DNA of 64,000 bases from NCBI GenBank assembly GCA_947629675.1, contig CANREM010000008.1, forward strand, positions 1 to 64,000, read 5' to 3'. Below, piece by piece: positions 1-64,000 of this stretch. The stretch is from an uncultured Clostridia bacterium. GTDB lineage: Bacteria; Bacillota; Clostridia; Christensenellales; Borkfalkiaceae. Position 1 is the first letter of the stretch. The number at the start of each line of letters is the position of its first letter. A program made the position numbers and the translations under genes. The notes beneath the pieces were generated by a model. The model ran no database searches and had not been told where the DNA came from. It saw only the letters and a list, made by a program, of their open reading frames with translations.

Positions 1-1409
1 ACGCCGTTTTCAAAGTGGTGGACGAGCGAACGGTAGTCAAGGTTTACGGTGCCGACGATTGCCGCCTCGCCGTCCGCAGAATAGGTTTTAGCGTGAATAA
101 AGCCTTTCTCGTACTCGAAAATCTTTACGCCTGCCGCCATAAGGCGCGGATAGTAGCTTCTCGTCATCAAAAAGACGAGCTTTTTATCGGGAATGTGCGG
201 CGTAATGATCCGAACGTCCACGCCGCGAAGCGCGGTATTTTCGATTGCCGCGGTCAGTTCATTGTCGATAATGAGATAGGGCGTTGTGATATATACATAC
301 CGTTTTGCGCCGTTTAATAAATTTATGATCGCCGTCTTGGAAACCTGCCTGTCGTAAATGGGCTTCGGACCGTCGCCGAACGGGATGCAGTAGCCCTCGG
401 CTTTCGCTTCGGAAGTCAGGTAATAGTCCCCGAAATTGTCCGTCGGCTTTTTGACGTTCTGATTGTAGTCGATAAGGAACAGTCGCGTAAGTTCGCCCAC
501 CGCTTCGCCCTCCAAACGAACGCCTACGTCCTTCCAATGCCCGTGTTTTACAATGCGGTTGATATATTCGTCGGCAAGGTTGACGCCGCCCGTGTAGCCC
601 ACCTTTCCGTCGATGACGGTGATCTTTCGGTGGTTTCTGTTGTTGAATTTGTTGTTCGCCTGCCCGCCGAGCTTGGAGAACGGAACGCATTTGATCCCCG
701 CCTTTGCAAGTTGCTTGTAATAATTGCCGGGGAGCGTCATCATGCACCCGATGTCGTCATAGACGACGCGAACCTCCACGCCCGCCGTTGCCTTTTCTTT
801 CAAGACATGAAGAATGGAATCCCAGAACAGCCCGCCCTCGATGATGAAGTATTCCATAAAGATAAACTTTTCGGCTTTCTTCAAATCCTCAATAAGCGCG
901 GGGAACAGCTCGTCGCCGAGGGGAAAATATTGAATTTTTGTTCCGAAGTAGAGGCGGGACGAGGAAAGTTTTGTAAGGGAGACCGCCTGCGAATATACGA
1001 GTTCGTCCTGCTCTTTCAAGGCGAGAAGTTCCGCCGAATCGTCTTTTCCCGTTGTCTCGGATTTTGCCCGTTCCACATTTTTTCGCTGTTTGCGGTTGAG
1101 CTTGCGGTCATAAAACATAAAGTAGAGCATAAACCCGATGATGGGAATGAGCAATACGAAGAACAGCCACGGGAGCTTATAATCGGGGTTATCGTTCCGT
1201 GCGATAATGCTGATCGCAACGCCCACTTGGGTTGCGACGACGGCAAAATAGAAGTAGGGAACATAGATCGTGATGAGGCTGAGTACCGCGATCACGGCGG
1301 CGATTTCAAAGAAGATAAGGAAAATATTCAAGATATAACGGAGAGGGATGTAAGATACGACTCTCTCTGTCTTTACTCCGTTCTCAATAACTTCTATCGT
1401 CTTTTTCAA
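1..1409 (-). CDS. cls: Cardiolipin synthase (phospholipase D family), 3' end beyond the window
   Basis: Membrane enzyme that condenses phosphatidylglycerol to cardiolipin. Seen: two N-terminal membrane segments (about residues 25-50 and 78-100), then two HxKxxxxD phosphatidyltransfer motifs: HRKITVID near residue 260 and HAKTYSAD near 439, the second followed by GTVNLDYRS. The frame stays open to the left edge, so perhaps 40 residues are missing. The start is a TTG at 1409, with GGGGAATAAGG just upstream; it lies 22 bases after the stop of the acetyltransferase gene, so it is probably the last of three co-transcribed genes. The family call is firm; the start codon is inferred because no ATG precedes the first membrane segment. 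Confidence 0.9.
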   Translation of the reverse strand, partial: MKKTIEVIENGVKTERVVSYIPLRYILNIFLIFFEIAAVIAVLSLITIYVPYFYFAVVATQVGVAISIIARNDNPDYKLPWLFFVLLIPIIGFMLYFMFYDRKLNRKQRKNVERAKSETTGKDDSAELLALKEQDELVYSQAVSLTKLSSSRLYFGTKIQYFPLGDELFPALIEDLKKAEKFIFMEYFIIEGGLFWDSILHVLKEKATAGVEVRVVYDDIGCMMTLPGNYYKQLAKAGIKCVPFSKLGGQANNKFNNRNHRKITVIDGKVGYTGGVNLADEYINRIVKHGHWKDVGVRLEGEAVGELTRLFLIDYNQNVKKPTDNFGDYYLTSEAKAEGYCIPFGDGPKPIYDRQVSKTAIINLLNGAKRYVYITTPYLIIDNELTAAIENTALRGVDVRIITPHIPDKKLVFLMTRSYYPRLMAAGVKIFEYEKGFIHAKTYSADGEAAIVGTVNLDYRSLVHHFENG

Positions 1410-1430
1410 AGCCTTATTCCCCGATTTGAA

Positions 1431-1988
1431 TTATTTCTTGGAAATTTCCTTTACGATGCGGCAGGGATTTCCGACGGCGACGACAGAAGCGGGAATATCC
1501 TTCGTGACGACCGATCCCGCGCCGATCACGGCGTTGTCGCCGATGGTCACGCCCGGCAATACGGTCACGTTCGCGCCCAGCCAAACGTTGTTTCCGATTT
1601 TGATGGGCTTGTCGTTGAATACGCCTTTCAAGCGCTCGTCCGGGTCGATCGAATGGTTGGTGCAAATGAGCTTACAATTCGGGCCGATCAGAGCACAGCT
1701 TCCGATGTCGATAAAATTCGTATCGAGGAAGGTGCAATCATAGTTGATCATCGCCATCCCATGGAAACGGATATTCTTACCGAAACTGCACCGAAAACCG
1801 TCCTCGATAAAGACATATTCGTTATAGCCCGTCACAAGCTCTTTGACGATCTCCGTTCTTTTCGGATCGGACGGTTTCAAGCTGTGAAACTCGTGAAGCA
1901 TATCCTTCACCTTGTTCAGGAAAAGATATACCTCTTTGTCCCTGCGGTCGAACTGCTCGCCCGAAAGTGCTTTTTCAAGTTCGGTCAT
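1431..1988 (-). CDS. Maltose/galactoside O-acetyltransferase-like protein (left-handed beta-helix)
   Basis: Cytoplasmic acetyl-CoA-dependent sugar or small-molecule O-acetyltransferase of the Maa/LacA/NodL group, 185 residues, the usual length. Seen: an N-terminal mac-type domain (residues 1-60), then hexapeptide repeats of the IGxNVxLGxNVTVLPG kind through residue 165, and NHSIDP near residue 112, which holds the likely catalytic His. The ATG overlaps the stop of the upstream 213-residue gene (ATGA at 1985-1988), which indicates translational coupling. The true acceptor cannot be read from sequence. Confidence 0.87.
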   Translation of the reverse strand: MTELEKALSGEQFDRRDKEVYLFLNKVKDMLHEFHSLKPSDPKRTEIVKELVTGYNEYVFIEDGFRCSFGKNIRFHGMAMINYDCTFLDTNFIDIGSCALIGPNCKLICTNHSIDPDERLKGVFNDKPIKIGNNVWLGANVTVLPGVTIGDNAVIGAGSVVTKDIPASVVAVGNPCRIVKEISKK

Positions 1989-2626
1989 TTCTCTTCCTCC
2001 ACGATTTCGACGGAATACTTTTCGTCAAGCCCGCGCTCCTTCAAAAATGCGTTGAACTCGTCAGCAAGTTGCTCTGCGGAGTAGTTTGCGGGGTTTGCAG
2101 CGGGAGCAACGCTGTGCGCGCGGATGCTTGCCTGCGTCTTTGCGTGAAGCTCGTCGAGCTTTCTTGCAGTGTCTGCATTGGCATTTGCCGCGCCGCGCTT
2201 GATGTTTTCGATGACAAGGCGGCACTTTGCCTTGAACCCTTTTGTGTGCAAAAATTCTTTGAATTCTTTGTTTTCTTCGGAATTTTTGACAGCTTCGATG
2301 TTCGCCCTGTCCTGTTCCTTTTGGCGGCGGGTATTTTCGCTCATTTGCTTAAATGCTACCTTGAATTTTGCGACAAATCCCTTGGTATGGCAAAATTCTT
2401 CAAATTGCTTTGTGATCTCTTCCTGGCTGACGGCATAGTCTGCATTGTAGTTTTCCATTTTCTTTCTCCTTATTTCTATATATTTTTTATTTTTTTCGGA
2501 ATGTTTCAAAAGTATCTCAAATTGCTCCTCGTAAGTTTTAGCCGACAGAAACTCATTGAGGTCGTCCATAGTCAGCACCGCATCGTCATCTGCCGATTGT
2601 TTTACGATTTTGATTTTCTTTGCCAT
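1985..2626 (-). CDS. Protein of unknown function with repeated EF-F-KG motifs
   Basis: I do not recognise this 213-residue, highly charged, probably cytoplasmic protein. It contains three related short segments: EEFCHTKGFVAKFKV (residues 76-90), KEFLHTKGFKAKCRLV (123-138) and NAFLKERGLDEKYSV (192-206), each an acidic-aromatic start followed by K/R-G and a Lys-rich tail. Residues 18-40 (MDDLNEFLSAKTYEEQFEILL region) may be a degenerate fourth. The long helix between repeats is rich in Glu, Lys and Arg. ATG at 2626 is preferred over in-frame codons upstream because GGAGGAAG sits just before it. It is first in a unit with the acetyltransferase (4-base overlap) and cls. Confidence 0.75.
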   Translation of the reverse strand: MAKKIKIVKQSADDDAVLTMDDLNEFLSAKTYEEQFEILLKHSEKNKKYIEIRRKKMENYNADYAVSQEEITKQFEEFCHTKGFVAKFKVAFKQMSENTRRQKEQDRANIEAVKNSEENKEFKEFLHTKGFKAKCRLVIENIKRGAANANADTARKLDELHAKTQASIRAHSVAPAANPANYSAEQLADEFNAFLKERGLDEKYSVEIVEEEK

Positions 2627-2753
2627 AACTTCCTCCGCATCCTTTGATAAAAGTTTAGCACCGTTTTTTAGAAAACACCACAACACAAATCCCAAAAAGT
2701 GTCGGTTTCAAAAAAGTTTTTCGGATAAAACCGGACGACGCGCATTTTTACAG

Positions 2754-2782
2754 TTGTGTTTTACGGGGAAATATGCTACAAT
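2754..2782 (+). promoter_or_regulatory. Sigma-A-type promoter of the TetR gene
   Basis: TTGTGT (2754-2759), 17-base spacer, TACAAT (2777-2782). The predicted start lies about 12 bases before the ATG at 2801; GAGG in the leader is the ribosome site. The divergent minus-strand unit starts at 2626, and an extended -10 (TGC-TAAACT, 2652-2660 read on the minus strand) may serve it. Confidence 0.7.
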
Positions 2783-2800
2783 ACAAAAGAGGTGCGCATT

Positions 2801-3397
2801 ATGAACAAATCCGAAGCCAAATTCCATAACACCGCCGTGAAAATGGACGACGCGCTCGTCGCCTTGCTCGAACATAAAGACTTTTCCGATATTTCCATTA
2901 TGGATGTATGCGAAAAGGCGGGCGTCAACCGCTCCACCTTCTACGCGCATTATGAAAATTTATACGACCTTTTGAAGGAAACGCAGGAACGCGCCGTTTC
3001 GGAATTTTTCGTGTCCTTCGGTGCTTCCTTCGGTGCGGCGGACTTCTCCAAAATGTCGGCGGACGAATTGATCTTTATTTCGCCGCAGTACCTCGTGCCG
3101 TACCTTTCCTTTGTCAAGAAAAATCGGCGTCTATACGAAGTCTACAACAATTCGGGCGCATTTCAGATCGGGGAAATGGATAAACAGCTCATTGAAAATA
3201 TCTTTGTCCCGATTTATGCGAAAAACGGCGTTACGGACAAAAAAATCGTGGAGTATATGTCGCACTACTTTATAAGCGGCGTCACTGCCATTACGATGGA
3301 GTGGGTGAGGTGCGGCTGTGAGGACGATATCCTCTTCATCTGCGAAGTGATCTCCATTTGCGTCAGGCCGTATGCGCGGTCGGGGAAAGGCATTTAA
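2801..3397 (+). CDS. TetR/AcrR-family transcriptional regulator
   Basis: One-component DNA-binding repressor, 198 residues, normal for the family. Seen: an N-terminal helix-turn-helix around residues 26-52 (FSDISIMDVCEKAGVNRSTF, then YAHYENLYDLL), matching the TetR_N pattern; the C-terminal half is helical and resembles the TetR C-terminal domain common in Clostridia. ATG at 2801 follows GAGGTGCGCATT; longer in-frame extensions lack a ribosome site. It is divergent from the minus-strand cls unit and 34 bases before a membrane-protein gene on its own strand, so either may be the target. Ligand unknown. Confidence 0.85.
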   Translation: MNKSEAKFHNTAVKMDDALVALLEHKDFSDISIMDVCEKAGVNRSTFYAHYENLYDLLKETQERAVSEFFVSFGASFGAADFSKMSADELIFISPQYLVPYLSFVKKNRRLYEVYNNSGAFQIGEMDKQLIENIFVPIYAKNGVTDKKIVEYMSHYFISGVTAITMEWVRCGCEDDILFICEVISICVRPYARSGKGI

Positions 3398-3431
3398 TAA
3401 TTCTGTAAATTGTTCAAATAGGGGAACTTGC

Positions 3432-4121
3432 ATGAGCGGCAAAGAGGGGAAGTTCAAAAAAGAATTAGAAAGGGTCGTGCATGACTATGCGCATAGGACC
3501 TTTCTCTCCTCCGCGCTCTCCATGGCCGCGACCGCGGTGTTCGGGTGCTACAACCTTTATTTGGGCTTTGCCTATCATGCGGCATGGAACTTCGGGATCG
3601 CCGTCTACTTCCTCCTTCTCTGCCTTCTGAGAGGCTACGTTCTCCTCTCGGAGCGAAAGTTGTCTAAATATTGCCCCGATGAGAGAGAGCGGGAGAGACA
3701 CAAGAGAAAGCTTTTTCTCGTACAGAGTGTCTTTCTCCTTGTCATCGACGTCGCCCTTATTGCGCCTGTCTCCCTCATGGTCATGCAAAAGAGGGAGATC
3801 GGCTACACCGCCATTCCCGCGATCGCAACGGCAGCATATACGACCTATAAAGTCATTCTCTCCACCAAAAATTTTGTCAAGACAAGGCGGCAAGGGGACT
3901 TGAGCGTGCGCATTTTGAAAAACATCAGTTTTGTGGACGCGCTCGTCTCCGTCTTGACGCTGCAATACATCCTCATCATGACCTTCGGCGGTGGGATCGG
4001 AGGAGGGATGCTCTTTCTGTGTGCGGCGACGACCTTTCTTCTATGGGGTGCGATCGTCGCCCTCTCCGTCTATGCCCTCGTAAGGGCCGTGCGGCAAAGA
4101 GGGGAAGCCCCGAATGAATAA
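3432..4121 (+). CDS. Multi-spanning membrane protein of unknown function
   Basis: Unrecognised 229-residue protein. Seen: a soluble charged N-terminus (residues 1-22), then about five or six hydrophobic segments (roughly 24-44, 50-70, 92-118, 124-142, 168-190, 194-220) with a basic loop (SERKLSKY...RERERHKRK) between the second and third, which should be cytoplasmic by the positive-inside rule. No transporter or enzyme motif is visible. It lies 34 bases after the TetR gene on the same strand and is probably co-transcribed, so it may be regulated by that protein. Confidence 0.7.
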   Translation: MSGKEGKFKKELERVVHDYAHRTFLSSALSMAATAVFGCYNLYLGFAYHAAWNFGIAVYFLLLCLLRGYVLLSERKLSKYCPDERERERHKRKLFLVQSVFLLVIDVALIAPVSLMVMQKREIGYTAIPAIATAAYTTYKVILSTKNFVKTRRQGDLSVRILKNISFVDALVSVLTLQYILIMTFGGGIGGGMLFLCAATTFLLWGAIVALSVYALVRAVRQRGEAPNE

Positions 4122-4142
4122 TTTAATCGATTTATCGTAATT

Positions 4143-4174
4143 TTGTTTCATTTTTATGACAGTTGTGGTATAAT
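4143..4174 (+). promoter_or_regulatory. Promoter of the HAD phosphatase gene
   Basis: TATAAT at 4169-4174 preceded by TG (4166-4167), an extended -10; TTGTTT (4143-4148) lies 20 bases upstream and is a weak -35. The leader carries GGTGGAAG before the ATG at 4199. Confidence 0.65.
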
Positions 4175-4198
4175 GCTTATTGGTGGAAGTTTTAGACC

Positions 4199-5029
4199 AT
4201 GAAAACGCTCTATGTGACCGATTTAGACGGCACGCTCCTCACGAGGGAAGAACGCGTCTCGTCCTATAGTCTCGAGAAGCTCAACGGCCTCATCGAAGAG
4301 GGGATGCTCCTTACATACGCCACTGCACGCTCGGCGCAGAGTGCGCAGAGGGCGGTGAAGGGGCTATCTCTGCATGTCCCCGCCATCCTTTACAACGGCG
4401 GCCTCATCTATGACTTTGAGAAAAAAGAGACGCTCTTTTGCTCCACCTTCGAAGAAGAATGGAAGTGGGATGTGTTCTCCGTCTTGCGGGAGCGCAGGAT
4501 CGCCTTCATTGTATTCGGTGCATGGGAGGGGAAGGAACGCCTTGCATGGTACACCGGCCTTGAGACGGCGGGCATCCACCGTTATCTCTTCAGAAGAAGG
4601 GGGGACGAACGGCTCTCTCCCGCCGACACTGTGGAGGACCTTCTCAAGGGATACGTATTTTATTTCAAGTGCATCGGCCCGCGCGAACAGCTCGAGGATG
4701 CCTGGAACATCTTAAAGTACGACAGCCGCTTCATCTGCATCTTCCACCCCGAGACCTATTCGAGCGACTTCTGGATGGAGATCTCACCCCGTGCCGCCAC
4801 CAAGGCGGCGGGCGTGAAGTTCCTCAGGGATCACATGCGGGCGGATCGCGTCGTCTGCTTCGGCGATACCTCCAACGATTCGGACATGTTCGACATCTGC
4901 GAGGAAAAATACGCCGTGAGAAATGCGGACGATTGGCTCAAGGCGAAGGCGACGGGCGTCATCGGATACAGCGAGGAGGACGGCGTCGCAAAGTGGCTGT
5001 GCGAGCATTTCCGCCAAGAGATCATATAA
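4199..5029 (+). CDS. HAD-superfamily phosphatase, Cof/YidA type
   Basis: Soluble phosphatase for sugar phosphates or similar small phosphoesters, 276 residues as usual for Cof-like (type IIB cap) HAD enzymes. Seen: motif I DLDGTLL at residues 8-14 with nucleophile Asp8; motif II TARS near residue 42; the conserved Lys region near residue 200 (ISPRAATKAAG); and motif IV GDTSNDSDMF near residue 221, which binds magnesium. Start chosen at ATG 4199 after GGTGGAAG and a good promoter. It stands alone: the previous gene ends 77 bases upstream and the next one is on the opposite strand, overlapping by 8 bases at the 3' ends. Substrate not predictable. Confidence 0.88.
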   Translation: MKTLYVTDLDGTLLTREERVSSYSLEKLNGLIEEGMLLTYATARSAQSAQRAVKGLSLHVPAILYNGGLIYDFEKKETLFCSTFEEEWKWDVFSVLRERRIAFIVFGAWEGKERLAWYTGLETAGIHRYLFRRRGDERLSPADTVEDLLKGYVFYFKCIGPREQLEDAWNILKYDSRFICIFHPETYSSDFWMEISPRAATKAAGVKFLRDHMRADRVVCFGDTSNDSDMFDICEEKYAVRNADDWLKAKATGVIGYSEEDGVAKWLCEHFRQEII

Positions 5030-5312
5030 AGAGATAGATCGAACGGAAGCCCAAAAAGAAACAATACACATTGAGGACGGCGATCACGGGAAGGAAGATC
5101 ATGAGTGTCATGCTGTTCAGCCTATAGCGCATGGCGAGAAGGGAGGCATAGATGCTCACGGCTCCCCCCAGGATGGCGGTGAGGACGAGCTTTCCGTCCC
5201 CTGCACGCGAGTCGCCCCCCTCATCCCCGTCGCGGAGAGCCTTCGCATAGCGGATGCCGTAGAAGTTCACCGCGAGGATATATACCGAAAACAGGATATA
5301 CAGGAAGATCAT
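5022..5312 (-). CDS. DUF1294-like small membrane protein
   Basis: A 96-residue integral membrane protein resembling DUF1294 (YsdA-type). Seen: an N-terminal membrane segment, then VLTAILGGAVSIYASLLAMR and a third hydrophobic segment (MIFLPVIAVLNVYCFFL); the GG-x8-M-x-R pattern is the family hallmark, although the His-Lys that usually follows is missing. Function unknown. The ATG at 5312 has no clear Shine-Dalgarno; a TTG at 5372 would add 20 polar residues. It converges on and overlaps the HAD gene by 8 bases and is divergent from sdaA. Confidence 0.65.
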   Translation of the reverse strand: MIFLYILFSVYILAVNFYGIRYAKALRDGDEGGDSRAGDGKLVLTAILGGAVSIYASLLAMRYRLNSMTLMIFLPVIAVLNVYCFFLGFRSIYLFI

Positions 5313-5314
5313 AT

Positions 5315-5333
5315 AACGGCAGTATGTGCCGTT
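5315..5333. repeat. Perfect 7-base inverted repeat between divergent genes
   Basis: AACGGCA (5315-5321), 5-base loop, TGCCGTT (5327-5333). It sits immediately upstream of the DUF1294-like start and about 45 bases before sdaA, a place suited to an operator; no run of T follows, so it is not a terminator. Confidence 0.5.
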
Positions 5334-5376
5334 TTCATAAAATTTCCCCGTTGCACCTTCGGAGGGACGCAAAAAG

Positions 5377-6585
5377 ATGGAATCGCTCAGAGAACTCTAT
5401 AAGATCGGGAAGGGGCCTTCAAGCTCTCACACCATGGGGCCGATGCGCGCTGCACAGGATTTTCTTTCGAGATATCCCGACGCGGTGCGTTTTTGTGTGG
5501 TTTTATACGGTTCCCTCGCCCACACGGGGAAGGGGCACCTCACTGACGTCGCCGTCTGTGAGGCGTTTGCGCCCTGTCCCACGGAAGTTGTCTTCGACCT
5601 CGAGCGGAAGGACCTTCCCCACCCCAACACTCTTCTCATCACGGGATATGATAAAGAGGGGAAAAAGGTCGGCTCCCTGGAATATCTCTCCGTCGGCGGA
5701 GGGAGCATTTGCATTGCAGGGGAAGAAGAGGAGAAGAAGCTCGACGTCTATCCCTTTGCAAACTTTGGCGAGATCATGGTCTATAGCAGGGAGAAAAAGA
5801 TTTCCCTCGAGGAGGTCGTCTATGCCTTTGAGGACGAGGGTATCCGCGATTTTCTCACGGGAGTATGGCATACGATGCGCTCTACCGTGCGGAGGGGATT
5901 GAAAGCTTCGGGCGTGCTTCCGGGACCTCTCGGCGTGGAGCGGAAGGCAAAGACGCTCTTCGAGACGGTGGAACACGACGAGGAACCCGAATCGAGGGAA
6001 AAGCGCGTCATGTGCGCCTTCGCCTTTGCGACGGCGGAGGAGAATGCGGCGGGCGGCACCATTGTCACCGCCCCCACATGCGGGGCGAGCGGCGTCCTTC
6101 CCGCAGTCCTCTATTACCTCTCCACCAAGCACGGATATGACGAAAAGCGCGTCATAGCTGCCCTTGCGGTGGCGGGGCTAATCGGCGTCACCGTCAAGCA
6201 GAATGCCTCGATCAGCGGGGCGGAGGCGGGCTGTCAGGCGGAGATAGGCACGGCAACGGCCATGGCCGCCGCAGCGGTGGGAACGCTCTTCGGAGCCTCT
6301 ATGGATGAGATCGAGTATGCCGCGGAGATCGCCCTCGAACACCAGCTCGGCCTCACCTGCGATCCCGTCGGCGGCTTCGTGCAGATCCCCTGTATCGAGC
6401 GCAACGCTGTCGCGGGACTTCGCGCCCTCTCCGCGGCCCAGCTCGCAAAGGTGCTTGCGGGCACAAGGAAGATCACCTTCGATACCGTCGTGGAGACGAT
6501 GTATTCGACGGGTAAGGACCTCTCTGCCCGCTATCGTGAGACGGCGGAAGGCGGCCTCGCCGCCATCTACAAAGGCTGTCATTGA
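5377..6585 (+). CDS. sdaA: L-serine ammonia-lyase, iron-sulfur dependent, single chain
   Basis: Deaminates L-serine to pyruvate and ammonia using an oxygen-sensitive [4Fe-4S] cluster, as is typical of anaerobes. Seen: 402 residues in the order beta domain (IGKGPSSSHTMGPMRAA at 11-27, ...HGTGKGH-like segment) then alpha domain (TAPTCGASGVLPA near 232), with cluster cysteines near residues 235, 328 (LTCDPVGG) and 338 (IPCIERN). Both domains, which are two genes (sdaAB/sdaAA) in Bacillus, are fused here as in E. coli SdaA. The ATG follows GGAGGGACGC. It is monocistronic, followed by a repeat mosaic. Confidence 0.93.
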   Translation: MESLRELYKIGKGPSSSHTMGPMRAAQDFLSRYPDAVRFCVVLYGSLAHTGKGHLTDVAVCEAFAPCPTEVVFDLERKDLPHPNTLLITGYDKEGKKVGSLEYLSVGGGSICIAGEEEEKKLDVYPFANFGEIMVYSREKKISLEEVVYAFEDEGIRDFLTGVWHTMRSTVRRGLKASGVLPGPLGVERKAKTLFETVEHDEEPESREKRVMCAFAFATAEENAAGGTIVTAPTCGASGVLPAVLYYLSTKHGYDEKRVIAALAVAGLIGVTVKQNASISGAEAGCQAEIGTATAMAAAAVGTLFGASMDEIEYAAEIALEHQLGLTCDPVGGFVQIPCIERNAVAGLRALSAAQLAKVLAGTRKITFDTVVETMYSTGKDLSARYRETAEGGLAAIYKGCH

Positions 6586-6594
6586 GAAAGCCTC

Positions 6595-6629
6595 GTCATT
6601 CCGAGGCTCGCAGAGCCGAGAGAATCCCC
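6595..6629 (+). repeat. Interspersed repeat, GTCATTCCGAG...CGAGAGAATCCCC type
   Basis: Starts GTCATTCCGAGG and ends CCGAGAGAATCCCC with an inverted core (GGCTC GCA GAGCC). Closely similar units occur at 49308-49343 (plus) and 19734-19787 (minus). All three lie just after genes and have no coding potential. Confidence 0.65.
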
Positions 6630-6675
6630 TTAATGAAAATAGCGAAATTGGGAAACAGCGCGGCATTCTAATCTT

Positions 6676-6758
6676 GTCATGCTGAACGTAGTTGAAACAT
6701 CACATTATTATAATGCGGTGATACTTCGGCACGCGCATACCGCGCGGCTCAGCATGAC
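6676..6758. repeat. Intergenic unit with 10-base terminal inverted repeats
   Basis: Ends are GTCATGCTGA (6676-6685) and TCAGCATGAC (6749-6758), exact complements, with 63 bases between. Too short to code; it looks like a MITE-like or palindromic intergenic element. Confidence 0.55.
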
Positions 6759-6771
6759 GATTGGAATGGTG

Positions 6772-6825
6772 CCCTCATCCGTCGCCGAAGGCGACACCTT
6801 CCCCCATGGATGGGGGAAGGCTTTG
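6772..6825. repeat. Intergenic double-hairpin repeat (CCTTCCCCCAT...ATGGGGGAAGG)
   Basis: Two perfect hairpins in a row: GTCGCC/GGCGAC (6781-6795) and CCTTCCCCCAT/ATGGGGGAAGG (6797-6820). One arm plus flank (GG-TGGGGGAAGGCTTT) recurs at 38455-38471 next to the penicillin-binding protein gene. Confidence 0.6.
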
Positions 6826-6834
6826 ACACAAAAA

Positions 6835-6866
6835 AACAACGCCGCGGCGGTCGCCGCGGCGTTGTT
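6835..6866 (-). terminator. Rho-independent terminator of the DUF4364-TSCPD unit
   Basis: A very strong perfect stem with 15-base arms, AACAACGCCGCGGCG and its complement, followed on the minus strand by a run of T. It lies 15 bases after the stop of the TSCPD gene. Confidence 0.85.
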
Positions 6867-6880
6867 TACAAATGAAATCT

Positions 6881-7135
6881 TTATTGTTTGTTTGCCAAAA
6901 GATAGGGGGTGAGGGCCTCTGCCAGCTGATCGGGGCAGGAGGTGTTCTGACGGCAGCGGATGCCCTTCAAAAGGGGAACGATCTCGTCGGGCGATTTGCC
7001 CTCGACGAGGCGTGCGATGCCCTGCAGATTGCCGCTGCAGCCGCCGATGAATTTCACGTTGTGGATCTTGTTCTCCGCATCGATATCGAAGATGATCTGT
7101 TTCGAGCATGTCCCTTTGGTCGAATAGGTTACCAT
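6881..7135 (-). CDS. TSCPD domain protein (TIGR03905 type)
   Basis: Small 84-residue protein, full length for this family. Seen: GTCSKQIIFDID at the N-terminus, GGCSGNLQGIARLVEG (residues 31-46) and the name-giving TSCPDQLAEAL near residue 66, with four conserved cysteines that could bind metal. The same domain is found at the C-terminus of some ribonucleotide reductases, but the free-standing form has no assigned function. The ATG follows GGAGG, 19 bases after the DUF4364 gene, with a strong terminator behind, so the two form one transcription unit. Confidence 0.88.
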   Translation of the reverse strand: MVTYSTKGTCSKQIIFDIDAENKIHNVKFIGGCSGNLQGIARLVEGKSPDEIVPLLKGIRCRQNTSCPDQLAEALTPYLLANKQ

Positions 7136-7154
7136 GATTCCTCCATTTGTTGAT

Positions 7155-7679
7155 TTAATCTACCAGCGTTTCATAGACGACGGAATAAAGCTCCGACGCC
7201 TTATCTTCCCACTTCTTATAAATGGTATTCGCCGTCTTTTTATCGGGGACGACGAATTTGAGTTCCAGCATGGGCTGGACGGGGGCGAGGATCTTCAAAA
7301 ACACGGTGTAGGTCCCGTCTTTATTCTGATAATAATCGGCTTTGCATTCCTGCCTCGTGCGCAGTTTCGAGCTGTTGTTCTTGACGAAGCGGGAGATCTC
7401 TTCGCGGAGGGAAAGGGGGATATTGATGTAGAAATTTGCAAGCGACTCCCTTCCTTCGGGGGTAATGGTGAAGAGCGTCTCCTCCACGCCGGGGATCGCA
7501 CAGATGAACCCGTCGCCCAGGAGTTTCTGGATGAGGACGACGCAGTCCATGTAGTTGATCCACGCATTCGAGGAGGAACAGATGTCGAGAAGCGTCCGTT
7601 CCGAGAGAGGGCTCTCCATCTTGTCGAAGACGAACAAGAGTATTAACTTGTTGACCGAAGTCTCGCCTTTGATCTGCAT
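7155..7679 (-). CDS. DUF4364 family protein
   Basis: 174-residue soluble protein matching the DUF4364 family of Clostridia. Seen: an N-terminal winged-helix-like part (NKLILLFVFDKMESPLSERT, then INYMDCVVLIQKLLGDGFI and FTITPEGRESLANF), which has the spacing of a helix-turn-helix with wing, and a C-terminal mixed domain (residues 100-174). A DNA-binding role is an inference from fold only. It is the first gene of a two-gene unit with the TSCPD protein, behind a promoter at 7721-7749. Confidence 0.85.
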   Translation of the reverse strand: MQIKGETSVNKLILLFVFDKMESPLSERTLLDICSSSNAWINYMDCVVLIQKLLGDGFICAIPGVEETLFTITPEGRESLANFYINIPLSLREEISRFVKNNSSKLRTRQECKADYYQNKDGTYTVFLKILAPVQPMLELKFVVPDKKTANTIYKKWEDKASELYSVVYETLVD

Positions 7680-7720
7680 GAGAGAGTTTCCTTGGTGCGC
7701 TCCTTATGGAATGTTCTCTC

Positions 7721-7749
7721 ATTATAACGAAAAAGTTGTATAAAATCAA
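7721..7749 (-). promoter_or_regulatory. Promoter of the DUF4364-TSCPD unit
   Basis: Read on the minus strand: TTGATT (7749-7744), 17-base spacer, TATAAT (7726-7721). The leader of about 40 bases ends with AAGGAAACTCTC before the ATG. Confidence 0.72.
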
Positions 7750-7789
7750 GATATTTCGGGAAAAAAGTCTTTAATATTTTTGTGAACTA

Positions 7790-7798
7790 TGATATAAT
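7790..7798 (+). promoter_or_regulatory. Extended -10 promoter of the unknown gene at 7839
   Basis: TGA-TATAAT (7790-7798); the -35 region (TTTAAT around 7770) is weak, as expected for an extended -10. The promoter is back-to-back with the DUF4364 promoter. Confidence 0.6.
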
Positions 7799-7838
7799 GA
7801 TGAAAAGTATGCACGGGGCGTCTGCCCTTGGAGGGACT

Positions 7839-8546
7839 ATGGAAAGCGAACAAGCGCGCATCGGGAGATTTCTTGCCGTCTGCACCGAACTCGTAGAGGG
7901 GAAATTTGCGACCGCGGAGAGGAAGATCTCCGAGGCGTTGAGAGCGATCGCGGAGAGCAAACAGCTCACCGAACTCTTTACCGCCGTCACGCAGGAATTT
8001 GACTATACGTGGGCGAAGGAGACCTATCTTCGCTATCCCGCACGCGAAGGCTCTTCGAGAGGGGAGATGCTCCTACCCGCAGGTCGGAGCGAGATCCTTG
8101 CCTTCGTGTTCTGCCTCTTTGTGGAATTGGATGCGGGCAGCGTGAGGCTCGGCGACTTCCTTCTCAAATATTGCTATGTGGACGGGAGCTATACGGCGAG
8201 CTATTCCGTCTTTGCCGAGCGCGTCATCCGTCCCTTCCGCGACATCGTCTACGACTGCTTCCCTGCGGCGAAGCGGGAGGCGAAAAAGACGGGGGAAAAG
8301 GGCGCGGCCCTTCACCGCATCGGCGAACTCATCGAGGGGGAGAAGGCGCGCATGGAAGCCTTCGGGCTTCGCGAGGAAGAGAGCAATGCCTTCCGCATCC
8401 TCTCTTCGGGCATCCGCTCCGCCGTTCAAAAGGGAGAGACTCAGCTTCTTGTCGCGCTCCTTGAGGGGTATCGCTATTTCCTCCGCTACACGGGCGGGGA
8501 GAGCAATGAGAGCGCGGCCATCTTCGAGCTTGCCTCCAAATTGTAA
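7839..8546 (+). CDS. Conserved-looking protein of unknown function
   Basis: Unrecognised 235-residue soluble protein. Predicted almost entirely helical: residues 1-60 form an amphipathic helical hairpin (FLAVCTELVEGKFATAERKI), with a central hydrophobic stretch (ILAFVFCLFVELDAGSVRLGDFLL, about 85-108) and a charged C-terminal helical half. No catalytic signature is visible. The start ATG at 7839 has GGAGGGACT directly upstream; an in-frame ATG at 7797 lies inside the -10 box and is rejected. It ends 3 bases before a Nudix gene, so the two are an operon. Confidence 0.7.
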   Translation: MESEQARIGRFLAVCTELVEGKFATAERKISEALRAIAESKQLTELFTAVTQEFDYTWAKETYLRYPAREGSSRGEMLLPAGRSEILAFVFCLFVELDAGSVRLGDFLLKYCYVDGSYTASYSVFAERVIRPFRDIVYDCFPAAKREAKKTGEKGAALHRIGELIEGEKARMEAFGLREEESNAFRILSSGIRSAVQKGETQLLVALLEGYRYFLRYTGGESNESAAIFELASKL

Positions 8547-8549
8547 GTT

Positions 8550-9083
8550 ATGGATCTCAAGGAAAGAACATTCAAAAAGCACGTCGTCTTTTCGGGGAAA
8601 ATTTTGCAGGTGCGGAAGGACGAGGCCGTCCTTCCCGACGGAAAGATGTGCACCCGCGAGGTCGTCGAACATCCGGGCGCGGTGTGCGTCCTCTGCATCA
8701 GAGGGGGCGAAGCCGTTTTTGTGCGGCAGTTCCGCTATGCCTTCGGAGAGGAGCTTTGCGAGCTTCCCGCGGGGAAGCTCGAAAGGGGAGAGGATCCCAA
8801 AGAGGCCGCCTTCCGCGAACTCGAGGAGGAGACGGGACTTCGGGCAAAAGAAATGCAACTTCTCCTTTCCGTTCTCCCCAGCCCCGGCTATTCCAACGAG
8901 GTCATCCACATCTTCCTTGCCGATCATATAGAGGAGACGGAAAGCCATCCCGACGAGGATGAATTTTTGGACGTTTTGCGCATTCCCATCGAAGAGACCT
9001 ATACCATGATCGAGGATGGGCGTATAAAAGACGCAAAGACGGTCGCGGCCCTTCTCTTTTACAAGGCCCGCTTTCGGCAATGA
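8550..9083 (+). CDS. Nudix hydrolase, ADP-ribose pyrophosphatase type
   Basis: Hydrolyses nucleoside diphosphate derivatives, most likely ADP-ribose to AMP and ribose phosphate. Seen: 177 residues, the usual NudF/YqkG length; the Nudix box with GKLERGEDPKEAAFRELEEE near residues 75-94, fully matching GX5EX7REUXEEXGU; upstream a beta-rich dimer domain starting KHVVFSGKILQVRKDEAVLP, and a preceding PGAVCVLC strand. It follows the unknown gene by 3 bases. A hairpin at 9103-9130 lies between it and the next, opposite gene. Confidence 0.88.
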   Translation: MDLKERTFKKHVVFSGKILQVRKDEAVLPDGKMCTREVVEHPGAVCVLCIRGGEAVFVRQFRYAFGEELCELPAGKLERGEDPKEAAFRELEEETGLRAKEMQLLLSVLPSPGYSNEVIHIFLADHIEETESHPDEDEFLDVLRIPIEETYTMIEDGRIKDAKTVAALLFYKARFRQ

Positions 9084-9102
9084 AGATCACATGAAAAGAA
9101 AC

Positions 9103-9130
9103 GGTCCCCGTGCGAACTTGCACGGGGACC
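9103..9130 (-). terminator. Terminator of the small Cys-rich gene
   Basis: Perfect 11-base arms GGTCCCCGTGC/GCACGGGGACC around a 6-base loop, followed on the minus strand by GTTTCTTTTC. It may also stop transcription from the plus strand, though that side lacks a T run. Confidence 0.72.
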
Positions 9131-9156
9131 TTCTCTACGGGATCGGATTCAAAACC

Positions 9157-9363
9157 TCAGTTGTTGCAACCGCAGCCGCCACCGAATCTTCCGAGAAGAT
9201 CGGAAAGGCCGCCGTTCTTGCCCACGCAGTAGGCGATCGCGACGAGAAGCGGCCAGCCGCAACCCGTGAGCAATCTCGAGTTCAGAATATTTTGCCCGCA
9301 CGAACCGAGAAGGAGCAGGATGATGAGCGTCCAAAGGCAGCTGTTGCCATTCAAGCAAGACAT
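9157..9363 (-). CDS. Small cysteine- and glycine-rich membrane-anchored protein
   Basis: 68 residues. Seen: Cys3 and Cys9, a hydrophobic stretch WTLIILLLLGSCG (residues 11-23), further cysteines and a GGGCGCNN tail. It resembles the short proteins labelled 'chorion class high-cysteine HCB' in clostridial genomes; their function is not known. The ATG has a strong GGAGGAAAAACT site. It is a single gene with its own terminator. Because of its size the call rests on ribosome site, terminator and the recognisable composition. Confidence 0.72.
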   Translation of the reverse strand: MSCLNGNSCLWTLIILLLLGSCGQNILNSRLLTGCGWPLLVAIAYCVGKNGGLSDLLGRFGGGCGCNN

Positions 9364-9476
9364 AGTTTTTCCTCCTTTTTTAACGCCGCAGAGTATGTAA
9401 TCGTTGAAGTTCTGCGGTTTTCTATCACATCGTATGCGAAGATGCGAGAAATTTGTGCTTTCCTCCTTTCATTCGT

Positions 9477-9505
9477 TTGCCAAAATTCCGCACATTTGAT
9501 ATAAT
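9477..9505 (+). promoter_or_regulatory. Promoter of the S-component / coaX / hom operon
   Basis: TTGCCA (9477-9482), 17-base spacer, TATAAT (9500-9505) preceded by TG (9497-9498). It gives an RNA leader of about 110 bases before the ATG at 9621. Confidence 0.78.
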
Positions 9506-9518
9506 GGAAGAAGAAAAA

Positions 9519-9612
9519 GCCGATTGGCGGAACGCGACAGCTTGCGCGTATCCGTTTGCGGCAAAAAAATTTTTTCTGCGGATATTCCGAAAGACGGAGA
9601 TCCGACGGAGGT
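9519..9612 (+). ncRNA. Structured mRNA leader: two hairpins with bulged A, pan-motif-like
   Basis: Hairpin 1 (9528-9554): CGGA-ACGCG, 8-base loop, CGCGT-a-TCCG with A9550 bulged; GCCG (9519-9522) and CGGC (9559-9562) can close it. Hairpin 2 (9579-9604): CGGAT-a-TTCCG, loop AAAGA, CGGA-G-ATCCG with A9584 bulged and one U-G pair; the ribosome site CGGAGGT (9606-9612) follows directly. Between them is GCAAAAAAATTTTTTCTGC. Tandem stems with bulged A before pantothenate genes are the published description of the pan RNA motif; the match is by eye only. Confidence 0.5.
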
Positions 9613-9620
9613 AACTGAAT

Positions 9621-10298
9621 ATGAATAAAGGGAAACTACTCTCGGCCCGCAACATTGCCTACTTTTCCGTTCTGCTCGCACTCGTCGTCGTATTGCAGTG
9701 TTGCGGCGGATTTTTCCGCATCGGCCCGACGTCGCTCAGCTTCGTGTTGGTGCCCATCGTCCTCGGCGGGATCCTGCTCGGCTGGATCGCGGGCGGACTT
9801 TTAGGACTCGTATTCGGCTTTATCGTACTCATGTACGGTGTCGCGGGAGCGGATGCGTTTACGGCAACGCTTCTTGCGGACAGTCCCGTGATGACAGTCT
9901 TGATTTGCCTTGTAAAGGGCATTGCGGCGGGCATTGTTCCGGCACTATTATATAAGCTCATCGCGCGGAAGAACACCCTCGTTGGGGCCATTGTGGCCTC
10001 CGCCTCCGCGCCCATCATGAATACGGGGCTGTTCATTGTCGGTTGCCTTATCATAAACGGCACGATCGCAGGCTTTACCGCAAATGGTACGATGAACGAG
10101 GTCGTCTATTTCCTCTTCATCGGCTGTGCGGGATGGAATTTCATCATTGAATTTGCGATCAACTTGGTACTCGCCCCCGCCGTCCACCGTGTCGTCCTTG
10201 TCGCGGAGAAGGCACATGTGCAAAAGAAATCGAAGGTCGCAAAGCCCTCTTCAGAGGGCACCATGCCTCAACAAGAACAAGCGGAGAATAACTCGTGA
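9621..10298 (+). CDS. ECF transporter S component, probably for pantothenate
   Basis: Substrate-binding membrane subunit of an energy-coupling-factor importer, 225 residues. Seen: about six membrane segments (10-30, 38-60, 62-82, 92-112, 122-146, 160-185), an Ala/Gly-rich N-terminal part including LSARNIAYFSVLLALVVVLQ (which contains the Ala-rich helix that docks the T component), and a basic C-terminal tail. No EcfA or EcfT is nearby, so it likely uses a shared module. Its stop overlaps the GTG start of coaX, the next step in coenzyme A synthesis, which is the argument for pantothenate (PanT-like). The specificity is inference from context. Confidence 0.82.
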   Translation: MNKGKLLSARNIAYFSVLLALVVVLQCCGGFFRIGPTSLSFVLVPIVLGGILLGWIAGGLLGLVFGFIVLMYGVAGADAFTATLLADSPVMTVLICLVKGIAAGIVPALLYKLIARKNTLVGAIVASASAPIMNTGLFIVGCLIINGTIAGFTANGTMNEVVYFLFIGCAGWNFIIEFAINLVLAPAVHRVVLVAEKAHVQKKSKVAKPSSEGTMPQQEQAENNS

Positions 10299-11083
10299 TC
10301 ATCTGTATCGACGTCGGAAATACCAATATCAAATGCGCCATTTTTGAGGGGGAGACGCTCCGTCTTTCCTTCCGCGTGGCGACCGACCTCAAAAAGACCT
10401 CGGACGAATACGGCATCCAACTTTCGGAGATGCTCTGTCTCAACGGCATCAGGCGGGAGGACATCACGGGCGGCATCTTCTCCTCCGTCGTCCCTTCGCT
10501 CGACTATACCGTAGCACACATGCTCAAAGTCTACCTCGGCATCTCGCCCAAAGAGGTGGGGCCGGGGCTTAAGACAGGCCTCCGCATGCGTGCGGACAAT
10601 GCAAAGGAAGTGGGAGCTGACCGCGTCGTCAACAATGTGGGCGCGATCAAAAAGTACGGTTGCGAAAGGCCGATGATCATCGTGGATTTCGGCACGGCGA
10701 CCACCTTCAACGTCATCAGTACGGAGGGGGAATTTATCGGCGGCGTCATCGCCCCGGGCATCAAAGGCTCGCTCGATTCCCTCGTCTCGGGCACGGCAAA
10801 GCTCCCGCGCGTCGAGATAGAAGCTCCGAAGAGCGTCATCGCGACGAGTACGGTCACGAACATGCAGGCGGGCATCGTTTTCGGCTTTGCGGGGCTTGTC
10901 GAATATCTTGTGAAAAAGATACAAAAGGAGCTTGGCACGCGGGACGTTCTGACGATCGCCACGGGCGGTTTTTCCGAGGTCATGGCACATGAGACAAAGT
11001 GCATCGACGTCGTTGACAAGATGCTCACGCTCGACGGCCTCAGATATTTATATGAACTCAACAATTCGGAGGAAGTGAAATGA
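10295..11083 (+). CDS. coaX: Type III pantothenate kinase
   Basis: Phosphorylates pantothenate in the first committed step of coenzyme A synthesis; this class is not feedback-inhibited by CoA and usually needs a monovalent cation. Seen: 262 residues; phosphate-1 motif DVGNTNIKCAIF (residues 5-16); a central motif around GPGLKTGLRMR (residues 88-98); and DFGTATTFNVI with GGVIAPGIKGSLDSL (around 130-165), which hold the catalytic Asp and the substrate site. The start is GTG at 10295, sharing four bases with the S-component stop; the stop shares ATGA with hom. Tight coupling with an importer gene is expected; coupling to hom is unusual. Confidence 0.93.
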   Translation: MIICIDVGNTNIKCAIFEGETLRLSFRVATDLKKTSDEYGIQLSEMLCLNGIRREDITGGIFSSVVPSLDYTVAHMLKVYLGISPKEVGPGLKTGLRMRADNAKEVGADRVVNNVGAIKKYGCERPMIIVDFGTATTFNVISTEGEFIGGVIAPGIKGSLDSLVSGTAKLPRVEIEAPKSVIATSTVTNMQAGIVFGFAGLVEYLVKKIQKELGTRDVLTIATGGFSEVMAHETKCIDVVDKMLTLDGLRYLYELNNSEEVK

Positions 11084-12354
11084 AGAAGATCGGCGTAGCC
11101 ATTCTCGGCCTCGGCAAAGTAGGCGGCGAAGTATATAAAATTCTCACGCAAAACAGGGAATTCTATCGGACGACGCAGGAAGTTGACTTTTCCGTCGAGA
11201 GCGTCTTAGAGCCGTGCGAAGGCCACATCGAAGAGATCGGCGTTCCCAAGGAGATCGTCGTATCCAACGTCGCGGAGGCGGTCCTCAATCCCGACGTACA
11301 GGCGGTCGTCGAATGTATCGGCGGTGCGGAGATCGCCCGCAACTATGTGCTTGCCGCACTCAAGGCCGGCAAGACGGTCCTCACTTCCAACCGGGAACTC
11401 ATTTCGAAGTATTCCCATGAACTCGAACGCGCAGCAAAGGCGCACAATGCGGGGCTTTACTATGGGGCAAGCTGTCTTGGCGGCATTCCCGCTGTAAGGA
11501 CGCTTCTCGACGGCGTGCAATCGAACGAGATCACCCGCCTTGTCGGCATCGTCGGCGGGACCGCCAACTTTGTCTTATCGGACATGGCAGAGCGCGGCGT
11601 CTCCTTTGGAGAAGCTCTCGAAGAGGCGAAAAAACTCGGTTTCTCCGATGATCTCGCTGCAGATGTCGATGGCACGAATGCGGCATATGAACTCTCTGTC
11701 CTCGCCTCCATCGCGCTTCACACCAAGATCCCGTTTGCGAAAATTTTCCGCGAGGGCATCGGCGGCGTGACGAAGGAGGACATCGAATACGGTGCCTCGT
11801 TCGGATACACTCTCAAGCCTCTTGCTGTTGCAAAGCGCACCCATGCGGGCGTCGAAGTGCGCGTGCATCCCGCCTTTCTTCCGGAGGAACATCCGCTCTC
11901 CGCTGTTGGCGGAACGGCATGCGGTGTTTCAATTCAAGGCAGCCTTATCGGCGAAGTGATGCTTCGCGGCAACGGCGCGGGGGAACTTGCCACAGCGAGT
12001 GCGATCGTCTCCGACCTCATCTTTGCGGCAACGCACGGTGAGCATCGCTATTCTCCCTATAAGAACACCGCCGCACCCGAGAAAGATGTCGTATTCAACG
12101 ACGATTTTACGAGCGCGTACTTCATGCGTCTCACCCTTCCCGACCAAGTGGGGGTGCTTTCAAAAACCCTTTCCGTCCTCGCAAAATGCGGCGTTTCGCT
12201 CGCAAAGATCGGCGAAACGGTGGTAAATAACGGCACCGTAAAACTTCTCCTTGTCACCCACGAGACACACGAGCGCGCGGTAAAGGGGGCAATTGCAAAG
12301 CTTACGGCAGCACAGCTTGTCTCGGTGGACTCGGTCATCCGCATCGAACAATAA
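11080..12354 (+). CDS. hom: Homoserine dehydrogenase with ACT domain
   Basis: Reduces aspartate semialdehyde to homoserine, the branch to threonine and methionine. Seen: 424 residues; Rossmann motif GLGKVGGEVYKIL at 10-22; CIGGAEIARNYVLAALKAGK near 85-104; catalytic region with SCLGGIPAVRTL near 131-143 and GGTANFVLSDM; the family signature around AADVDGTNAAYELSVLASIA (about 192-212); and a C-terminal ACT domain from about 345 (RLTLPDQVGVLSKTLSVLAK), which usually gives threonine feedback inhibition. The ATG overlaps the coaX stop by 4 bases. A strong terminator at 12359-12385 ends the operon. Confidence 0.94.
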   Translation: MKKIGVAILGLGKVGGEVYKILTQNREFYRTTQEVDFSVESVLEPCEGHIEEIGVPKEIVVSNVAEAVLNPDVQAVVECIGGAEIARNYVLAALKAGKTVLTSNRELISKYSHELERAAKAHNAGLYYGASCLGGIPAVRTLLDGVQSNEITRLVGIVGGTANFVLSDMAERGVSFGEALEEAKKLGFSDDLAADVDGTNAAYELSVLASIALHTKIPFAKIFREGIGGVTKEDIEYGASFGYTLKPLAVAKRTHAGVEVRVHPAFLPEEHPLSAVGGTACGVSIQGSLIGEVMLRGNGAGELATASAIVSDLIFAATHGEHRYSPYKNTAAPEKDVVFNDDFTSAYFMRLTLPDQVGVLSKTLSVLAKCGVSLAKIGETVVNNGTVKLLLVTHETHERAVKGAIAKLTAAQLVSVDSVIRIEQ

Positions 12355-12358
12355 ATTC

Positions 12359-12385
12359 AAACGGCGGGACAGCCCGCCGTTTTTC
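12359..12385 (+). terminator. Terminator after hom
   Basis: ACGGCGGG (12361-12368), loop ACAG, CCCGCCGT (12373-12380), then a T run; A-T pairs extend the stem. The ATG of the next gene follows only 6 bases later. Confidence 0.88.
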
Positions 12386-12390
12386 CTATC

Positions 12391-13233
12391 ATGAAACAGG
12401 GGATCATTCTCATCAACGCCTATACGCAGTCGGAGGCCGAACTCAACCAGCCGAGAAGGCTTCAAGAGGAATTAAAAAAATTCGGCGTGCAGACTGCCAT
12501 CCTTCGCAACAGCCCCTCGGCGATACGAGCGGAGGGGGATTTTTGCATCTTCCTCGACAAGGACAAGTACGCCGCCCGCGCCCTCGAACAGCGCATGCGC
12601 CTCTTTGACCGTGCGGAGGCAATCGAGATCTGCGACGACAAGATGCTCACCCACCTCGCCCTCGGGGATATTCCGAGGCCCGAGGCGATCTCCTCGCTTC
12701 TCTGCTATACGCCCGATGCAGGAGAGGATGAGAAGTTTTTGGACGAGGTGGAGGCAAGGCTTGGCTATCCCGTCGTCGTCAAGGAAAATCACGGCTCGCT
12801 CGGAAGGCAGGTCTACCTCGCAAGGAACAGAGGGGAGCTTCGCGCCCTCGTCGCCCGCCTTCGCCCCATTCCGCACCTCTATGAGAAGTTTATCTCGGAG
12901 AGCGCGGGAAGGGACGTGCGCGTCATCTGCGTGGGAGAAAGGGTCGTCGCCTGTATGAAGCGGGAAAACGACCATGACTTCCGCTCCAACCTCTCCGCAG
13001 GAGGAAGGGGGGAGCGGTGTGAGCCGGACGCCGAAATGCACAGCATCGCGAAGAGGGTGTCCGCCCGTTTGCAGCTCGACTATTGCGGCATCGATCTCCT
13101 TCTGTCGAGGGATGGGTATCTCGTCTGCGAGGTCAATTCCAACGCCTTTTTCGGCGGCATCGAGCAGGTCACCGGCATCAACGTCGCCAAATCTTACGCC
13201 GAACACATCTACACCGAAATTTATCAAAAATAA
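12391..13233 (+). CDS. RimK-like ATP-grasp ligase
   Basis: ATP-dependent carboxylate-amine ligase of the RimK/LysX group, 280 residues; the substrate is unknown. Seen: an N-terminal alpha/beta domain (GIILINAYTQSEAELNQPRR at 4-23), ATP-binding Lys in YPVVVKENHGSLGRQVYL (about 125-142), then AGRDVRVICVGERVVACMKR, and metal ligands in YCGIDLLL...YLVCEVNSNAFFGG near residues 230-256. The start matches relatives, yet no Shine-Dalgarno exists: the ATG comes 6 bases after the T run of the hom terminator, so it must rely on readthrough, an unseen promoter, or a leaderless mRNA. A convergent terminator follows. Confidence 0.85.
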   Translation: MKQGIILINAYTQSEAELNQPRRLQEELKKFGVQTAILRNSPSAIRAEGDFCIFLDKDKYAARALEQRMRLFDRAEAIEICDDKMLTHLALGDIPRPEAISSLLCYTPDAGEDEKFLDEVEARLGYPVVVKENHGSLGRQVYLARNRGELRALVARLRPIPHLYEKFISESAGRDVRVICVGERVVACMKRENDHDFRSNLSAGGRGERCEPDAEMHSIAKRVSARLQLDYCGIDLLLSRDGYLVCEVNSNAFFGGIEQVTGINVAKSYAEHIYTEIYQK

Positions 13234-13255
13234 CCGAATATCATTCAAAAAACGA

Positions 13256-13278
13256 GGTACTATGCGAGACATAGTACC
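13256..13278. repeat. Perfect palindrome GGTACTATG-CGAGA-CATAGTACC, repeat copy A
   Basis: 9-base arms around a 5-base loop. It is a variant of the GTACTATGTCAGACATAAT repeat found at 17720-17739 and 47943-47962. It lies between the ATP-grasp stop and the terminator that follows it. Confidence 0.6.
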
Positions 13279-13290
13279 ATGCAAAACTGA

Positions 13291-13317
13291 AAAAACTCCC
13301 ATTCGCAGGGAGTTTTT
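13291..13317. terminator. Bidirectional terminator between convergent genes
   Basis: AAAAACTCCC, 7-base loop, GGGAGTTTTT: a run of T follows the stem on both strands, serving the ATP-grasp gene (plus) and the UDG-like gene (minus). Confidence 0.85.
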
Positions 13318-13341
13318 CTACAAAAAGATCAAGTACAGTTT

Positions 13342-14106
13342 TTATTTGGAGAGGATGTTGCGAAGGTTTGAGAATGCTGTGTCCCAATCACTTTTTGGAA
13401 TCATCATAAAGGGATTTACATTGGGACGCCCCCAAATATAATCGGCCCCGTCTTTTTGATAGAGTTCGAGAAGGTTGTTGTCGTCAAACGATGCGGGGTA
13501 GGAAAATAGGGGTTTCCCCAAGCCGATTTCGGCGATGAAATCCCATTTCCCCGTAGAAAACAGAACCATGTCGGGGCGCAAATAGGATATAAGTCCGCCG
13601 AACAGGTCGCATGTCAAAACTTTCTTTTCCCATGGAGAAAGTTTGCTCCATGTCGGATTCGTGGCGATCGGCGATTTTAAGTCGATATGGATCGCGGTAT
13701 TTTTTGCATTGGGATCGCCGAGCTCTTCACCCGCATAGGATACGTTGCACCTTAAACAGCGAAGAGCTTTTTCATAACAGTTAAAATATGCTCCAAATGG
13801 ATTTATGTGAAAATAGTTGCTATACGCCCATGCTATTTTTTCATGCTCCGCATTTTCCCAATGCACCTTTGTGAGAGGAACGGCTCTTTTATCCGCATAT
13901 GTAAAAAATCGAGGCTTGGAAAATTCCATGTTTGAGGGATTGAGTCCCACTGTGATGACGCGGGTCTCCGAGCATAGATAGGCGTCCATGTCGCCGAACC
14001 AAAGGATGGGGAAGTTCTCCGCTATCCTCTTTACGGAAGGCAACTCCTCGACTTCCTCAAACTTATTCCATGCCTTCGATAAAAAATTTCCGATATCTTT
14101 TTCCAT
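13342..14106 (-). CDS. Uracil-DNA glycosylase superfamily-like protein
   Basis: 254 residues. Seen: ILWFGDMDAY then VITVGLNPSNMEF near residues 50-63, the position of the water-activating loop in the UDG superfamily, and AIHIDLKSPIATNPTWSKL near residue 140; a strand MVLFSTGKWDF near 187 could be the DNA-minor-groove part. This suggests base-excision repair or a nucleic-acid role, but the family within the superfamily is not clear and activity is unproven. The start ATG 14106 has AGGAGTGCAT upstream. The gene is visibly more AT-rich than its neighbours (24 of 60 bases are G or C in 13381-13440), suggesting acquisition. Confidence 0.6.
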   Translation of the reverse strand: MEKDIGNFLSKAWNKFEEVEELPSVKRIAENFPILWFGDMDAYLCSETRVITVGLNPSNMEFSKPRFFTYADKRAVPLTKVHWENAEHEKIAWAYSNYFHINPFGAYFNCYEKALRCLRCNVSYAGEELGDPNAKNTAIHIDLKSPIATNPTWSKLSPWEKKVLTCDLFGGLISYLRPDMVLFSTGKWDFIAEIGLGKPLFSYPASFDDNNLLELYQKDGADYIWGRPNVNPFMMIPKSDWDTAFSNLRNILSK

Positions 14107-14242
14107 ATGCACTCCTGAGAAATATTGTATTATAATACCGATTGACCAAATTTGATTATTAAAAAACGAGATATCGATTGGTTATTGCGCCTTGGATGAC
14201 ATCCCGTTTTTTTGAAATTCTTTATATCTGAAAGTAGGACGA

Positions 14243-16675
14243 TTAGCCGACGATGAGGTTGACGAGGCGGCCGGGGACGACGATGCACTTTCTCACCGAC
14301 TTTCCCGCCGTCTTTTCCTGCACTTCGGGGAGAGCGAGGGCGATGCTCTCTATCTCTTCGTCGGAGGCGTCGCTCGCGATCATCGTCTTGCAGACGATCT
14401 TGCTGTTGACCTGCACCGCATATTCCTTTTCGTCGAGGGTGAGTGCCTTGGGATCCTCCTTCGGGTAGCATTCCTCGAAGATGGAATACTTTCCGCCGAG
14501 CTGCTGCCAAAGTTCTTCCGAGAAGTGAGGCGCGCATGGTGCCATGAGGAGGATGAGGTCGCGCACGGTATCCTTGAGGAGCGCGATGTTTTTCTTTTCC
14601 AGACTGTCATATTTATAGATGGCGTTGACAAGCTCCATGAGGCGGGCAATGGCGGTATTGAAGGAGAATGCCTCAAGGTCCTTCGAGATGCGCATGATCG
14701 CAAAATTCCGCGCATAGTTGAGGGCTTTTTCCTCCTGTCCGAATTGCCCTTCCTCGCGGGGGAGTTTATAATCACGGACTTTCAGGGCGATCTTTTCCAC
14801 ACGATCCATGAATCTTGCGATCGCCTTGATGCCGTCGTCGCTCCACGGCCCGCCCTCTGTATAGGAGAAGCCGAACATGAGATAGAGACGGAAGGCGTCC
14901 GCACCGTATTCTTTCACATAGTCGTCGGGAGAGACGACGTTGCCGTGCGATTTCGACATGCGGTTGCCGTCCGGTCCCAGGATGACCCCCTGATGCACGA
15001 GACGCTTGAAGGGTTCGTCGAAGTCGAGATAGCCCATGTCGCGGAGAGCCTTCGTGAAGAAGCGGGCATAGAGGAGGTGCATGCAGGCATGTTCCGCACC
15101 GCCAACATAGGTATCGACGGGAAGGAGCCTGTCCACCGCCTCGCGGTCGAAGGGAAGTTTGTCGTTGTGCGCATCCGCATAGCGGAGATAATACCAACTC
15201 GAGCAGACGAAGGTATCGAGCGTATCGGGATCGCGCCTCGCCGCTCCGCCGCAGTTCGGGCAGACGGTATTCATGAACTTTTCGTGTTTTGCAAGGGGAG
15301 ACTTTCCGTCGGGACGGAACTCCACGTCGTAGGGAAGGCGGACGGGGAGATCCTTTTCGGGAACGGGCACCGCGCCGCACTTTTCGCAGTGGATGACGGG
15401 GATGGGGGCACCCCAATAGCGTTGGCGGGAGACCAGCCAGTCGCGCAGACGGTAGTTGACCTTCTTGCCGCCCTTGCCGAGCTTGGAGACCTTCGCCGCG
15501 ATCGCTTCGCGCGCCTCCTCGCCGAACAGTCCGTCAAATTCAACGGAACCGCTCACGATGCCGTCCTCGCAGAAGGGAAGCTGCGTTTCGCCGCCCTTCT
15601 TTTCGATGACCTTCTCGATGGGAAGGCCGTATTTTGTCGCAAAGGCGAAGTCGCGCTCGTCGTGGGCGGGGACCGCCATGACCGCACCCGTCCCGTAGGA
15701 GGCGAGTACATAGTCGGCGAGATAGATGGGGACCCGCCTTCCGTTCAAGGGGTTGACAGCATAGGAACCCGTGAACACGCCCGTCTTTTCGCGGGTGGAG
15801 GAGAGCCGTTCGATCTCGTTTGCCTTGGAGGCATAGTCGATATAAGAGGCGACCGCCTCTGCCTGATCGGGCGTCGTAAGTTTCAAAGCAAGGGGATGTT
15901 CGGGGGCAAGGACGATGTAGGTCACGCCGAAAACGGTATCGCACCGCGTCGTGAACACCTTGATCTTGTCGCCCGTCTCCGCCTCGAATTCTATCTCGCA
16001 ACCCGTCGATCTTCCGATCCAATTGCGCTGCATGTTCTTTGTCTTTTCCGGCCAATCCAAGTCGTCCAGCCCCGTGAGGAGTTCCTCGGCATAGGCCGTG
16101 ATCTTGAAGAACCACTGCGTGAGATTTTTGCGTACGACCTCGGAGCCGCACCGCTCGCACAGATTGTCCACGACCTGCTCGTTGGCAAGCACCGTCTGGC
16201 AGGAGGGGCACCAATTCACGGGAGCCTCCTTCCGGTAGGCGAGGCCGTTTTTATAGAGCTGGAGGAACATCCACTGCGTCCACTTATAGTAGTCCTCGCC
16301 GCAGGTCTTGACTTCTGTCGACCAGTCGAACATGGCACCCATGGCCTGAAGCTGGCCCTCCATGGTGGCGATGTTCTTTTCGGTGGAATCCTTGGGATGC
16401 ACGCCCGTCTTGATCGCATAGTTCTCGGCGGGAAGGCCGAATGCGTCAAACCCCATGGGCTGAAAGACGTTATAGCCCTGCATACGTTTGAAGCGCGCAT
16501 ACGAATCGGTGGGGCCGTAGTTGTACCAATGCCCGATATGCAATTTTGCGCCCGAGGGATAGGAGAACATCTCGAGGACGTAGAGTTTGGGAGCGTCCGA
16601 ACGCTTGTCAAATTCGTTGAGATGCGTCTTTGCCCATTGCATTTGCCACTTTTTTTCGATTTTGTTCATATCCAT
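14243..16675 (-). CDS. leuS: Leucyl-tRNA synthetase
   Basis: Class I synthetase charging tRNA-Leu, 810 residues, close to the 804 of Bacillus. Seen: HIGHW near residues 46-50, a zinc-finger-like pair (CPSC and CERC near 155-178), the CP1 editing domain (residues ~220-400 including [15 protein letters not shown], the hydrolytic site), KMSKS variant NRMSKSHGN near 572, and the C-terminal anticodon domain. No T-box is present, unlike thrS nearby. The start is ATG 16675 or 16669; neither has a Shine-Dalgarno and the promoter puts +1 only a few bases away, so the mRNA may be leaderless. The flanking 14113-14242 shows nothing further that I can interpret. Confidence 0.96.
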
Positions 16676-16684
16676 AACGGAAAT

Positions 16685-16713
16685 ATTTTACTATGAAGGA
16701 AAGAGAAAGTCAA
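16685..16713 (-). promoter_or_regulatory. leuS promoter, leaving almost no leader
   Basis: Minus strand: TTGACT (16713-16708), 17-base spacer, TAAAAT (16690-16685). The expected +1 is near 16678, that is 3 bases before ATG 16675 and 9 before ATG 16669. Confidence 0.78.
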
Positions 16714-16769
16714 GTAAACGCACAATATCTTCCATAAATAAATTGCATGGCTTCGCATACAATAAGGAT

Positions 16770-17456
16770 GTGGAAGAAGTGGTCGTATCGGACGGGAGCG
16801 CGCGAAGCTCCTTTATCACATATCTCTATAACGCCCTCATGGGGGAGATCGTCGCAACCAACGGTAGCGGGGAGCTGATCTTCGGCGAAGAACGCGCAGC
16901 CTTCCGCATGCGCATCCAAAGGGAGCTTCACCTCGCGCTTATCAAGGAGAAACTCGCGGAGGTCCTCGGCATCGGCTATAAGTATGCCTTTCTCAAGGAA
17001 AAACTTCGGGCGTGTCTCCCGAAGCGGGAGCGGAAACTTCTCATCGCCGCCCTCATCGCCGCCGATTACGAGGGGGATAAGGCGTACATCCGCAGCAAGA
17101 TCGGGGATATCAAGGAATTTGCCCTCGACGGGTTCTATGCCTTCCGCCTCTCATCTTTGAGAGAAAAGTGGATGCGCATCGTCGATTACATCCCCGAGGG
17201 ATTCTCCTCGCAGGATCTCAAAAAGTTCTGCGAATTTCTCGTAGGAGAGAGCAAGAATAAGATCTATCTCAAGGGCCGTGTCGTGTTCGGGGAGAATTTC
17301 GCGCCCCTCCGCCGCAGTCGGCTCACGGGGGAGGAGGACGCGGAGACGGAGATCATGCTCTCCGATGCGGGGTTTATCTATTGCCTCGGTGAGGTGGAGG
17401 AGGACCTCGGAGATTTTCTGCAAAAATATTACGCAGAGCGGGCAATATTTTCTTGA
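16770..17456 (+). CDS. ytxC: YtxC-like sporulation protein
   Basis: Spore_YtxC-type protein of about 228 residues. Seen: a helical N-terminal half with FITYLYNALMGEIVATNGSG, and the C-terminal part FALDGFYAFRLSSLREKW with VDYI, which resembles YtxC. The position directly before thrS is the same as in Bacillus, which supports the name. Its biochemical role is unknown. The start is uncertain: GTG 16770 fits the family, TTG 16743 is an alternative, and neither has a proper ribosome site; a TACAAT at 16758-16763 would place +1 on the GTG. The stop codon lies inside the thrS promoter. Confidence 0.7.
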   Translation: MEEVVVSDGSARSSFITYLYNALMGEIVATNGSGELIFGEERAAFRMRIQRELHLALIKEKLAEVLGIGYKYAFLKEKLRACLPKRERKLLIAALIAADYEGDKAYIRSKIGDIKEFALDGFYAFRLSSLREKWMRIVDYIPEGFSSQDLKKFCEFLVGESKNKIYLKGRVVFGENFAPLRRSRLTGEEDAETEIMLSDAGFIYCLGEVEEDLGDFLQKYYAERAIFS

Positions 17457-17481
17457 CAAACCGCGGAATTGTTCCTATAAT
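17453..17481 (+). promoter_or_regulatory. Consensus thrS promoter
   Basis: TTGACA (17453-17458), 17-base spacer, TATAAT (17476-17481): a perfect sigma-A match, overlapping the ytxC stop codon. Confidence 0.92.
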
Positions 17482-17487
17482 TAAACG

Positions 17488-17700
17488 CGATAATGACAAG
17501 TAGCACCGCAAAGTAGCTTTCCAGAGAGGGGGTTCGAGGCTGAAAGACTCCCAAGCACCGCGGAGGACGAAACCGCTTTATCATCTTTCCAAAAACTCAA
17601 AGAGCGGCCCTGCTATGACGGGCAGGGCAATTAAGGTGGAACCGCGCGAACATCGCGTCCTTAAATCTTCCCGAAATGGGGAATTTGAGGCGCGTTTTTT
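17488..17700 (+). ncRNA. T-box riboswitch (threonine) with terminator
   Basis: Senses uncharged tRNA-Thr and controls thrS by transcription antitermination. Seen: Stem I closed by GATAA (near 17491) and TTATC (near 17580); an AGTAGC element and the GAGAGGGGG...GCTGAAAGAC region (17524-17548) of the Stem I head; a probable specifier ACC (17572-17574, threonine codon) after GGACGAA; the T-box sequence AAGGTGGAACCGCG (17633-17646), whose UGGN bulge binds the tRNA 3' end; and the terminator hairpin 17653-17695 (CGCG-TCCTTAAAT...ATTTGAGG-CGCG) followed by a T run. All landmarks are in order and at normal spacing. Confidence 0.93.
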
Positions 17701-17719
17701 GTTTTTAAGAAAAAAGCAT

Positions 17720-17739
17720 AGTACTATGTCAGACATAAT
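17720..17739. repeat. 20-base palindromic repeat, copy B, before thrS
   Basis: Identical for 20 bases to 47943-47962 inside miaA, and related to the palindrome at 13256-13278. Here it occupies the gap between the T-box terminator and the thrS Shine-Dalgarno (GGAGG, 17741-17745). Confidence 0.65.
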
Positions 17740-17752
17740 CGGAGGAAAAACC

Positions 17753-19660
17753 ATGGAAATTACATTGAAAAACGGCGATAAGCTCACTTTGGAGGAGGGG
17801 GCCACGGCCCTTGCCGCCGCACAGGCGATCTCCGAAGGACTTGCACGCTCCGCCGCATGCGCACGGGTGAACGGCGTTCTCGTCGACCTCATGACGAAGC
17901 TCTCTGACGGCGACAGCCTCGAGATCGTCACCATCAAGGATAAGGAGGGACTTGAGGTCTACCGTCACACCTGCGCCCATGTTCTCGCACAGGCCTTAAA
18001 GACGATCTATCCCACCTGCAAACTTGCGATCGGGCCTGTCATTGACAACGGATTCTATTACGACGTTGACTTCAAGACGCCCATCACCATCGAGGATTTC
18101 GCCAAGATCGAGGCAGAGATGAAGAAGATCATCAAGAGCAATCTGCCCATCGAACGCTTCACCCTTCCCAGAAAAGAGGCAATCGCCCTCATGAAAGGGT
18201 ACAGCGAAAAGTACAAGGTGGAGCTCATCGAGGACCTTCCCGAAGATACGACGCTCTCCTTTTATAAGCAGGGCGCGTTCACCGATCTTTGCCGCGGCCC
18301 GCACCTTCCCTCCACGGGCAGGATCAAAGCATTCAAACTTATCTCCATTGCGGGGGCGTATTGGCGCGGGGACGAAAAAAAGAAGATGCTCACCCGTATC
18401 TATGGTACCGCCTTTGCCAAGAAGGAGGAGATGGACGAATATTTTGCCATGCTCGAAGAGGCGAAGAAGCGTGACCATATCAAGCTCGGCAAGGAACTCA
18501 AGCTCTTTGCCCTCCTTCCCGAGGGGAGAGGGTTCCCGTTCTTCCTGCCCAACGGCATGACGCTCAAAAATATCCTCGTGGACTATTGGCGGAATATCCA
18601 CAGAAGAGAGGGCTACGTCGAGGTCCAGACCCCGATGATCATGACCCGCACTCTTTGGGAAAATTCCGGCCATTGGGAGCATTATAAAGACAATATGTAT
18701 ACGACCAAAATCGACGGGGAGGACTGCGCCATCAAGCCCATGAACTGCCCCGGCGGCATGCTCGTCTACAAACTCTCGCCCAAGAGCTATAAGGACCTTC
18801 CCATCCGCATGGGCGAACTCGGGCTTGTCCACCGCCACGAGAAGAGCGGCCAGCTCCACGGCCTCATGCGCGTGAGGTGCTTCACGCAGGACGATGCGCA
18901 CATCTTCATGCTGCCCGAGCAGATCGAAGAGGAGATCAAGGGCGTCGTCAGGATCATCGACGAAGTCTACTCCCTCTTTGGATTCAAATACCATGTCGAA
19001 CTCTCTACCCGTCCGGAGGACAGCATGGGCTCGGACGAAGATTGGAATGCCGCAACTTCCGCCTTAAAGAAGGCACTCGAAGATCTGCATCTTCCCTATG
19101 AGGTCAACGAGGGGGACGGCGCGTTCTACGGCCCCAAGATCGACTTCCACCTCGTGGACGCGATCGGAAGGACGTGGCAGTGCGGGACCATCCAGCTCGA
19201 CTTCCAGATGCCGCAGCGGTTCGATCTCGAATATGTGGGGGAGGACGGCGAAAAGCACCGCCCGATCATGATCCACCGCGTGGTGTTCGGCTCCATTGAG
19301 CGGTTCATCGGCATCCTCATCGAACACTATGCGGGCAAGTTCCCCGTCTGGCTCTCTCCCGTGCAGGTGAAGGTGCTTCCCATCACCGACCGCGCCGCAG
19401 GGTATGCGCAAAAACTCACCGATGAGATGAACGCGCAGGGTATCCGTGCGGAGGCAGACCTTCGCAAGGAGAAGCTCGGCAGAAAGATCCTCGACGCCGA
19501 GAACGAGAAAGTGCCCTATAAGCTCGTCATCGGCGATAAGGAGATGGAGGAGGGGACGGTCTCCGTGCGCCGCCGCGGCGAAGGGGACATCGGCTCCATG
19601 CCGAAGGCCGATTTCTTTGCCCTCGTCAAAAAGGAAAACGACGAAAAAGTAGTGTTTTAA
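17753..19660 (+). CDS. thrS: Threonyl-tRNA synthetase
   Basis: Class II synthetase, 635 residues (Bacillus ThrS is 643). Seen: N-terminal TGS domain (1-60, ITLKNGDKLTLEEGATAL), the second editing domain with HTCAHVLAQAL near 65-75 (the HxxxH metal site), catalytic core with zinc ligands Cys near 331 (MNCPGGM), His near 383 (QDDAHIF) and His near 507 (IHRVVFG), and the C-terminal anticodon domain from about 535. ATG 17753 has GGAGGAAAAACC upstream; an open frame continues upstream but runs through the T-box and is not coding. Controlled by the T-box. Confidence 0.97.
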   Translation: MEITLKNGDKLTLEEGATALAAAQAISEGLARSAACARVNGVLVDLMTKLSDGDSLEIVTIKDKEGLEVYRHTCAHVLAQALKTIYPTCKLAIGPVIDNGFYYDVDFKTPITIEDFAKIEAEMKKIIKSNLPIERFTLPRKEAIALMKGYSEKYKVELIEDLPEDTTLSFYKQGAFTDLCRGPHLPSTGRIKAFKLISIAGAYWRGDEKKKMLTRIYGTAFAKKEEMDEYFAMLEEAKKRDHIKLGKELKLFALLPEGRGFPFFLPNGMTLKNILVDYWRNIHRREGYVEVQTPMIMTRTLWENSGHWEHYKDNMYTTKIDGEDCAIKPMNCPGGMLVYKLSPKSYKDLPIRMGELGLVHRHEKSGQLHGLMRVRCFTQDDAHIFMLPEQIEEEIKGVVRIIDEVYSLFGFKYHVELSTRPEDSMGSDEDWNAATSALKKALEDLHLPYEVNEGDGAFYGPKIDFHLVDAIGRTWQCGTIQLDFQMPQRFDLEYVGEDGEKHRPIMIHRVVFGSIERFIGILIEHYAGKFPVWLSPVQVKVLPITDRAAGYAQKLTDEMNAQGIRAEADLRKEKLGRKILDAENEKVPYKLVIGDKEMEEGTVSVRRRGEGDIGSMPKADFFALVKKENDEKVVF

Positions 19661-19733
19661 GATTTCGCAAGCCTTCCTCCGTCCGGGGGGTCGCTTGTCG
19701 AAGCACCGCCTTACTATCGGACTGTGTATCCAC

Positions 19734-19787
19734 GGATTCTTCGGAGAATGGACATCCGTATCCGCTTTTTACGGCTCAGAATGACGC
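19734..19787 (-). repeat. Interspersed GTCATTCTGAG...CGAAGAATCC-type repeat
   Basis: On the minus strand it begins GCGTCATTCTGAG and ends CCGAAGAATCC, the same ends as the units at 6595 and 49308 but with a different core. With the flanking bases 19661-19826 it fills the gap between thrS and the infC promoter; I see nothing else there. Confidence 0.6.
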
Positions 19788-19826
19788 ATATTCCTAAAAA
19801 AATCCGCAAAACATTGATAAAATCGG

Positions 19827-19855
19827 TTGACAAGTCTGCTATGGTGTGCTATTCT
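19827..19855 (+). promoter_or_regulatory. Promoter of infC-rpmI-rplT
   Basis: TTGACA (19827-19832), 17-base spacer, TATTCT (19850-19855). +1 is expected near 19862, giving a leader of about 137 bases. Confidence 0.82.
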
Positions 19856-19861
19856 TTTAGG

Positions 19862-19990
19862 GTAAAGCAGAGGTAAGCCCTTCTCTCCGTAGTTGCACAG
19901 GCGGCACGGGTCAATGATTTCGGATGTGACACGCATTTGCGTGTGTGAAACGATTCGGACGGGTTTCCTATGCGAAACCCGTTTTTTTTG
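19862..19990 (+). ncRNA. infC leader with intrinsic attenuator (L20-leader-like)
   Basis: The leader ends in a terminator: ACGGGTTT (19959-19966), 8-base loop, AAACCCGT (19975-19982), then a run of T right before the infC ribosome site (GAGAGGAAT). Upstream, ACACGCATTTGCGTGTGT (around 19929-19946) is a second stem. In Bacillus the same operon is autoregulated by L20 through such an attenuator (Rfam L20_leader); identity here is inferred from position and architecture. Confidence 0.72.
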
Positions 19991-19998
19991 AGAGGAAT

Positions 19999-20520
<522 letters not shown>

Positions 20521-20590
20521 AGTGTTCGCATGGCGCGAAAGCCGTCATGCAGAAGATAAATTTGAAAAACATATCGTGGAGGATAAAGCA

Positions 20591-20791
20591 ATGCCCAAAC
20601 AGAAATCGCATTCGAGTTCGAAGAAACGCTTTTGGCTCACGGGCTCCGGCAAGGTGAACAGAGCCCACGGCGGTAAGAACCACAAGGCGGAGACCAAAAA
20701 CCGCAAGAGAAAGAGAAACCTTCGCAAGGTGACCCTCGTCTCCGAGACGCAAGAGAACACCGTCAAAAAGATGATTCCTTATAAGGACTAA
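20591..20791 (+). CDS. rpmI: 50S ribosomal protein L35
   Basis: 66 residues, very basic, with the family opening [20 protein letters not shown] and the NRAHGGKNH segment. ATG 20591 follows GTGGAGGATAAAGCA. It lies between infC (70 bases) and rplT (14 bases) in the universal order. Confidence 0.96.
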
Positions 20792-20805
20792 GGGAGGGAC
20801 AAGCA

Positions 20806-21156
20806 ATGAGGATCAAGAGAGGCGTCAACGCAGTTAAAAAACGCAGAAAGATTTTTAGGCTCGCGAAAGGGTACTTCGGCTGCAAGAGCAAGAACTACCG
20901 TATCGCGCGGCAGGCAGTGATGAAGTCGCTGCAATATGCCTATGTCGGAAGAAAGAGAAGAAAGCGCGATATGCGCCGCCTTTGGATCGCACGCATCAAC
21001 GCGGGCGCAAGGGTGAACGGGCTTTCCTATTCCAAACTCATGCACGGGCTGAAAGTCGCGGGCATCGATCTCAACCGCAAGGTCCTTGCAGATCTTGCCG
21101 TGACCGATGCGGCCGCATTTGCCGAAATTTGCGGCAAGGCGAAAGCTGCCCTTTAA
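20806..21156 (+). CDS. rplT: 50S ribosomal protein L20
   Basis: 116 residues, the standard length. Seen: basic N-terminal extension ([20 protein letters not shown]) followed by the globular domain [20 protein letters not shown]. Assembles early onto 23S rRNA and, in Bacillus, represses its own operon by binding the leader; the attenuator at 19862-19990 suggests the same. Followed by a terminator at 21161-21189. Confidence 0.97.
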
Positions 21157-21160
21157 GCGT

Positions 21161-21189
21161 AAAAAAGCCTTTCAGCGAAAGGCTTTTTT
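21161..21189 (+). terminator. Terminator of infC-rpmI-rplT
   Basis: AAAAAAGCCTTTC, loop AGC, GAAAGGCTTTTTT: perfect 13-base arms with T run. The next ATG (21196) is only 6 bases further. Confidence 0.88.
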
Positions 21190-21195
21190 GTCACT

Positions 21196-21966
21196 ATGGT
21201 CATCACATCCAAACAAAATCCCGCCGTAAAAGAACTCTCCTCCCTCAAGGAGAAAAAGGGGAGAAGGGAAAGAGGGACCTTCCTCGTCGAGGGCGACAAG
21301 ATGGTCGCCGATTGCATGGAGAGCGGCATGGAGATCGTGCGCATTGCCCTCCTTGCCACAAAGGAGCGGATGGCTCTCGCCGAAAGGCCCCCCTTCAAAG
21401 ACTTTCTCGATAGAGATGCGGTCGTGTTTCTCGGAGAGGATGCCTTCAAGGCGGTTTGCGATGAAAAGTCGCCGCAGGGCGTCGTCGCGGAGGTGAAGAT
21501 CCCGCAGAGGGATGTCTGCCAGCCCAAGGGCCGCTGCCTTCTTCTGGACGGCGTCGCCGATCCCGCAAACGTGGGAGCGATCATAAGGACGGCTTCCGCC
21601 GCGGGGTACGAAGAAATTTATCTCGCGGACTGTGCCGACCCCTATTCTCCCAAGGGCGTGCGCGCCTCGATGAGCGGCGTATTTTACACGAAACTCATGC
21701 GCGGAGAAAGAGGGGAGATTTTGCGCTCTCTCGGAGAAATTTACATGCTCGCCGCGGACATGGGTGGCACGGATGCGTTCTCCGTCCGCCCTCCCGAGAG
21801 GTTTTGCCTGTGCATCGGCAACGAGGGAAACGGCCTTTCGGAGGAAGTGAAAAAAAGGGCGGATCTTGTCGTCGGCATCCCGATGGACGGGCGCGTAGAG
21901 AGTCTCAACGCCGCAGTTTCTGCGGGGATCTTAATGTATCAACTCAAACAAACCATTCGGAGGTAA
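21196..21966 (+). CDS. TrmH/SpoU-family RNA 2'-O-methyltransferase
   Basis: S-adenosylmethionine-dependent rRNA or tRNA methyltransferase with the trefoil-knot fold, 256 residues (YsgA/RlmB-like). Seen: N-terminal substrate domain starting ITSKQNPAVKELSSLKEKKG with FLVEGDKMV (residues 28-36), then motif 1 LDGVADPANVGAIIRTASA (about 116-134), motif 2 FCLCIGNEGNGLSEE (about 207-221) and motif 3 IPMDGRVESLNAAVSAGIL (about 231-249). The ATG has no ribosome site and sits at the end of the rplT terminator, the same odd placement as the ATP-grasp gene at 12391. It is followed at 3 bases by yebC. Confidence 0.9.
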   Translation: MVITSKQNPAVKELSSLKEKKGRRERGTFLVEGDKMVADCMESGMEIVRIALLATKERMALAERPPFKDFLDRDAVVFLGEDAFKAVCDEKSPQGVVAEVKIPQRDVCQPKGRCLLLDGVADPANVGAIIRTASAAGYEEIYLADCADPYSPKGVRASMSGVFYTKLMRGERGEILRSLGEIYMLAADMGGTDAFSVRPPERFCLCIGNEGNGLSEEVKKRADLVVGIPMDGRVESLNAAVSAGILMYQLKQTIRR

Positions 21967-21969
21967 TTC

Positions 21970-22710
21970 ATGTCAGGTCACAGCAAATGGCATAACATAC
22001 AGGCAAAGAAGGGCAAGGCGGACGCCGCGAGAGGACGGCTCTTCACCAAGATCGGCAAGGAGATCGCCGTCGCCGCAAAGGGCAATCCCAACCCCTCGAC
22101 CAACTCCAAGCTCGCCGACGTCATCGCAAAGGCGAAGGCGGCGAACATGCCCAACGACAACATCGACCGCGCCATCAAGCGTGCGGCGGGCGAACTCGCG
22201 GGGAAGGATTTCAAGGAACTCACCTACGAGGGCTACGGCGTGGGCGGCTCTGCCGTCATCATTACGACGCTCACGGATAACATCAACCGTACGGCGGGGG
22301 ACATCCGCGCGATCATGTCCAAGTGCGGCGGCGCGCTCGGCACGACGGGCAGCGTCTCCTACATGTTCGAAAACAGGGGACTCATCGTTGTCGAGGCCGC
22401 CCCGGGACTTACGGAGGACGAGGTGACCGACCTCGCCATCGAAGCGGGCGCGGACGACGTCGTTGCGACGGATGACGCCTTTGAAGTATACACATCTCCC
22501 GCGGCGTTCTCCGAGGCACGCAAATTCCTCGAGGAAAAGGGTCTCCGCTTCCTGCAGGCGGAGATCACGATGATCCCGCAGAACAAGATCGTTTTGGAGG
22601 GCGAAAAGCTGGATAGCTTTTTGAAAATGCTCGATAAGCTCGAAGAGAACGACGACGTGCAGGACGTCTACCACAACGTCGATCTTCCCGAAGAGGACGA
22701 AGAGGAATAA
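21970..22710 (+). CDS. yebC: YebC/PmpR-family protein
   Basis: 246 residues. Seen: MSGHSKWHNIQAKKGKADAA at the N-terminus, the family signature NMPNDNIDRAIKRAAGE (about 57-73), and YEGYGVGGSAVIITTLTDN. Members are known as transcription regulators or, more recently, as translation factors that relieve stalling at proline runs; this sequence cannot decide between them. The ATG follows GGAGGTAATTC. It ends with a GC-rich stem and T run at 22731-22756. Confidence 0.95.
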   Translation: MSGHSKWHNIQAKKGKADAARGRLFTKIGKEIAVAAKGNPNPSTNSKLADVIAKAKAANMPNDNIDRAIKRAAGELAGKDFKELTYEGYGVGGSAVIITTLTDNINRTAGDIRAIMSKCGGALGTTGSVSYMFENRGLIVVEAAPGLTEDEVTDLAIEAGADDVVATDDAFEVYTSPAAFSEARKFLEEKGLRFLQAEITMIPQNKIVLEGEKLDSFLKMLDKLEENDDVQDVYHNVDLPEEDEEE

Positions 22711-22730
22711 GCGTTTCAGACATCATAAAA

Positions 22731-22756
22731 GACGGAGTTTCTGCTCCGCCTTTTTT
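22731..22756 (+). terminator. Terminator after yebC
   Basis: GACGGAG, 6-base loop, CTCCGCC with one mismatch, followed by TTTTTT. Confidence 0.7.
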
Positions 22757-22760
22757 GTGT

Positions 22761-22783
22761 AAAAAAATCGGCAAAAAGCCGAT
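22761..22783 (-). terminator. Terminator of the zinc-ribbon Nudix gene
   Basis: On the minus strand: ATCGGC, five T loop, GCCGAT then a run of T; it begins at the stop codon itself. Confidence 0.75.
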
Positions 22784-23274
22784 CATTTTTTCTTCGTAAG
22801 CTCCTGAAGGGCAAACCCCAGGAAGTATTCCGCGGTGGAATTTTTGATGATGAGATCCTTTGCCTCCTCGAAGGTACACCATCTTGCCTCGGCGATCTCC
22901 TCATTCAAATTCAGCTCGCCCTCCTCGGCGGTGACGAGGTAGCCAAGCATTAAGATGTCCTTCGCATCGTGGTAGCGGGAGGCGAGATATTTCCACTTGA
23001 CGGCGGAAAGATGCGTCTCCTCCTTGAGTTCGCGCGGGATCGCCTTTTCGGCACTCTCTCCCTTTTTGACATACCCTGCGAAAAGTTTGAACCCGTCGTC
23101 CTGCACATGGCGTGCAAGCAAGATCTTTGCCGCGTTGCGGTCTACGACGACCATCGAGACGGCTACGGGAAAGAAGGGGAATTTATACTTGCCGCACGTT
23201 TCGCAGTAGGGGACGAGACCTTCGTTCTCGAGGAAGCGAAGGCCGAGTTTGGAACCGCAATCTCTGCAAAACAT
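22783..23274 (-). CDS. Zinc-ribbon Nudix hydrolase (NudC-like)
   Basis: 163 residues. Seen: an N-terminal zinc ribbon, CRDCGSKL at 3-10 and CETCGKYKFP at 24-33, then a Nudix fold with box GYVKKGESAEKAIPRELKEE (about 67-86). The pairing of ribbon and Nudix box is that of NADH/NAD-cap pyrophosphatase NudC, but the protein lacks NudC's N-terminal domain and is shorter. The substrate is therefore open. Its leader contains an 8-base inverted repeat, and a consensus promoter sits at 23336-23364. Confidence 0.85.
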   Translation of the reverse strand: MFCRDCGSKLGLRFLENEGLVPYCETCGKYKFPFFPVAVSMVVVDRNAAKILLARHVQDDGFKLFAGYVKKGESAEKAIPRELKEETHLSAVKWKYLASRYHDAKDILMLGYLVTAEEGELNLNEEIAEARWCTFEEAKDLIIKNSTAEYFLGFALQELTKKK

Positions 23275-23302
23275 ACTATCCCTCCTATCTGCTTTTCCTT
23301 CT

Positions 23303-23325
23303 GAACATGCAAAAGCGGCATGTTC
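23303..23325. repeat. Inverted repeat in the Nudix gene leader
   Basis: GAACATGC (23303-23310), 7-base spacer, GCATGTTC (23318-23325). It lies downstream of the minus-strand promoter; could be an operator or an RNA hairpin. No T run follows. Confidence 0.5.
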
Positions 23326-23335
23326 TTACAGTATT

Positions 23336-23364
23336 ATTTTATCCTTGATTCGGCAGTTTGTCAA
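23336..23364 (-). promoter_or_regulatory. Promoter of the zinc-ribbon Nudix gene
   Basis: Minus strand: TTGACA (23364-23359), 17-base spacer, TAAAAT (23341-23336). Confidence 0.8.
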
Positions 23365-23436
23365 CCCCGAACTTCAAAAATGTGCGTTCCCATTCAAAAG
23401 AGAGACAAATCGAGGGGGAAAATGCGCATGTTGCGC

Positions 23437-23466
23437 TTGACAAGGGAAGATGAGCTATAGTATAAT
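23437..23466 (+). promoter_or_regulatory. Promoter of purA and following genes
   Basis: TTGACA (23437-23442), 18-base spacer, TATAAT (23461-23466). The leader of about 50 bases shows no purine-riboswitch landmarks to my eye. Confidence 0.82.
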
Positions 23467-23524
23467 AAAACATAGTTTTATTAACGAAAATATTCAACTT
23501 TTCGCAAATACGGGAAGGAGAGCC

Positions 23525-24799
23525 ATGCTTACATCAGTCTGCGGCATCAATTGGGGCGACGAGGGAAAGGGCAAGATCGTCGATCTTTTATCGGAGGGAT
23601 ACGACTATGTTTGCCGCTATCAGGGCGGCAACAATGCGGGCCACACCGTTGTCAACGAGAGGGGGAAGTTCATTCTCAACCTGCTCCCCTCCGGTATTTT
23701 GCGGGAAAATGTCGTCAATGTACTCGGCGCGGGCATGGTCATCGACCTCAAACACCTCTCCGATGAGATGGAACGCCTTCGCTCAGCGGGGGTGAAGATC
23801 TCGCCCGAAAATCTCAAGATCAGCGATAAGGCGGTCATCACCATGCCCTATCACGTCCTTTTGGACTGCCTCGAGGAGGACCGTCTCGCCGACAGAAAAT
23901 TCGGCTCCACCCGCCGCGGGATCGCGCCTGTCTATGCCGATAAATACATGAAGAAGGCCTTCCGCATGGGCGAACTTCTCGACCCCGAACGCCTCTTTTC
24001 GAGGGTGAAGGACATCGTCGAATGGAAGAATCTCACCGTCGCGGGGGGCTATCATCACACGCCGATTACGGTGGAAGAATGTATTGAATATTTCAAAAAT
24101 TACGGTCTCCCGCTCAAAGAGTATATCACAGATACGGGACTTCTTCTCGACAGGGCACACAGGGAGGGGAAGAAGATCATGTTCGAGGCCCAACTCGGAG
24201 CCTTGAGGGACATCGACTTCGGCATCTATCCCTTCACCTCCAGCTCCTCTACGATCGCCGCCTATGCCCCCATCGGTGCGGGTGTTCCGCACCTCAGACT
24301 CGATGCGTCCGTCGGCGTGATGAAGGCGTATTCCACCTGCGTGGGAGAAGGCCCCTTTACAGCGGAATACTTCGGCGAAAAGGCGGAGAAACTTCGTGCC
24401 GCGGGCAACGAATACGGCGCGGCGACGGGAAGGCCGCGGAGGGTAGGGCCATTCGATGTAGTCGCCTCCTCCTACGGTATCCGGTGCCAGGGGGCGGACG
24501 AGGTCGTTCTCACCAAGCTCGACGTTCTCTCCGTCTACGAAGAGATCGAAGTTTGCACTGCCTATGAACTTGACGGGAAAATTTTGCACGAATTTCCCTA
24601 TCCCGATGTCCTCGGCCGCTGCAAGCCCGTCTTTGAGAGGGTAAAGGGCTGGCACACGGATATTTCCCAATGTCGCAAAAAAGAGGAGCTTCCCCGCGAA
24701 GCACTCCGATACATCGCCTATCTCGAGGAGAAGTGCGGCTGCCAAATTTCCTATGTCGCCGTCGGGCCGGAGCGCGATGCGATCATCAAACTCAAATAG
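23525..24799 (+). CDS. purA: Adenylosuccinate synthetase
   Basis: GTP-dependent ligation of IMP and aspartate, first step of AMP synthesis. 424 residues, standard. Seen: P-loop-like NWGDEGKGKIVDLLSE near residues 9-24 with catalytic Asp, GGNNAGHT (about 36-43) with catalytic His, and the IMP site around GSTRRGIAPVYADK near 126. ATG 23525 is set by GGAAGGAGAGCC; an upstream in-frame extension would start inside the promoter and is rejected. It heads a six-gene same-strand run ending at mscL. Confidence 0.97.
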   Translation: MLTSVCGINWGDEGKGKIVDLLSEGYDYVCRYQGGNNAGHTVVNERGKFILNLLPSGILRENVVNVLGAGMVIDLKHLSDEMERLRSAGVKISPENLKISDKAVITMPYHVLLDCLEEDRLADRKFGSTRRGIAPVYADKYMKKAFRMGELLDPERLFSRVKDIVEWKNLTVAGGYHHTPITVEECIEYFKNYGLPLKEYITDTGLLLDRAHREGKKIMFEAQLGALRDIDFGIYPFTSSSSTIAAYAPIGAGVPHLRLDASVGVMKAYSTCVGEGPFTAEYFGEKAEKLRAAGNEYGAATGRPRRVGPFDVVASSYGIRCQGADEVVLTKLDVLSVYEEIEVCTAYELDGKILHEFPYPDVLGRCKPVFERVKGWHTDISQCRKKEELPREALRYIAYLEEKCGCQISYVAVGPERDAIIKLK

Positions 24800-24802
24800 A
24801 CT

Positions 24803-25642
24803 ATGCAGAGAACTTTCTATAAAATGCACGGGATCGGCAACGATTACATCTACTTCGATTGCTTCGAAGAGGAGCTTCCCGACCCCGAAAAACTTGCCGT
24901 AAGGCTTTCCCATCGCCATTTCTCGATCGGCGGGGACGGGATCGTGCTTCTTCTTCCGAGCGCGGTCGCCGATGTCAGAATGCGGATGTTCAACGCCGAC
25001 GGCAGCGAGGGGAAGATGTGCGGCAACGCCATCCGCTGCGTCGGGAAATATCTCTATGAAGTGAGAAATGTCAAAAAAGAGTGCATCCGCGTGGAGACGC
25101 TCTCGGGCATCAAGACGCTGAAAATATTTGCCCGCGACGGCGTTGTTTGCTCTGTGACCGCGGACATGGGTAGGGCGGAACTCCTCCCCGATAATATCCC
25201 CGCATGTTTTGAAGGGGAGAGGGTCGTCTCTCATCCTCTCATCGTGGGAGGGACTTCCTACCTTGTGACCTGCGTCTCCATGGGCAATCCCCACTGTGTC
25301 CTCTTCGGAGAAGATCCGGACCATATCGCACTCGAAAAATTGGGTCCGCTCTTCGAACATCATCCCGCCTTTCCCGAGCGCGTGAATACGGAATTTGTCG
25401 AGGTGATTGAAAGAAACGTTCTCAAGATGCGCGTGTGGGAGCGCGGCAGCGGGGAGACATGGGCGTGCGGTACGGGGGCATGTGCGGCAGCCGTTGCGGC
25501 CGTTCTCAACGGATATTGCGACAAGGATGCGGATATCACCGTCAAATTGAAGGGCGGAGAGCTTACGATCCGCTATCGGGAGGAGGAGGTCCTCATGACG
25601 GGGCCAGCCGAATTCGCCTTCCGCGGCGAGGTCGAACTTTAA
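24803..25642 (+). CDS. dapF: Diaminopimelate epimerase
   Basis: Converts LL- to meso-diaminopimelate for peptidoglycan and lysine. 279 residues. Seen: MHGIGNDYIYFDC at 6-18; the two catalytic cysteines in MCGNAIRCVGK (near residue 73) and WACGTGACAAA (near 220); NADGSEGKMCGNAIR matches the family site. It starts 3 bases after purA. With dapL two genes downstream it provides the DAP for MurE. Confidence 0.96.
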   Translation: MQRTFYKMHGIGNDYIYFDCFEEELPDPEKLAVRLSHRHFSIGGDGIVLLLPSAVADVRMRMFNADGSEGKMCGNAIRCVGKYLYEVRNVKKECIRVETLSGIKTLKIFARDGVVCSVTADMGRAELLPDNIPACFEGERVVSHPLIVGGTSYLVTCVSMGNPHCVLFGEDPDHIALEKLGPLFEHHPAFPERVNTEFVEVIERNVLKMRVWERGSGETWACGTGACAAAVAAVLNGYCDKDADITVKLKGGELTIRYREEEVLMTGPAEFAFRGEVEL

Positions 25643-25666
25643 CACAGGAAGCGCAAGAGGTAAGAA

Positions 25667-27274
25667 ATGACGAAATATATCTTCGTGACGGGCGGCGTCG
25701 TATCCGGCCTCGGAAAGGGGATCACCGCGGCGTCCTTGGGGAGGCTCCTCAAGATGCGCGGCTATAAGGTCGCGTCGCAGAAACTCGATCCCTACATCAA
25801 CATCGACCCGGGGACGATGAGTCCCTATCAGCATGGCGAAGTCTTTGTGACGGAGGACGGTGCGGAGACCGACCTCGACCTCGGGCACTACGAGCGGTTC
25901 ATCGACGAGGACCTCAATAAGTTCTCCAATCTCACGACGGGAAAGGTGTATTGGAACGTCCTCAAAAAGGAGCGTGCGGGGGAATATCTCGGCCAGACGG
26001 TGCAGGTCATTCCCCATATCACCAACGAGATCAAGTCCTTCATCTATCAGGTGGGGAAGGCGACGGATGCGGACATTGTCATCACCGAGATCGGCGGGAC
26101 GACGGGCGATATCGAATCGCAGCCCTTCCTCGAGGCGATCCGCCAGGTTTCCCGCGAGGTGGGGAGATCGAACTGCTGTTTCATCCATGTGACCCTAGTT
26201 CCTTACATCTCGGGTTCCTGCGAATTCAAGAGTAAGCCCACCCAGCATTCCGTGAAGGAATTGCAGGGGATGGGGATCTTCCCCGACATCATCGTCGCCC
26301 GCGTCGACGAGCCTATGCCGGAGTCTATCCGCGAGAAGATCGCCATGTTCTGCAACGTTCGTCCCGAGTGCTGTATCGAAAATCTCACGGTGCCCGTCCT
26401 CTATGAGGCTCCCATGATGCTCGAGAGGAGCAACCTCTCCTCCATCGTTTGCAACATTCTGGATCTTTCTCCCAACAAAATTGATATGAGCGAGTGGGAA
26501 GAGATGCTCACCCGCATCCATGCCCGCAGTAAGACGGTCAAGATCGCGCTCTGCGGCAAATACGTCCAATTGCACGATGCCTATCTCTCCGTTGCGGAGG
26601 CACTCGCCCACGGCGGATACGAGACGGACGCCAAGGTGGAGATCGCATGGGTGGACACCGAGAAACTGACGGAGGGGAATGTGGAACATTTGCTCTTCGG
26701 CGTCGATGGGATCTTGGTCCCCGGCGGATTCGGCGGAAGGGGGATCGAGGGAAAGATCGTCGCATGCAGATACGCCCGCGAACACAACATTCCCTTCCTC
26801 GGGATCTGTCTCGGTATGCATATCGTCGCCATTGAGTTTGCACGCAATGTCCTCGGGATCCCGGATGCGAACTCCACGGAGTTCTTCCCCGCATGCCCGC
26901 ATCCCGTCATCGGTCTCATGTCCGACCAATACGGCGTGAAGATGGGGGGCACGATGCGCCTCGGTGCCAATCCCTGCAAACTCATCGGGGAAAAGATCAA
27001 AGAGATCTACGGGACCGAACACATCTCCGAACGCCATCGTCACCGCTTTGAATTCAACAATGCCTACCGCGCCGCATTCGAGGAGCGCGGCATGAAGATC
27101 GCGGGGACTTCGCCCGACGGCGCACGCGTCGAGGCACTCGAATATCCCGCAAACGATTTCTTCATCGCGGTGCAATTCCATCCCGAATTCAAATCCCGTC
27201 CCAACTGTGCGCATCCGCTCTTCCGTGAGTTCGTGCGCGCGGCGACGGTCTATCGTAAAAATCATGAAAATTAA
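25667..27274 (+). CDS. pyrG: CTP synthase
   Basis: Aminates UTP to CTP using glutamine. 535 residues, standard. Seen: synthetase domain (1-267) with [18 protein letters not shown] at 7-24 and YINIDPGTM; GATase domain with VPGGFGGRG near 348, nucleophile Cys near 380 in LGICLGMH, and His/Glu of FHPEF near 510. Its last 11 bases overlap the dapL start, suggesting translational coupling. Confidence 0.97.
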
Positions 27275-28454
27275 CGAACATTTCTTGGATCTATCCGAAA
27301 ACTATCTCTTCTCGACGGTAGGCGCAAAGGTGAGTGCCTTCCAAAAAGCACATCCCGACAGGAAGGTCATCAAGCTCTCCATCGGGGACGTGACCTGCCC
27401 GCTCGCACCCGCCGTCATTGCAGCCATGCACCGCGCCGTGGAGGACCTCGCCCATGCGGAGAGTTTCAAAGGGTACGGTCCCGACCGCTATTGCTACGGC
27501 TACGATGTCCTCATCGACTCCATCAAGGGGAGCTATGCAAGAAAGGGCGTCCGGATCTCTTCCGATGAAGTCTTTATCTCGGACGGAGCGAAGTCCGACC
27601 TCGGGAACCTTTTGGACCTCTTTTCCGCGGACAACGCCGTCCTCATCCCCGACCCCGTCTATCCCGCCTATGTAGACAGCAATCGTATGGCGGGGAGGCG
27701 CGTCCTCTTCGCGGACGCAAACGAAGAGAACGGCTTTCTGCCCATGCCCGATGAAGGGGTGGATGCGGATCTCATCTACATCTGTTCCCCCAACAATCCC
27801 ACGGGTGCGGCCTATAACAGACAACAGCTGAAGGCATGGGTGGATTATGCGATAAGAAAGGGGGCAGTCATTCTCTACGACGCCGCTTATGAATACTTCA
27901 TCGAGGATCCCACCCTTCCCCGTTCCATCTTCGAGATCGAGGGGGCGCGGGAATGCGCCATAGAGATCTGTTCCTATTCCAAAACTGCCGGATTCACGGG
28001 CGTCCGCTGCGGCTATACCGTCGTCCCCAAAGAGCTGAATCGTGGCGGCGCATCCTTGAACCGCCTTTGGGCGAGGAGGCAGTCCACCAAATTCAACGGT
28101 GCGTCCTACATCGCACAGATGGGCGCGGCGGCCGTCTTTACCGAAGAGGGGGAGAGGGAGATCGCGGCGAACATCGACTATTATCGCGGCAATGCGAAAA
28201 CGATCGCGCACTGCCTCGAGGAGCTGGGCATCTGGTATACGGGCGGGAAGAATTCGCCCTATCTCTGGATGAAATGCCCCAACGGCATGAAGAGCTGGGA
28301 ATTTTTCGATCATCTTTTGGAACGGGCAAATGTCGTCGGCACGCCGGGCAGCGGCTTCGGCAAGAACGGCGAGGGTTTCTTCCGTCTCACCGCATTCGGA
28401 ACGGCGGACAGTACCCTTGAAGCGTGCCAAAGGATGAGGGAGCTTCTGAAATGA
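27264..28454 (+). CDS. dapL: LL-diaminopimelate aminotransferase
   Basis: PLP enzyme that makes LL-DAP directly from tetrahydrodipicolinate, the short route used by many Clostridia. 396 residues. Seen: [14 protein letters not shown] at 12-25, [11 protein letters not shown] near 38-48, [14 protein letters not shown] near 74, SDGAKSD near 110, [10 protein letters not shown] near 176, and the PLP lysine in [16 protein letters not shown] near 238. The start at 27264 lies inside the end of pyrG; the stop overlaps the malQ ATG (ATGA). Confidence 0.94.
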
Positions 28455-29938
28455 CGAATAAATTCAAACGCGGCGCAGGGATCCTGTGTCACATCTCCAC
28501 CCTTCCGGGGAAGTACGGCGTCGGCTCTCTCGGCGGCGACGCCTTCCGCTTTGCCAAACTTCTTGCAAAGAGCAAGGTGAAATATTGGCAGGTCTTGCCC
28601 ATTGCGCAGACTGGATTCGGCGATTCGCCCTATCAGGCCGTCTCCTGCAGTTCGGGCAATCCCTATTTCATCGACCTCGACCTCCTCGCGAAGGACGGCC
28701 TTCTCACCAAAGAGGAGCTGAGGACTGCGCGTGCGACGGAGATCGACTATGCCGCGCTTTATGCTTCCCGGTATCCGCTTTTGCGCACCGCGTTCTCTCG
28801 CTTCAACTTCGACGGGAAGAACTTCCGTGCCTTCATCAAGAGCGGGACTTCGGAGGACTACGCGCTCTTCATGACGGCGAAAGTCGTCTTTGGCGGGACA
28901 TTTGCCGATTGGCCGGAGGAAATCAAGCGGCACGATGCGGATGCCTTGGAGGAGCTTCGGACGGAATACCATGAGGAGTACCTCTTCTGGCAGTTTTTGC
29001 AATACGAATTCCGCAAACAGTGGATGGCCCTCAAGAAATATTGTAAGGGGCTTGGTGTCAAGATCATCGGCGAGATCCCGCTCCTCTGCGCATACGACAG
29101 CGCGGATGTGTGGGCACATCCGAAGCTCTTCAAACTGGATGATGAGCTGCGGCCCGCCAAAGTCGCGGGCGTTCCCCCCGACTATTTCTCCGCCACCGGC
29201 CAGCGTTGGGGATATCCTGTCTACGATTGGGCGGCGCATGAGAGAGATGGCTTCGCATGGTGGAGGGCACGCCTTCAGGACGCCTTCCAGCTGTACGATG
29301 TCGTGCGCATCGGCCACTTCGTGGGGCTGGAGAGAGGTTATGAACTGCCTGCCGACGCAGAGAATGCGGAGGGCGGCATCTATACCGATGGCCCGAAGGA
29401 GAAGATATTTTCGGGCATCAACTATGCGGGCAGAGTGATCGCGGAGGACCTCAGTTCTGCGGACGAAGGTGTGAAAGATCTCCTCCAAAAGACGGGCATT
29501 CCCGGGACGAAGGTGCTGCTCTTTGCCTTCGACGGGAGGGAGGACAACGAATTTCTCCCGCATCTCTATGGGGAGAACTGCGTCTCCTACACGGGCACAC
29601 ATGACAACGACACTGTCTCGGGCTTTGTCGGCTCGATGAGTGCGGAGGAATACATCCTCTTCCGCTCCCGCCTTGCGGCGGAACTCGAACGCTTCGATGT
29701 GCGCGTCCGTCTCGGCGACAAGGGGGAGGGCATCCCCGAGGCATTCATCCGGTTGTCCCTCGCCTCCAAAGCGAACCTTTCCATCATTCCCATACAGGAT
29801 CTTTTGGGACTCGACAGTGAGGCCCGCATGAATCTTCCCGGTACGGCGGAGGGAAATTGGAAGTTCCGCCTTTCTCGGCAACCTTCTGCCTTTACCATGG
29901 GCAGGTTGAAAAAATTGATAAAAATTTATCGGAGGTAA
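28451..29938 (+). CDS. malQ: 4-alpha-glucanotransferase (GH77, MalQ-like) lacking the nucleophile Asp
   Basis: GH77 amylomaltase homolog, 495 residues, full length. Family role: transfers alpha-1,4-glucan segments in maltodextrin/glycogen metabolism. Seen: GILCHISTLPGKYGVGSLG (8-26), SPYQAVSCSSGNPYFIDLD (about 59-77), the acid/base Glu332 in VIAEDLSS and stabilising Asp385 in YTGTHDNDT. However the nucleophile motif, normally RIDHFRG, reads RIGHFVG: codon 288 (29312-29314) is GGC, glycine. The rest of the fold is intact, so this is not decay by frameshift. Either an inactive/regulatory homolog or one with shifted chemistry. Overlaps dapL; followed by mscL. Confidence 0.88.
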   Translation: MTNKFKRGAGILCHISTLPGKYGVGSLGGDAFRFAKLLAKSKVKYWQVLPIAQTGFGDSPYQAVSCSSGNPYFIDLDLLAKDGLLTKEELRTARATEIDYAALYASRYPLLRTAFSRFNFDGKNFRAFIKSGTSEDYALFMTAKVVFGGTFADWPEEIKRHDADALEELRTEYHEEYLFWQFLQYEFRKQWMALKKYCKGLGVKIIGEIPLLCAYDSADVWAHPKLFKLDDELRPAKVAGVPPDYFSATGQRWGYPVYDWAAHERDGFAWWRARLQDAFQLYDVVRIGHFVGLERGYELPADAENAEGGIYTDGPKEKIFSGINYAGRVIAEDLSSADEGVKDLLQKTGIPGTKVLLFAFDGREDNEFLPHLYGENCVSYTGTHDNDTVSGFVGSMSAEEYILFRSRLAAELERFDVRVRLGDKGEGIPEAFIRLSLASKANLSIIPIQDLLGLDSEARMNLPGTAEGNWKFRLSRQPSAFTMGRLKKLIKIYRR

Positions 29939-29942
29939 GTTT

Positions 29943-30461
29943 ATGGCAAAAGAAAAAAAGTCGGGCTTCTTTAAGGAATTCAAAGAATTCATCTCCCGCG
30001 GGAATGTCCTCGACATGGCTGTCGGCATCATCGTCGGCGGCGCGTTTACGGCGATCGTCACAGCGATCGTCAACGGGATCCTCACGCCTCTCCTTCAGGC
30101 GATCGGCGTCGGTCCCGACGGCTTCGGTGCCCTTCAGGTTATCCTGAACGAGTCCAAGTATCTGGCCAATCCCGAGACGGTGACGCCCATTATTCTGGAC
30201 TTCGGCATCGTCATCTCCGCGATCATTACCTTCCTTCTCACGGCATTTATCCTGTTCCTTATCGTGTTTACGATCAACAGGATCCGCAGAAGAGCGGAGG
30301 CCTTGAAGGCGAAGAAAGAGGCCGCCAAGGCGGCGGAAGAGCCGGCTCCCGAGCCTGAACCCGCACCTGCACCCGCTCCCACGACGGAGGAACTTCTCGC
30401 CGAGATCCGCGACCTTTTGAAGGCGCAGCAGGGCGGTGACAAGACGGGACCCGAGGAATAA
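29943..30461 (+). CDS. mscL: Large-conductance mechanosensitive channel
   Basis: Pentameric emergency valve opened by membrane tension. 172 residues, somewhat long (usual 130-150). Seen: N-terminal amphipathic helix with FKEFISRGNVLDMAVGIIVG, TM1 with GGAFTAIVTAIVNGILTPL (about 30-50), a periplasmic loop, TM2 (about 80-110, ISAIITFLLTAFILFLIVF), then basic RRRAEA, and a C-terminal tail with a Pro-rich EPAPEPEPAPAPAP linker before the bundle helix TEELLAEIRDLLK. The linker explains the extra length. Ends the purA unit at a strong terminator. Confidence 0.95.
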   Translation: MAKEKKSGFFKEFKEFISRGNVLDMAVGIIVGGAFTAIVTAIVNGILTPLLQAIGVGPDGFGALQVILNESKYLANPETVTPIILDFGIVISAIITFLLTAFILFLIVFTINRIRRRAEALKAKKEAAKAAEEPAPEPEPAPAPAPTTEELLAEIRDLLKAQQGGDKTGPEE

Positions 30462-30480
30462 CATCGGAAAGAAGTTCAGA

Positions 30481-30513
30481 CAGGCGAACGCACCGGCGTT
30501 CGCCTGCATCTTT
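30481..30513 (+). terminator. Terminator of the purA-mscL unit
   Basis: CAGGCGAACGC, loop ACCG, GCGTTCGCCTG: perfect 11-base arms, then CATCTTTTTTT. Confidence 0.9.
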
Positions 30514-30560
30514 TTTTATTGTGCTTTTTTGCCGGTGTAACAAAATTTCCCCCCGCGCGC

Positions 30561-30566
30561 TAAAAT
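30561..30566 (+). promoter_or_regulatory. -10 element overlapping the 5' end of the nitrilase-like gene
   Basis: TAAAAT at 30561-30566 with a weak -35 (TAACAA, 30538-30543, 17-base spacing). Expected +1 is 30573, one base before ATG 30574. Confidence 0.5.
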
Positions 30567-30573
30567 GATGTGT

Positions 30574-31248
30574 ATGCGCATCTGTTTTGTGACAAAGGGC
30601 ACCCTCGGCGAATATTCCGAAAGCTTTGCGGGGAGCAAGGCGGATATCCTTTGCTTTTCCTTTCAGGCACTCGGGGAGGTGAGCTATGAACGCGAACTCA
30701 AGGGGGAGACGAGCCTTTTCGAGGATGTCGCCGTCCTCTCGCGCGAGGAGCAGAATGTCGTCGTCTCGGGCTGTTTTACGGATGCCCGCGGGCTGAGGAG
30801 AAAGTCCGTCGTCGTCGCCGAGAAGGGGAGGATCCTGGGCGTCTCGGATATGGCATACCGCATCGACGGGGGAGAATACCGCTGCGGAGCAGGAGTGAAG
30901 ATCTTCGACACGGGCGTTGGGAAACTCGGCATCATCGTCGCGGAGGATCTCTTCTTTCCGCGCGTTGCGGAGACGCTCTCCGTGTGCGGAGCGGAACTTG
31001 CCCTGTGCATCTTCGAACAGCCAGAGGGCGGATTGGAACAGACGCTCATGCGGGCGCAGGCCTTTTTGTACGGCGTGCCCATGTGCGTGTGCGCATACGG
31101 ATTTGCCGAGGCTGCAGATATCGGCGGGAAGCTCTCCTTTGCCTCTCCCAAAAGCCCCTGCGTCTATGATTTCGAAAGGGAGCAGGAGTTTCATCTCGTC
31201 GAGATGCGCCAGCGCGGGCTTTTCCGCAGAAGAAAAAGCGGATTTTAA
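30574..31248 (+). CDS. Carbon-nitrogen hydrolase-like protein without catalytic residues
   Basis: 224 residues with the nitrilase fold pattern: CFTDARGLRRKSVVVAEKG, then GKLGIIVAEDLFFPRVAETL near residue 110-130, corresponding to the family's G-ICYD-FPE block, and GAELALCIFEQPEG. The catalytic Cys position holds Ala (VAED in place of ICYD), and the Lys and first Glu are not in their usual contexts either. A pseudoenzyme is likely. Three in-frame ATGs (30565, 30568, 30574); the last fits best with the promoter and has no ribosome site. Single gene, opposite degV. Confidence 0.72.
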   Translation: MRICFVTKGTLGEYSESFAGSKADILCFSFQALGEVSYERELKGETSLFEDVAVLSREEQNVVVSGCFTDARGLRRKSVVVAEKGRILGVSDMAYRIDGGEYRCGAGVKIFDTGVGKLGIIVAEDLFFPRVAETLSVCGAELALCIFEQPEGGLEQTLMRAQAFLYGVPMCVCAYGFAEAADIGGKLSFASPKSPCVYDFEREQEFHLVEMRQRGLFRRRKSGF

Positions 31249-31259
31249 CTTTGACAAAA

Positions 31260-31283
31260 GACGCCCTCAATACAGAGGACGCC
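31260..31283 (-). terminator. Terminator of degV
   Basis: On the minus strand GGCGTCCTC, 6-base loop, GAGGGCGTC pairs completely with two G-U pairs, then TTTTG. On the plus strand the same stem has two mismatches, so it serves degV. Confidence 0.72.
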
Positions 31284-31304
31284 TTTTATCAAAGGAGGTG
31301 TATA

Positions 31305-32174
31305 TTACTTGAGGATCCTCGCGCTTGCGAGGGCGAGTGCGCCGGGACCGATGTGGCAGGAGACGGAAAGAGAGAGGGGATCGACAAAGACGACGGGCAC
31401 GTCGGGGAAGGCGGCCTCGACCTCCTGTTTGAAGATCTGAGCCTCCGCTTCGTTGTCCGTGTGTGCGATGTTGAGTGTCATCTCTCCCGCCGCGACGAGG
31501 TCTTTGAATCGGGTGGCGAAGTCGTGTTTCATCGCCTCGATCATCACGTTCTTTGCTTGGCGGAGAGTCTGCACCTTCTTGAAGGCGTCCAGCTTCTCCC
31601 CTTGGATCTGAAGCACGGGTTTGATCTTGAGGATGGTCCCGATGAGTGCGGCGGCAGGAGTGAGACGGCCGCCCTTTTTGAGATATTTTAAGGTGGCAAG
31701 CGAGATATAGATGCTCGAATCGAACTTGGTCTTCATCAGATACTCTTTGATCTCCTTCGCGCTCTTTCCCTGCTTGGCAAGCTCGAGAGCGTCGTAGACG
31801 CTCTGCCGCTGTGTGACGGAGATGCGTTGGTTATCCACGACCTGCACCCGTCCGTCATAGTCCGCCGCGAGCCTTTCTGCGGTGTGCAGAGACTCGGATA
31901 GCCCGCTCGACATGGGGATGTGTACGATCTCGCTCCCGTCCTCGAGAAGGCTGTCCCAAAGTTCCGTGATGTTGCCGATGGCGGGCTGAGAAGTGGAGAC
32001 CTGTGCGTTGGACTTCAGAAGTTCATAGAATCCCTTCTGCGTCAGGGTGATGTCCTCGAAGTACTCCTCTCCCCCGATGAGGAAAGGCATGGGAAGGACA
32101 TAGACTCCAAGCTCCTTCGCTTCCGCCTGCGTAATACCGCTGTTCGAATCCGTTACGATCTTTACCTTTGCCAT
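31305..32174 (-). CDS. DegV-family fatty-acid-binding protein
   Basis: 289 residues. DegV/FakB proteins bind a fatty acid and present it to the kinase FakA. Seen: KIVTDSNSGITQAEAKELGV at 4-23, SQPAIGNITELW near 62, IPMSSGLSESLHTAERLA near 86 (binding-site Ser), and a C-terminal domain ending CHIGPGALALA, with the conserved His-x-G-P-G. FakA is not in the window, so the partner is unknown. Its leader has a consensus promoter at 32230-32258, divergent from nfnA. Confidence 0.9.
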   Translation of the reverse strand: MAKVKIVTDSNSGITQAEAKELGVYVLPMPFLIGGEEYFEDITLTQKGFYELLKSNAQVSTSQPAIGNITELWDSLLEDGSEIVHIPMSSGLSESLHTAERLAADYDGRVQVVDNQRISVTQRQSVYDALELAKQGKSAKEIKEYLMKTKFDSSIYISLATLKYLKKGGRLTPAAALIGTILKIKPVLQIQGEKLDAFKKVQTLRQAKNVMIEAMKHDFATRFKDLVAAGEMTLNIAHTDNEAEAQIFKQEVEAAFPDVPVVFVDPLSLSVSCHIGPGALALASARILK

Positions 32175-32229
32175 TTTTCATTCTCCCGATTTTTCTTCAG
32201 ACAACTTATTCATTTTGTCAACAAATGAT

Positions 32230-32258
32230 ATTATAATCGAAATTTGTCGATTTGTCAA
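32230..32258 (-). promoter_or_regulatory. degV promoter
   Basis: Minus strand: TTGACA (32258-32253), 17-base spacer, TATAAT (32235-32230): perfect match. The ribosome site is GGGAGAAT before the ATG at 32174. Confidence 0.85.
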
Positions 32259-32303
32259 TGAATTGAAACAACCTTTTATAAAAAATTTTATAAATGTCCG
32301 CCG

Positions 32304-32332
32304 TTGACAAGAGAGGAGCATTATTGTATAAT
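32304..32332 (+). promoter_or_regulatory. nfnAB promoter
   Basis: TTGACA (32304-32309), 17-base spacer, TATAAT (32327-32332): perfect match. Confidence 0.88.
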
Positions 32333-32364
32333 ATTTTCAAAACGATCGCACAAAGGGATTGCCG

Positions 32365-33207
32365 ATGTATCTTATTTTGAAAAAGGAGCGTTTGACCGAG
32401 ACGCTCATCCGCATGGAGATCGAAGCCCCCCTTGCCGCACGCCGTGCGCTGGCAGGGCAATTTGTCATTCTCCGCGCAAACGAAAAAGGGGAGCGCGTCC
32501 CGCTCACGATCGCAGATTCGGATAAAAACAGTGGGACAGTCACCGTCATCTTTCAGGTCGTCGGCGGTGCAACGATCGCACTCTCTTCTCTCGAAGAGGG
32601 AGAGGGGGTCGCCGACCTTGTCGGCCCGCTCGGCCTTCCGACAGAGGTGGAGGGGTTGAAAAAAGTCGCCGTCATCGGCGGGGGCGTCGGGTGCGCCATT
32701 GCCTATCCCGTTGCAAAGAGACTCTTTGGCCTCGGGGCGGAGGTCACTTCTGTCATCGGATTCCGCACAAAGGGCATGGCCATTTTGGAGAGGGAGTTTG
32801 AAGAAGTTTCAAGCCGTCTCTTTTTCACGACAGACGATGGGAGCATGGGGGAAAGGGGCAACGTCTGCCTTCCCTTGAAGCGGATGCTTGAGGCGGGGGA
32901 GAACTTCGATACTGTGTTCACGGTGGGACCTCTTCCCATGATGAAGTACGTTGCGGAGGCAACGAGGCCCTATCATATCAAGACGGTCGCGAGCATGAAC
33001 CCCATCATGATCGATGGGACAGGCATGTGCGGCTGCTGCCGCCTCACGGTGGGCGGCAAGACAAAATTCGCCTGCGTCGACGGCCCGGATTTTGATGCAC
33101 ACCTCATCGATTTCGACGAAGCGATGGGAAGGCTTCGTACTTATTCCGACTTTGAAAGGGCCGCGCGGGAAAGAAGTTGCAACCTCTATCATATGGAGGT
33201 GAAATGA
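32365..33207 (+). CDS. nfnA: Ferredoxin-NADP+ reductase subunit alpha (NfnA / SudB type)
   Basis: Small subunit of the electron-bifurcating NADH-dependent reduced ferredoxin:NADP+ oxidoreductase. 280 residues. Seen: FAD domain (1-100, AGQFVILRANEKGERVPLTI near 32-51), NAD-binding domain with VAVIGGGVGCAIAYPVAKRL near 102-121, and a C-terminal [2Fe-2S] motif DGTGMCGCCRLTVGGKTKFAC near 219-239. ATG 32365 follows AAAGGGA by six bases. nfnB starts 2 bases downstream. The pair is characteristic of anaerobes. Confidence 0.92.
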   Translation: MYLILKKERLTETLIRMEIEAPLAARRALAGQFVILRANEKGERVPLTIADSDKNSGTVTVIFQVVGGATIALSSLEEGEGVADLVGPLGLPTEVEGLKKVAVIGGGVGCAIAYPVAKRLFGLGAEVTSVIGFRTKGMAILEREFEEVSSRLFFTTDDGSMGERGNVCLPLKRMLEAGENFDTVFTVGPLPMMKYVAEATRPYHIKTVASMNPIMIDGTGMCGCCRLTVGGKTKFACVDGPDFDAHLIDFDEAMGRLRTYSDFERAARERSCNLYHMEVK

Positions 33208-33208
33208 G

Positions 33209-34600
33209 ATGCAAGGTCGCATTTCGACGGAAAAAAGGCATACCATGCCCGAGGTAGAGCCTTCAAAAAGAATTTTGAACTTCTCCGAGGTGATGCTCGG
33301 CTACGATGAAGAAACGGCAAGAAGCGAGGCGAGAAGATGCCTTTCCTGCAAGTCGCGCCCCTGCGCGAAGGGCTGCCCCGTCTCCGTCCGTATCCCCGAG
33401 TTTTTGTCCCTTGTGGCAGAGGGAAAATTCGAGGAGGCATACGCTGTCGTTCGCTCCGCAAACGCTCTCCCCGCGGTGACGGGAAGAGTATGCCCGCAGG
33501 AGACGCAGTGCGAGGGAAACTGCGTCCGCGGCATCAAGGGCGAGCCTGTCGCGATCGGTGCTTTGGAGAGATTTGTCGCAGACTATCATGCAAAATTCGG
33601 GCGCGACAGCTCCGCGCCGCAATCAAACGGACACAAGGTCGCCGTCGTCGGCTCCGGCCCTTCGGGACTTGCATGCGCGGACGCCCTCATTGACCTTGGC
33701 TATGAGGTGACCGTCTTTGAAGCTCTGCACCTTGCGGGCGGTGTCCTCGTCTATGGGATCCCCGAGTTCCGCCTTCCGAAGGAGATCGTCCGCCGCGAGG
33801 TGGAAAGGCTCACATCCCGCGGAATGAAGATTGTGAAAAACGCCGTCGCGGGCAAGTCTTATGCGGTGGAAGAGCTTTTTTCCGAATTCGGCTTCGAGGC
33901 AGTCTTTCTCGGCACGGGCGCAGGGCTTCCCCGCTTTTTGGGACTTCCCCATGAAAATGCGCGCGGGGTCTTTTCCGCCAACGAATATCTCACGCGCATC
34001 AACCTCATGAAGGCGTATGAGGAGGGTGCGGAGACTCCGCTTTATCCCGCAAAGCACGTTGTCGTCGTCGGCGGAGGGAATGTCGCCATGGACGCCGCAC
34101 GGTGTGCAAGGCGCATGGGTGCGGAGGTGACCGTTGTCTACCGTCGCTCGAGGGCGGAACTTCCCGCCCGCCGCGAGGAGATACATCACGCCGAAGAGGA
34201 GGGGGTCGCATTCCGTTTTCTCTCCGATCCCGTGGATATCCTCGTCGATGGGGACAACTGTGTCACGGCGATAAAGTGTATCGAAATGCAGCTCGGAGAG
34301 CCGGATGCAAGCGGCAGACGCCGTCCGATCCCCAAGGCGGGGAGCGAATTTCTTCTCTCAACAGACTGCGTCATCATGGCCCTCGGCACTTCGCCCAACC
34401 CCCTTGTGGGACGCTCTGCTGCGGGGCTTGAAGTCGGGCCGCACGGGGAGATCAAGGCGGATGAAGATGGCCGCACCTCCCTTCCGGGCGTCTTTGCGGG
34501 AGGGGACGCGGTGACAGGCTCCGCCACCGTCATCCTCGCCATGGGCGCGGGGAAACGGGCGGCGAAGGCCATAGATGAATACATCAAAGCGAAGGAGTAA
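33209..34600 (+). CDS. nfnB: NfnB / glutamate synthase small-chain-like oxidoreductase
   Basis: Large subunit of Nfn, 463 residues, with two [4Fe-4S] clusters and an FAD and NADP(H) site. Seen: N-terminal cysteine clusters CLSCKSRPCAKGCP (near 45-58) and CPQETQCEGNC (near 95-105), first dinucleotide fold VAVVGSGPSGLACADALIDL near 145, VYGIPEFRLPKEIV near 180, second fold VVVVGGGNVAMDAARCARRM near 288, and the C-terminal GVFAGGDAVTGSATVI. It could alternatively be a stand-alone GltD, but pairing with nfnA makes Nfn the better call. The ATG has GGAGGTGA upstream. Confidence 0.92.
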   Translation: MQGRISTEKRHTMPEVEPSKRILNFSEVMLGYDEETARSEARRCLSCKSRPCAKGCPVSVRIPEFLSLVAEGKFEEAYAVVRSANALPAVTGRVCPQETQCEGNCVRGIKGEPVAIGALERFVADYHAKFGRDSSAPQSNGHKVAVVGSGPSGLACADALIDLGYEVTVFEALHLAGGVLVYGIPEFRLPKEIVRREVERLTSRGMKIVKNAVAGKSYAVEELFSEFGFEAVFLGTGAGLPRFLGLPHENARGVFSANEYLTRINLMKAYEEGAETPLYPAKHVVVVGGGNVAMDAARCARRMGAEVTVVYRRSRAELPARREEIHHAEEEGVAFRFLSDPVDILVDGDNCVTAIKCIEMQLGEPDASGRRRPIPKAGSEFLLSTDCVIMALGTSPNPLVGRSAAGLEVGPHGEIKADEDGRTSLPGVFAGGDAVTGSATVILAMGAGKRAAKAIDEYIKAKE

Positions 34601-34663
34601 AAATCCCTTTTCCATGCGTCCGACGCCGACTCGTCGGGCGCATATTTTGCAAAGAAAATTTCA

Positions 34664-34669
34664 TACAAT
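34664..34669 (+). promoter_or_regulatory. -10 element of cwlD
   Basis: TACAAT at 34664-34669; +1 is expected at about 34676, practically on the ATG at 34675. The -35 region (34641-34646, CATATT) is poor. Confidence 0.45.
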
Positions 34670-34674
34670 AGCGT

Positions 34675-35382
34675 ATGAATTTTTTGTATAAGCACCGCAT
34701 CGTTCTCGGGTTTTCCTGCCTCGCGCTTGCGGTCGCCGTCACATTTGCATTCTGCTTTTTCGCGCTCTCCCGTGCGGCGGCAAAGCCGCTCCGCCTCGCC
34801 GTCGTCATCGATGCGGGGCACGGCGGAGTGGACGGCGGCGTCGTGGGGACAGTCACGGGAAAAAAGGAGAGCGACATCAATCTCTCCATTGCCCGCATCT
34901 TGCAGAGAGAGTTCGAGGAAGCGGGCTTTTTCGTGGTGCAGACCCGTCCGACGGAGGCGGGGCTATACGATCTGGCGACGGCGGGCTACAAGCGGCGCGA
35001 CATGCAAAAGCGGGCGGAGATCATTCAAAAAAACAGTCCAACGGTCATGATCTCCGTACATCAGAACTTCTTTTCCGATCCGTCGAGAAGGGGAGCGCAG
35101 GTATTCTTCCGGGAAGATTCAGATCCGTCCAGGACGCTCGCCTGTCTCGTGCAGACTTCCCTCAATTCCATGCCCGAATGCGTCAAAAAGACAGCAGCCC
35201 TCGCGGAGGACTACTTTGTCTTGAACTGTTCGGATACACCCTCTATCATCGTGGAATGCGGATTTTTATCCAACCCGCAGGACGAAGCACTTCTCCTTTC
35301 CGAAGAGTATCAGAAAAAGATCGCCTCTGCGATCGCCGCAGGGACGCTCACTTTTCTTTCCTCGGGGGCGAATGCCCTGTAA
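34675..35382 (+). CDS. cwlD: N-acetylmuramoyl-L-alanine amidase, CwlD-like
   Basis: Zinc amidase that cleaves peptides from muramic acid; CwlD acts in spore cortex muramic-lactam formation. 235 residues. Seen: an N-terminal signal anchor (residues 9-35, LGFSCLALAVAVTFAFCFFA), then VVIDAGHGGVDGG (zinc His near 48), KKESDINLS (zinc Glu near 64), MISVHQNFF (zinc His near 125) and catalytic Glu in SIIVECGFLSNPQDEALL near 200. No SPOR or cell-wall-binding domain. It has no ribosome site; the -10 box lies 5 bases before the ATG. Confidence 0.9.
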   Translation: MNFLYKHRIVLGFSCLALAVAVTFAFCFFALSRAAAKPLRLAVVIDAGHGGVDGGVVGTVTGKKESDINLSIARILQREFEEAGFFVVQTRPTEAGLYDLATAGYKRRDMQKRAEIIQKNSPTVMISVHQNFFSDPSRRGAQVFFREDSDPSRTLACLVQTSLNSMPECVKKTAALAEDYFVLNCSDTPSIIVECGFLSNPQDEALLLSEEYQKKIASAIAAGTLTFLSSGANAL

Positions 35383-35386
35383 GTTG

Positions 35387-35416
35387 TTGACAGACGCGTG
35401 TTTTTCGTGATATACT
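35387..35416 (+). promoter_or_regulatory. Promoter of the acyl-ACP thioesterase operon, nearly leaderless
   Basis: TTGACA (35387-35392), 18-base spacer, TATACT (35411-35416). Expected +1 is about 35423, three bases before ATG 35426; no ribosome site fits between. Confidence 0.82.
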
Positions 35417-35425
35417 CATGAAGAT

Positions 35426-36166
35426 ATGGATGTGTATGCGAATGTAAAAAATTACGCGCTCCGCTATTCGGATTGCGATTTCAAGGACGAGATCAAGCTC
35501 TCAGCACTTCTCTCCCTCACGCAGGAATCCGCCTGTGCGAGCGCGGACGAGCTGGGATTCGGCTACGATGACTTAAGGCCGCTGGGCTTTGGCTTTATCG
35601 TTGTGCATACCTATTGCGCTTTCCGTCGTCCCATCGTTCTCGGGGACGCGCTCACCGTGGAGACATGGCCGCTTCCGCCCCGCCATGTATTTTTCGAGAG
35701 GGATTACTGTGTGCGCGATGCAAAGGGGGAGGAAGTCGCCGCCCTTGCGTCCCGCTGGTGCCTTGTCGATCTCAAGAGTTTTTCCCTTCTCACGCCCGAG
35801 AAATTGGGCGCGGCGCATACAAATTGTCCTTACCGCGACGAAAAAGCGGTGGAACCGCCCGCATGGAAGATCGCGAAAACGGAGGGGACCGAGGTCCGCC
35901 GCTTCCGCGCATACTCCTCCGACTGCGACCACTATCTGCATGTCAACAACGCCCGCTATGCCGATCTTTTTCTCGACTGCTTTTCGATGGACGAACTTGC
36001 AGGCCGAAAGATCACTGCCTTTCAGATCTCCTATCTGAAGCAGGTCAAGGAGGGGGACGAGCTGCTCTTCACCCGCAAAGATGAAGATAGCACCTCGACG
36101 ATAGAGGCATTTGCAGATGGGGAACGCTGTTCCCAATTCAAGATATACTTCGAAGAAAAACGATGA
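35426..36166 (+). CDS. Acyl-ACP thioesterase
   Basis: Releases fatty acids from acyl carrier protein; double hot-dog fold, 246 residues. Seen: N-terminal hot-dog with YALRYSDCDFKDEIKLSALL (10-29) and GFIVVHTYCAFRRP (about 56-69), second hot-dog with SSDCDHYLHVNNARYADLFL near 170-189, the catalytic Asp/Asn/His region. The next gene overlaps by 4 bases (ATGA). Free fatty acids produced here could be scavenged through the DegV protein nearby, but that is only an idea. A consensus promoter lies immediately before the ATG. Confidence 0.9.
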   Translation: MDVYANVKNYALRYSDCDFKDEIKLSALLSLTQESACASADELGFGYDDLRPLGFGFIVVHTYCAFRRPIVLGDALTVETWPLPPRHVFFERDYCVRDAKGEEVAALASRWCLVDLKSFSLLTPEKLGAAHTNCPYRDEKAVEPPAWKIAKTEGTEVRRFRAYSSDCDHYLHVNNARYADLFLDCFSMDELAGRKITAFQISYLKQVKEGDELLFTRKDEDSTSTIEAFADGERCSQFKIYFEEKR

Positions 36167-37281
36167 TCTACCTCGACAATGCCGCCACGACGCGGCCGAA
36201 CGAAGAGGCACTTACACGCGCACAGCGTTACGCCTCGGAAAATTTTTTCAACCCCTCCGCGAGCTACGGCGGAGGTTTTGCCGTGTCCGCCGAGATGGGA
36301 AGGGCACGGGAGACTATCCTTTCCCGTATCGCCGATCCCGCGAAGTTCGAACTCATCTTTACTTCGGGGGGAACGGAGAGTGACAATCAGGCGATCTTTT
36401 CGGCTGCAAGGCGGGGGAACGCGGTGACGACTTTGGGAGAGCATGCGGCGGTGGAGCGCGCCTTCAACGAACTCAAAAACCGCGGCGTGGAGCCTCGCTT
36501 TGCCCCTGTTGACCGCCATGGGGCGGTGGACGCAGATGCCCTTTTGTCCCTTGTCGATGAGAAAACTTCGCTCGTCTCCGTCATCCATGTGAACAACGAG
36601 ACGGGCGCGATCAACGAAATTGCCGCCATTGCAAAGCGGGTGAAGGTGAAAAATCCCCGCTGCGTATTCATGAGCGACGGCGTACAGAGCTTCGGGAAGA
36701 TCCCCGTCCGCCTCACGCAGGACATCGACCTCTTTTCTTTGAGTGCCCATAAAATAGGCGCGCTCAAGGGAACGGGCGGGCTTGTAAAAAGAAAGGGACT
36801 CTCCCTTATCCCCCTCATTCACGGGGGCGGACAGGAGGGAAATCTCAGGAGCGGGACGGAGAACGTTTTAGGCATCCTCGATTTTTGCTACGCCGCCGAG
36901 AGGAAGTTCGCCACCCTTTCGGAGGATGCACAGCGACTCAAAGGCTATCGCGAGGCACTTTGGGAGAGGCTCGACCACAGTCTGTATGCGCGCATCTCTC
37001 CCCCGGACGGCTCACCCTACATCCTCACGGTGAGTGCGGAGGGAACGCGCGGCGAAGTGCTTTCCCGCATGCTCTGGGAGGAGGGCGTCGTCGTCGGCAC
37101 GGGGAGTGCATGTTCTTCAAAGCACCGCTTCAGCCGTGTTATCACGGCGTGCGGATATGGGGAAGCCATTCTCGACGGCGTACTCCGTGTGAGCTTTTCG
37201 CCCGAGACGACTATGCAGGAGATCGAAGAAGCCGCACTCCATATGAACGCGGCAGTCAAGCATTTTAAGGAAAAACTATAA
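36163..37281 (+). CDS. Cysteine desulfurase (NifS/IscS family)
   Basis: PLP enzyme that moves sulfur from cysteine to an active-site Cys persulfide. 372 residues. Seen: MIYLDNAATTRPNEEAL at 1-17, FTSGGTESDNQAIF near 66-79, VNNETGAINEI near 145, PLP lysine in SLSAHKIGALKGTGG near 190-204, and persulfide Cys in GTGSACSSKHRFS near 312-324. Immediately followed (1-base overlap) by thiI, so its main acceptor is probably ThiI for 4-thiouridine in tRNA, as with Bacillus NifZ-ThiI. Confidence 0.94.
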   Translation: MIYLDNAATTRPNEEALTRAQRYASENFFNPSASYGGGFAVSAEMGRARETILSRIADPAKFELIFTSGGTESDNQAIFSAARRGNAVTTLGEHAAVERAFNELKNRGVEPRFAPVDRHGAVDADALLSLVDEKTSLVSVIHVNNETGAINEIAAIAKRVKVKNPRCVFMSDGVQSFGKIPVRLTQDIDLFSLSAHKIGALKGTGGLVKRKGLSLIPLIHGGGQEGNLRSGTENVLGILDFCYAAERKFATLSEDAQRLKGYREALWERLDHSLYARISPPDGSPYILTVSAEGTRGEVLSRMLWEEGVVVGTGSACSSKHRFSRVITACGYGEAILDGVLRVSFSPETTMQEIEEAALHMNAAVKHFKEKL

Positions 37282-38432
37282 TGGAAAAGGTCGTCATTAT
37301 CCGCTATGCGGAGATCCACTTGAAGGGAAAGAACAGGGGCTTTTTCGAACATGTCTTTGCGGACAATCTCGAAAAGAGCTTGCGCGGCATCCGCCACGAA
37401 CTGCACCGCACGAGCGGAAGATGGCTCGTGGAGAAGTTCGAAGAAGGCCGTGCCGAGGAGATCGCAGAACGCGTCTCCAACGTCTTCGGCGTGCATTCCT
37501 ATTCCATCGGGTATCTCATCGGAAGCTCGATGGAGGAGATCTTCGAGGGGGCAAAGCTCGTCGCTCCCATGAGCGGAACATTTAAGGTGGAGACGCACCG
37601 CGCCTATAAAAAATATCCGCTCAGCTCCATGGAGATCAGTGCGGAGATCGGCGGACGGCTTCTGGAAACTTTCCCCGCCCTCAAGGTAGACGTCCATACT
37701 CCGCAAAACACCGTCTATATCGACGTTCGTGAAAACGGCACCGCGCTCGTCTTTTGCGGATCCGAAGAGGGGGTTGGCGGCATGCCCGTCGGCACTTCCG
37801 GAAAGGGCCTTCTTCTCATCTCGGGCGGCATTGATTCTCCCGTTGCGGGCTACATGATGGCCAAGCGCGGCATGACGGTGGAACTTCTGCACTTCCACAG
37901 CTATCCCTACACCAATGAGGGCGCGAAGGAGAAGGTGGTCGCACTCGCTAAAATCCTCTCGAAATACACCCTCGTGACGAGGCTTACGACGGTGAAGGTG
38001 ACAAAATTGCAGGAGGAGATCCATGCAAAATGCGCCCCCGAGCTGAACGTGACCCTGCTTCGAAGATTTATGTTCCGCATCGCAGAAAGATTTGCGAGAT
38101 CTCACGGCTATCAGTGCCTTGTGACGGGCGAGAGCCTCGGACAGGTCGCGAGCCAGACCATCGAGGGGATGACCTCCTCGAACGCCGTCGTCACCCTTCC
38201 CGTCCTCCGTCCGCTCGTCGGCTTCGACAAGGATGAGATCATTGCCCGTTCGAGAAAGATCGGCACATACGAGACATCCATCCTTCCCTTTGAGGATTGC
38301 TGCACCGTCTTTCTTCCCGAGCATCCCGCGATCCGCCCCGCGCTCTCTTTCATCGAAGAGGAGGAGAAAAAGCTGGACGTAGACGCCCTCGTCGAGGAAG
38401 CACTTTCAACGGTGGAGAAAATCACCTTCTGA
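37281..38432 (+). CDS. thiI: tRNA 4-thiouridine synthase ThiI
   Basis: Adenylates U8 of tRNA and transfers sulfur. 383 residues, the short form without the rhodanese domain seen in E. coli. Seen: NFLD/THUMP region (1-165, with MEKVVIIRYAEIHLKGKNRG), PP-loop LLLISGGIDSPVAGYMMAKR near 175-194, and VTGESLGQVASQTIEGM near 280. Cys345, in EDCCTVFLPEHP near the C-terminus, is a candidate catalytic cysteine. Its last 322 bases are overlapped on the other strand by the reading frame of the penicillin-binding protein. Confidence 0.94.
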   Translation: MEKVVIIRYAEIHLKGKNRGFFEHVFADNLEKSLRGIRHELHRTSGRWLVEKFEEGRAEEIAERVSNVFGVHSYSIGYLIGSSMEEIFEGAKLVAPMSGTFKVETHRAYKKYPLSSMEISAEIGGRLLETFPALKVDVHTPQNTVYIDVRENGTALVFCGSEEGVGGMPVGTSGKGLLLISGGIDSPVAGYMMAKRGMTVELLHFHSYPYTNEGAKEKVVALAKILSKYTLVTRLTTVKVTKLQEEIHAKCAPELNVTLLRRFMFRIAERFARSHGYQCLVTGESLGQVASQTIEGMTSSNAVVTLPVLRPLVGFDKDEIIARSRKIGTYETSILPFEDCCTVFLPEHPAIRPALSFIEEEEKKLDVDALVEEALSTVEKITF

Positions 38433-40615
38433 TTTGTCCACCAATCGTCCGGAAGGGTGGGGGAAGGCTTTTCTATCTGAACGTTCGGAAGGCGGACAGG
38501 CTCGCCCTCGTGCCCCTCATAGACGGGGATGACGATATATTGATATTTTTCTCCCGCTCGCACGGAATTATCGCAGATGTCGCGGCAATATTCGCCGCTG
38601 TAGATCGTGGTGACTTCACCGCGATTTTCTCTTTTTACGATGTATGAATAGTACTCTGCCTGACATAGCTCTATGGTCACACAGCCGTTTTTGACGGATA
38701 TGATGGGGGGTTGTATGGAGGGGCGCGAATACTTCGTGCTTTGCTCCTTGGGACATGCGGTCTTTTTGAACCACTCCTCGAAAGAGGTGATACGGGGTGC
38801 GATCGGGTCGGAGAGGACGAGTTCGTGGCGGGATTTATAGGCCTCTGTGTCGCACAGGAGCTTTTCTACGCCTTCGGGGATTTTCGGATCTTTCGGCGTT
38901 CTCTTTTCGTAGAGGGCTTCAAGCGTCTTTTTTGCAAGGTTCGCGGGGAGACCTCCGCCCGATGCTTCGACGGGGGAATTGTCGCGGTTGCCAAGCCAAA
39001 CCGCTACAACGTCCTCCGAAGTGTAGGCGATGGTGTAGGCGTCGAGATTGCCCGCATTCCCTTCCGCCGTTCCCGTCTTTGCGCCCACGAAATAGGGAAG
39101 TGTGCTGAGCCGCTTTGCTGTCCCTTCCCTGGCGGCTGTGGAGAGCATGTCGCCGATCAAAAAGCTCGTCTCCTCCGAAAAGACTTTTTTCTCCCGCGTT
39201 TCTCTTTTGTAGAGGACCCTTCCGCGGCTATCCTCGACGCGCAAAATGGCCGCAGACGGCGCAAAATTTCCCTCCTTTGCAAAGGTCGCATACCCGTCCG
39301 CAAGCTCTTTGATGGTGAATCCTTCCCGCATGCCGCCCAGGGCGAGGGCGAGCGTTTTGTCCTCGTTTTCCACCTTCATCCCCATCTTTTCGAGATAGCC
39401 CGCGCCCCGCTCCACGCCGATGGAGTTCAAGATCTTCACGGCGGGGATGTTCACACTGTGGGAGAGGGCATAGCGGACGCTCATATATTCTCCCGTCGCC
39501 CCGCCCGCATCGTCGGGCATATAGCCCGAAAAGTCCGTCCTTTCATCCTTTATCGCGGTCGCGGGAGAGATGAAATTTTCCTCGATCGCGGGGCCGTAAA
39601 CAAGGAGGGGCTTGATCGTGGAGGCGGGGAGCCTTCGCACCATGCCGACCGTCGAATGGTACGCCTTGATGGCGTTATTTTCCGTCGAGCGCACAAAGAG
39701 GGAGACATCGCTTTCCGTGTCCGCACGCTCGAGGACGCTCTGCAGAGCTGGGTCATAGGCGGTATAGACGCGAAGGGAAGCGAGATAGGCGGTGCCCGCC
39801 CCCGGGAAGAGGTCGGAAAGTTCGTCATAGACGAGGGAGAGGTAGGAATTCTGCTTTCTCTTTTCGGAGGGGGCCGCGGGCAAAGGTTCCGAAAGGGCAT
39901 CGGTATATTCGCTCTCGTCGATATAGCTCTGTTCCTTCATGAGGGAGAGGACGAGGTTTCGCCTTGCGAGGCACTTCTCTTCATCTTTGAAAGGGGAATA
40001 TCGATTGGGAGAGCGCACGAGAGCGGCCAGCATGGCACTTTCCGCAATGGAAAGCTCCCCCGGCGTCTTGCCGAAATAGAAGGCCGCGGCGTCTCCGATG
40101 CCGAACGCGCTGTGCCCGAAGTAGATGGAGTTGAGATACAGTTCAAGGATCTCCTCCTTCGAGTAGATTTTCTCGAGGGCGCGAGTGAGCTTGAATTCCT
40201 TGAGTTTTCTTGTCAGCGTCTTTTCGCTTGTGAGGTGGGTGTTTTTGATGAGTTGTTGGGAGATTGTGGACGCTCCTTCACGGAAGGAAAAACTCTTGAT
40301 GTTTTTGAGTGCGGCGCGGGCGATCCCATGGAGGTCAAAGCCGTTGTGCGTATAAAACCGCTTATCCTCCACGGCGACAAAGGCGTTCGGAAGATAGGGG
40401 GGAAATTCCGAAAAGGCAACATCCTGAGAAGCAGAGGTTGTCTCGATCTCATCACCGTTTGCATCAAAGACGGAAATTCTGCCCGTCTCGAGCGTGAGTT
40501 TGTTTTTGTCGAGTGTGATGCCCCTCGTCACGCCCAGATAGTAGAAGAGGGCGAAAAGAAAGAGGCAAATAAGCGTCCCGAACAGGATGCCGAGGACGGT
40601 GAGCGTGCGTTTCAT
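38111..40615 (-). CDS. Class A penicillin-binding protein with antisense C-terminal extension
   Basis: Bifunctional peptidoglycan glycosyltransferase/transpeptidase (PBP1 type), 834 residues as open. Seen: membrane anchor (8-28); GT51 domain with FVAVEDKRFYTHNGFD (about 79-94) and EGASTISQQLIKN (about 113-125); transpeptidase with Ser332 of STIK, SxN in SHSVN near 385, and KTG in GAKTGTAEG near 505; then a C-terminal fibronectin-like segment to about residue 715. From KPSPTLPDDWW on, roughly 119 residues are Ser/Thr-rich and mostly antisense to thiI. Family core is certain; the natural stop appears lost. ATG 40615 has GAGGAAG. Confidence 0.88.
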   Translation of the reverse strand: MKRTLTVLGILFGTLICLFLFALFYYLGVTRGITLDKNKLTLETGRISVFDANGDEIETTSASQDVAFSEFPPYLPNAFVAVEDKRFYTHNGFDLHGIARAALKNIKSFSFREGASTISQQLIKNTHLTSEKTLTRKLKEFKLTRALEKIYSKEEILELYLNSIYFGHSAFGIGDAAAFYFGKTPGELSIAESAMLAALVRSPNRYSPFKDEEKCLARRNLVLSLMKEQSYIDESEYTDALSEPLPAAPSEKRKQNSYLSLVYDELSDLFPGAGTAYLASLRVYTAYDPALQSVLERADTESDVSLFVRSTENNAIKAYHSTVGMVRRLPASTIKPLLVYGPAIEENFISPATAIKDERTDFSGYMPDDAGGATGEYMSVRYALSHSVNIPAVKILNSIGVERGAGYLEKMGMKVENEDKTLALALGGMREGFTIKELADGYATFAKEGNFAPSAAILRVEDSRGRVLYKRETREKKVFSEETSFLIGDMLSTAAREGTAKRLSTLPYFVGAKTGTAEGNAGNLDAYTIAYTSEDVVAVWLGNRDNSPVEASGGGLPANLAKKTLEALYEKRTPKDPKIPEGVEKLLCDTEAYKSRHELVLSDPIAPRITSFEEWFKKTACPKEQSTKYSRPSIQPPIISVKNGCVTIELCQAEYYSYIVKRENRGEVTTIYSGEYCRDICDNSVRAGEKYQYIVIPVYEGHEGEPVRLPNVQIEKPSPTLPDDWWTNQKVIFSTVESASSTRASTSSFFSSSSMKESAGRIAGCSGRKTVQQSSKGRMDVSYVPIFLERAMISSLSKPTSGRRTGRVTTAFEEVIPSMVWLATCPRLSPVTRH
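38455..38471. repeat. Relic of the CCTTCCCCC intergenic repeat
   Basis: Matches one arm of the unit at 6797-6825 (GGGTGGGGGAAGGCTTT versus GGATGGGGGAAGGCTTT). It sits exactly where the penicillin-binding protein frame leaves its conserved part. Confidence 0.5.
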
Positions 40616-40671
40616 CTTCCTCAGTATTTGCCTTATGACAAAAAATTTTCATGAAAGCGCGCCCGCTTTTC

Positions 40672-40700
40672 TTGAAAAAATAAATATGCTATGTTATAAT
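40672..40700 (+). promoter_or_regulatory. Promoter of the sirtuin-miaB-mutSL-miaA unit
   Basis: TTGAAA (40672-40677), 17-base spacer, TATAAT (40695-40700). The leader of about 12 bases includes GGTGG before the ATG at 40719. Confidence 0.85.
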
Positions 40701-40718
40701 ATTTACTTGGTGGATAGT

Positions 40719-41426
40719 ATGAATTTGCAAGAACTCATCGAAAAATCAAACCGCATCGTCTTTTTCGGGGGTGCGGGCGTCTCGACGGAGAGCGGCATCC
40801 CCGACTTCCGTTCGGAGGACGGGCTGTACCGCACAAAATACTCCGTCCCGCCCGAGGAGATCTTGAGTTCGGGATACTTCTATCGTCACACCGAGGAATT
40901 TTATAAATTTTATCGGGACAAGATGCTCCCCCTCGATGCACAGCCGAATGCCGCACACAGAAAGCTCGCCGAACTTGAGAAGAAGGGGAAACTTTCCGCC
41001 GTTGTCACACAGAACATCGACGGCCTTCATCAGGCCGCAGGCAGCAAGAAGGTCTTTGAACTTCACGGCAGCATCCACAGGAACTACTGCCTGCGCTGTG
41101 GCAAATTTTATCCCGCACGCTATTTGGCGGAGGGGGAGGGCGTTCCGCACTGCGAATGCGGGGGGCTCATCAAGCCCGACGTCGTCCTCTACGGCGAACC
41201 GCTCGACGGCGGGACGGTCGCGGGGGCGATCGACGCCATCGAAGGCGCGGATCTTCTCATCGTGGCGGGGACGTCGCTTACCGTCTACCCTGCGGCGGGA
41301 TTCGTCGATCTCTTCCGCGGGGAACATCTCGTCCTCATCAACCGGAGCGAAACGCCGCTTGACGGACGGTGCGAACTCGTCATTCGTGAAAATATCGGGG
41401 AGGTCTTTTCCAAACTCAACGTATGA
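40719..41426 (+). CDS. cobB: NAD-dependent protein deacylase (sirtuin, CobB type)
   Basis: Removes acyl groups from lysines using NAD+. 235 residues, normal. Seen: FFGGAGVSTESGIPDFRSEDG near 14-34 (split NAD motif), TQNIDGLHQAAGS near 100-112, catalytic His in ELHGSIHRNYC near 120, zinc cysteines CLRC and CEC-type pair (about 127-152), and DVVLYGE and AGTSLTVYPAAGF near 175-193. First gene of the run leading to miaB (4-base overlap). Confidence 0.92.
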   Translation: MNLQELIEKSNRIVFFGGAGVSTESGIPDFRSEDGLYRTKYSVPPEEILSSGYFYRHTEEFYKFYRDKMLPLDAQPNAAHRKLAELEKKGKLSAVVTQNIDGLHQAAGSKKVFELHGSIHRNYCLRCGKFYPARYLAEGEGVPHCECGGLIKPDVVLYGEPLDGGTVAGAIDAIEGADLLIVAGTSLTVYPAAGFVDLFRGEHLVLINRSETPLDGRCELVIRENIGEVFSKLNV

Positions 41427-42727
41427 AATACCATATCGTCACCTATGGCTGTCAGATGAATCTGCACGAGTCGGAGAAGATCGCGGGCGTCCTGAAAGAG
41501 ACGGGATATACGGAGCCTTCTTCTTTGGAGGAGGCGGACATCATCGTATTCAACACCTGCTGTATCCGCGAAAATGCCGAGAATCATGCCTTCGGCAACA
41601 TCGGCGCGCTCAAAAAGTTAAAAAGAGAGAAGAAGGGCCTTCTCATCGCCGTCGGCGGGTGCATGGTGCAGGAAGCGGGCAAAGCGAAGCTATTAAAAGA
41701 TAAGTTTCCCTTCATCGATATCCTCTTTGGCACGCATAATCTCAACGAACTCCGCGCCCTCATCGAGAGGAAAAAGGCGCAAAAGAAATCGGTCATCTCT
41801 CTTCTTGAAGAGCGGGGAGAGACGGAGGACGGCGTCACGCCCGTTAGGACGAGCTATCCCAACGCATGGGTGAACATCACCTACGGCTGCAACAATTTCT
41901 GCACCTACTGCATCGTGCCCTATGTGCGCGGACGGGAGCGTTCGCGGCGGGCGGAGGACATCCTCGGCGAGGTGCAAGCCCTCGTTTCGGAGGGCTATAA
42001 AGAGATTACCCTTCTCGGACAGAATGTGGATTCCTACCGCGGGGAGGACGGGACGACCTTCCCCGAGCTACTCGACAGAGTTGCCTCCATAGAGGGGAAA
42101 TTCCGCGTCCGCTTCATGACCTCACATCCCAAGGATTTTACGGAGGAACTTGTCGCCGTCATGAAAAAACACGACAAGATCTGCAAGCATCTGCACCTTC
42201 CCGTGCAATCGGGCAATGACCGCATCTTAAAGCTCATGAACCGCCGCTACACGCGGGAGAAATATCTTTCGGATCTCGCCCTTCTCCGGCGGGAGATCCC
42301 CGACTGCGAGGTGACGACAGACCTCATCGTCGCCTTCCCCACGGAGACGGAGGAGGAGTTCGAAGATACGCTCTCTCTTGTCGAAGAGGCCGATCTTTCC
42401 TCGGCGTTCACCTTCATCTATTCCCCGCGGACGGGGACGAAGGCCGCCGAGATGGAGGGGAGGATCGATGAGGACGTCGCAAAGGACCGCATCACGCGGC
42501 TCATTGCCCTCGTCAACGCCAAGACGCGGGAAAAGAGTGCGAAGTATGTGGGAAGGACGGTGGAGATCCTGTGCGAGGATTTCGATGAGAAGAAGGGGAT
42601 GTACCTCGGCCGCGACGAATACGGCAGGATGGGGTACTTCAAGAGCGACAAGTGCCGTATCGGCGAATTTGTCGATCTTAAGATCACAGAGGCAAACGGC
42701 ATCTCCTTGTATGGAGAGGAAGCATAA
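41423..42727 (+). CDS. miaB: tRNA-2-methylthio-N6-dimethylallyladenosine synthase
   Basis: Radical-SAM methylthiotransferase acting on A37 after MiaA. 434 residues. Seen: UPF0004 domain (YGCQMNLHESEKIAG at 5-19; cysteines at about 9, 45 and 79), radical-SAM CNNFCTYCIVPYVRGRERSR near 152-171 with the CxxxCxxC triad, and a C-terminal TRAM domain (VGRTVEILCEDFDEKKGMYL). Its partner miaA lies four genes further in the same unit. Confidence 0.96.
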   Translation: MKYHIVTYGCQMNLHESEKIAGVLKETGYTEPSSLEEADIIVFNTCCIRENAENHAFGNIGALKKLKREKKGLLIAVGGCMVQEAGKAKLLKDKFPFIDILFGTHNLNELRALIERKKAQKKSVISLLEERGETEDGVTPVRTSYPNAWVNITYGCNNFCTYCIVPYVRGRERSRRAEDILGEVQALVSEGYKEITLLGQNVDSYRGEDGTTFPELLDRVASIEGKFRVRFMTSHPKDFTEELVAVMKKHDKICKHLHLPVQSGNDRILKLMNRRYTREKYLSDLALLRREIPDCEVTTDLIVAFPTETEEEFEDTLSLVEEADLSSAFTFIYSPRTGTKAAEMEGRIDEDVAKDRITRLIALVNAKTREKSAKYVGRTVEILCEDFDEKKGMYLGRDEYGRMGYFKSDKCRIGEFVDLKITEANGISLYGEEA

Positions 42728-42760
42728 AATACGCGTTTTGACCAAGGAAGGGACAGGAAA

Positions 42761-45313
42761 ATGGCATTATCTCCCATGATGGAGCATTGGCAGAAGATCA
42801 AAGAGGCTTATCCCGATTGCCTCGTATTCTATCGTCTCGGGGACTTCTATGAGATGTTCTTCGAGGACGCCGAAAAGGCAAGCAAGATCCTCGATCTCAC
42901 CCTCACGGGGAGAGATTGCGGCCTCAAAGAGCGCGCACCCATGTGCGGCGTACCCTATCATGCCGTAGACGCCTACATTCAGAAGCTCGTGGAAAGCGGC
43001 GAGCGCGTCGCCATCTGCGAACAGCTCTCCGATCCCAAGGCCTCCAAGGGCATGGTAGACAGAGATGTCATCCGCGTCGTCTCGGCGGGTACCGTCATCG
43101 AGGGGGATCTTCTCGACGAAAAGAAGAGCAACTATATCGCCTGTGCCGTGAAGGAAGAGGAAAGTTTCGCCCTCGCATGGGCGGACATCACGACGGGGGA
43201 ATTTGCCGCCACAGAGGTGGAGAGTGCGGAAAAGCTCGTCTCCGATCTTGCCAATCTCTCCGTCGCAGAGATCATATGCAATAGCAGCGCGCTCTTCGCG
43301 CTCAAAGAGCTTCCCGAAACGGAACGGCTGCTCCCTCCGCTCTCCTGTTATCTTCCGTGGGCGTTTGTACGCGAGAATGCGGAAAACTGCCTGAAATCCC
43401 AGCTTTCCGTTTCTTCGATGGACGCCTTGGGATTAAATTCGGCCTCCTCTGCTGTCCTTGCGGCGGGGGCACTCCTCGAATATCTGCGCGAGACGCAAAA
43501 GCACGCACTCAAGAATATCAACGCGCTCAAATATTTTGACGGGAACAAGGCGATGAAGCTCGACCCGACGGCTGTCCGCAATCTCGACATTCTCAAAAAT
43601 AATGCGACGGGGGATAAGAGGGGGTCGCTTCTGCATCTTCTCGACGAGACAAAGACGGGCATGGGGGGAAGAAAACTTGCCTCCATTCTCACCTCCCCGC
43701 TTTCGGAGATCGGTGAGATCGAAGAGCGGCTGGATGCGGTCGAAGAGCTCTTCAAGGCGACCGTCGTCCGCATGGGCATCCACGACATGCTCGGGGGCGT
43801 GAAGGACATCGAACGCCTCACCGGCCGCATCTCCAATGGCAATCTTCAGCCGAAGGACTGCCTCGCGCTCTCTGCGTCCCTTGCCGTCGTGCCCAATCTG
43901 AAATTTCAGCTCACGGGATTTTCCTCCCGCCTTCTGCGCTCCATTGCCTCCCGCCTCGTGGATACGAAAGAGGTGTGCGCGCTCCTCGATTCCGCCATCG
44001 ATCCCATGGCTACCACCCTCAAGGAGGGAGGCTATATCAAGGCGGGTTACAATGAAAGGCTGGATGAACTGCGGGATGCTAAGGCGCACAGTCAGACACT
44101 TCTCGCCCAGCTCGAGGCGCGGGAGAGGGAACTGACGGGGATCCGCACCCTCAAAGTGGGTTACAACCGCGTCTTTGGCTACTACATCGAGGTGAGCAAT
44201 TCCTTCAAGGACCGCGTGCCCTATTCCTACACGCGCAAACAGACGCTTGCGAACGGCGAGCGGTATGTGAACGAGGAACTCAAGGCGATCGAGAGCAAAA
44301 TTCTGGGCGGCGAAGAGGAGGCGGAACGCCTTCAGGAAGCCCTCTACCATGAACTTCTCGGCATCCTCGAGAAGAATATTCCCGTATTCCAACAGGTCGC
44401 CTCCGCAGTCGCCATGCTCGACTGCATCACCTCGCTCGCCGTCGTCGCCAAGGAAAATAAATTCGTCCGTCCCGTCTTGAAAGAGGAGGGGACGCTCGTC
44501 ATCGAAGAGGGCCGTCATCCCGTCGTCGAAAAACTCTCCAGGGAACGCTTTGTTCCCAACGATTGCCTGATGGACGGGGAGGAGAACAGGACGCTCATCC
44601 TTACGGGGCCGAATATGGCGGGAAAGTCCACCTATCTTCGTCAGGTCGCGCTCATCGTCTTTATGGCGCACATCGGCTCCTTCGTCCCCGCCAAGCGTGC
44701 GGAGATCCCGCTTTGCGACAGGATCTTCACCCGCATCGGGGCGAGCGACGATCTCATCTCCAACCGTTCTACCTTCATGGTGGAGATGACGGAAGTCGCA
44801 AATATTTTGCGGAATGCGACAAACAAGAGCCTTCTCATCCTCGACGAAGTCGGCCGCGGGACAAGTACTTTCGACGGGCTTTCCATCGCATGGGCGGTCA
44901 TCGAATATCTGAATGAAAAGGTGCGCGCAAAGACCCTCTTTGCGACGCATTATCATGAACTCACCGAGCTTGAGGGTAAACTCGGCGGCGTCAAAAATTA
45001 CAAGATCGGCGTGCGGGAGATCGGCGGCTCCATCGTCTTTTTGCGCAAGATCATGCGGGGCGGAGCTTCCAGAAGTTTCGGCGTCGAAGTGGCCTCTCTT
45101 GCAGGAGTTCCCGCCGAGGTCACTGACCGGGCGAAGCGCATCTTAAAGACGCTCGAAAAGACGGAGGCACGCCGTCCCGAACTCGTCGAAAATGAGGAAG
45201 AGACGGAGGAAAGGATAGATCTTAAGTCCGAGCTTTCCGATCTCGACGTCAATGTGCTTACGCCCATGCAGGCCCTCGCCATTCTCTCGGAATGGAAGGA
45301 GAAGATCAAATGA
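42761..45313 (+). CDS. mutS: DNA mismatch repair protein MutS
   Basis: Recognises mispairs and recruits MutL. 850 residues. Seen: N-terminal mismatch-binding FYRLGDFYEMFFEDAEKAS (about 23-41) containing the Phe-x-Glu that stacks on the mispair, connector and lever domains, and C-terminal ATPase with Walker A TGPNMAGKSTYLRQ near 610 and LLILDEVGRGTSTFDGLS near 690. The last four bases overlap the mutL ATG. Confidence 0.97.
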   Translation: MALSPMMEHWQKIKEAYPDCLVFYRLGDFYEMFFEDAEKASKILDLTLTGRDCGLKERAPMCGVPYHAVDAYIQKLVESGERVAICEQLSDPKASKGMVDRDVIRVVSAGTVIEGDLLDEKKSNYIACAVKEEESFALAWADITTGEFAATEVESAEKLVSDLANLSVAEIICNSSALFALKELPETERLLPPLSCYLPWAFVRENAENCLKSQLSVSSMDALGLNSASSAVLAAGALLEYLRETQKHALKNINALKYFDGNKAMKLDPTAVRNLDILKNNATGDKRGSLLHLLDETKTGMGGRKLASILTSPLSEIGEIEERLDAVEELFKATVVRMGIHDMLGGVKDIERLTGRISNGNLQPKDCLALSASLAVVPNLKFQLTGFSSRLLRSIASRLVDTKEVCALLDSAIDPMATTLKEGGYIKAGYNERLDELRDAKAHSQTLLAQLEARERELTGIRTLKVGYNRVFGYYIEVSNSFKDRVPYSYTRKQTLANGERYVNEELKAIESKILGGEEEAERLQEALYHELLGILEKNIPVFQQVASAVAMLDCITSLAVVAKENKFVRPVLKEEGTLVIEEGRHPVVEKLSRERFVPNDCLMDGEENRTLILTGPNMAGKSTYLRQVALIVFMAHIGSFVPAKRAEIPLCDRIFTRIGASDDLISNRSTFMVEMTEVANILRNATNKSLLILDEVGRGTSTFDGLSIAWAVIEYLNEKVRAKTLFATHYHELTELEGKLGGVKNYKIGVREIGGSIVFLRKIMRGGASRSFGVEVASLAGVPAEVTDRAKRILKTLEKTEARRPELVENEEETEERIDLKSELSDLDVNVLTPMQALAILSEWKEKIK

Positions 45314-47187
45314 ACATCCATGTGTTACCGCGGGAAGTATTCAACAAGATCGCGGCGGGGGAGGTCGTTGACCGCCCGTACTCCGTCGTAAAAGAACTCG
45401 TCGAGAACGCGATCGACGCGGGGGCGAGTGAGATCTCCGTGGAGATCGAAAGCGGCGGAAAGGGGCTTATCCGCGTGACAGACAACGGCGGGGGGATCGA
45501 AAAGGAAGATCTTCCCTATGCCTTCCTTCCGCATGCGACGAGCAAACTTGAGAGTGCGGAGGATCTCTTCGGCGTCAAGACACTCGGCTTCCGCGGCGAA
45601 GCGATCGCCTCCATTGCGGCCGTCTCTAAGATGAAGATCGTCTCGAGAGCGGGGGACAAAGAGGCGTTTTCGCTCTCCTCCAATGGTGGAAATATGGGCG
45701 AAGTTCTTCCCGCAGCGGGAGCAAGGGGGACGGAAGTCACGGTGGAGGAGCTGTTCTTCAATACGCCCGCCCGCCTTAAATTTTTGCGCTCCGATCAGCA
45801 GGAAGAGGGGGATGTCGCCAACATGATGGCGCGCTTCATGCTCTCCCGCCCCGAGATCTCTTTCACCTTCACCGCGAACGGGAAGCTCAAGTACCGCTCC
45901 TACGGCGACGGGCTATCCTCGGCGATCGCGAACGTGTACGGCGCGGGGATCCTCCGCGAACTCTATGAAATAGACGCCGACAAGCACGGCATCAAGCTCA
46001 GGGGCTTCATCGGCAACCAGAATTTTTCCAAGCCCAACCGCACCTATCAGAGCCTCTTTGTGAACGGCCGCTATGTCGTCAACCAGACAGTCTCCGCCGC
46101 GCTCACGAACGCATATGCAAGCTACCTCATGAAGAGGCAATACCCCTTCTATGTACTCTTTTTAGACGTTCCGCCCGAAATCGTGGACGTGAACGTCACT
46201 CCCAATAAATCGGACGTCCGCTTTGCAGACAATCAGATCATTTACGGAAGCGTCTACTCCGTCGTCTCGGCCGTTCTCGACGGTAATTCCCGCGCCCTCG
46301 AATATCTCGCCAAAACGCCCGATCCCACGCCCGTGCAGGAGACGATCCCCCTCGGGGACGTTCCTTCGCAACATAAAGTGCTGCCGCCCATGTCCTATGA
46401 CGAGGCGAAGAAGGAACTTGCATTCGACATCCCGACCGTCTCCTCCAAAGTTTCCCTTCCCCGCCGTGATCTTACGGACGCGCGCCTGAACTTTGAGGTC
46501 AACTCCTCCTACGCATCCCCTGCAGAGACAAAGGAGAAAGAGGACTATTTCGAGGAGAATAAGAAGATTCTCCTCGAGGAGGAAAAAAAACAGAAACAGC
46601 AGAAGGTGGACGTAAAGTCCCTCCGCTTCAAGGGGGAACTCTTCCGCACCTATCTCTTCTATGAATGCGGGGACGACGCCTATATCGTCGATCAGCATGC
46701 GGCGCACGAGCGGCTCATCTACGATAGGCTCCGCCAAAAGCTCGCCGACCGCACGGCCAGCTCCCAGCCCATGCTCGTGCCCTTCGTTCTCACCCTCAAC
46801 GGGCCTGAATTTGCCTTCATGTGCAAACAGCTCCCTGTTTTGGAGGAACTCGGGTTCGAAGTGGGGGAATTCGGCGGCAATTCCATCAAGGTCTCCGCCG
46901 TGCCCTCCGACCTCATGGGAATGGACCTTGCCGCCTTCTTCGCGGAGATCGTCTCCTCGATGGAGTCCCTCCGCGCCATTAAACTTGCGGATCTTTTGAA
47001 GGATAAACTCGCCTCGGCCGCCTGTAAGGCCGCCGTGAAGGGCGGGGAATTTCTCACCGACGAGGAGGCTGCAGCCCTCATTGCCCGCATGGATGGCGAT
47101 ATGGGGCTGAAATGCCCGCACGGCCGCCCCGTCGCAGTGCATCTCAAGAGGAGCGAGATGGAAAAGCTCTTCAAGCGCATCGTATGA
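45310..47187 (+). CDS. mutL: DNA mismatch repair protein MutL
   Basis: GHKL ATPase and, in Gram-positives, a nicking endonuclease. 625 residues. Seen: KIAAGEVVDRPYSVVKELVENAIDAGA is spread over residues 13-40, DNGGGI near 63, and GFRGEAIASI near 95. In the C-terminal domain the endonuclease motif DQHA(X)2E(X)4E is present as DQHAAHERLIYD near 460, with Asp in the final Glu position. The middle linker has a long acidic-basic helix (EEEKKQKQQKVD). Overlaps both mutS and miaA by 4 bases. Confidence 0.96.
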   Translation: MNIHVLPREVFNKIAAGEVVDRPYSVVKELVENAIDAGASEISVEIESGGKGLIRVTDNGGGIEKEDLPYAFLPHATSKLESAEDLFGVKTLGFRGEAIASIAAVSKMKIVSRAGDKEAFSLSSNGGNMGEVLPAAGARGTEVTVEELFFNTPARLKFLRSDQQEEGDVANMMARFMLSRPEISFTFTANGKLKYRSYGDGLSSAIANVYGAGILRELYEIDADKHGIKLRGFIGNQNFSKPNRTYQSLFVNGRYVVNQTVSAALTNAYASYLMKRQYPFYVLFLDVPPEIVDVNVTPNKSDVRFADNQIIYGSVYSVVSAVLDGNSRALEYLAKTPDPTPVQETIPLGDVPSQHKVLPPMSYDEAKKELAFDIPTVSSKVSLPRRDLTDARLNFEVNSSYASPAETKEKEDYFEENKKILLEEEKKQKQQKVDVKSLRFKGELFRTYLFYECGDDAYIVDQHAAHERLIYDRLRQKLADRTASSQPMLVPFVLTLNGPEFAFMCKQLPVLEELGFEVGEFGGNSIKVSAVPSDLMGMDLAAFFAEIVSSMESLRAIKLADLLKDKLASAACKAAVKGGEFLTDEEAAALIARMDGDMGLKCPHGRPVAVHLKRSEMEKLFKRIV

Positions 47188-48092
47188 GAAAACTGCTCGT
47201 CATCTGCGGCCCCACCGCCTCGGGGAAGAGCGCGCTCTCCGTCGAATGTGCAAAGCGGATCGGAGGAGAGATCGTCTCTTGCGACGCCTTTCTCATCTAT
47301 AAGGGGCTGAATATCGGCACCGCAAAGCCGACGAAGGAGGAGATGCAGGGCATCCCGCATCACATGATCGACGTTGTGGAGGCGGGAACTCCTTTCTCCG
47401 TGAGCGACTTCGAAACGCGCGCGCTTCCCATCGTGGAGGACATCCTCTCGCGCGGCAAGACGCCCGTCCTCGTCGGGGGGACGGGGTTTTATCTCAACGC
47501 ACTTCTCTTTTCCCACGCCTTTGGGAACACTCCCGCATCCGAGGAGATCAGAAAAAAATACGAGAAGCTGGAAAAAAGAGAGGGGAGGGAGGCCCTACAC
47601 GCGCGTCTCAAAGAGGTGGACCCCGAGAGTGCGGAAATTTTGCATGTGAACGATGTAAAGCGGGTGATCCGCGCCCTTGAAATTTTCGAACTCACGGGGA
47701 GAAAAAAATCCGAGCAACACGATGATGCCCTCCCCCGCTATCCCTATGAAGCGTTTGCCGTAAACTTTCCGCGCGAGGAGCTGTATGCCCGCATTTCGGA
47801 GCGGGCAAGGAAGATGATCTCTTCGGGCCTTGTCGACGAAGTGAAGAGTCTCCTTGAAAGGGGAGTTGCGGAAAATGCACAATGTATGCAGGGAATTGGC
47901 TATAAAGAAGTGGTCGAATGCCTGAAAAACGACGATAACGAGAGTACTATGTCAGACATAATAGAGAAAAATACGCGCAATTACGCAAAGCGACAGCTCA
48001 CTTTTTTCAAAAAATTGCCCAATTTGCATTGGCTGACACCCAACTCATCAGAGGCATGCGCCGAGGAGGTCTTACGCATTTATGGAAATTGA
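47184..48092 (+). CDS. miaA: tRNA dimethylallyltransferase
   Basis: Adds dimethylallyl to A37 of tRNAs reading UNN codons, the substrate for MiaB. 302 residues. Seen: P-loop CGPTASGKSALSVE near 8-21, DAFLIYKGLNIGTAKPT near 34-50, GGTGFYLNALL near 98-108, and the C-terminal IGYKEVVECL...TRNYAKRQLTFFKKL. The segment STMSDII near residues 255-261 is encoded by a copy of the 20-base palindromic repeat, replacing the usual helix here without changing length. The 3' end overlaps the next gene by 11 bases; no hfq lies between. Confidence 0.95.
   Translation: MRKLLVICGPTASGKSALSVECAKRIGGEIVSCDAFLIYKGLNIGTAKPTKEEMQGIPHHMIDVVEAGTPFSVSDFETRALPIVEDILSRGKTPVLVGGTGFYLNALLFSHAFGNTPASEEIRKKYEKLEKREGREALHARLKEVDPESAEILHVNDVKRVIRALEIFELTGRKKSEQHDDALPRYPYEAFAVNFPREELYARISERARKMISSGLVDEVKSLLERGVAENAQCMQGIGYKEVVECLKNDDNESTMSDIIEKNTRNYAKRQLTFFKKLPNLHWLTPNSSEACAEEVLRIYGN
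47943..47962. repeat. 20-base palindromic repeat, copy C, inside miaA
   Basis: AGTACTATGTCAGACATAAT, identical to 17720-17739. It is in frame within miaA and is read as STMSDII. Confidence 0.65.
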
Positions 48093-49302
48093 AGAGAGAA
48101 TTCAAAGGGCGGAGGAGAGCCTGAAAAAGCAGTTTGCCTCGATCGATGAGATCTCGCTCTTCAACACGGAGAAGGTGCTTGCCGCCTTCCTCGAAGAGGA
48201 GATCGCCCTTCGGCATTTCAATCCTTCCACGGGGTACGGCTACGGCGACGAGGGAAGGGAGAAGCTCGGAAGGGTATATGCGCGCGCATTCGGTGCGGAG
48301 AAGGCCATTGTCTCGCCCGCGCTTCTTTCGGGCACGCATGCCCTCACTGTCGCCCTCTTCGGCGTCTTGCGCCCGCGCGACAATATTTTATTTATGACGG
48401 GAAAACCGTATGACACCATACAGGGCGTCATCTGGGGAGAGGGCAACGGCTCACTAAAGGATTTCGGCGTAGGCTACGAAGTTGTTCCTCTCGATGAGAA
48501 TGGGAAGGTGGATCTTCCCGCCGTCAAAAGAACGCTCCTCAATGGGAATTTCCGCATGGTCTATATCCAGCGTTCGCGCGGATACGAACTTCGCGACGCC
48601 TTTTCCGTGGACGAGATCGGGAAGATGTGCGCTTTTTTGCGTGAAAACGGCTTTCGGGGCTGTATCTTCGTGGATAATTGCTACGGGGAGTTCGTCGAAA
48701 AGGAGGAGCCGACCGAGGTCGGTGCAGACCTCATCGTCGGAAGCCTCATCAAAAATCCCGGAGGAGGGCTTGCCCCGACGGGCGGCTACATCGCGGGGAA
48801 GGCCTCCTATATTTTGCAGTGTGCAAACCGTCTCACCGCGCCCTCCGTTGGCGGGGAGATCGGCTCCTATGCCTACGGCTATCAGCAATATTTCCAAGGT
48901 TTCTTTCTCGCCCCGCATGTCGTCGCGCAGGCCTTGAAGGGGGGACTTCTCATCGGGAAATGCATGGAAGATTTGGGTTTTGAGAATTTCCCCAAGCTCC
49001 AAAAGCCGCTTGCGGACATCACCCGCGCCATCCGCTTCAACACGGAGAGGGAGCTTACCGGCTTCATCCAATCGGTGCAGGAGGTCTCCCCCGTCGACAG
49101 TTTTGTAAAACTCGAGGCGTGGGACATGCCCGGCTATGACGACAAGGTCATCATGGCGGCCGGGACCTTTGTCGCGGGGGCGAGCATAGAGCTTTCCGCC
49201 GACGCACCCATCCGGAAGCCCTACACCGCCTATTTTCAGGGCGGCCTCACCTACGAACACTGCAAGCTCGCCTGCATAGCGATCTTAAAGAAACTTTTGT
49301 AA
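48082..49302 (+). CDS. YnbB-like PLP enzyme (methionine gamma-lyase / aluminium-resistance family)
   Basis: 406 residues. Member of the Met_gamma_lyase family annotated as aluminium-resistance protein; the reaction is not established. Seen: HFNPSTGYGYGDEGREKLGR near 48-67, SPALLSGTHALTVALFGVLR near 79-98, DNCYGEFVE near 198, and the PLP-lysine region VGSLIKNPGGGLAPTGGYIAG near 216-236. In Bacillus and many Clostridia it lies just after miaA-hfq; here it overlaps miaA. Ends the unit that began with the sirtuin. Confidence 0.88.
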   Translation: MEIEERIQRAEESLKKQFASIDEISLFNTEKVLAAFLEEEIALRHFNPSTGYGYGDEGREKLGRVYARAFGAEKAIVSPALLSGTHALTVALFGVLRPRDNILFMTGKPYDTIQGVIWGEGNGSLKDFGVGYEVVPLDENGKVDLPAVKRTLLNGNFRMVYIQRSRGYELRDAFSVDEIGKMCAFLRENGFRGCIFVDNCYGEFVEKEEPTEVGADLIVGSLIKNPGGGLAPTGGYIAGKASYILQCANRLTAPSVGGEIGSYAYGYQQYFQGFFLAPHVVAQALKGGLLIGKCMEDLGFENFPKLQKPLADITRAIRFNTERELTGFIQSVQEVSPVDSFVKLEAWDMPGYDDKVIMAAGTFVAGASIELSADAPIRKPYTAYFQGGLTYEHCKLACIAILKKLL

Positions 49303-49307
49303 ACCGT

Positions 49308-49343
49308 GTCATCCCGAGGGGCTTAGCCCCGAGAGGATCCCCC
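49308..49343 (+). repeat. Interspersed GTCATCCCGAG...CGAGAGGATCCCC repeat
   Basis: Starts GTCATCCCGAGG and ends CCGAGAGGATCCCCC around the core GGGGCTTAGCCCC. Same family as 6595-6629 and 19734-19787. Confidence 0.65.
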
Positions 49344-49380
49344 GATACGCAGACCGCGGATGGAATACCGCTTTCCCTTT

Positions 49381-49403
49381 CCCCTCGTGCGAGGGGCTTT
49401 TTT
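49381..49403 (+). terminator. Terminator of the sirtuin-ynbB unit
   Basis: CCCCTC, loop GTGC, GAGGGG, then CTTTTTTT. Confidence 0.85.
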
Positions 49404-49428
49404 TATGGAAGAATTTGGAAAAAAACGC

Positions 49429-49457
49429 TTGACAACTTTCTGTGAAGGTGATAATAT
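49429..49457 (+). promoter_or_regulatory. Promoter of the SPFH operon
   Basis: TTGACA (49429-49434), 17-base spacer, TAATAT (49452-49457). +1 falls inside the operator at 49460-49478. Confidence 0.82.
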
Positions 49458-49459
49458 TT

Positions 49460-49478
49460 TGATATCAAAATGATATCA
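49460..49478. promoter_or_regulatory. Tandem palindromic operator, TGATATCA twice
   Basis: TGATATCA (49460-49467), three A, TGATATCA (49471-49478): two perfect 8-base palindromes with centres 11 bases apart, covering the transcription start. Ribbon-helix-helix dimers bind such neighbouring sites on one face of DNA, and the operon encodes one. Confidence 0.68.
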
Positions 49479-49494
49479 CATAAGGAGGCCGATC

Positions 49495-50430
49495 ATGCAG
49501 GTGAAAGATTTTGATAAAATTACCGAAAGGCCCGCGAAGGAAAAGAACGGCTGGGCGATGCTCGCCGTCATACTTGCGGTCATTCTTGGCGGAATTGTGT
49601 TCTTTATCGTGGGGGCAGTCTATCTTCATGAAAGTGCGGCATTTGCTGCTCTCATGGTGCTTGGCGCGCTGCTTTTCGTCACGGGGAACGTGCTTACGAA
49701 AGGCTTCAAGCTCTTGCAGCCCAACGAGGCATACGTCCTCACGCTCTTCGGGAAATACCACGGCACCATCAAACGGGATGGCTTTTTCTGGGTAAATCCC
49801 TTCTGTGCGTCTGTCAATCCCGCACGTCTCACGATGGGAGGAAGGAAGCTCTCTTTGAAGGCAATGACCCTCAACAACGACAAACAGAAAGTCAACGACG
49901 AAGAGGGGAATCCCATCGAGATCTCTGTCGTCGTCATTTGGCGCATCACGAATACGGCGAAGGCGGTTTTCAACGTGGAAAATTATATGGCATATCTTTC
50001 GACGCAGTGCGATGCCGCCATCCGTCAGGTCGCGCGGCAGTACCCCTACGATGTCTCTACAAACGGGGACGAGACCTCCCTCCGCGGCAGTGCGCAGGAG
50101 ATCGCGGAGGTGCTTCGCGCCGAACTTCAGAACCGTACCGAGATGGCGGGCATCGAGATATTGGAAGCACGCATCTCCCACCTCGCTTACGCACCCGAGA
50201 TCGCGGCGGCCATGCTGCAACGCCAGCAGGCGTCCGCCATCATTGCGGCAAGACAGAAGATCGTGGAGGGTGCCGTCTCCATGGTAGAGATGGCACTCAA
50301 CAAGCTCTCCGAGGAGAACGTCGTCGAACTCGATGACGAACGCAAGGCGCAGATGGTGAGCAACCTTCTCGTCGTCCTCTGCGGCAACCGCGACGCCCAG
50401 CCCGTCGTCGGCACGGGATCCATTTATTAA
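49495..50430 (+). CDS. SPFH-domain (Band 7/stomatin-like) membrane protein
   Basis: 311 residues. Seen: two N-terminal hydrophobic segments (residues 20-42 and 48-66), then a Band 7 domain from about 75 ([20 protein letters not shown]) to 250, with [19 protein letters not shown] and the helical [20 protein letters not shown] that oligomerises in flotillins. Function of this small bacterial form is unclear (membrane organisation or protein quality control). ATG after AAGGAGGCCGATC. First of three genes with an RHH protein and a small membrane protein. Confidence 0.9.
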
Positions 50431-50553
50431 AAGCTCCAGCGTATTTTATAAAGGAACATCATGGAAGAATTTTTGAATACATCTTTGGGTATCGATGGAA
50501 ACGGTACGCCGCTTCCCGGCGACTTTCGGGGAACATGCACGGGGGGAATGGGT

Positions 50554-50748
50554 ATGAAGGATGAGAAGACAAAAAAGCAGGTCCCGCTCAGGCTCTCGCC
50601 GTCGCTCTATCAGGAGCTTTTGCGCTGGGCGGACGAGGAGTTCCGCTCGCTGAACGGGCAGATCGAGTATCTGCTCACGGCTTGCGTCAGAAAGAGAAAG
50701 GGCGGATCTTCCCTTCAGGCCGACCATAGGGGAGGGAGGCAGAAATGA
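50554..50748 (+). CDS. Ribbon-helix-helix (Arc-like) small DNA-binding protein
   Basis: 64 residues. Seen: [20 protein letters not shown] at 7-26 followed by [20 protein letters not shown]: a beta strand (VPLRL) and two helices of the RHH fold, with the NGQIEYLL core of Arc-type proteins. ATG 50554 is set by GGGGGG seven bases upstream; an ATG at 50461 would add 31 residues of no recognisable fold. It most likely represses its own operon through the operator at 49460-49478. The 3' end overlaps the next gene by 4 bases. Confidence 0.82.
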
Positions 50749-51086
50749 CAGAAGAAGGTTTGACATCACTCATCATATCGATCGTTCTCATAACGGTCGT
50801 GACGACTGTCATCGTCTTGGAGCTCGTCTGGATCAAAAAAATGCGCAAGAAGTATTTCTACCGTTTCCGCTCGCATGACGTCGTGTTTGAGATCGCGGTG
50901 CGCAGTGTCCGTCTCTTTGTAGACGGAAGGTTGGAGGACGAGATCGGCGGCGTGCGCATCTGTATGCTCCATGCCACCGTGGAAGATACCGAGATCAAGG
51001 CACACTACTATCTGCGCGGATTTCATCCGATCGTCACCGTCTCGGCGGGGGATACGCCGCTTCAACTCATTGGGATGGGGAAATAA
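50745..51086 (+). CDS. Small membrane protein of unknown function in the SPFH operon
   Basis: 113 residues. Seen: one N-terminal membrane helix (residues 8-29, [20 protein letters not shown]), a basic stop-transfer [12 protein letters not shown], then an 80-residue beta-rich soluble domain ([40 protein letters not shown]). I do not recognise the domain. The 4-base overlap with the RHH gene means it is translated with it, so it is a likely partner of the SPFH protein. A terminator follows at 51104. Confidence 0.75.
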
Positions 51087-51103
51087 ATAAATGAAGAAAC
51101 CAT

Positions 51104-51132
51104 AAAGGACGCTTCCGAGGGAGCGTCCTTTT
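51104..51132 (+). terminator. Terminator of the SPFH operon
   Basis: AAAGGACGCT, 8-base loop, AGCGTCCTTT, then TC; a short T run. Between here and 51199 I see no further feature. Confidence 0.7.
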
Positions 51133-51198
51133 CATAAACTTTCCAAGAAGATGCGCGGACGGCACTTCTCCCGAATAAGATAGAGGAGGGGAGGAAAG

Positions 51199-51226
51199 AA
51201 AAAGACGTCCCCGAAACGGGAACGCC
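51199..51226 (-). terminator. rpsT terminator
   Basis: Minus strand: GGCGTTCCCG, TTT loop, CGGGGACGTC, fully paired with two G-U pairs, followed by TTTTTCTTT. Confidence 0.8.
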
Positions 51227-51247
51227 CTGAAAAAGATCCTATGGCAT

Positions 51248-51514
51248 TTATGCGGCGAGTGCGGCAAGTTTCTTTGCGAGCTTTGCCTTCTTGTTTGCGG
51301 CGTTGTTCTTATGAAGGATCCCCTTGGAAACGGCAGAATCGATTGCGGAGACCGTCTCGGGATAGAGCTTTTCGGCAAGAGCCTTGTCGCCTGCGTTGAC
51401 GGCGGTAAGGAACTTCTTGATCTGCGTCTTGAGGGCGGACTTGACTGCCTTGTTCTCCAAGGTTTTCTTTTCGGTGACGAGAACGCGTTTTTTCGCGGAT
51501 TTGATGTTGGGCAC
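51248..51514 (-). CDS. rpsT: 30S ribosomal protein S20
   Basis: 88 residues, basic and helical, standard. Seen: [20 protein letters not shown] at 2-21 and the C-terminal [19 protein letters not shown]. The start is GTG at 51514, with AAAGGAGT upstream; S20 genes elsewhere also often begin with a weak codon. The leader carries an 11-base direct repeat. Monocistronic with its own promoter and terminator. Confidence 0.96.
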
Positions 51515-51526
51515 GGTATTTACTCC

Positions 51527-51552
51527 TTTGATGACCTTATCTTGATGACCTT
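51527..51552. repeat. Direct repeat TTGATGACCTT x2 in the rpsT leader
   Basis: Two exact 11-base copies spaced 14 bases apart, between the promoter and the GTG start. On the mRNA they read AAGGTCATCAA twice, each with a Shine-Dalgarno-like AAGG. Confidence 0.5.
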
Positions 51553-51557
51553 GCTTA

Positions 51558-51586
51558 TTTTAGCATAAAATCAAACCCTTGTAAAC
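51558..51586 (-). promoter_or_regulatory. rpsT promoter
   Basis: Minus strand: TTTACA (51586-51581), 17-base spacer, TAAAAT (51563-51558) preceded by TGC, an extended -10. Confidence 0.78.
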
Positions 51587-51640
51587 TGTTTTTCGGCTTA
51601 TAAAGGCAAAAAAATCTGAAAAATTGTAAAGAGGTGGCAT

Positions 51641-52429
51641 ATGGCGGGAAGTACTCGGGCAAAAGTAGGCGTCTTTGACAGCGGGATCGGCGGGCTGAAC
51701 GTGCTTTGCGAGTGTCTTAAAGCTGCGCATGGGGTTACTTTTTATTATTTTGGAGATAATTGCAATGCGCCCTATGGGAGCAAGGGGAAGGAGGAGATCG
51801 GCATCCTCGTAGAGAGGGGACTTCATATTTTGGCACGCCGAAGGATAGACGTCGCCGTTCTTGCCTGCAATACGGCGAGTGCGGTCTGCCTCGAGAGCAT
51901 GCGGAGAAAATTTCCCTTTCCCATCGTGGGGATGGAACCTGCGATCTCTCCCGCGGCAAAAAAGTTCCGCCGCATCCTCGTCCTCTGTACCCCGCGCACG
52001 GCGGAGAGCGAACGGCTGAGACGTCTCATCGCCCGCCATCCCGCCGCCGAGATCGAAGTGTTCGCCCCGAAGGACCTCGCGTGGGCCATCGAGAAAAATC
52101 TCCTTGAAAAAGAGCCGCTTCTTCTCGAGGATCATCTGCCCCGGGGGGGATACGATGCCGTCGTTCTGGGCTGTACGCACTATTCCTTTTTCCGTGACGA
52201 GATCGCCGCATTTTACGGCGCGGAGGTCTTTGACGGGGGAGAGGGGACGGCTGCACGCGTCCTTGCACTGCTCAGGATAGGGAGAAGCAACCACTCGCAA
52301 CCACTTGTGACCCGTTCCACACAAACGTTTGAAAAATGTAAAAATCAAACAAAAAACAGGGTGATTTTTGTCGGTCCTTGTAAAAAAATGAACGAAACTA
52401 TCTTTATATCGAACAAACGTTCCATATAA
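51641..52429 (+). CDS. murI: Glutamate racemase
   Basis: Makes D-glutamate for MurD. 262 residues. Seen: VGVFDSGIGGLNVL at 8-21 with the catalytic-site Asp-Ser, GDNCNAPYGSKG near 40-51, first catalytic Cys in LACNTASA near 75 and second in LGCTHYSFF near 180. ATG after GAGGTGGCAT. It lies next to the dcw cluster and its product is used there. The C-terminal 40 residues (after about 220) are basic and unlike the family, so the true domain ends earlier. Confidence 0.93.
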   Translation: MAGSTRAKVGVFDSGIGGLNVLCECLKAAHGVTFYYFGDNCNAPYGSKGKEEIGILVERGLHILARRRIDVAVLACNTASAVCLESMRRKFPFPIVGMEPAISPAAKKFRRILVLCTPRTAESERLRRLIARHPAAEIEVFAPKDLAWAIEKNLLEKEPLLLEDHLPRGGYDAVVLGCTHYSFFRDEIAAFYGAEVFDGGEGTAARVLALLRIGRSNHSQPLVTRSTQTFEKCKNQTKNRVIFVGPCKKMNETIFISNKRSI

Positions 52430-52475
52430 TCACAAAAAAATTTTTCATATTTATCAAAAAATTTTGCCAGAGTGG

Positions 52476-52504
52476 TTGACAGTGGGCAAATTTTATGATA
52501 AACT
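52476..52504 (+). promoter_or_regulatory. Promoter of the dcw cluster (mraZ)
   Basis: TTGACA (52476-52481), 17-base spacer, TAAACT (52499-52504). The surrounding 52430-52543 is AT-rich with no gene. Confidence 0.85.
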
Positions 52505-52543
52505 CATATTACGAAGCAAGTTCAGCACGAAGGTGATTGCAAA

Positions 52544-52969
52544 ATGAAGCTCCTGAGCGGACAAGTCAGCCATACGCTCGACGCAAAAAACAGGATCCGC
52601 ATTCCGGCGAAATACAAGAATGCTTTCAATGGGGAAGCACTCTACTTTGTATCATATGCCGACAGGTGCATCTTCGTGCTTCCCGAGTCCGCTCTGCAGG
52701 CGAGACTCGAACGCTTTTCCTCCATCACGACGGCCGAACCGGAGAAACTCGCTGCAAAGCGCAGGATCCTGAGCCAGATCGAAGAGGTGGAAGAGGACGG
52801 ACAGGGCAGGACGGTGCTTTCACAGGCCCTCCGCACGAAAGCGGGCATCGTGAAGGACGTCGTCACGGTCGGCATGGGAGATTTCATCGAGATCTGGGCA
52901 AAGGAGAGATTCCTTGCAGACGAAGAGGAGATGTCCGTTTCCGACGCGTTCGAGATCCTCGGGTTCTGA
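52544..52969 (+). CDS. mraZ: Transcriptional regulator MraZ
   Basis: AbrB-like ring protein that represses its own division/cell-wall cluster. 141 residues. Seen: two SpoVT-AbrB-like halves, the first GQVSHTLDAKNRIRIPAKYK (6-25), the second with EEDGQGRTVLSQALRTKAGI near 84-103, each with a DxKxR/DxxGR-type DNA-contact loop. It is first in the cluster; rsmH follows by 2 bases. Family members bind repeats in their own promoter region, so the 52430-52543 stretch is the place to look. Confidence 0.93.
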   Translation: MKLLSGQVSHTLDAKNRIRIPAKYKNAFNGEALYFVSYADRCIFVLPESALQARLERFSSITTAEPEKLAAKRRILSQIEEVEEDGQGRTVLSQALRTKAGIVKDVVTVGMGDFIEIWAKERFLADEEEMSVSDAFEILGF

Positions 52970-52971
52970 AG

Positions 52972-53898
52972 ATGGCCTATCATCTTCCCGTACTTCTTCG
53001 CGAAGTTCTCGAAGGCCTTGCGATCAAAAGCGGCGGCGTCTATTTCGACGGAACGGTCGGCGGCGCGGGGCACTCCGAAGCGATCCTCAAGGCGGATCCG
53101 ACGGTCAGGCTCATCGGTACGGACAAAGATGATGATGCGATCGCCGAAGCATCGGGAAGGCTTGCACCCTTCGAGGGGAGATTTTCCCTCCACAGGACGG
53201 ATTACAAGAATTTCGCCGAAGTCCTCGATGAGGAGGGGATCGAAAAGCTCGATGGGTTTTTGATCGATACCGGAGTATCCTCCCATCAGCTCGACGACGA
53301 GGCTCGTGGATTTGCTTACAGGAAGAAAGACGCACCCCTCGACATGCGGATGGACAGGAGATGCTCCCTCACCGCAAAGGACGTCGTCAATACCTACTCC
53401 GAAGAAAGGCTTTGCTGCATCTTCCGCGAGTATGGAGAAGAGGCCTTCGCCTCCTCGATCGCACGGGGCATCGTGCGGGCGAGAGAAAAAAATGAGATCA
53501 CAACGACAGGGCAACTCGAAGCCCTCGTCGAAGAGGGGATCCCCCCGAAATTCCGCTCTGCGGCATGCGCAAGAAAGGTATTTCAAGCCATCCGCATCGA
53601 AGTAAACGGCGAACTCGATGGACTCAAAGAGTGTGTCATCGGCCTCCTCAGGAGGCTGAAAAGCGGAGGAAGAGCTTGCATCCTCACCTTCCATTCGCTG
53701 GAGGACAGGATCGTAAAACAGGCGATGCGCGAACTTTCGACGGCATGCACCTGTCCCAAGAGCTTTCCCGTCTGCGTATGCGGAAAACGCGAGGAGATCA
53801 AACTTCTCACCAAGAAGCCGCTCACGGCAACGGAAGAGGAGATCGCCCAAAATTCGCGCAGCAAGAGCGCGAAACTGAGAGTCGCCGAAAAACTTTGA
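52972..53898 (+). CDS. rsmH: 16S rRNA (cytosine-1402-N4)-methyltransferase
   Basis: 308 residues, standard. Seen: HLPVLLREVLEGLAIKSGG at 4-22, SAM motif YFDGTVGGAGHSEAIL near 24-39, DGFLIDTGVSSHQLDDEARG near 97-116, and the C-terminal LTFHSLEDRIVKQ (near 238-250) with ACTCPKSFPVCVCGK. Methylates C1402 in the ribosomal P site, fine-tuning start-codon selection. Note the AUC-start candidate two genes downstream. Also called mraW. Confidence 0.95.
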   Translation: MAYHLPVLLREVLEGLAIKSGGVYFDGTVGGAGHSEAILKADPTVRLIGTDKDDDAIAEASGRLAPFEGRFSLHRTDYKNFAEVLDEEGIEKLDGFLIDTGVSSHQLDDEARGFAYRKKDAPLDMRMDRRCSLTAKDVVNTYSEERLCCIFREYGEEAFASSIARGIVRAREKNEITTTGQLEALVEEGIPPKFRSAACARKVFQAIRIEVNGELDGLKECVIGLLRRLKSGGRACILTFHSLEDRIVKQAMRELSTACTCPKSFPVCVCGKREEIKLLTKKPLTATEEEIAQNSRSKSAKLRVAEKL

Positions 53899-53942
53899 AT
53901 GAACGGGCGGCATCGAGAATATGAATAAAAGGAGAAACCGTC

Positions 53943-54611
53943 ATGGCAGACGCGATCATAGAGAAACAGAGAGAATTTGTAGCAGAACAGGAAGAGCATC
54001 AGAGGCATATAGCGGAAAATTACAGGAAATTACTTGACAGTGCTTCGCCCAAGACGGAGGAGCGTCCCGAGAGTGCGTACATCGCACCCGCGCCCTCTAC
54101 GGCGTCTGCACCCGCATCCGATGCCGCCGCCCGCATCCGCGATTACAACGCTTACCGTGTGGCGGAGGGACAGCGCACCCTTTCGAGCAGCGTCCCCACG
54201 GCCGCAAGCGAGCTTGTGATGAGCGTTCCCGCTGCTGCGACAAAGAGGGCGGAGATGGCTGTTCATCCCGAGGAATCGGAGGACGCACGTCCCACGGCTG
54301 CGACGATGGCAATGCTTTCCCGCGATGAAGAAGCGGCGGTCGAGGCACAGCACATCGGGTTCTTTGCGGCACTTCCCACAAAGCTCAAAGTCGCACTCTT
54401 CGTCGTCATGTCTGCGATCATTGCGGCGATCTCGATCATCTTCATCAATACGAGCGTGCTCCGCTCGATGGATAGCCGTATCGAGGCGGAACGGGCCACC
54501 GTTCAACAGCTCGAACAGCGGGCGGAAGAAGTCCGTCAAAGCATTCGGGAGGCGACCGACCCCGACGCCATCGCCCAATGGGCAGAGAGCATGGGCTGGG
54601 TCAAGAACTGA
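53943..54611 (+). CDS. ftsL: FtsL-like division protein with long cytoplasmic arm
   Basis: 222 residues. Seen: a 145-residue Ala/Pro/Ser-rich cytoplasmic N-terminus with a coiled-coil start (KQREFVAEQEEHQRHIAENY), one membrane helix (about 146-168, LKVALFVVMSAIIAAISIIF), and a short extracytoplasmic coiled coil (MDSRIEAERATVQQLEQRAE). The topology and the place between rsmH and spoVD/ftsI are those of FtsL, whose sequence is poorly conserved; the long arm is unusual. Name by position and architecture, not by sequence match. Confidence 0.72.
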   Translation: MADAIIEKQREFVAEQEEHQRHIAENYRKLLDSASPKTEERPESAYIAPAPSTASAPASDAAARIRDYNAYRVAEGQRTLSSSVPTAASELVMSVPAAATKRAEMAVHPEESEDARPTAATMAMLSRDEEAAVEAQHIGFFAALPTKLKVALFVVMSAIIAAISIIFINTSVLRSMDSRIEAERATVQQLEQRAEEVRQSIREATDPDAIAQWAESMGWVKN

Positions 54612-54629
54612 CACCCGGAGGTCGATCTC

Positions 54630-56372
54630 ATCAAAAAGAAAGAATTTTCGCTTTCTGTTTTACAAAAGAGGTTATTTGCCGTACTCGCGGCGATAACCTT
54701 TATTTTTTTAGTTTTTCTCGGCAGATTTTTCTATATTCAGGTGATCTGGGAGGACGAACTGCATTATCGCGCCCTCGACCAATGGACGCGCGAGATCCCC
54801 GTCAACGCGGGGAGAGGGAAGATCGTCGACAGAAACGGGGAGCTTCTCGCGGGCAATCGCCAGAAGTTCGGCATATACGCGCGTGCAAGTGCGGTGGAGG
54901 ACGCCGAAAAGAGCGCGCAGTTGCTCTCCGAAGCTCTCGGCTCTTCCTTCGATGAGATCTATCAAAAGCTCACGGACAGATCGAGATCGGAGATCGTCAT
55001 CGTGCGGCGGGCGGACAAGGATATCGTTGAGGGCATCGAAAAGACGGAGATGAAGGGGGTGTATTATGCGCGCAATGACGAGCGCGTCTATCCCCACGGA
55101 TCTCTTGCCTCGCAGGTCATCGGATTTACCGCCTTCGACCGCTCGGGAACGACGGGTATCGAGGGCTATTATAACGCCTATCTCGCGGGGGAGAACGGGG
55201 AGATCCTCTTCGATACCGATCTTGTCGGCGTCGATCTCAAGGGGGCGACCGCGGCCTATCTTCCCGCGACGGACGGACTGAACGTCAAACTCACGCTCGA
55301 TTATCGCATACAGGCAATCGCCGAGGAGGTGATGGGGAGGGCACTTGAAGAGCATGGCGCACGCGCCGCCCGCGCAATCGTCCTCGACCCACAGGACTTT
55401 TCCATCCTCTCCATGGTCAATCTGCCTTCATACGATCTCAACGACATTCCGCGCGACGACATGGATCTTTTGAATTCTCTCTCGCGCAACTGTCTTGTCT
55501 CGGACGTCTATGAACCCGGTTCCACCTTCAAGATCTTTACCGCGGCGGCTGATATCGAGGAATATCTCAAGGGGAACAGTGCGGCCTTTTCGCCGCAGCA
55601 CATCTTTTCGAGTGCGCGCACCCGCGTCGTGGACGGCACAACCATCAAGTGTTGGAGCGACCATAAGAACGGAAAACATTCCAACGAGACGCTTGCCGAG
55701 GCACTCAACAACAGTTGCAATCCCTGCTTTGTGGACATCGCGCTCTCCCTTGGCAAACAGACCTTTTACGACTATCTCGCGGCCTTCCGCTTTGGACGGG
55801 CGACGGGCGTGGATTTTTCGGGAGAATCCATCGGGATGCTCCTTCCCGAAAGCACCCTTCGGGACTGCGATTTCGCCCGCGTCGGGTTCGGACAGTCCAT
55901 CGCAGTTACCCCGCTCCAGCTCGCCTGCGCGGCGGCCTCAGCCGTAAACGGCGGCTACTACTATGCGCCCCGCCTCGTGGAGGAGATCTATTCGGAGGAC
56001 GGCACCGTCAAAGAGCGTGTGCGCCCCTCCCTTGTAGGGCGGACGGTGAGCGAGAAGGCTTCGGCGATGCTCTCCGAAATGCTCGAAGGCGTGGTGAGGG
56101 ACGGGAGCGGCAAACATGCCTACATAGAGGGCTATCGCGTGACCGGCAAGACGGGAACTGCGCAAAAATACGAAAACGGCGCGATCGCGCAGGGAAAATA
56201 CGTCTCCTCCTTCCTCGGATACTTTCCCGCAAATGCGCCCCGCTATCTCGCGCTCGTCATTCTGGATGAACCGCAGGGAGCATATTACGGCTCCACCGTT
56301 GCGGCACCTTGTGCAAAAGAGATCTTCGAAGGGATCATCGATCTGATGAACATTCCGCCTGTGGAGGGATAG
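54630..56372 (+). CDS. Penicillin-binding protein 2 / SpoVD-FtsI type, apparent AUC start
   Basis: Monofunctional transpeptidase of the divisome or spore cortex, about 580 residues. Seen: membrane anchor (about 12-32, LFAVLAAITFIFLVFLGRFF), dimerisation domain with GRGKIVDRNGELLAGN near 56-71, transpeptidase with Ser298 of STFK, SxN in NNSCNPCF near 359 and KTG in VTGKTGTAQ near 507; no PASTA domain. No ATG, GTG or TTG exists between the stop at 54609 and the end of the membrane helix; ATC at 54630 lies 8 bases after GGAGG (54617-54621). The first usual codon, GTG 54741, would delete the anchor. SpoVD and FtsI roles cannot be separated. Confidence 0.88.
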   Translation: MKKKEFSLSVLQKRLFAVLAAITFIFLVFLGRFFYIQVIWEDELHYRALDQWTREIPVNAGRGKIVDRNGELLAGNRQKFGIYARASAVEDAEKSAQLLSEALGSSFDEIYQKLTDRSRSEIVIVRRADKDIVEGIEKTEMKGVYYARNDERVYPHGSLASQVIGFTAFDRSGTTGIEGYYNAYLAGENGEILFDTDLVGVDLKGATAAYLPATDGLNVKLTLDYRIQAIAEEVMGRALEEHGARAARAIVLDPQDFSILSMVNLPSYDLNDIPRDDMDLLNSLSRNCLVSDVYEPGSTFKIFTAAADIEEYLKGNSAAFSPQHIFSSARTRVVDGTTIKCWSDHKNGKHSNETLAEALNNSCNPCFVDIALSLGKQTFYDYLAAFRFGRATGVDFSGESIGMLLPESTLRDCDFARVGFGQSIAVTPLQLACAAASAVNGGYYYAPRLVEEIYSEDGTVKERVRPSLVGRTVSEKASAMLSEMLEGVVRDGSGKHAYIEGYRVTGKTGTAQKYENGAIAQGKYVSSFLGYFPANAPRYLALVILDEPQGAYYGSTVAAPCAKEIFEGIIDLMNIPPVEG

Positions 56373-56375
56373 CAT

Positions 56376-57806
56376 ATGAAACTTTCCGATCTCGCAAAAG
56401 AAGCAGAAGGAACACTCAGGGGCGGGGACGCCGAGATAAGATCGCTCTGTACGGACAGCCGCGTCGCGGGTGAGGGGGACCTCTTCTTTTGTTTCCGCGG
56501 GACGACGGAGGATTCTCATGCCTTTGCCGCGGATACCGAGGCGCGGGGCGCGGCCGCAGTCGTCTGTGAACATGCCCTCGAAATTTCCCTTCCGCAGCTC
56601 ATCGTAAAGGACGGAAGGGAGGCAATGGCGCGCATCGCCGCCGCCTTTTACGGTCATCCCGAAAAAAAGCTGAAACTTATCGGCGTGACGGGCACGAACG
56701 GCAAGACGACGGTCACGCACATGCTCTGTCATATCCTGCTCGCAGCGGGCAGGCGCGCGGGGCTTATAGGAACGCTCGGCGCACGGTACGGTGCGACCTT
56801 TCTTCCGCCCGCCCTCACGACGCCCGACCCCGTCGCCCTCTTTTCCATCCTCGCGGATATGGCAAAGGCGGATATGGAATATGTCGTCATGGAGGTCTCC
56901 GCACACGCTCTCGCCCTCAAAAAGACGGAGCCGATCCTCTTTGAACTTGCCATCTTTACCAATCTCACGCAGGATCATCTCGACTTCTTCGGGGATATGG
57001 AGACATACGGCGAGGCAAAGAGAACACTCTTCACGAAGGGCCATTGCCGGGAGGCGATCCTGAACAGCGACGATCCCTTCTCGCGCGGACTCGCAAAAGA
57101 TGTTCCCGCGACGAGCTACGGGCTGGATTCGCCCGCCGACTGCTTTGCCCTCATCGAGAGCGAGAACATCCGCGGTTTCCGCCTTCTTTTTAATCTCGAG
57201 GACGAGCTGATCGAGGCGCATCTTCCCATGGCGGGAAGGCACAACGTTTATAACGCGCTCGCCGCCGCCGTTGCCGCGAAGAAACTCGGCGCGCCGAACG
57301 GAGCGATCGCGGAGGGGATCTCAAAAACGACGGTAGAGGGAAGGCTGGAGAGAGTCGGCAGCCATGCGGGCGGGGAGATCTTCGTGGATTTCGCCCACAC
57401 GCCCGACGGGCTGGAAAAATCCCTTGAGGCACTTCGTCCGCACTGCATGAAGCGGCTCATCCTCCTCTTCGGCTGCGGAGGCAACCGCGACAGAAAGAAG
57501 CGGCCGAAGATGGGGAGGGTCGCGGCGGAACTTGCGGATTTCTCCGTCATCACCTCCGACAATCCCCGCTATGAGGACCCCGCGGCGATCATGGCGGAGA
57601 TCGCCATGGGCTTTGACGGCGTCTCGGATGAATATACGGAGATCGAGGAGCGGGAAGAGGCGACGAAGTATGCCATCTCCATGCTCGAGAAGGGGGATGT
57701 CCTCCTCATTGCGGGGAAGGGCGGCGAACACGAACAGGAGATCATGGGCGTGAAATACTCCTATGACGACAGGGACATCGTCCGCCAAGTGTTGGAGAAA
57801 CTCTGA
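56376..57806 (+). CDS. murE: UDP-MurNAc-L-Ala-D-Glu:meso-DAP ligase
   Basis: Adds the third residue to the peptidoglycan stem. 476 residues. Seen: N-terminal UMP domain (CTDSRVAGEGDLFFCFRG near 24-41), ATP site GVTGTNGKTTVTHML near 107-121, and the substrate-deciding motif in TSDNPRYEDP near 395; DNPR marks meso-diaminopimelate rather than lysine, in agreement with dapL and dapF in the window. The stop shares its last base with the mraY ATG (TGATG). murF, which normally follows, is absent. Confidence 0.96.
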   Translation: MKLSDLAKEAEGTLRGGDAEIRSLCTDSRVAGEGDLFFCFRGTTEDSHAFAADTEARGAAAVVCEHALEISLPQLIVKDGREAMARIAAAFYGHPEKKLKLIGVTGTNGKTTVTHMLCHILLAAGRRAGLIGTLGARYGATFLPPALTTPDPVALFSILADMAKADMEYVVMEVSAHALALKKTEPILFELAIFTNLTQDHLDFFGDMETYGEAKRTLFTKGHCREAILNSDDPFSRGLAKDVPATSYGLDSPADCFALIESENIRGFRLLFNLEDELIEAHLPMAGRHNVYNALAAAVAAKKLGAPNGAIAEGISKTTVEGRLERVGSHAGGEIFVDFAHTPDGLEKSLEALRPHCMKRLILLFGCGGNRDRKKRPKMGRVAAELADFSVITSDNPRYEDPAAIMAEIAMGFDGVSDEYTEIEEREEATKYAISMLEKGDVLLIAGKGGEHEQEIMGVKYSYDDRDIVRQVLEKL

Positions 57807-58753
57807 TGCGCGGCGCACTCTTTTGTCTCCTTCTATCCTTCACACTCTCCGCCGCGCTGTGCGCGGCGGCGATCCCGCTTCTCAAAAAACTCGGCGCAAG
57901 GCAGCCCATCCTCTCCTATGTGAAGGAGCATAAGGACAAGGGGGGGACCCCGACGATGGGCGGGCTTGCCTTTGTCCTTGCCGCCTCCATCGCCTCCCTC
58001 ATCCTCTGTGGCTTTGGGGACAAGCCCTTCCGTGTCGCCCTTGCGGTGGGGCTTGGTTATCTTCTCGTCGGATTCCTCGACGACATGTTAAAAAAGCACA
58101 GACAAAATAATTTGGGACTCAGGCCGTATCAAAAGACCCTCTTCCAGCTCGCGGTGGCAACGATCGCGAGCGTCTATTGCTGTCTCGAAGGGCTGACCGT
58201 CCTCTCTATTCCCTACACGAAGATCACATTTGACATCGGATGGGGGATGCTCCCGCTCGGCATCTTCGTCTTTATTGCGACGGTCAATTCCGTCAATCTT
58301 ACAGACGGGTTGGACGGGCTTGCCGGCTCCGTCTGCGCCTTTTTCTTTCTCGCGCTCGGAACGCTTATTTTGTTGCAGGGCGGGGGCGCGTCCTCCTCTC
58401 TCTGTTTTTGCCTCGTCGGTGCGCTTGCGGCATATCTCATCTTCAACACCTCCCGGGCGAGCGTGTTCATGGGGGACACAGGCTCTCTCTCCCTCGGCGG
58501 GTTTGCGGCGAGCATCGCCCTCTTTACGGGAAACGCGCTCGTCATCCCGATCGCGGGGGCGGCCTTTGTACTTTCAAGCATATCTGTCATTCTTCAAGTA
58601 ATATACTATAAAAAAACAGGCAAACGGATCTTTCGCATGGCACCCATCCACCACCACTTTCAGGAGAAGGGGTATTCGGAGGCGAAGATCTCCTACACTT
58701 ACGCCGTCCTGACTGCCGTGCTGAGTGCGACGCTCCTCCTTCCGTTTGCCTGA
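57806..58753 (+). CDS. mraY: Phospho-MurNAc-pentapeptide transferase
   Basis: Membrane enzyme making lipid I. 315 residues with about ten membrane segments. Seen: KDKGGTPTMGGLAF near 48-61 (UDP/Mg site), LVGFLDDMLKKHRQNNLGL near 88-106, NSVNLTDGLDGLAGS near 158-172, and HHHFQEKGYSEAKI near 285-298. It starts on the last base of murE; a hairpin lies between it and murD. Confidence 0.96.
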   Translation: MRGALFCLLLSFTLSAALCAAAIPLLKKLGARQPILSYVKEHKDKGGTPTMGGLAFVLAASIASLILCGFGDKPFRVALAVGLGYLLVGFLDDMLKKHRQNNLGLRPYQKTLFQLAVATIASVYCCLEGLTVLSIPYTKITFDIGWGMLPLGIFVFIATVNSVNLTDGLDGLAGSVCAFFFLALGTLILLQGGGASSSLCFCLVGALAAYLIFNTSRASVFMGDTGSLSLGGFAASIALFTGNALVIPIAGAAFVLSSISVILQVIYYKKTGKRIFRMAPIHHHFQEKGYSEAKISYTYAVLTAVLSATLLLPFA

Positions 58754-58757
58754 TGCT

Positions 58758-58776
58758 CCCCGCAAGATCTGCGGGG
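58758..58776 (+). promoter_or_regulatory. Hairpin between mraY and murD
   Basis: CCCCGCA, loop AGATC, TGCGGGG, directly followed by AAAGGAG, the murD ribosome site. No T run, so it is more likely an RNA-stability or processing element than a terminator. Confidence 0.55.
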
Positions 58777-58790
58777 AAAGGAGTTGAAGA

Positions 58791-60209
58791 ATGTTATTTG
58801 AACGGCAGATCTTTCTTGTCGCGGGGCTATCCCGCTCGGGCGTTTCGGCGGCGCAATATCTCGCCTCCAAGGGGGCGCAGGTCTATCTCTATGACGACGT
58901 GGACGACGAGAACGTCCGTGCGGCGCAGTCCACTCTCTCCGAACTTGGCTGCATCCCCGTTACAAAAGCCGATCTCGAGGACAGAAGCGGGCGGTGCGAC
59001 GTCCTCGTCCTAAGCCCCGGGATCCCCGTGGACCATCCGCTTCCCGTCTCCTTCCGCCGTGCGGGCAAGCGCATCATCGGCGAGGCGGAGCTGGGCGCGC
59101 TCGCGCTCGCATGTCCTTGCATCGCGGTGACGGGGACAAACGGCAAGACGACGACGGTCACCATGCTCGAGGGCATTTTCAAGGCAGCGGGAAAGAAGGC
59201 GATCGCCTGCGGGAACGTGGGGCGGCCGCTCACAGCCTGTCTTTCCGAACTCGGGACGGACGGCGTCGCCGTCGCCGAGATCTCTTCCTTCCAGCTCGAG
59301 ACCCTCTATTCTCTTCGGCCGCACGTCGCCGTCGTTCTGAACGTGACGGAGGACCATCTCAACCGTCACTACACTTTGGAAAATTACATCTATCTCAAAT
59401 CCCGTATCTTAAAAAACAGTGCGGAAAGCGAGTTCGCCGTCTTAAACTACGACGATCCCATCGTGCGCGGCTTTGCCGAAAAGACCAAGGCGAAAGTCGT
59501 CTGGTTCTCTTTGAAGGAGCGCGTCGCGGGCGGATATGTCGCCGACGGCTATTTTTGCTATCAGGGAGAGCGGGTTTGCCCCGAAGAGGACCTCTCCGTT
59601 GACGGCAACCACAACCGCATGAACGCCCTCGCGGCTCTGTGTGCCGCGAAACTCTTCGGCGTCCCGAACGGGGCGATTGCGGCGGGACTGAAGAGTTTCC
59701 GCGGCGTCCGTCACCGTCTGCAGATCGTGGGGGAACTCGGCGGCGTGACCTTCATCGACGACTCGAAGGCGACCAACGTCGATTCCGCCGTGCAGGCGAT
59801 CTCGAGCGTGAAGGGAGAGAGCATCCTTCTTCTCGGCGGCAAGGATAAGGGATATTCTTATGAACCGCTCTTTGACGCCATCAAAAATTCAGGCGTCGTG
59901 CATGCCGTCATCTACGGAGAGAACGCCTTCCGCATCCTCAGTGCAGCCTTAAAGCGGGGATATACCGCCGTTACGCTCTGCCGTCCCTTTGATATGGCGG
60001 TACGCGTCGCCTATCTCACCGCAAAGCGGGGGCAGAACGTTCTTCTCTCTCCCGCCTCGGCGAGCTTCGACGCGTTCAAGAGTTACGAGGAGCGCGGGGA
60101 GCGTTTTGTCGAGATGCTCTCCCTTCTCAAACGGGAGAGTTTGCAAGCGCAAAGAGAGGAGGAGCCGATAGAGGAAGGGGAGGGCGATGAGGCGGAAGGC
60201 ATCGAATAG
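58791..60209 (+). CDS. murD: UDP-N-acetylmuramoylalanine-D-glutamate ligase
   Basis: Adds D-glutamate, the product of MurI. 472 residues. Seen: Rossmann-like start IFLVAGLSRSGVSAAQYLAS (7-26), LSPGIPVDHP near 74, ATP site CIAVTGTNGKTTTVTML near 106-122, EISSFQLETL near 163, DGNHNRMNALAAL near 270, and the DDSKATN motif near 323. It has an acidic C-terminal tail (EEEPIEEGEGDEAEG) after the usual end. Overlaps ftsW by 23 bases. Confidence 0.95.
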   Translation: MLFERQIFLVAGLSRSGVSAAQYLASKGAQVYLYDDVDDENVRAAQSTLSELGCIPVTKADLEDRSGRCDVLVLSPGIPVDHPLPVSFRRAGKRIIGEAELGALALACPCIAVTGTNGKTTTVTMLEGIFKAAGKKAIACGNVGRPLTACLSELGTDGVAVAEISSFQLETLYSLRPHVAVVLNVTEDHLNRHYTLENYIYLKSRILKNSAESEFAVLNYDDPIVRGFAEKTKAKVVWFSLKERVAGGYVADGYFCYQGERVCPEEDLSVDGNHNRMNALAALCAAKLFGVPNGAIAAGLKSFRGVRHRLQIVGELGGVTFIDDSKATNVDSAVQAISSVKGESILLLGGKDKGYSYEPLFDAIKNSGVVHAVIYGENAFRILSAALKRGYTAVTLCRPFDMAVRVAYLTAKRGQNVLLSPASASFDAFKSYEERGERFVEMLSLLKRESLQAQREEEPIEEGEGDEAEGIE

Positions 60210-61386
60210 CGGGGAAGAGGCTGTCCTTGCAGACGTCAAAAGAAGTCATAAAAGTGCTGCAAAGTTTGCAGAAAACGGAAAGGGGGATCTCCTCTTTCTC
60301 GGGGCAGTCCTCCTCCTTGCGGCGTACGGGCTTGTCGCGGTCTATTCGGCAAGCTCGTACAATGCCGAAGTGCAATACGGCGATCCCTTCTTCTTTCTCA
60401 AGAAACAGCTCATAGGCTTTGTCCTCGGGCTTGCCGCCATGGTCGGCATCGCCTTCTTCGACTACCGGAAACTCCGAAAATTCGGTCTGCCCGCTCTTCT
60501 TGTTTCTCTCGTCTTGCTCGCGCTCGTCTTTGTGCCGGGGGTGGGGAAATCGAACTACGGCGCGACGCGGTGGATCGGGTTCGGAAGTTTTACCATTCAG
60601 CCCTCGGAAATCGCAAAATACGGGTTCATCCTTTTTGCGGCGGGCTACTTTGCAAAGGACCCCGCGCGGCTCCGCACCTTCAAGGGGATGCTGCCCATCC
60701 TCGCGGCGGGCATCTCCGTCTGCGTTCTCATCATGCTCGAGCCGAATATGTCCGTCACGATGTGCGTGGGCGCGGTCATGGTGGGCATGCTCTTCCTCGG
60801 CGGCATAAAGAAATCTTCCCTCGCGCTCATCTCGATCCCCGTCCTCTTTCTCGTCCCCGCTTTGATCCTTGCGGAGCCGTATCGCCTTCGCCGCCTCTCC
60901 GCCTTCATGGATCCGTGGGCGTCACCGCAGGAGGAGGGGTATCAGCTCATCCAATCACTCTACGCCTTGGGGAATGGAAATTTCTTCGGGACGGGCCTCT
61001 TCCGCTCCCGCCAGAAGTACCGCTTTCTGCCCTTCTCGGAGAGCGACTTCATCCTCTCCGTCATCGCGGAGGAGACAGGCTTTTTCGGGGTGATGCTCCT
61101 CTTTCTTCTCATCGGGTTTGTCGTCTACAGGGGATTTAAGATTGCCAACGCCTGCGAAAATTTCTACGGTTATATGCTCTCTGCGGGCATCACGCTCGCC
61201 TTTGCGGTGCAGTCCTGCCTCAACGCGCTCGTCGTGAGCGGCTGTATCCCGCCCACGGGGCTTCCTCTTCCGCTCATCTCGGCGGGGAACACTTCGCTCA
61301 TCGTGACGATGGCGGGAATGGGACTTGTGTATGCCGTCTCAAGGCACAACGCACGCAAAAAATTCATAGGATATACTACCAAATAA
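60187..61386 (+). CDS. ftsW: SEDS-family glycosyltransferase FtsW/SpoVE
   Basis: Lipid II polymerase of the divisome, 399 residues. Seen: a 40-residue polar N-terminus, about ten membrane segments, the conserved GATRWIGFGSFTIQPSEIAK near 128-147, and the SEDS loop GNGNFFGTGLFRSRQKYRFL near 258-277 with SESDFILSVIAEE (catalytic Asp region); PLPLISAGNTSL near 362. The ATG has GGGGAGGG upstream, inside the end of murD. Pairs with the spoVD/ftsI gene of the same cluster. murG does not follow. Confidence 0.93.
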   Translation: MRRKASNSGEEAVLADVKRSHKSAAKFAENGKGDLLFLGAVLLLAAYGLVAVYSASSYNAEVQYGDPFFFLKKQLIGFVLGLAAMVGIAFFDYRKLRKFGLPALLVSLVLLALVFVPGVGKSNYGATRWIGFGSFTIQPSEIAKYGFILFAAGYFAKDPARLRTFKGMLPILAAGISVCVLIMLEPNMSVTMCVGAVMVGMLFLGGIKKSSLALISIPVLFLVPALILAEPYRLRRLSAFMDPWASPQEEGYQLIQSLYALGNGNFFGTGLFRSRQKYRFLPFSESDFILSVIAEETGFFGVMLLFLLIGFVVYRGFKIANACENFYGYMLSAGITLAFAVQSCLNALVVSGCIPPTGLPLPLISAGNTSLIVTMAGMGLVYAVSRHNARKKFIGYTTK

Positions 61387-61389
61387 AAG

Positions 61390-61424
61390 AATACGGACGC
61401 CCGGGTCTCGGGTTTTTCCGTATT
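61390..61424 (+). promoter_or_regulatory. Interrupted hairpin before murA
   Basis: AATACGGA (61390-61397) with TCCGTATT (61417-61424), and an inner CCCG/CGGG stem; T runs occur inside and after. Could be a partial terminator or attenuator within the cluster. Confidence 0.5.
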
Positions 61425-61448
61425 TTCCGAAACACACGAGGAGAGACT

Positions 61449-62705
61449 ATGGATAAATTTGTGATAGACGGCGGCAGGAGGCTCTTCGGAGGGCTTCGCG
61501 CACAATCCGCGAAGAATTCCGTCTTGCCCCTTCTCGCCGCTTCTATTTTGACGGAAGAGCGGGTGACGATCTTCGACGTGCCCATGATCTCCGACGTCGC
61601 CTGTATGGCGCAGATCTTGCGCGAACTCGGCGCGGAGGTCTCCTTCCAAGGGGGAAATGCGTTCATCGACAGTGCGGATGCGACCGAACACCGCATCCCG
61701 TCCGCGCTGACGAAGGAGCTGCGCTCCTCCGTCTTTATGCTCGGCGCGCTACTCTCCCGCTTTCGGCGGGCTGCATGCGCCTATCCAGGCGGGTGCGACA
61801 TCGGGCTTCGGCCCATCGATCTGCACCTCAACGCCTTAAAGCGGATGGATGCGCACATCGAGGAGCGGGACGGCTACATCCTCTGCGCCTGCGACCGTCT
61901 CAAGGGGGCGGACATCGTACTTGACTTCCCCAGCGTGGGGGCGACGGAGAACATCCTGCTCGCGGCCGCCCTTGCGGAGGGGAGGACGGTCATCGAGGGC
62001 GCGGCGAAGGAACCGGAGATCGTTGACCTTCAGAACTTTTTGAACGCCATGGGGGCGAAGATCTGCGGGGCGGGGACGGATACCGTCGAAATAGAGGGGG
62101 TGAAAAAGCTCCACGGCGTCGAATATCATCCCGTCAAAGACCGCATCGAGGCGGGGACCTACCTCATCGCATGCGCCGTCTGCGGCGGAGAATTGGAGAT
62201 CGAGGGGGTCCGCCCCGACTGCCTCGGATTACTTTTACATAAATTGCGCGAAAACGGTTGCAAGATCCATACAAAAAATGATAAAATAAAACTGACGAGC
62301 AGCGGCCGCCTCAAGTGCAACAGGAAGATCGAGACGATGCCCTTCCCGGGGTTTCCCACCGACCTTCAGGCACAGATGACGGCACTCAACGCTTCGGGCG
62401 AGGGCTGCGCACTCATCGTGGAAAACCTCTTCGAGACGCGCTATAAATATGTGCCCGAACTCAAGCGCATGGGTGCGGACATCGAAGTGGACGGGAGAAA
62501 TGCCTTTGTGCGCGGTGTTCCCCGCCTGCACGGGGCGACGGTCAGCTGCGGAGATCTGCGCGGCGGGGCCGCCCTCGTCATCGCGGCTCTCGGGGCGGAG
62601 GGGGTGAGCGACGTTCTGGACCTTGCCCACCTCGACAGGGGCTATTGTGACCTGTGCGCAAATCTCAAAAAACTCGGTGCAAAGATCAAACGTGTGCGCG
62701 TTTGA
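61449..62705 (+). CDS. murA: UDP-N-acetylglucosamine 1-carboxyvinyltransferase
   Basis: First committed peptidoglycan step. 418 residues, standard. Seen: QSAKNSVLPLLAASIL near 19-34 (Lys-Asn pair), the phosphoenolpyruvate loop YPGGCDIGLRPIDLHL with catalytic Cys116 (target of fosfomycin), PSVGATENILLAAALAEG near 161-178, and GFPTDLQAQMTAL near 300. Placed between ftsW and ftsQ. ATG follows GAGGAGAGACT. Confidence 0.95.
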   Translation: MDKFVIDGGRRLFGGLRAQSAKNSVLPLLAASILTEERVTIFDVPMISDVACMAQILRELGAEVSFQGGNAFIDSADATEHRIPSALTKELRSSVFMLGALLSRFRRAACAYPGGCDIGLRPIDLHLNALKRMDAHIEERDGYILCACDRLKGADIVLDFPSVGATENILLAAALAEGRTVIEGAAKEPEIVDLQNFLNAMGAKICGAGTDTVEIEGVKKLHGVEYHPVKDRIEAGTYLIACAVCGGELEIEGVRPDCLGLLLHKLRENGCKIHTKNDKIKLTSSGRLKCNRKIETMPFPGFPTDLQAQMTALNASGEGCALIVENLFETRYKYVPELKRMGADIEVDGRNAFVRGVPRLHGATVSCGDLRGGAALVIAALGAEGVSDVLDLAHLDRGYCDLCANLKKLGAKIKRVRV

Positions 62706-62723
62706 TCTTGGGAAGGAGTACGA

Positions 62724-63515
62724 ATGAAAACGAGAACGAAGGTGATCTTATCGACACTTATCGCGCTTTTGCTTCTCGCGGCGACGATCGCGGCGGGGCT
62801 GAACGCCGTGTTCACGGTGACCTATGTCCGCACCGACTATGCGACTTTTTCGGAGGAAGGCAACCGCGATGCGGCCGCGCTCTCGGAGGAACTTGATAAA
62901 TTCATCGGCAAGAGTACGACGTTTCTGAACCTCGATAAAGTTCGGGAGACGGTGAAGAAATATCCCCATTTCGCCATAGAACACATCGGCAAGAAGTACC
63001 CTTCGACGGTGGAGATCACTCTCTCGGAGCGCAGAGAAGAATATGCCTTCGAGAAGGACGGAAAGTACGTCTTTCTCGATGCGGAAGGGAAGTTTCTGAC
63101 GGAGGGCAATCCCGACACTTCCAACCGTGCGGGCGGGCAGAACATCCTTCTGGATGGATTCGGCTTCTCGCTCGGGGAGACGGGCGAAGTGGAAGGAAGA
63201 TATTTTTCCGAGCTTCTCACGGTGATGGAGAGTTTCAAGAAAACGCTTTCGGGGATCCGTGCGAACATACTCTCCGTGCGGCTCGACCTCGGCACGACCG
63301 ATGGCAAAAATGTCACCTTCCGCATCCACATGAAGGAGGGGGTCCTCCTCGTGATCGACTCGCCCTCCCGCTTCCCCGCCGAAAAGGCCGCCATGGCGAT
63401 CTCCGACTACATCGCCCTGAAAGACGAGGAGCGGCTCATCGGCCTCGTCACAGCGTATGAGACGGAGGAAGGGGAGTTGAAGTCCATCTATTCCAGGGAG
63501 GAATTCTTCAACTGA
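62724..63515 (+). CDS. ftsQ: Cell-division protein FtsQ/DivIB
   Basis: Bitopic division protein that holds FtsL and the transpeptidase together. 263 residues. Seen: N-terminal membrane helix (8-31, VILSTLIALLLLAATIAAGL), then a POTRA domain (about 33-105, with LNLDKVRETVKKYPHFAIEH and YPSTVEITLSERREEYAF) and the FtsQ beta domain to the end. The POTRA has a longer insertion than usual (EEGNRDAAALSEELDKF). Last gene of the mraZ transcription unit: a strong terminator follows. Confidence 0.87.
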   Translation: MKTRTKVILSTLIALLLLAATIAAGLNAVFTVTYVRTDYATFSEEGNRDAAALSEELDKFIGKSTTFLNLDKVRETVKKYPHFAIEHIGKKYPSTVEITLSERREEYAFEKDGKYVFLDAEGKFLTEGNPDTSNRAGGQNILLDGFGFSLGETGEVEGRYFSELLTVMESFKKTLSGIRANILSVRLDLGTTDGKNVTFRIHMKEGVLLVIDSPSRFPAEKAAMAISDYIALKDEERLIGLVTAYETEEGELKSIYSREEFFN

Positions 63516-63530
63516 ATTTTGGAAACTTTC

Positions 63531-63564
63531 GGCTCGCCGACCTTTGTCGGCGGGCCAATTTTTT
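63531..63564 (+). terminator. Terminator after ftsQ
   Basis: GGCTCGCCGAC, loop CTTT, GTCGGCGGGCC (one G-T pair), then AATTTTTT. It separates ftsA from the dcw cluster. Confidence 0.88.
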
Positions 63565-63599
63565 GTAATTCTTTTCGGAGCGAAGGGATGCCGCTTTTT

Positions 63600-63615
63600 T
63601 TCATACCTGTATGAA
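63600..63615. promoter_or_regulatory. 16-base palindrome upstream of the ftsA promoter
   Basis: TTCATAC-CT-GTATGAA, perfect 7-base arms, ending 18 bases before the -35 box. A candidate activator or repressor site. Confidence 0.55.
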
Positions 63616-63633
63616 ATAATTCATGTCACAGCC

Positions 63634-63662
63634 TTGACATGGTGCCTTTTGTCTGTTATAAT
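63634..63662 (+). promoter_or_regulatory. Consensus ftsA promoter
   Basis: TTGACA (63634-63639), 17-base spacer, TATAAT (63657-63662): exact match. The leader contains GCGCGC-GCATG-GCGCGC (about 63674-63691), which can fold just before the ribosome site AGAGGA. Confidence 0.92.
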
Positions 63663-63706
63663 AGTATAAACATGCGCGCGCATGGCGCGCGCAAAGAGGA
63701 AACGAA

Positions 63707-64000
63707 ATGAGTCGCAAAAGCGTAGCGGTGTTGGATGTCCGTTCCTCCGAAGTCTCCGTCGTTGTCGGGGAGAGGGGGGTCAACAACACCTTTGTCTTTA
63801 AGGGCAGCAAAACCGAACCCTACGACGGCTATGAGAGGGGCGAGTTCTACGACGTTCCAAAGCTCCAGGATGCCATCTTGCGCGCACTGACCGCCGTCGA
63901 GAAGGCGACGAGCGAACGCATCCGCACGCTCTATGTCGGCGTTCCCGGGGAATTTTCCACCGTTCTCCCGCGCGAAGTGGAGACGGGTTTTTCCAAAAAA
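63707..64000 (+). CDS. ftsA: FtsA-like cell-division ATPase, 5' part
   Basis: 98 codons before the right edge. Seen: MSRKSVAVLDVRSSEVSVVV, the actin-fold phosphate-1 strand with Asp-x-Arg-Ser in place of the usual Asp-x-Gly-Thr/Ser, then RTLYVGVPGEFSTVLPRE near 73-90, like the FtsA region leading into the SHS2 domain. Position after ftsQ supports FtsA; without the rest of the gene a related actin-fold protein (for example a PilM/FtsA-like protein) is possible. Own consensus promoter, ribosome site AGAGGA. Confidence 0.75.
   Translation, partial: MSRKSVAVLDVRSSEVSVVVGERGVNNTFVFKGSKTEPYDGYERGEFYDVPKLQDAILRALTAVEKATSERIRTLYVGVPGEFSTVLPREVETGFSKK

Follow-up and report, generated by a model that had tools for sequence, protein, structure and literature searches.

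What becomes of an amylomaltase that has lost its catalytic nucleophile and is nevertheless retained? This question is raised by a gene for a MalQ-like protein of glycoside hydrolase family 77 (GH77), here called P0001, located in a window (the whole stretch of DNA that was analysed) of 64,000 nucleotides from an uncultured Clostridia bacterium (genome G000; Table 1). The reading frame of P0001 is open, its ATG start overlaps the dapL stop codon (ATGA) and the next ATG is found 4 nt after its end. The protein scores above the cut-offs of both curated GH77 profiles over its full length (494.9 bits for Pfam PF02446, cut-off 25; 282.1 for NCBIfam TIGR00217 malQ, cut-off 205.65). Because it passes the TIGR00217 cut-off, pipelines that use the malQ model would call it an active 4-alpha-glucanotransferase. 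An AlphaFold2 model, obtained with a 47-row alignment, has a pLDDT of 91.3. The first 33 Foldseek matches of this model were amylomaltase or DPE1 structures with the TIM-barrel fold, the best one being 5jiw, the structure of the Thermus D293A/D395N mutant.

Table 1. Position of P0001, of its active-site codons and of the neighbouring genes in the window, followed by two orthologs on other loci
Feature	Position	Strand	Remarks
purA (adenylosuccinate synthase)	23450..24799	+	Usual neighbour in genus; profile matches start at residue 28-30, so the real start may be further downstream
dapF (diaminopimelate epimerase)	24803..25642	+	Usual neighbour in genus
pyrG (CTP synthase)	25667..27274	+	Usual neighbour in genus
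dapL (LL-diaminopimelate aminotransferase)	27264..28454	+	Stop overlaps P0001 start
P0001, nucleophile-less GH77 (MalQ-like) protein, 495 aa	28451..29938	+	Frame, profile matches, Thermus alignment, model
Codon 208, GAG (Glu), where GH77 has Asp213	29072..29074	+	Glu in 3/9 nucleophile-less orthologs
250s loop (gate), residues 242-250	29174..29200	+	Kept in P0001; altered or shortened in G002 and G122 orthologs
Codon 288, GGC (Gly), GH77 nucleophile position Asp293 (Thermus numbering)	29312..29314	+	
Codon 332, Glu, acid/base, Thermus Glu340	29444..29446	+	Kept in 9/9 nucleophile-less orthologs
Codon 385, Asp, transition-state stabiliser, Thermus Asp395	29603..29605	+	Kept in 9/9 nucleophile-less orthologs
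mscL (large-conductance mechanosensitive channel)	29943..30461	+	Start 4 nt past P0001
G002 ortholog	L066:3599-4975		Open frame
G122 ortholog	L127:7286-8659		Open frame

Residue equivalences were taken from a HMMER alignment of P0001 with the Thermus thermophilus amylomaltase (1fp8). This alignment is free of gaps between residues 206-309 of the query and 211-314 of the chain, placing residue 288, in the motif VRIGHFVG, opposite Asp293; Glu332 and Asp385 are aligned with Glu340 and Asp395. Asp293, Glu340 and Asp395 are the catalytic residues of GH77 enzymes (PMC8465469), and it is the equivalent of Asp293 that makes the glycosyl-enzyme bond (PMC7990933). Two of the three residues expected of an EC 2.4.1.25 enzyme are thus present in P0001, while the nucleophile is replaced by Gly288. 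Given the chemistry of the family, the usual covalent intermediate of the double-displacement cycle cannot form in the absence of Asp293. A previous sequence-only reading had described P0001 as a GH77 MalQ homolog with the nucleophile Asp replaced by Gly, with Glu332 and Asp385 intact and the frame undamaged, and the alignment confirms this description.

The distribution of the loss was followed across the genus, where 97 genomes in a set of 103 contain a match to P0001. Matches were separated by their identity to P0001 into an A-type (at least 48.5%, 95 genomes) and a B-type (25 genomes). The nucleophile column could be read in 166 of 171 GH77 rows, which were taken from the genus, from the order and from database loci, giving 153 Asp, 12 Gly and 1 Ser. 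Four of the 13 non-Asp rows (L110-L113) are database copies of genomes already counted, which leaves nine genomes with a nucleophile-less A-type gene: G000 itself, G118 (95% identity to P0001), G009 (86%), G092 (80%), G112 (73%), G088 (70%, Ser), G101 (63%), G002 (62%) and G122 (58%). Eight of these species form a clade (seven Gly, one Ser), and the ninth genome, G101, has Gly. The remaining 86 A-type genomes have Asp in all 84 readable cases, G032 and G003 having only fragments that miss the codon; in a count of rows with at least 55.5% identity, Asp is found in 85/85 readable ones (of 89). All four species of the subclade of P0001 share RIGHFVG, so that both Gly288 and the FVG context recur in relatives, and all four have GQRWG(Y/F)P instead of GQLWGNP. 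Sister genomes with GAC at this codon had been named as evidence that would overturn the reading; the nearest ones (95, 86, 80, 73 and 70%) are without Asp, and it is in the wider genus that Asp is found. We also searched 396 genomes of the order and 398 of the phylum for the RIGHFxG pattern (after an NTN codon), which matched 11 and 6 of them, respectively. The matches fell in a GH77 gene only in G000, G009 and G101, for a pattern that detects exact-motif Gly variants only and that missed G088 and G122, both in the sample.

These genomes are drafts, each split into tens to hundreds of contigs, and those with names are metagenome assemblies. A sequencing or assembly error, or contamination, could in principle mimic the loss. 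However, the same loss is found with different codons, at 70-95% identity and in the same gene order. Four database records moreover come from differently named samples (Lapin-023, -012, -002 and -024), making a read or assembly error very unlikely. The name Lapin hints at rabbit gut as the probable origin of these samples, although no fitting paper turned up in a search. With nine genomes and three different codons at the nucleophile site (GGC in five, GGG in three, AGC in one), this explanation was ruled out, its residual probability being negligible.

Other variants were seen among the GH77 rows. The B-type MalQ L133 (G125:C79) has TSTQDS for TGTHDN, so that the active-site His394 is replaced by Gln while the nucleophile is intact. 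L149 (G081:C3) and L148 (G126:C102) are second A-like MalQ copies, with about 50% identity; the usual purA-dapL neighbours are absent from the stretch read, and L148 is near MalF/MalG-like genes. G033 has two A-type copies (L054 and L088) on different contigs, each with dapL and mscL as neighbours; one of them hardly differs from the G120 gene, and the pair may reflect a strain mixture in the assembly.

The position of the gene identifies it within the genus. The order purA-dapF-pyrG-dapL-malQ-mscL surrounds A-type genes in intact and nucleophile-less species alike, with dapL directly upstream of malQ in 89/89 genomes having at least 900 bases upstream and mscL downstream in 92/95; the nine nucleophile-less genomes all show both neighbours. 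P0001 is therefore the genus's own malQ in its usual place, the positional ortholog of the intact MalQ. Its association with purA, dapF, pyrG and dapL had been considered unusual; it turns out to be the standard location of malQ in the genus, and the recurrence of this gene order disposes of an odd operon as an explanation.

In malQ trees computed without the nucleophile and gate columns, the eight clade species lay on one side of a branch with an SH-aLRT support of 99, with 147 rows as well as with the 96 A-type rows. G101 was placed among intact genes, yet a single clade of all nine was not rejected (p-AU 0.46), which leaves one or two losses; judging from these trees, the Gly of G101 may be a second, independent loss. 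A tree of four neighbouring genes was built for 54 genomes, including seven of the eight clade members (G118 had too little sequence). The free quick tree split these seven and joined G101 to three of them in a supported group, whereas the tree holding the seven together had a likelihood higher by 14 units (p-AU 0.63). The tree from pyrG alone was poorly resolved.

We then compared the selection acting on the two kinds of genes. GY94 omega values for the nucleophile-less set were 0.103 (eight species), 0.091 (six species) and 0.069 (the four species of P0001's subclade). Two sets of eight intact A-type orthologs gave 0.081 and 0.092. A second MalQ present in the same eight, six and four species (see below) gave 0.049, 0.047 and 0.045, so that the nucleophile-less values are 1.5 to 2.1 times as high. 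In six to seven of these species, omega was 0.07 for purA (224 codons), 0.104 for dapF, 0.046 for pyrG and 0.092 for dapL. With omega set to 1, and tree and kappa fixed, the log-likelihood dropped by 687, 561 and 364 units for eight, six and four species. Pairwise counts between G000 and G118 agree (dN 0.021, dS 0.404), many deeper pairs being near saturation in dS. No in-frame stop was found in the nine nucleophile-less orthologs, while about 12 would be expected from a neutral simulation at 0.4 changes per site. Purifying selection on the P0001 gene is comparable in strength to that on its intact orthologs. A pseudogene, with its disabled frame and relaxed selection, is ruled out, the frame being open in 9/9 and omega 0.069-0.103. 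The gene could also be decaying if the second MalQ had made the resident copy redundant and left it drifting. The redundant paralog does exist and the acceptor side of the cleft erodes in part of the clade, but the omega close to that of intact orthologs, the absence of stops in 9/9 and the place kept in a tightly packed gene run largely refute such a decay, which we consider highly improbable.

The sequence-only reading had proposed looking for a second, intact malQ in the genome, and one is indeed present in G000, where a B-type MalQ is encoded at C12:19500-20963. An intact second MalQ was found in all nine nucleophile-less genomes and in 14/86 others (Fisher 7e-7, kinship uncorrected), or in 13/84 others without the two genomes unreadable at the codon (Fisher 5e-7, kinship again uncorrected); only one or two loss events underlie this link between nucleophile loss and second MalQ. 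The nucleophile being gone, the loss being conserved in sister species and an intact malQ being present elsewhere in the genome, the proposal that P0001 is not a normal glucanotransferase is well founded.

One B subtype, B2, occurs in the eight clade species and in no others, and its copies group together with a support of 100; the second MalQ of G101 belongs to another B subtype. In 8/8 B2 copies, the 17 residues that PMC8465469 lists for the cleft are intact. The B2 loci (L001/L089 in G000:C12 and seven others) carry the motif THDNMPL(R/K). B2 adjoins genes similar to a binding protein and to MalF/MalG permeases in 8/8 species, with two of the three genes in G092, at a contig end. The transporter genes on contig C12 of G000 encode an SBP_bac_8 protein and two BPD_transp_1 permeases, the best NCBIfam matches of the latter being MalF and MalG, below the curated cut-offs. 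This arrangement suggests that B2 and the MalFG-like transporter constitute a catabolic unit, either gained or retained. Genes with PF00343 (glgP-type phosphorylase) and PF08323 (glycogen-synthase-type) were detected in 20/20 genomes examined (the nine nucleophile-less ones and 11 others, chosen out of the 103), which makes glycogen a plausible substrate. In 9/9 genomes, the nucleophile-less protein thus has a catalytic paralog in the same cell, the activity of the paralog being presumed from its sequence.

Which parts of the active-site cleft have been kept was assessed with residue roles drawn from PMC7990933, PMC4705983 and PMC8465469. Across the nine nucleophile-less orthologs, donor-side residues are changed in 2/63 cells of the tally (one of seven columns) and acceptor-side residues in 27/72 cells (eight of eight columns); the corresponding p-value of 0.0014 is descriptive only, as the changes were already known when the split was made on the basis of these papers. 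S57, R291, H394, D395, N464, P466, E340, D341 and T393 (Thermus numbers) are unchanged in 9/9. In the four species of P0001's subclade, only the Gly343 position is changed among 19 tallied residues (Ser in two). The Thermus D293A/D395N mutant is reported to bind a 34-mer cycloamylose (PMC8465469), so that loss of Asp293 need not abolish binding. Non-catalytic glycogen binding by P0001 would fit both the kept donor-subsite residues and the behaviour of this mutant.

Conservation of the cleft is not uniform. Tyr212, Leu252, Asn255, Arg291, Tyr296 and Trp311 (P0001 numbers, letters of the intact orthologs) are replaced in all four species of the subclade. As a whole, the 17 cleft residues of PMC8465469 are not better kept than other conserved columns, 10/17 being unchanged in all eight species as compared with 96/156. 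The G002 and G122 proteins lack segments at about P0001 residues 251-257, 294-312, 320-323 and 335-337. Much of their gate is gone, as are the equivalents of Trp258 and His294, and the platform Tyr has become Phe. Their sequences look like a further stage of remodelling, and the absence of much of the gate and of the platform Tyr means that glucan binding may not be a function shared by the whole set. If the barrel were kept only as a scaffold, for a protein contact or another role at this locus, sugar binding would be irrelevant. Such a moonlighting role would account for the open frames of these two orthologs despite four missing loop segments, for the predicted folding of the G002 protein (pLDDT 88.4) and for the usual locus; on the other hand, a protein kept purely as a scaffold would not be expected to preserve its sugar pocket, and here the donor side is spared relative to the acceptor side. 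In P0001's four species, all of the 19 tallied residues but the one at the Gly343 position are untouched, even though other cleft positions differ there. We regard it as unlikely.

P0001 could also still be an enzyme, with Asp293 replaced by water, phosphate or another anion in an inverting attack, or by a neighbouring carboxylate. The acid/base Glu and the stabiliser Asp, kept in 9/9, speak for such chemistry. The equivalent of Asp213 hydrogen-bonds or touches the nucleophile carboxylate in several GH77 crystal structures (PMC4705983), and this position is Glu in G000, G118 and G009 only. That the carboxylate of Glu208 fills the vacated space in these three proteins, acting after the ancestral loss as a nucleophile relocated to a different barrel strand, is a very remote prospect, and Glu208 is missing in 6/9 orthologs. 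An inverting phosphorylase releasing beta-glucose-1-phosphate would want a beta-phosphoglucomutase. The sisters G118 and G092 do have one over the curated cut-off, though GH65 genes beside it explain its presence; the other seven of the nine draft genomes have none over the cut-off (135-154 bits in G088, G122 and G002 for a cut-off of 189.4, weak matches only in G000, G009 and G101, none in G112). G000 is without GH65, and since this genome is 91% complete the absence is no proof; its gene content, as sequenced, gives no support to an inverting phosphorylase. The Thermus D293A/D395N protein is described as inactivated, albeit as a double mutant (PMC8465469). Taken together, a surviving enzyme with other chemistry appears quite improbable.

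The reading that we favour, with a confidence only slightly better than even, is that P0001 is a pseudo-amylomaltase: the resident MalQ minus its nucleophile, freed by the transporter-linked MalQ and now a glucan-binding, non-catalytic partner or sensor. P0001 has two marks of a pseudoenzyme, a missing catalytic motif and a fold that is kept (in the model) and selected. According to this scenario, the transporter-linked second MalQ would have taken over disproportionation, freeing the resident copy; the latter would then have lost its nucleophile and, with it, the glycosyl-enzyme intermediate. Its donor side would still hold a maltodextrin or glycogen chain end, and the protein would serve as a partner or sensor, much as ISA2 does beside ISA1 in plants, acting perhaps on the intact MalQ or on glycogen. 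An interaction between P0001 and the second MalQ is only conjecture, by analogy. Several observations count against a glucan-binding pseudoenzyme. Glu332 and Asp385 would also have been retained in a protein with some residual chemistry; the 17 cleft residues are no better kept than other conserved columns; formerly conserved cleft positions are changed in P0001's four species; and omega exceeds that of the second MalQ.

The classification and naming of glycoside hydrolases follow homology. We found no earlier report of a natural GH77 protein without its nucleophile in the open-access full-text literature, nor in the accessible part of a 2024 review (PMC11046441). A selected nucleophile-less GH77 with 84 Asp-bearing sister orthologs, at the same locus wherever the available sequence was long enough, and with a live paralog next to a transporter, offers a clean system for the passage from an enzyme to a non-catalytic protein. 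It allows one to ask whether dead glucan enzymes act as partners in bacteria, as ISA2 does in plants, and its natural variants could be used to separate the cleft residues needed for binding from those needed for catalysis alone.

P0001 shares with the Thermus amylomaltase (1cwy/1fp8) its fold (TM 0.90-0.92 and 40-42% identity by Foldseek, on the predicted model), the acid/base Glu, the stabiliser Asp, Arg291, His394 and gate positions 247-251 and 255. It differs by Asp293 to Gly (Ser in G088), Asp213 to Glu, Gly343 to Ser, Asn260 to Tyr and Tyr301 to Gly in the 1fp8 alignment. The D293A/D395N mutant with bound cycloamylose (5jiw) is likewise a GH77 protein without nucleophile, and it binds a long glucan (PMC8465469); however, it is man-made and also lacks the stabiliser, whereas P0001 is natural and has kept it. 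Non-catalytic paralogs of glucan-active glycoside hydrolases are already known, and the nearest precedent, by analogy, is plant ISA2 beside ISA1, in family GH13, a nucleophile-less non-catalytic paralog kept by selection beside a catalytic one (PMC12510319). ISA2 belongs to another family and varies at four or more of five conserved residues, as compared with one of the three catalytic residues in P0001; ISA1/ISA2 complexes have been demonstrated (PMC12510319), while a complex of P0001 with the second MalQ would be conjectural. More distant is the Trypanosoma prozyme, a dead paralog retained beside live AdoMetDC (PMC5201418). This enzyme is unrelated, and its activation through a heterodimer has been demonstrated (PMC5201418), a mode of action that for P0001 would be conjectural.
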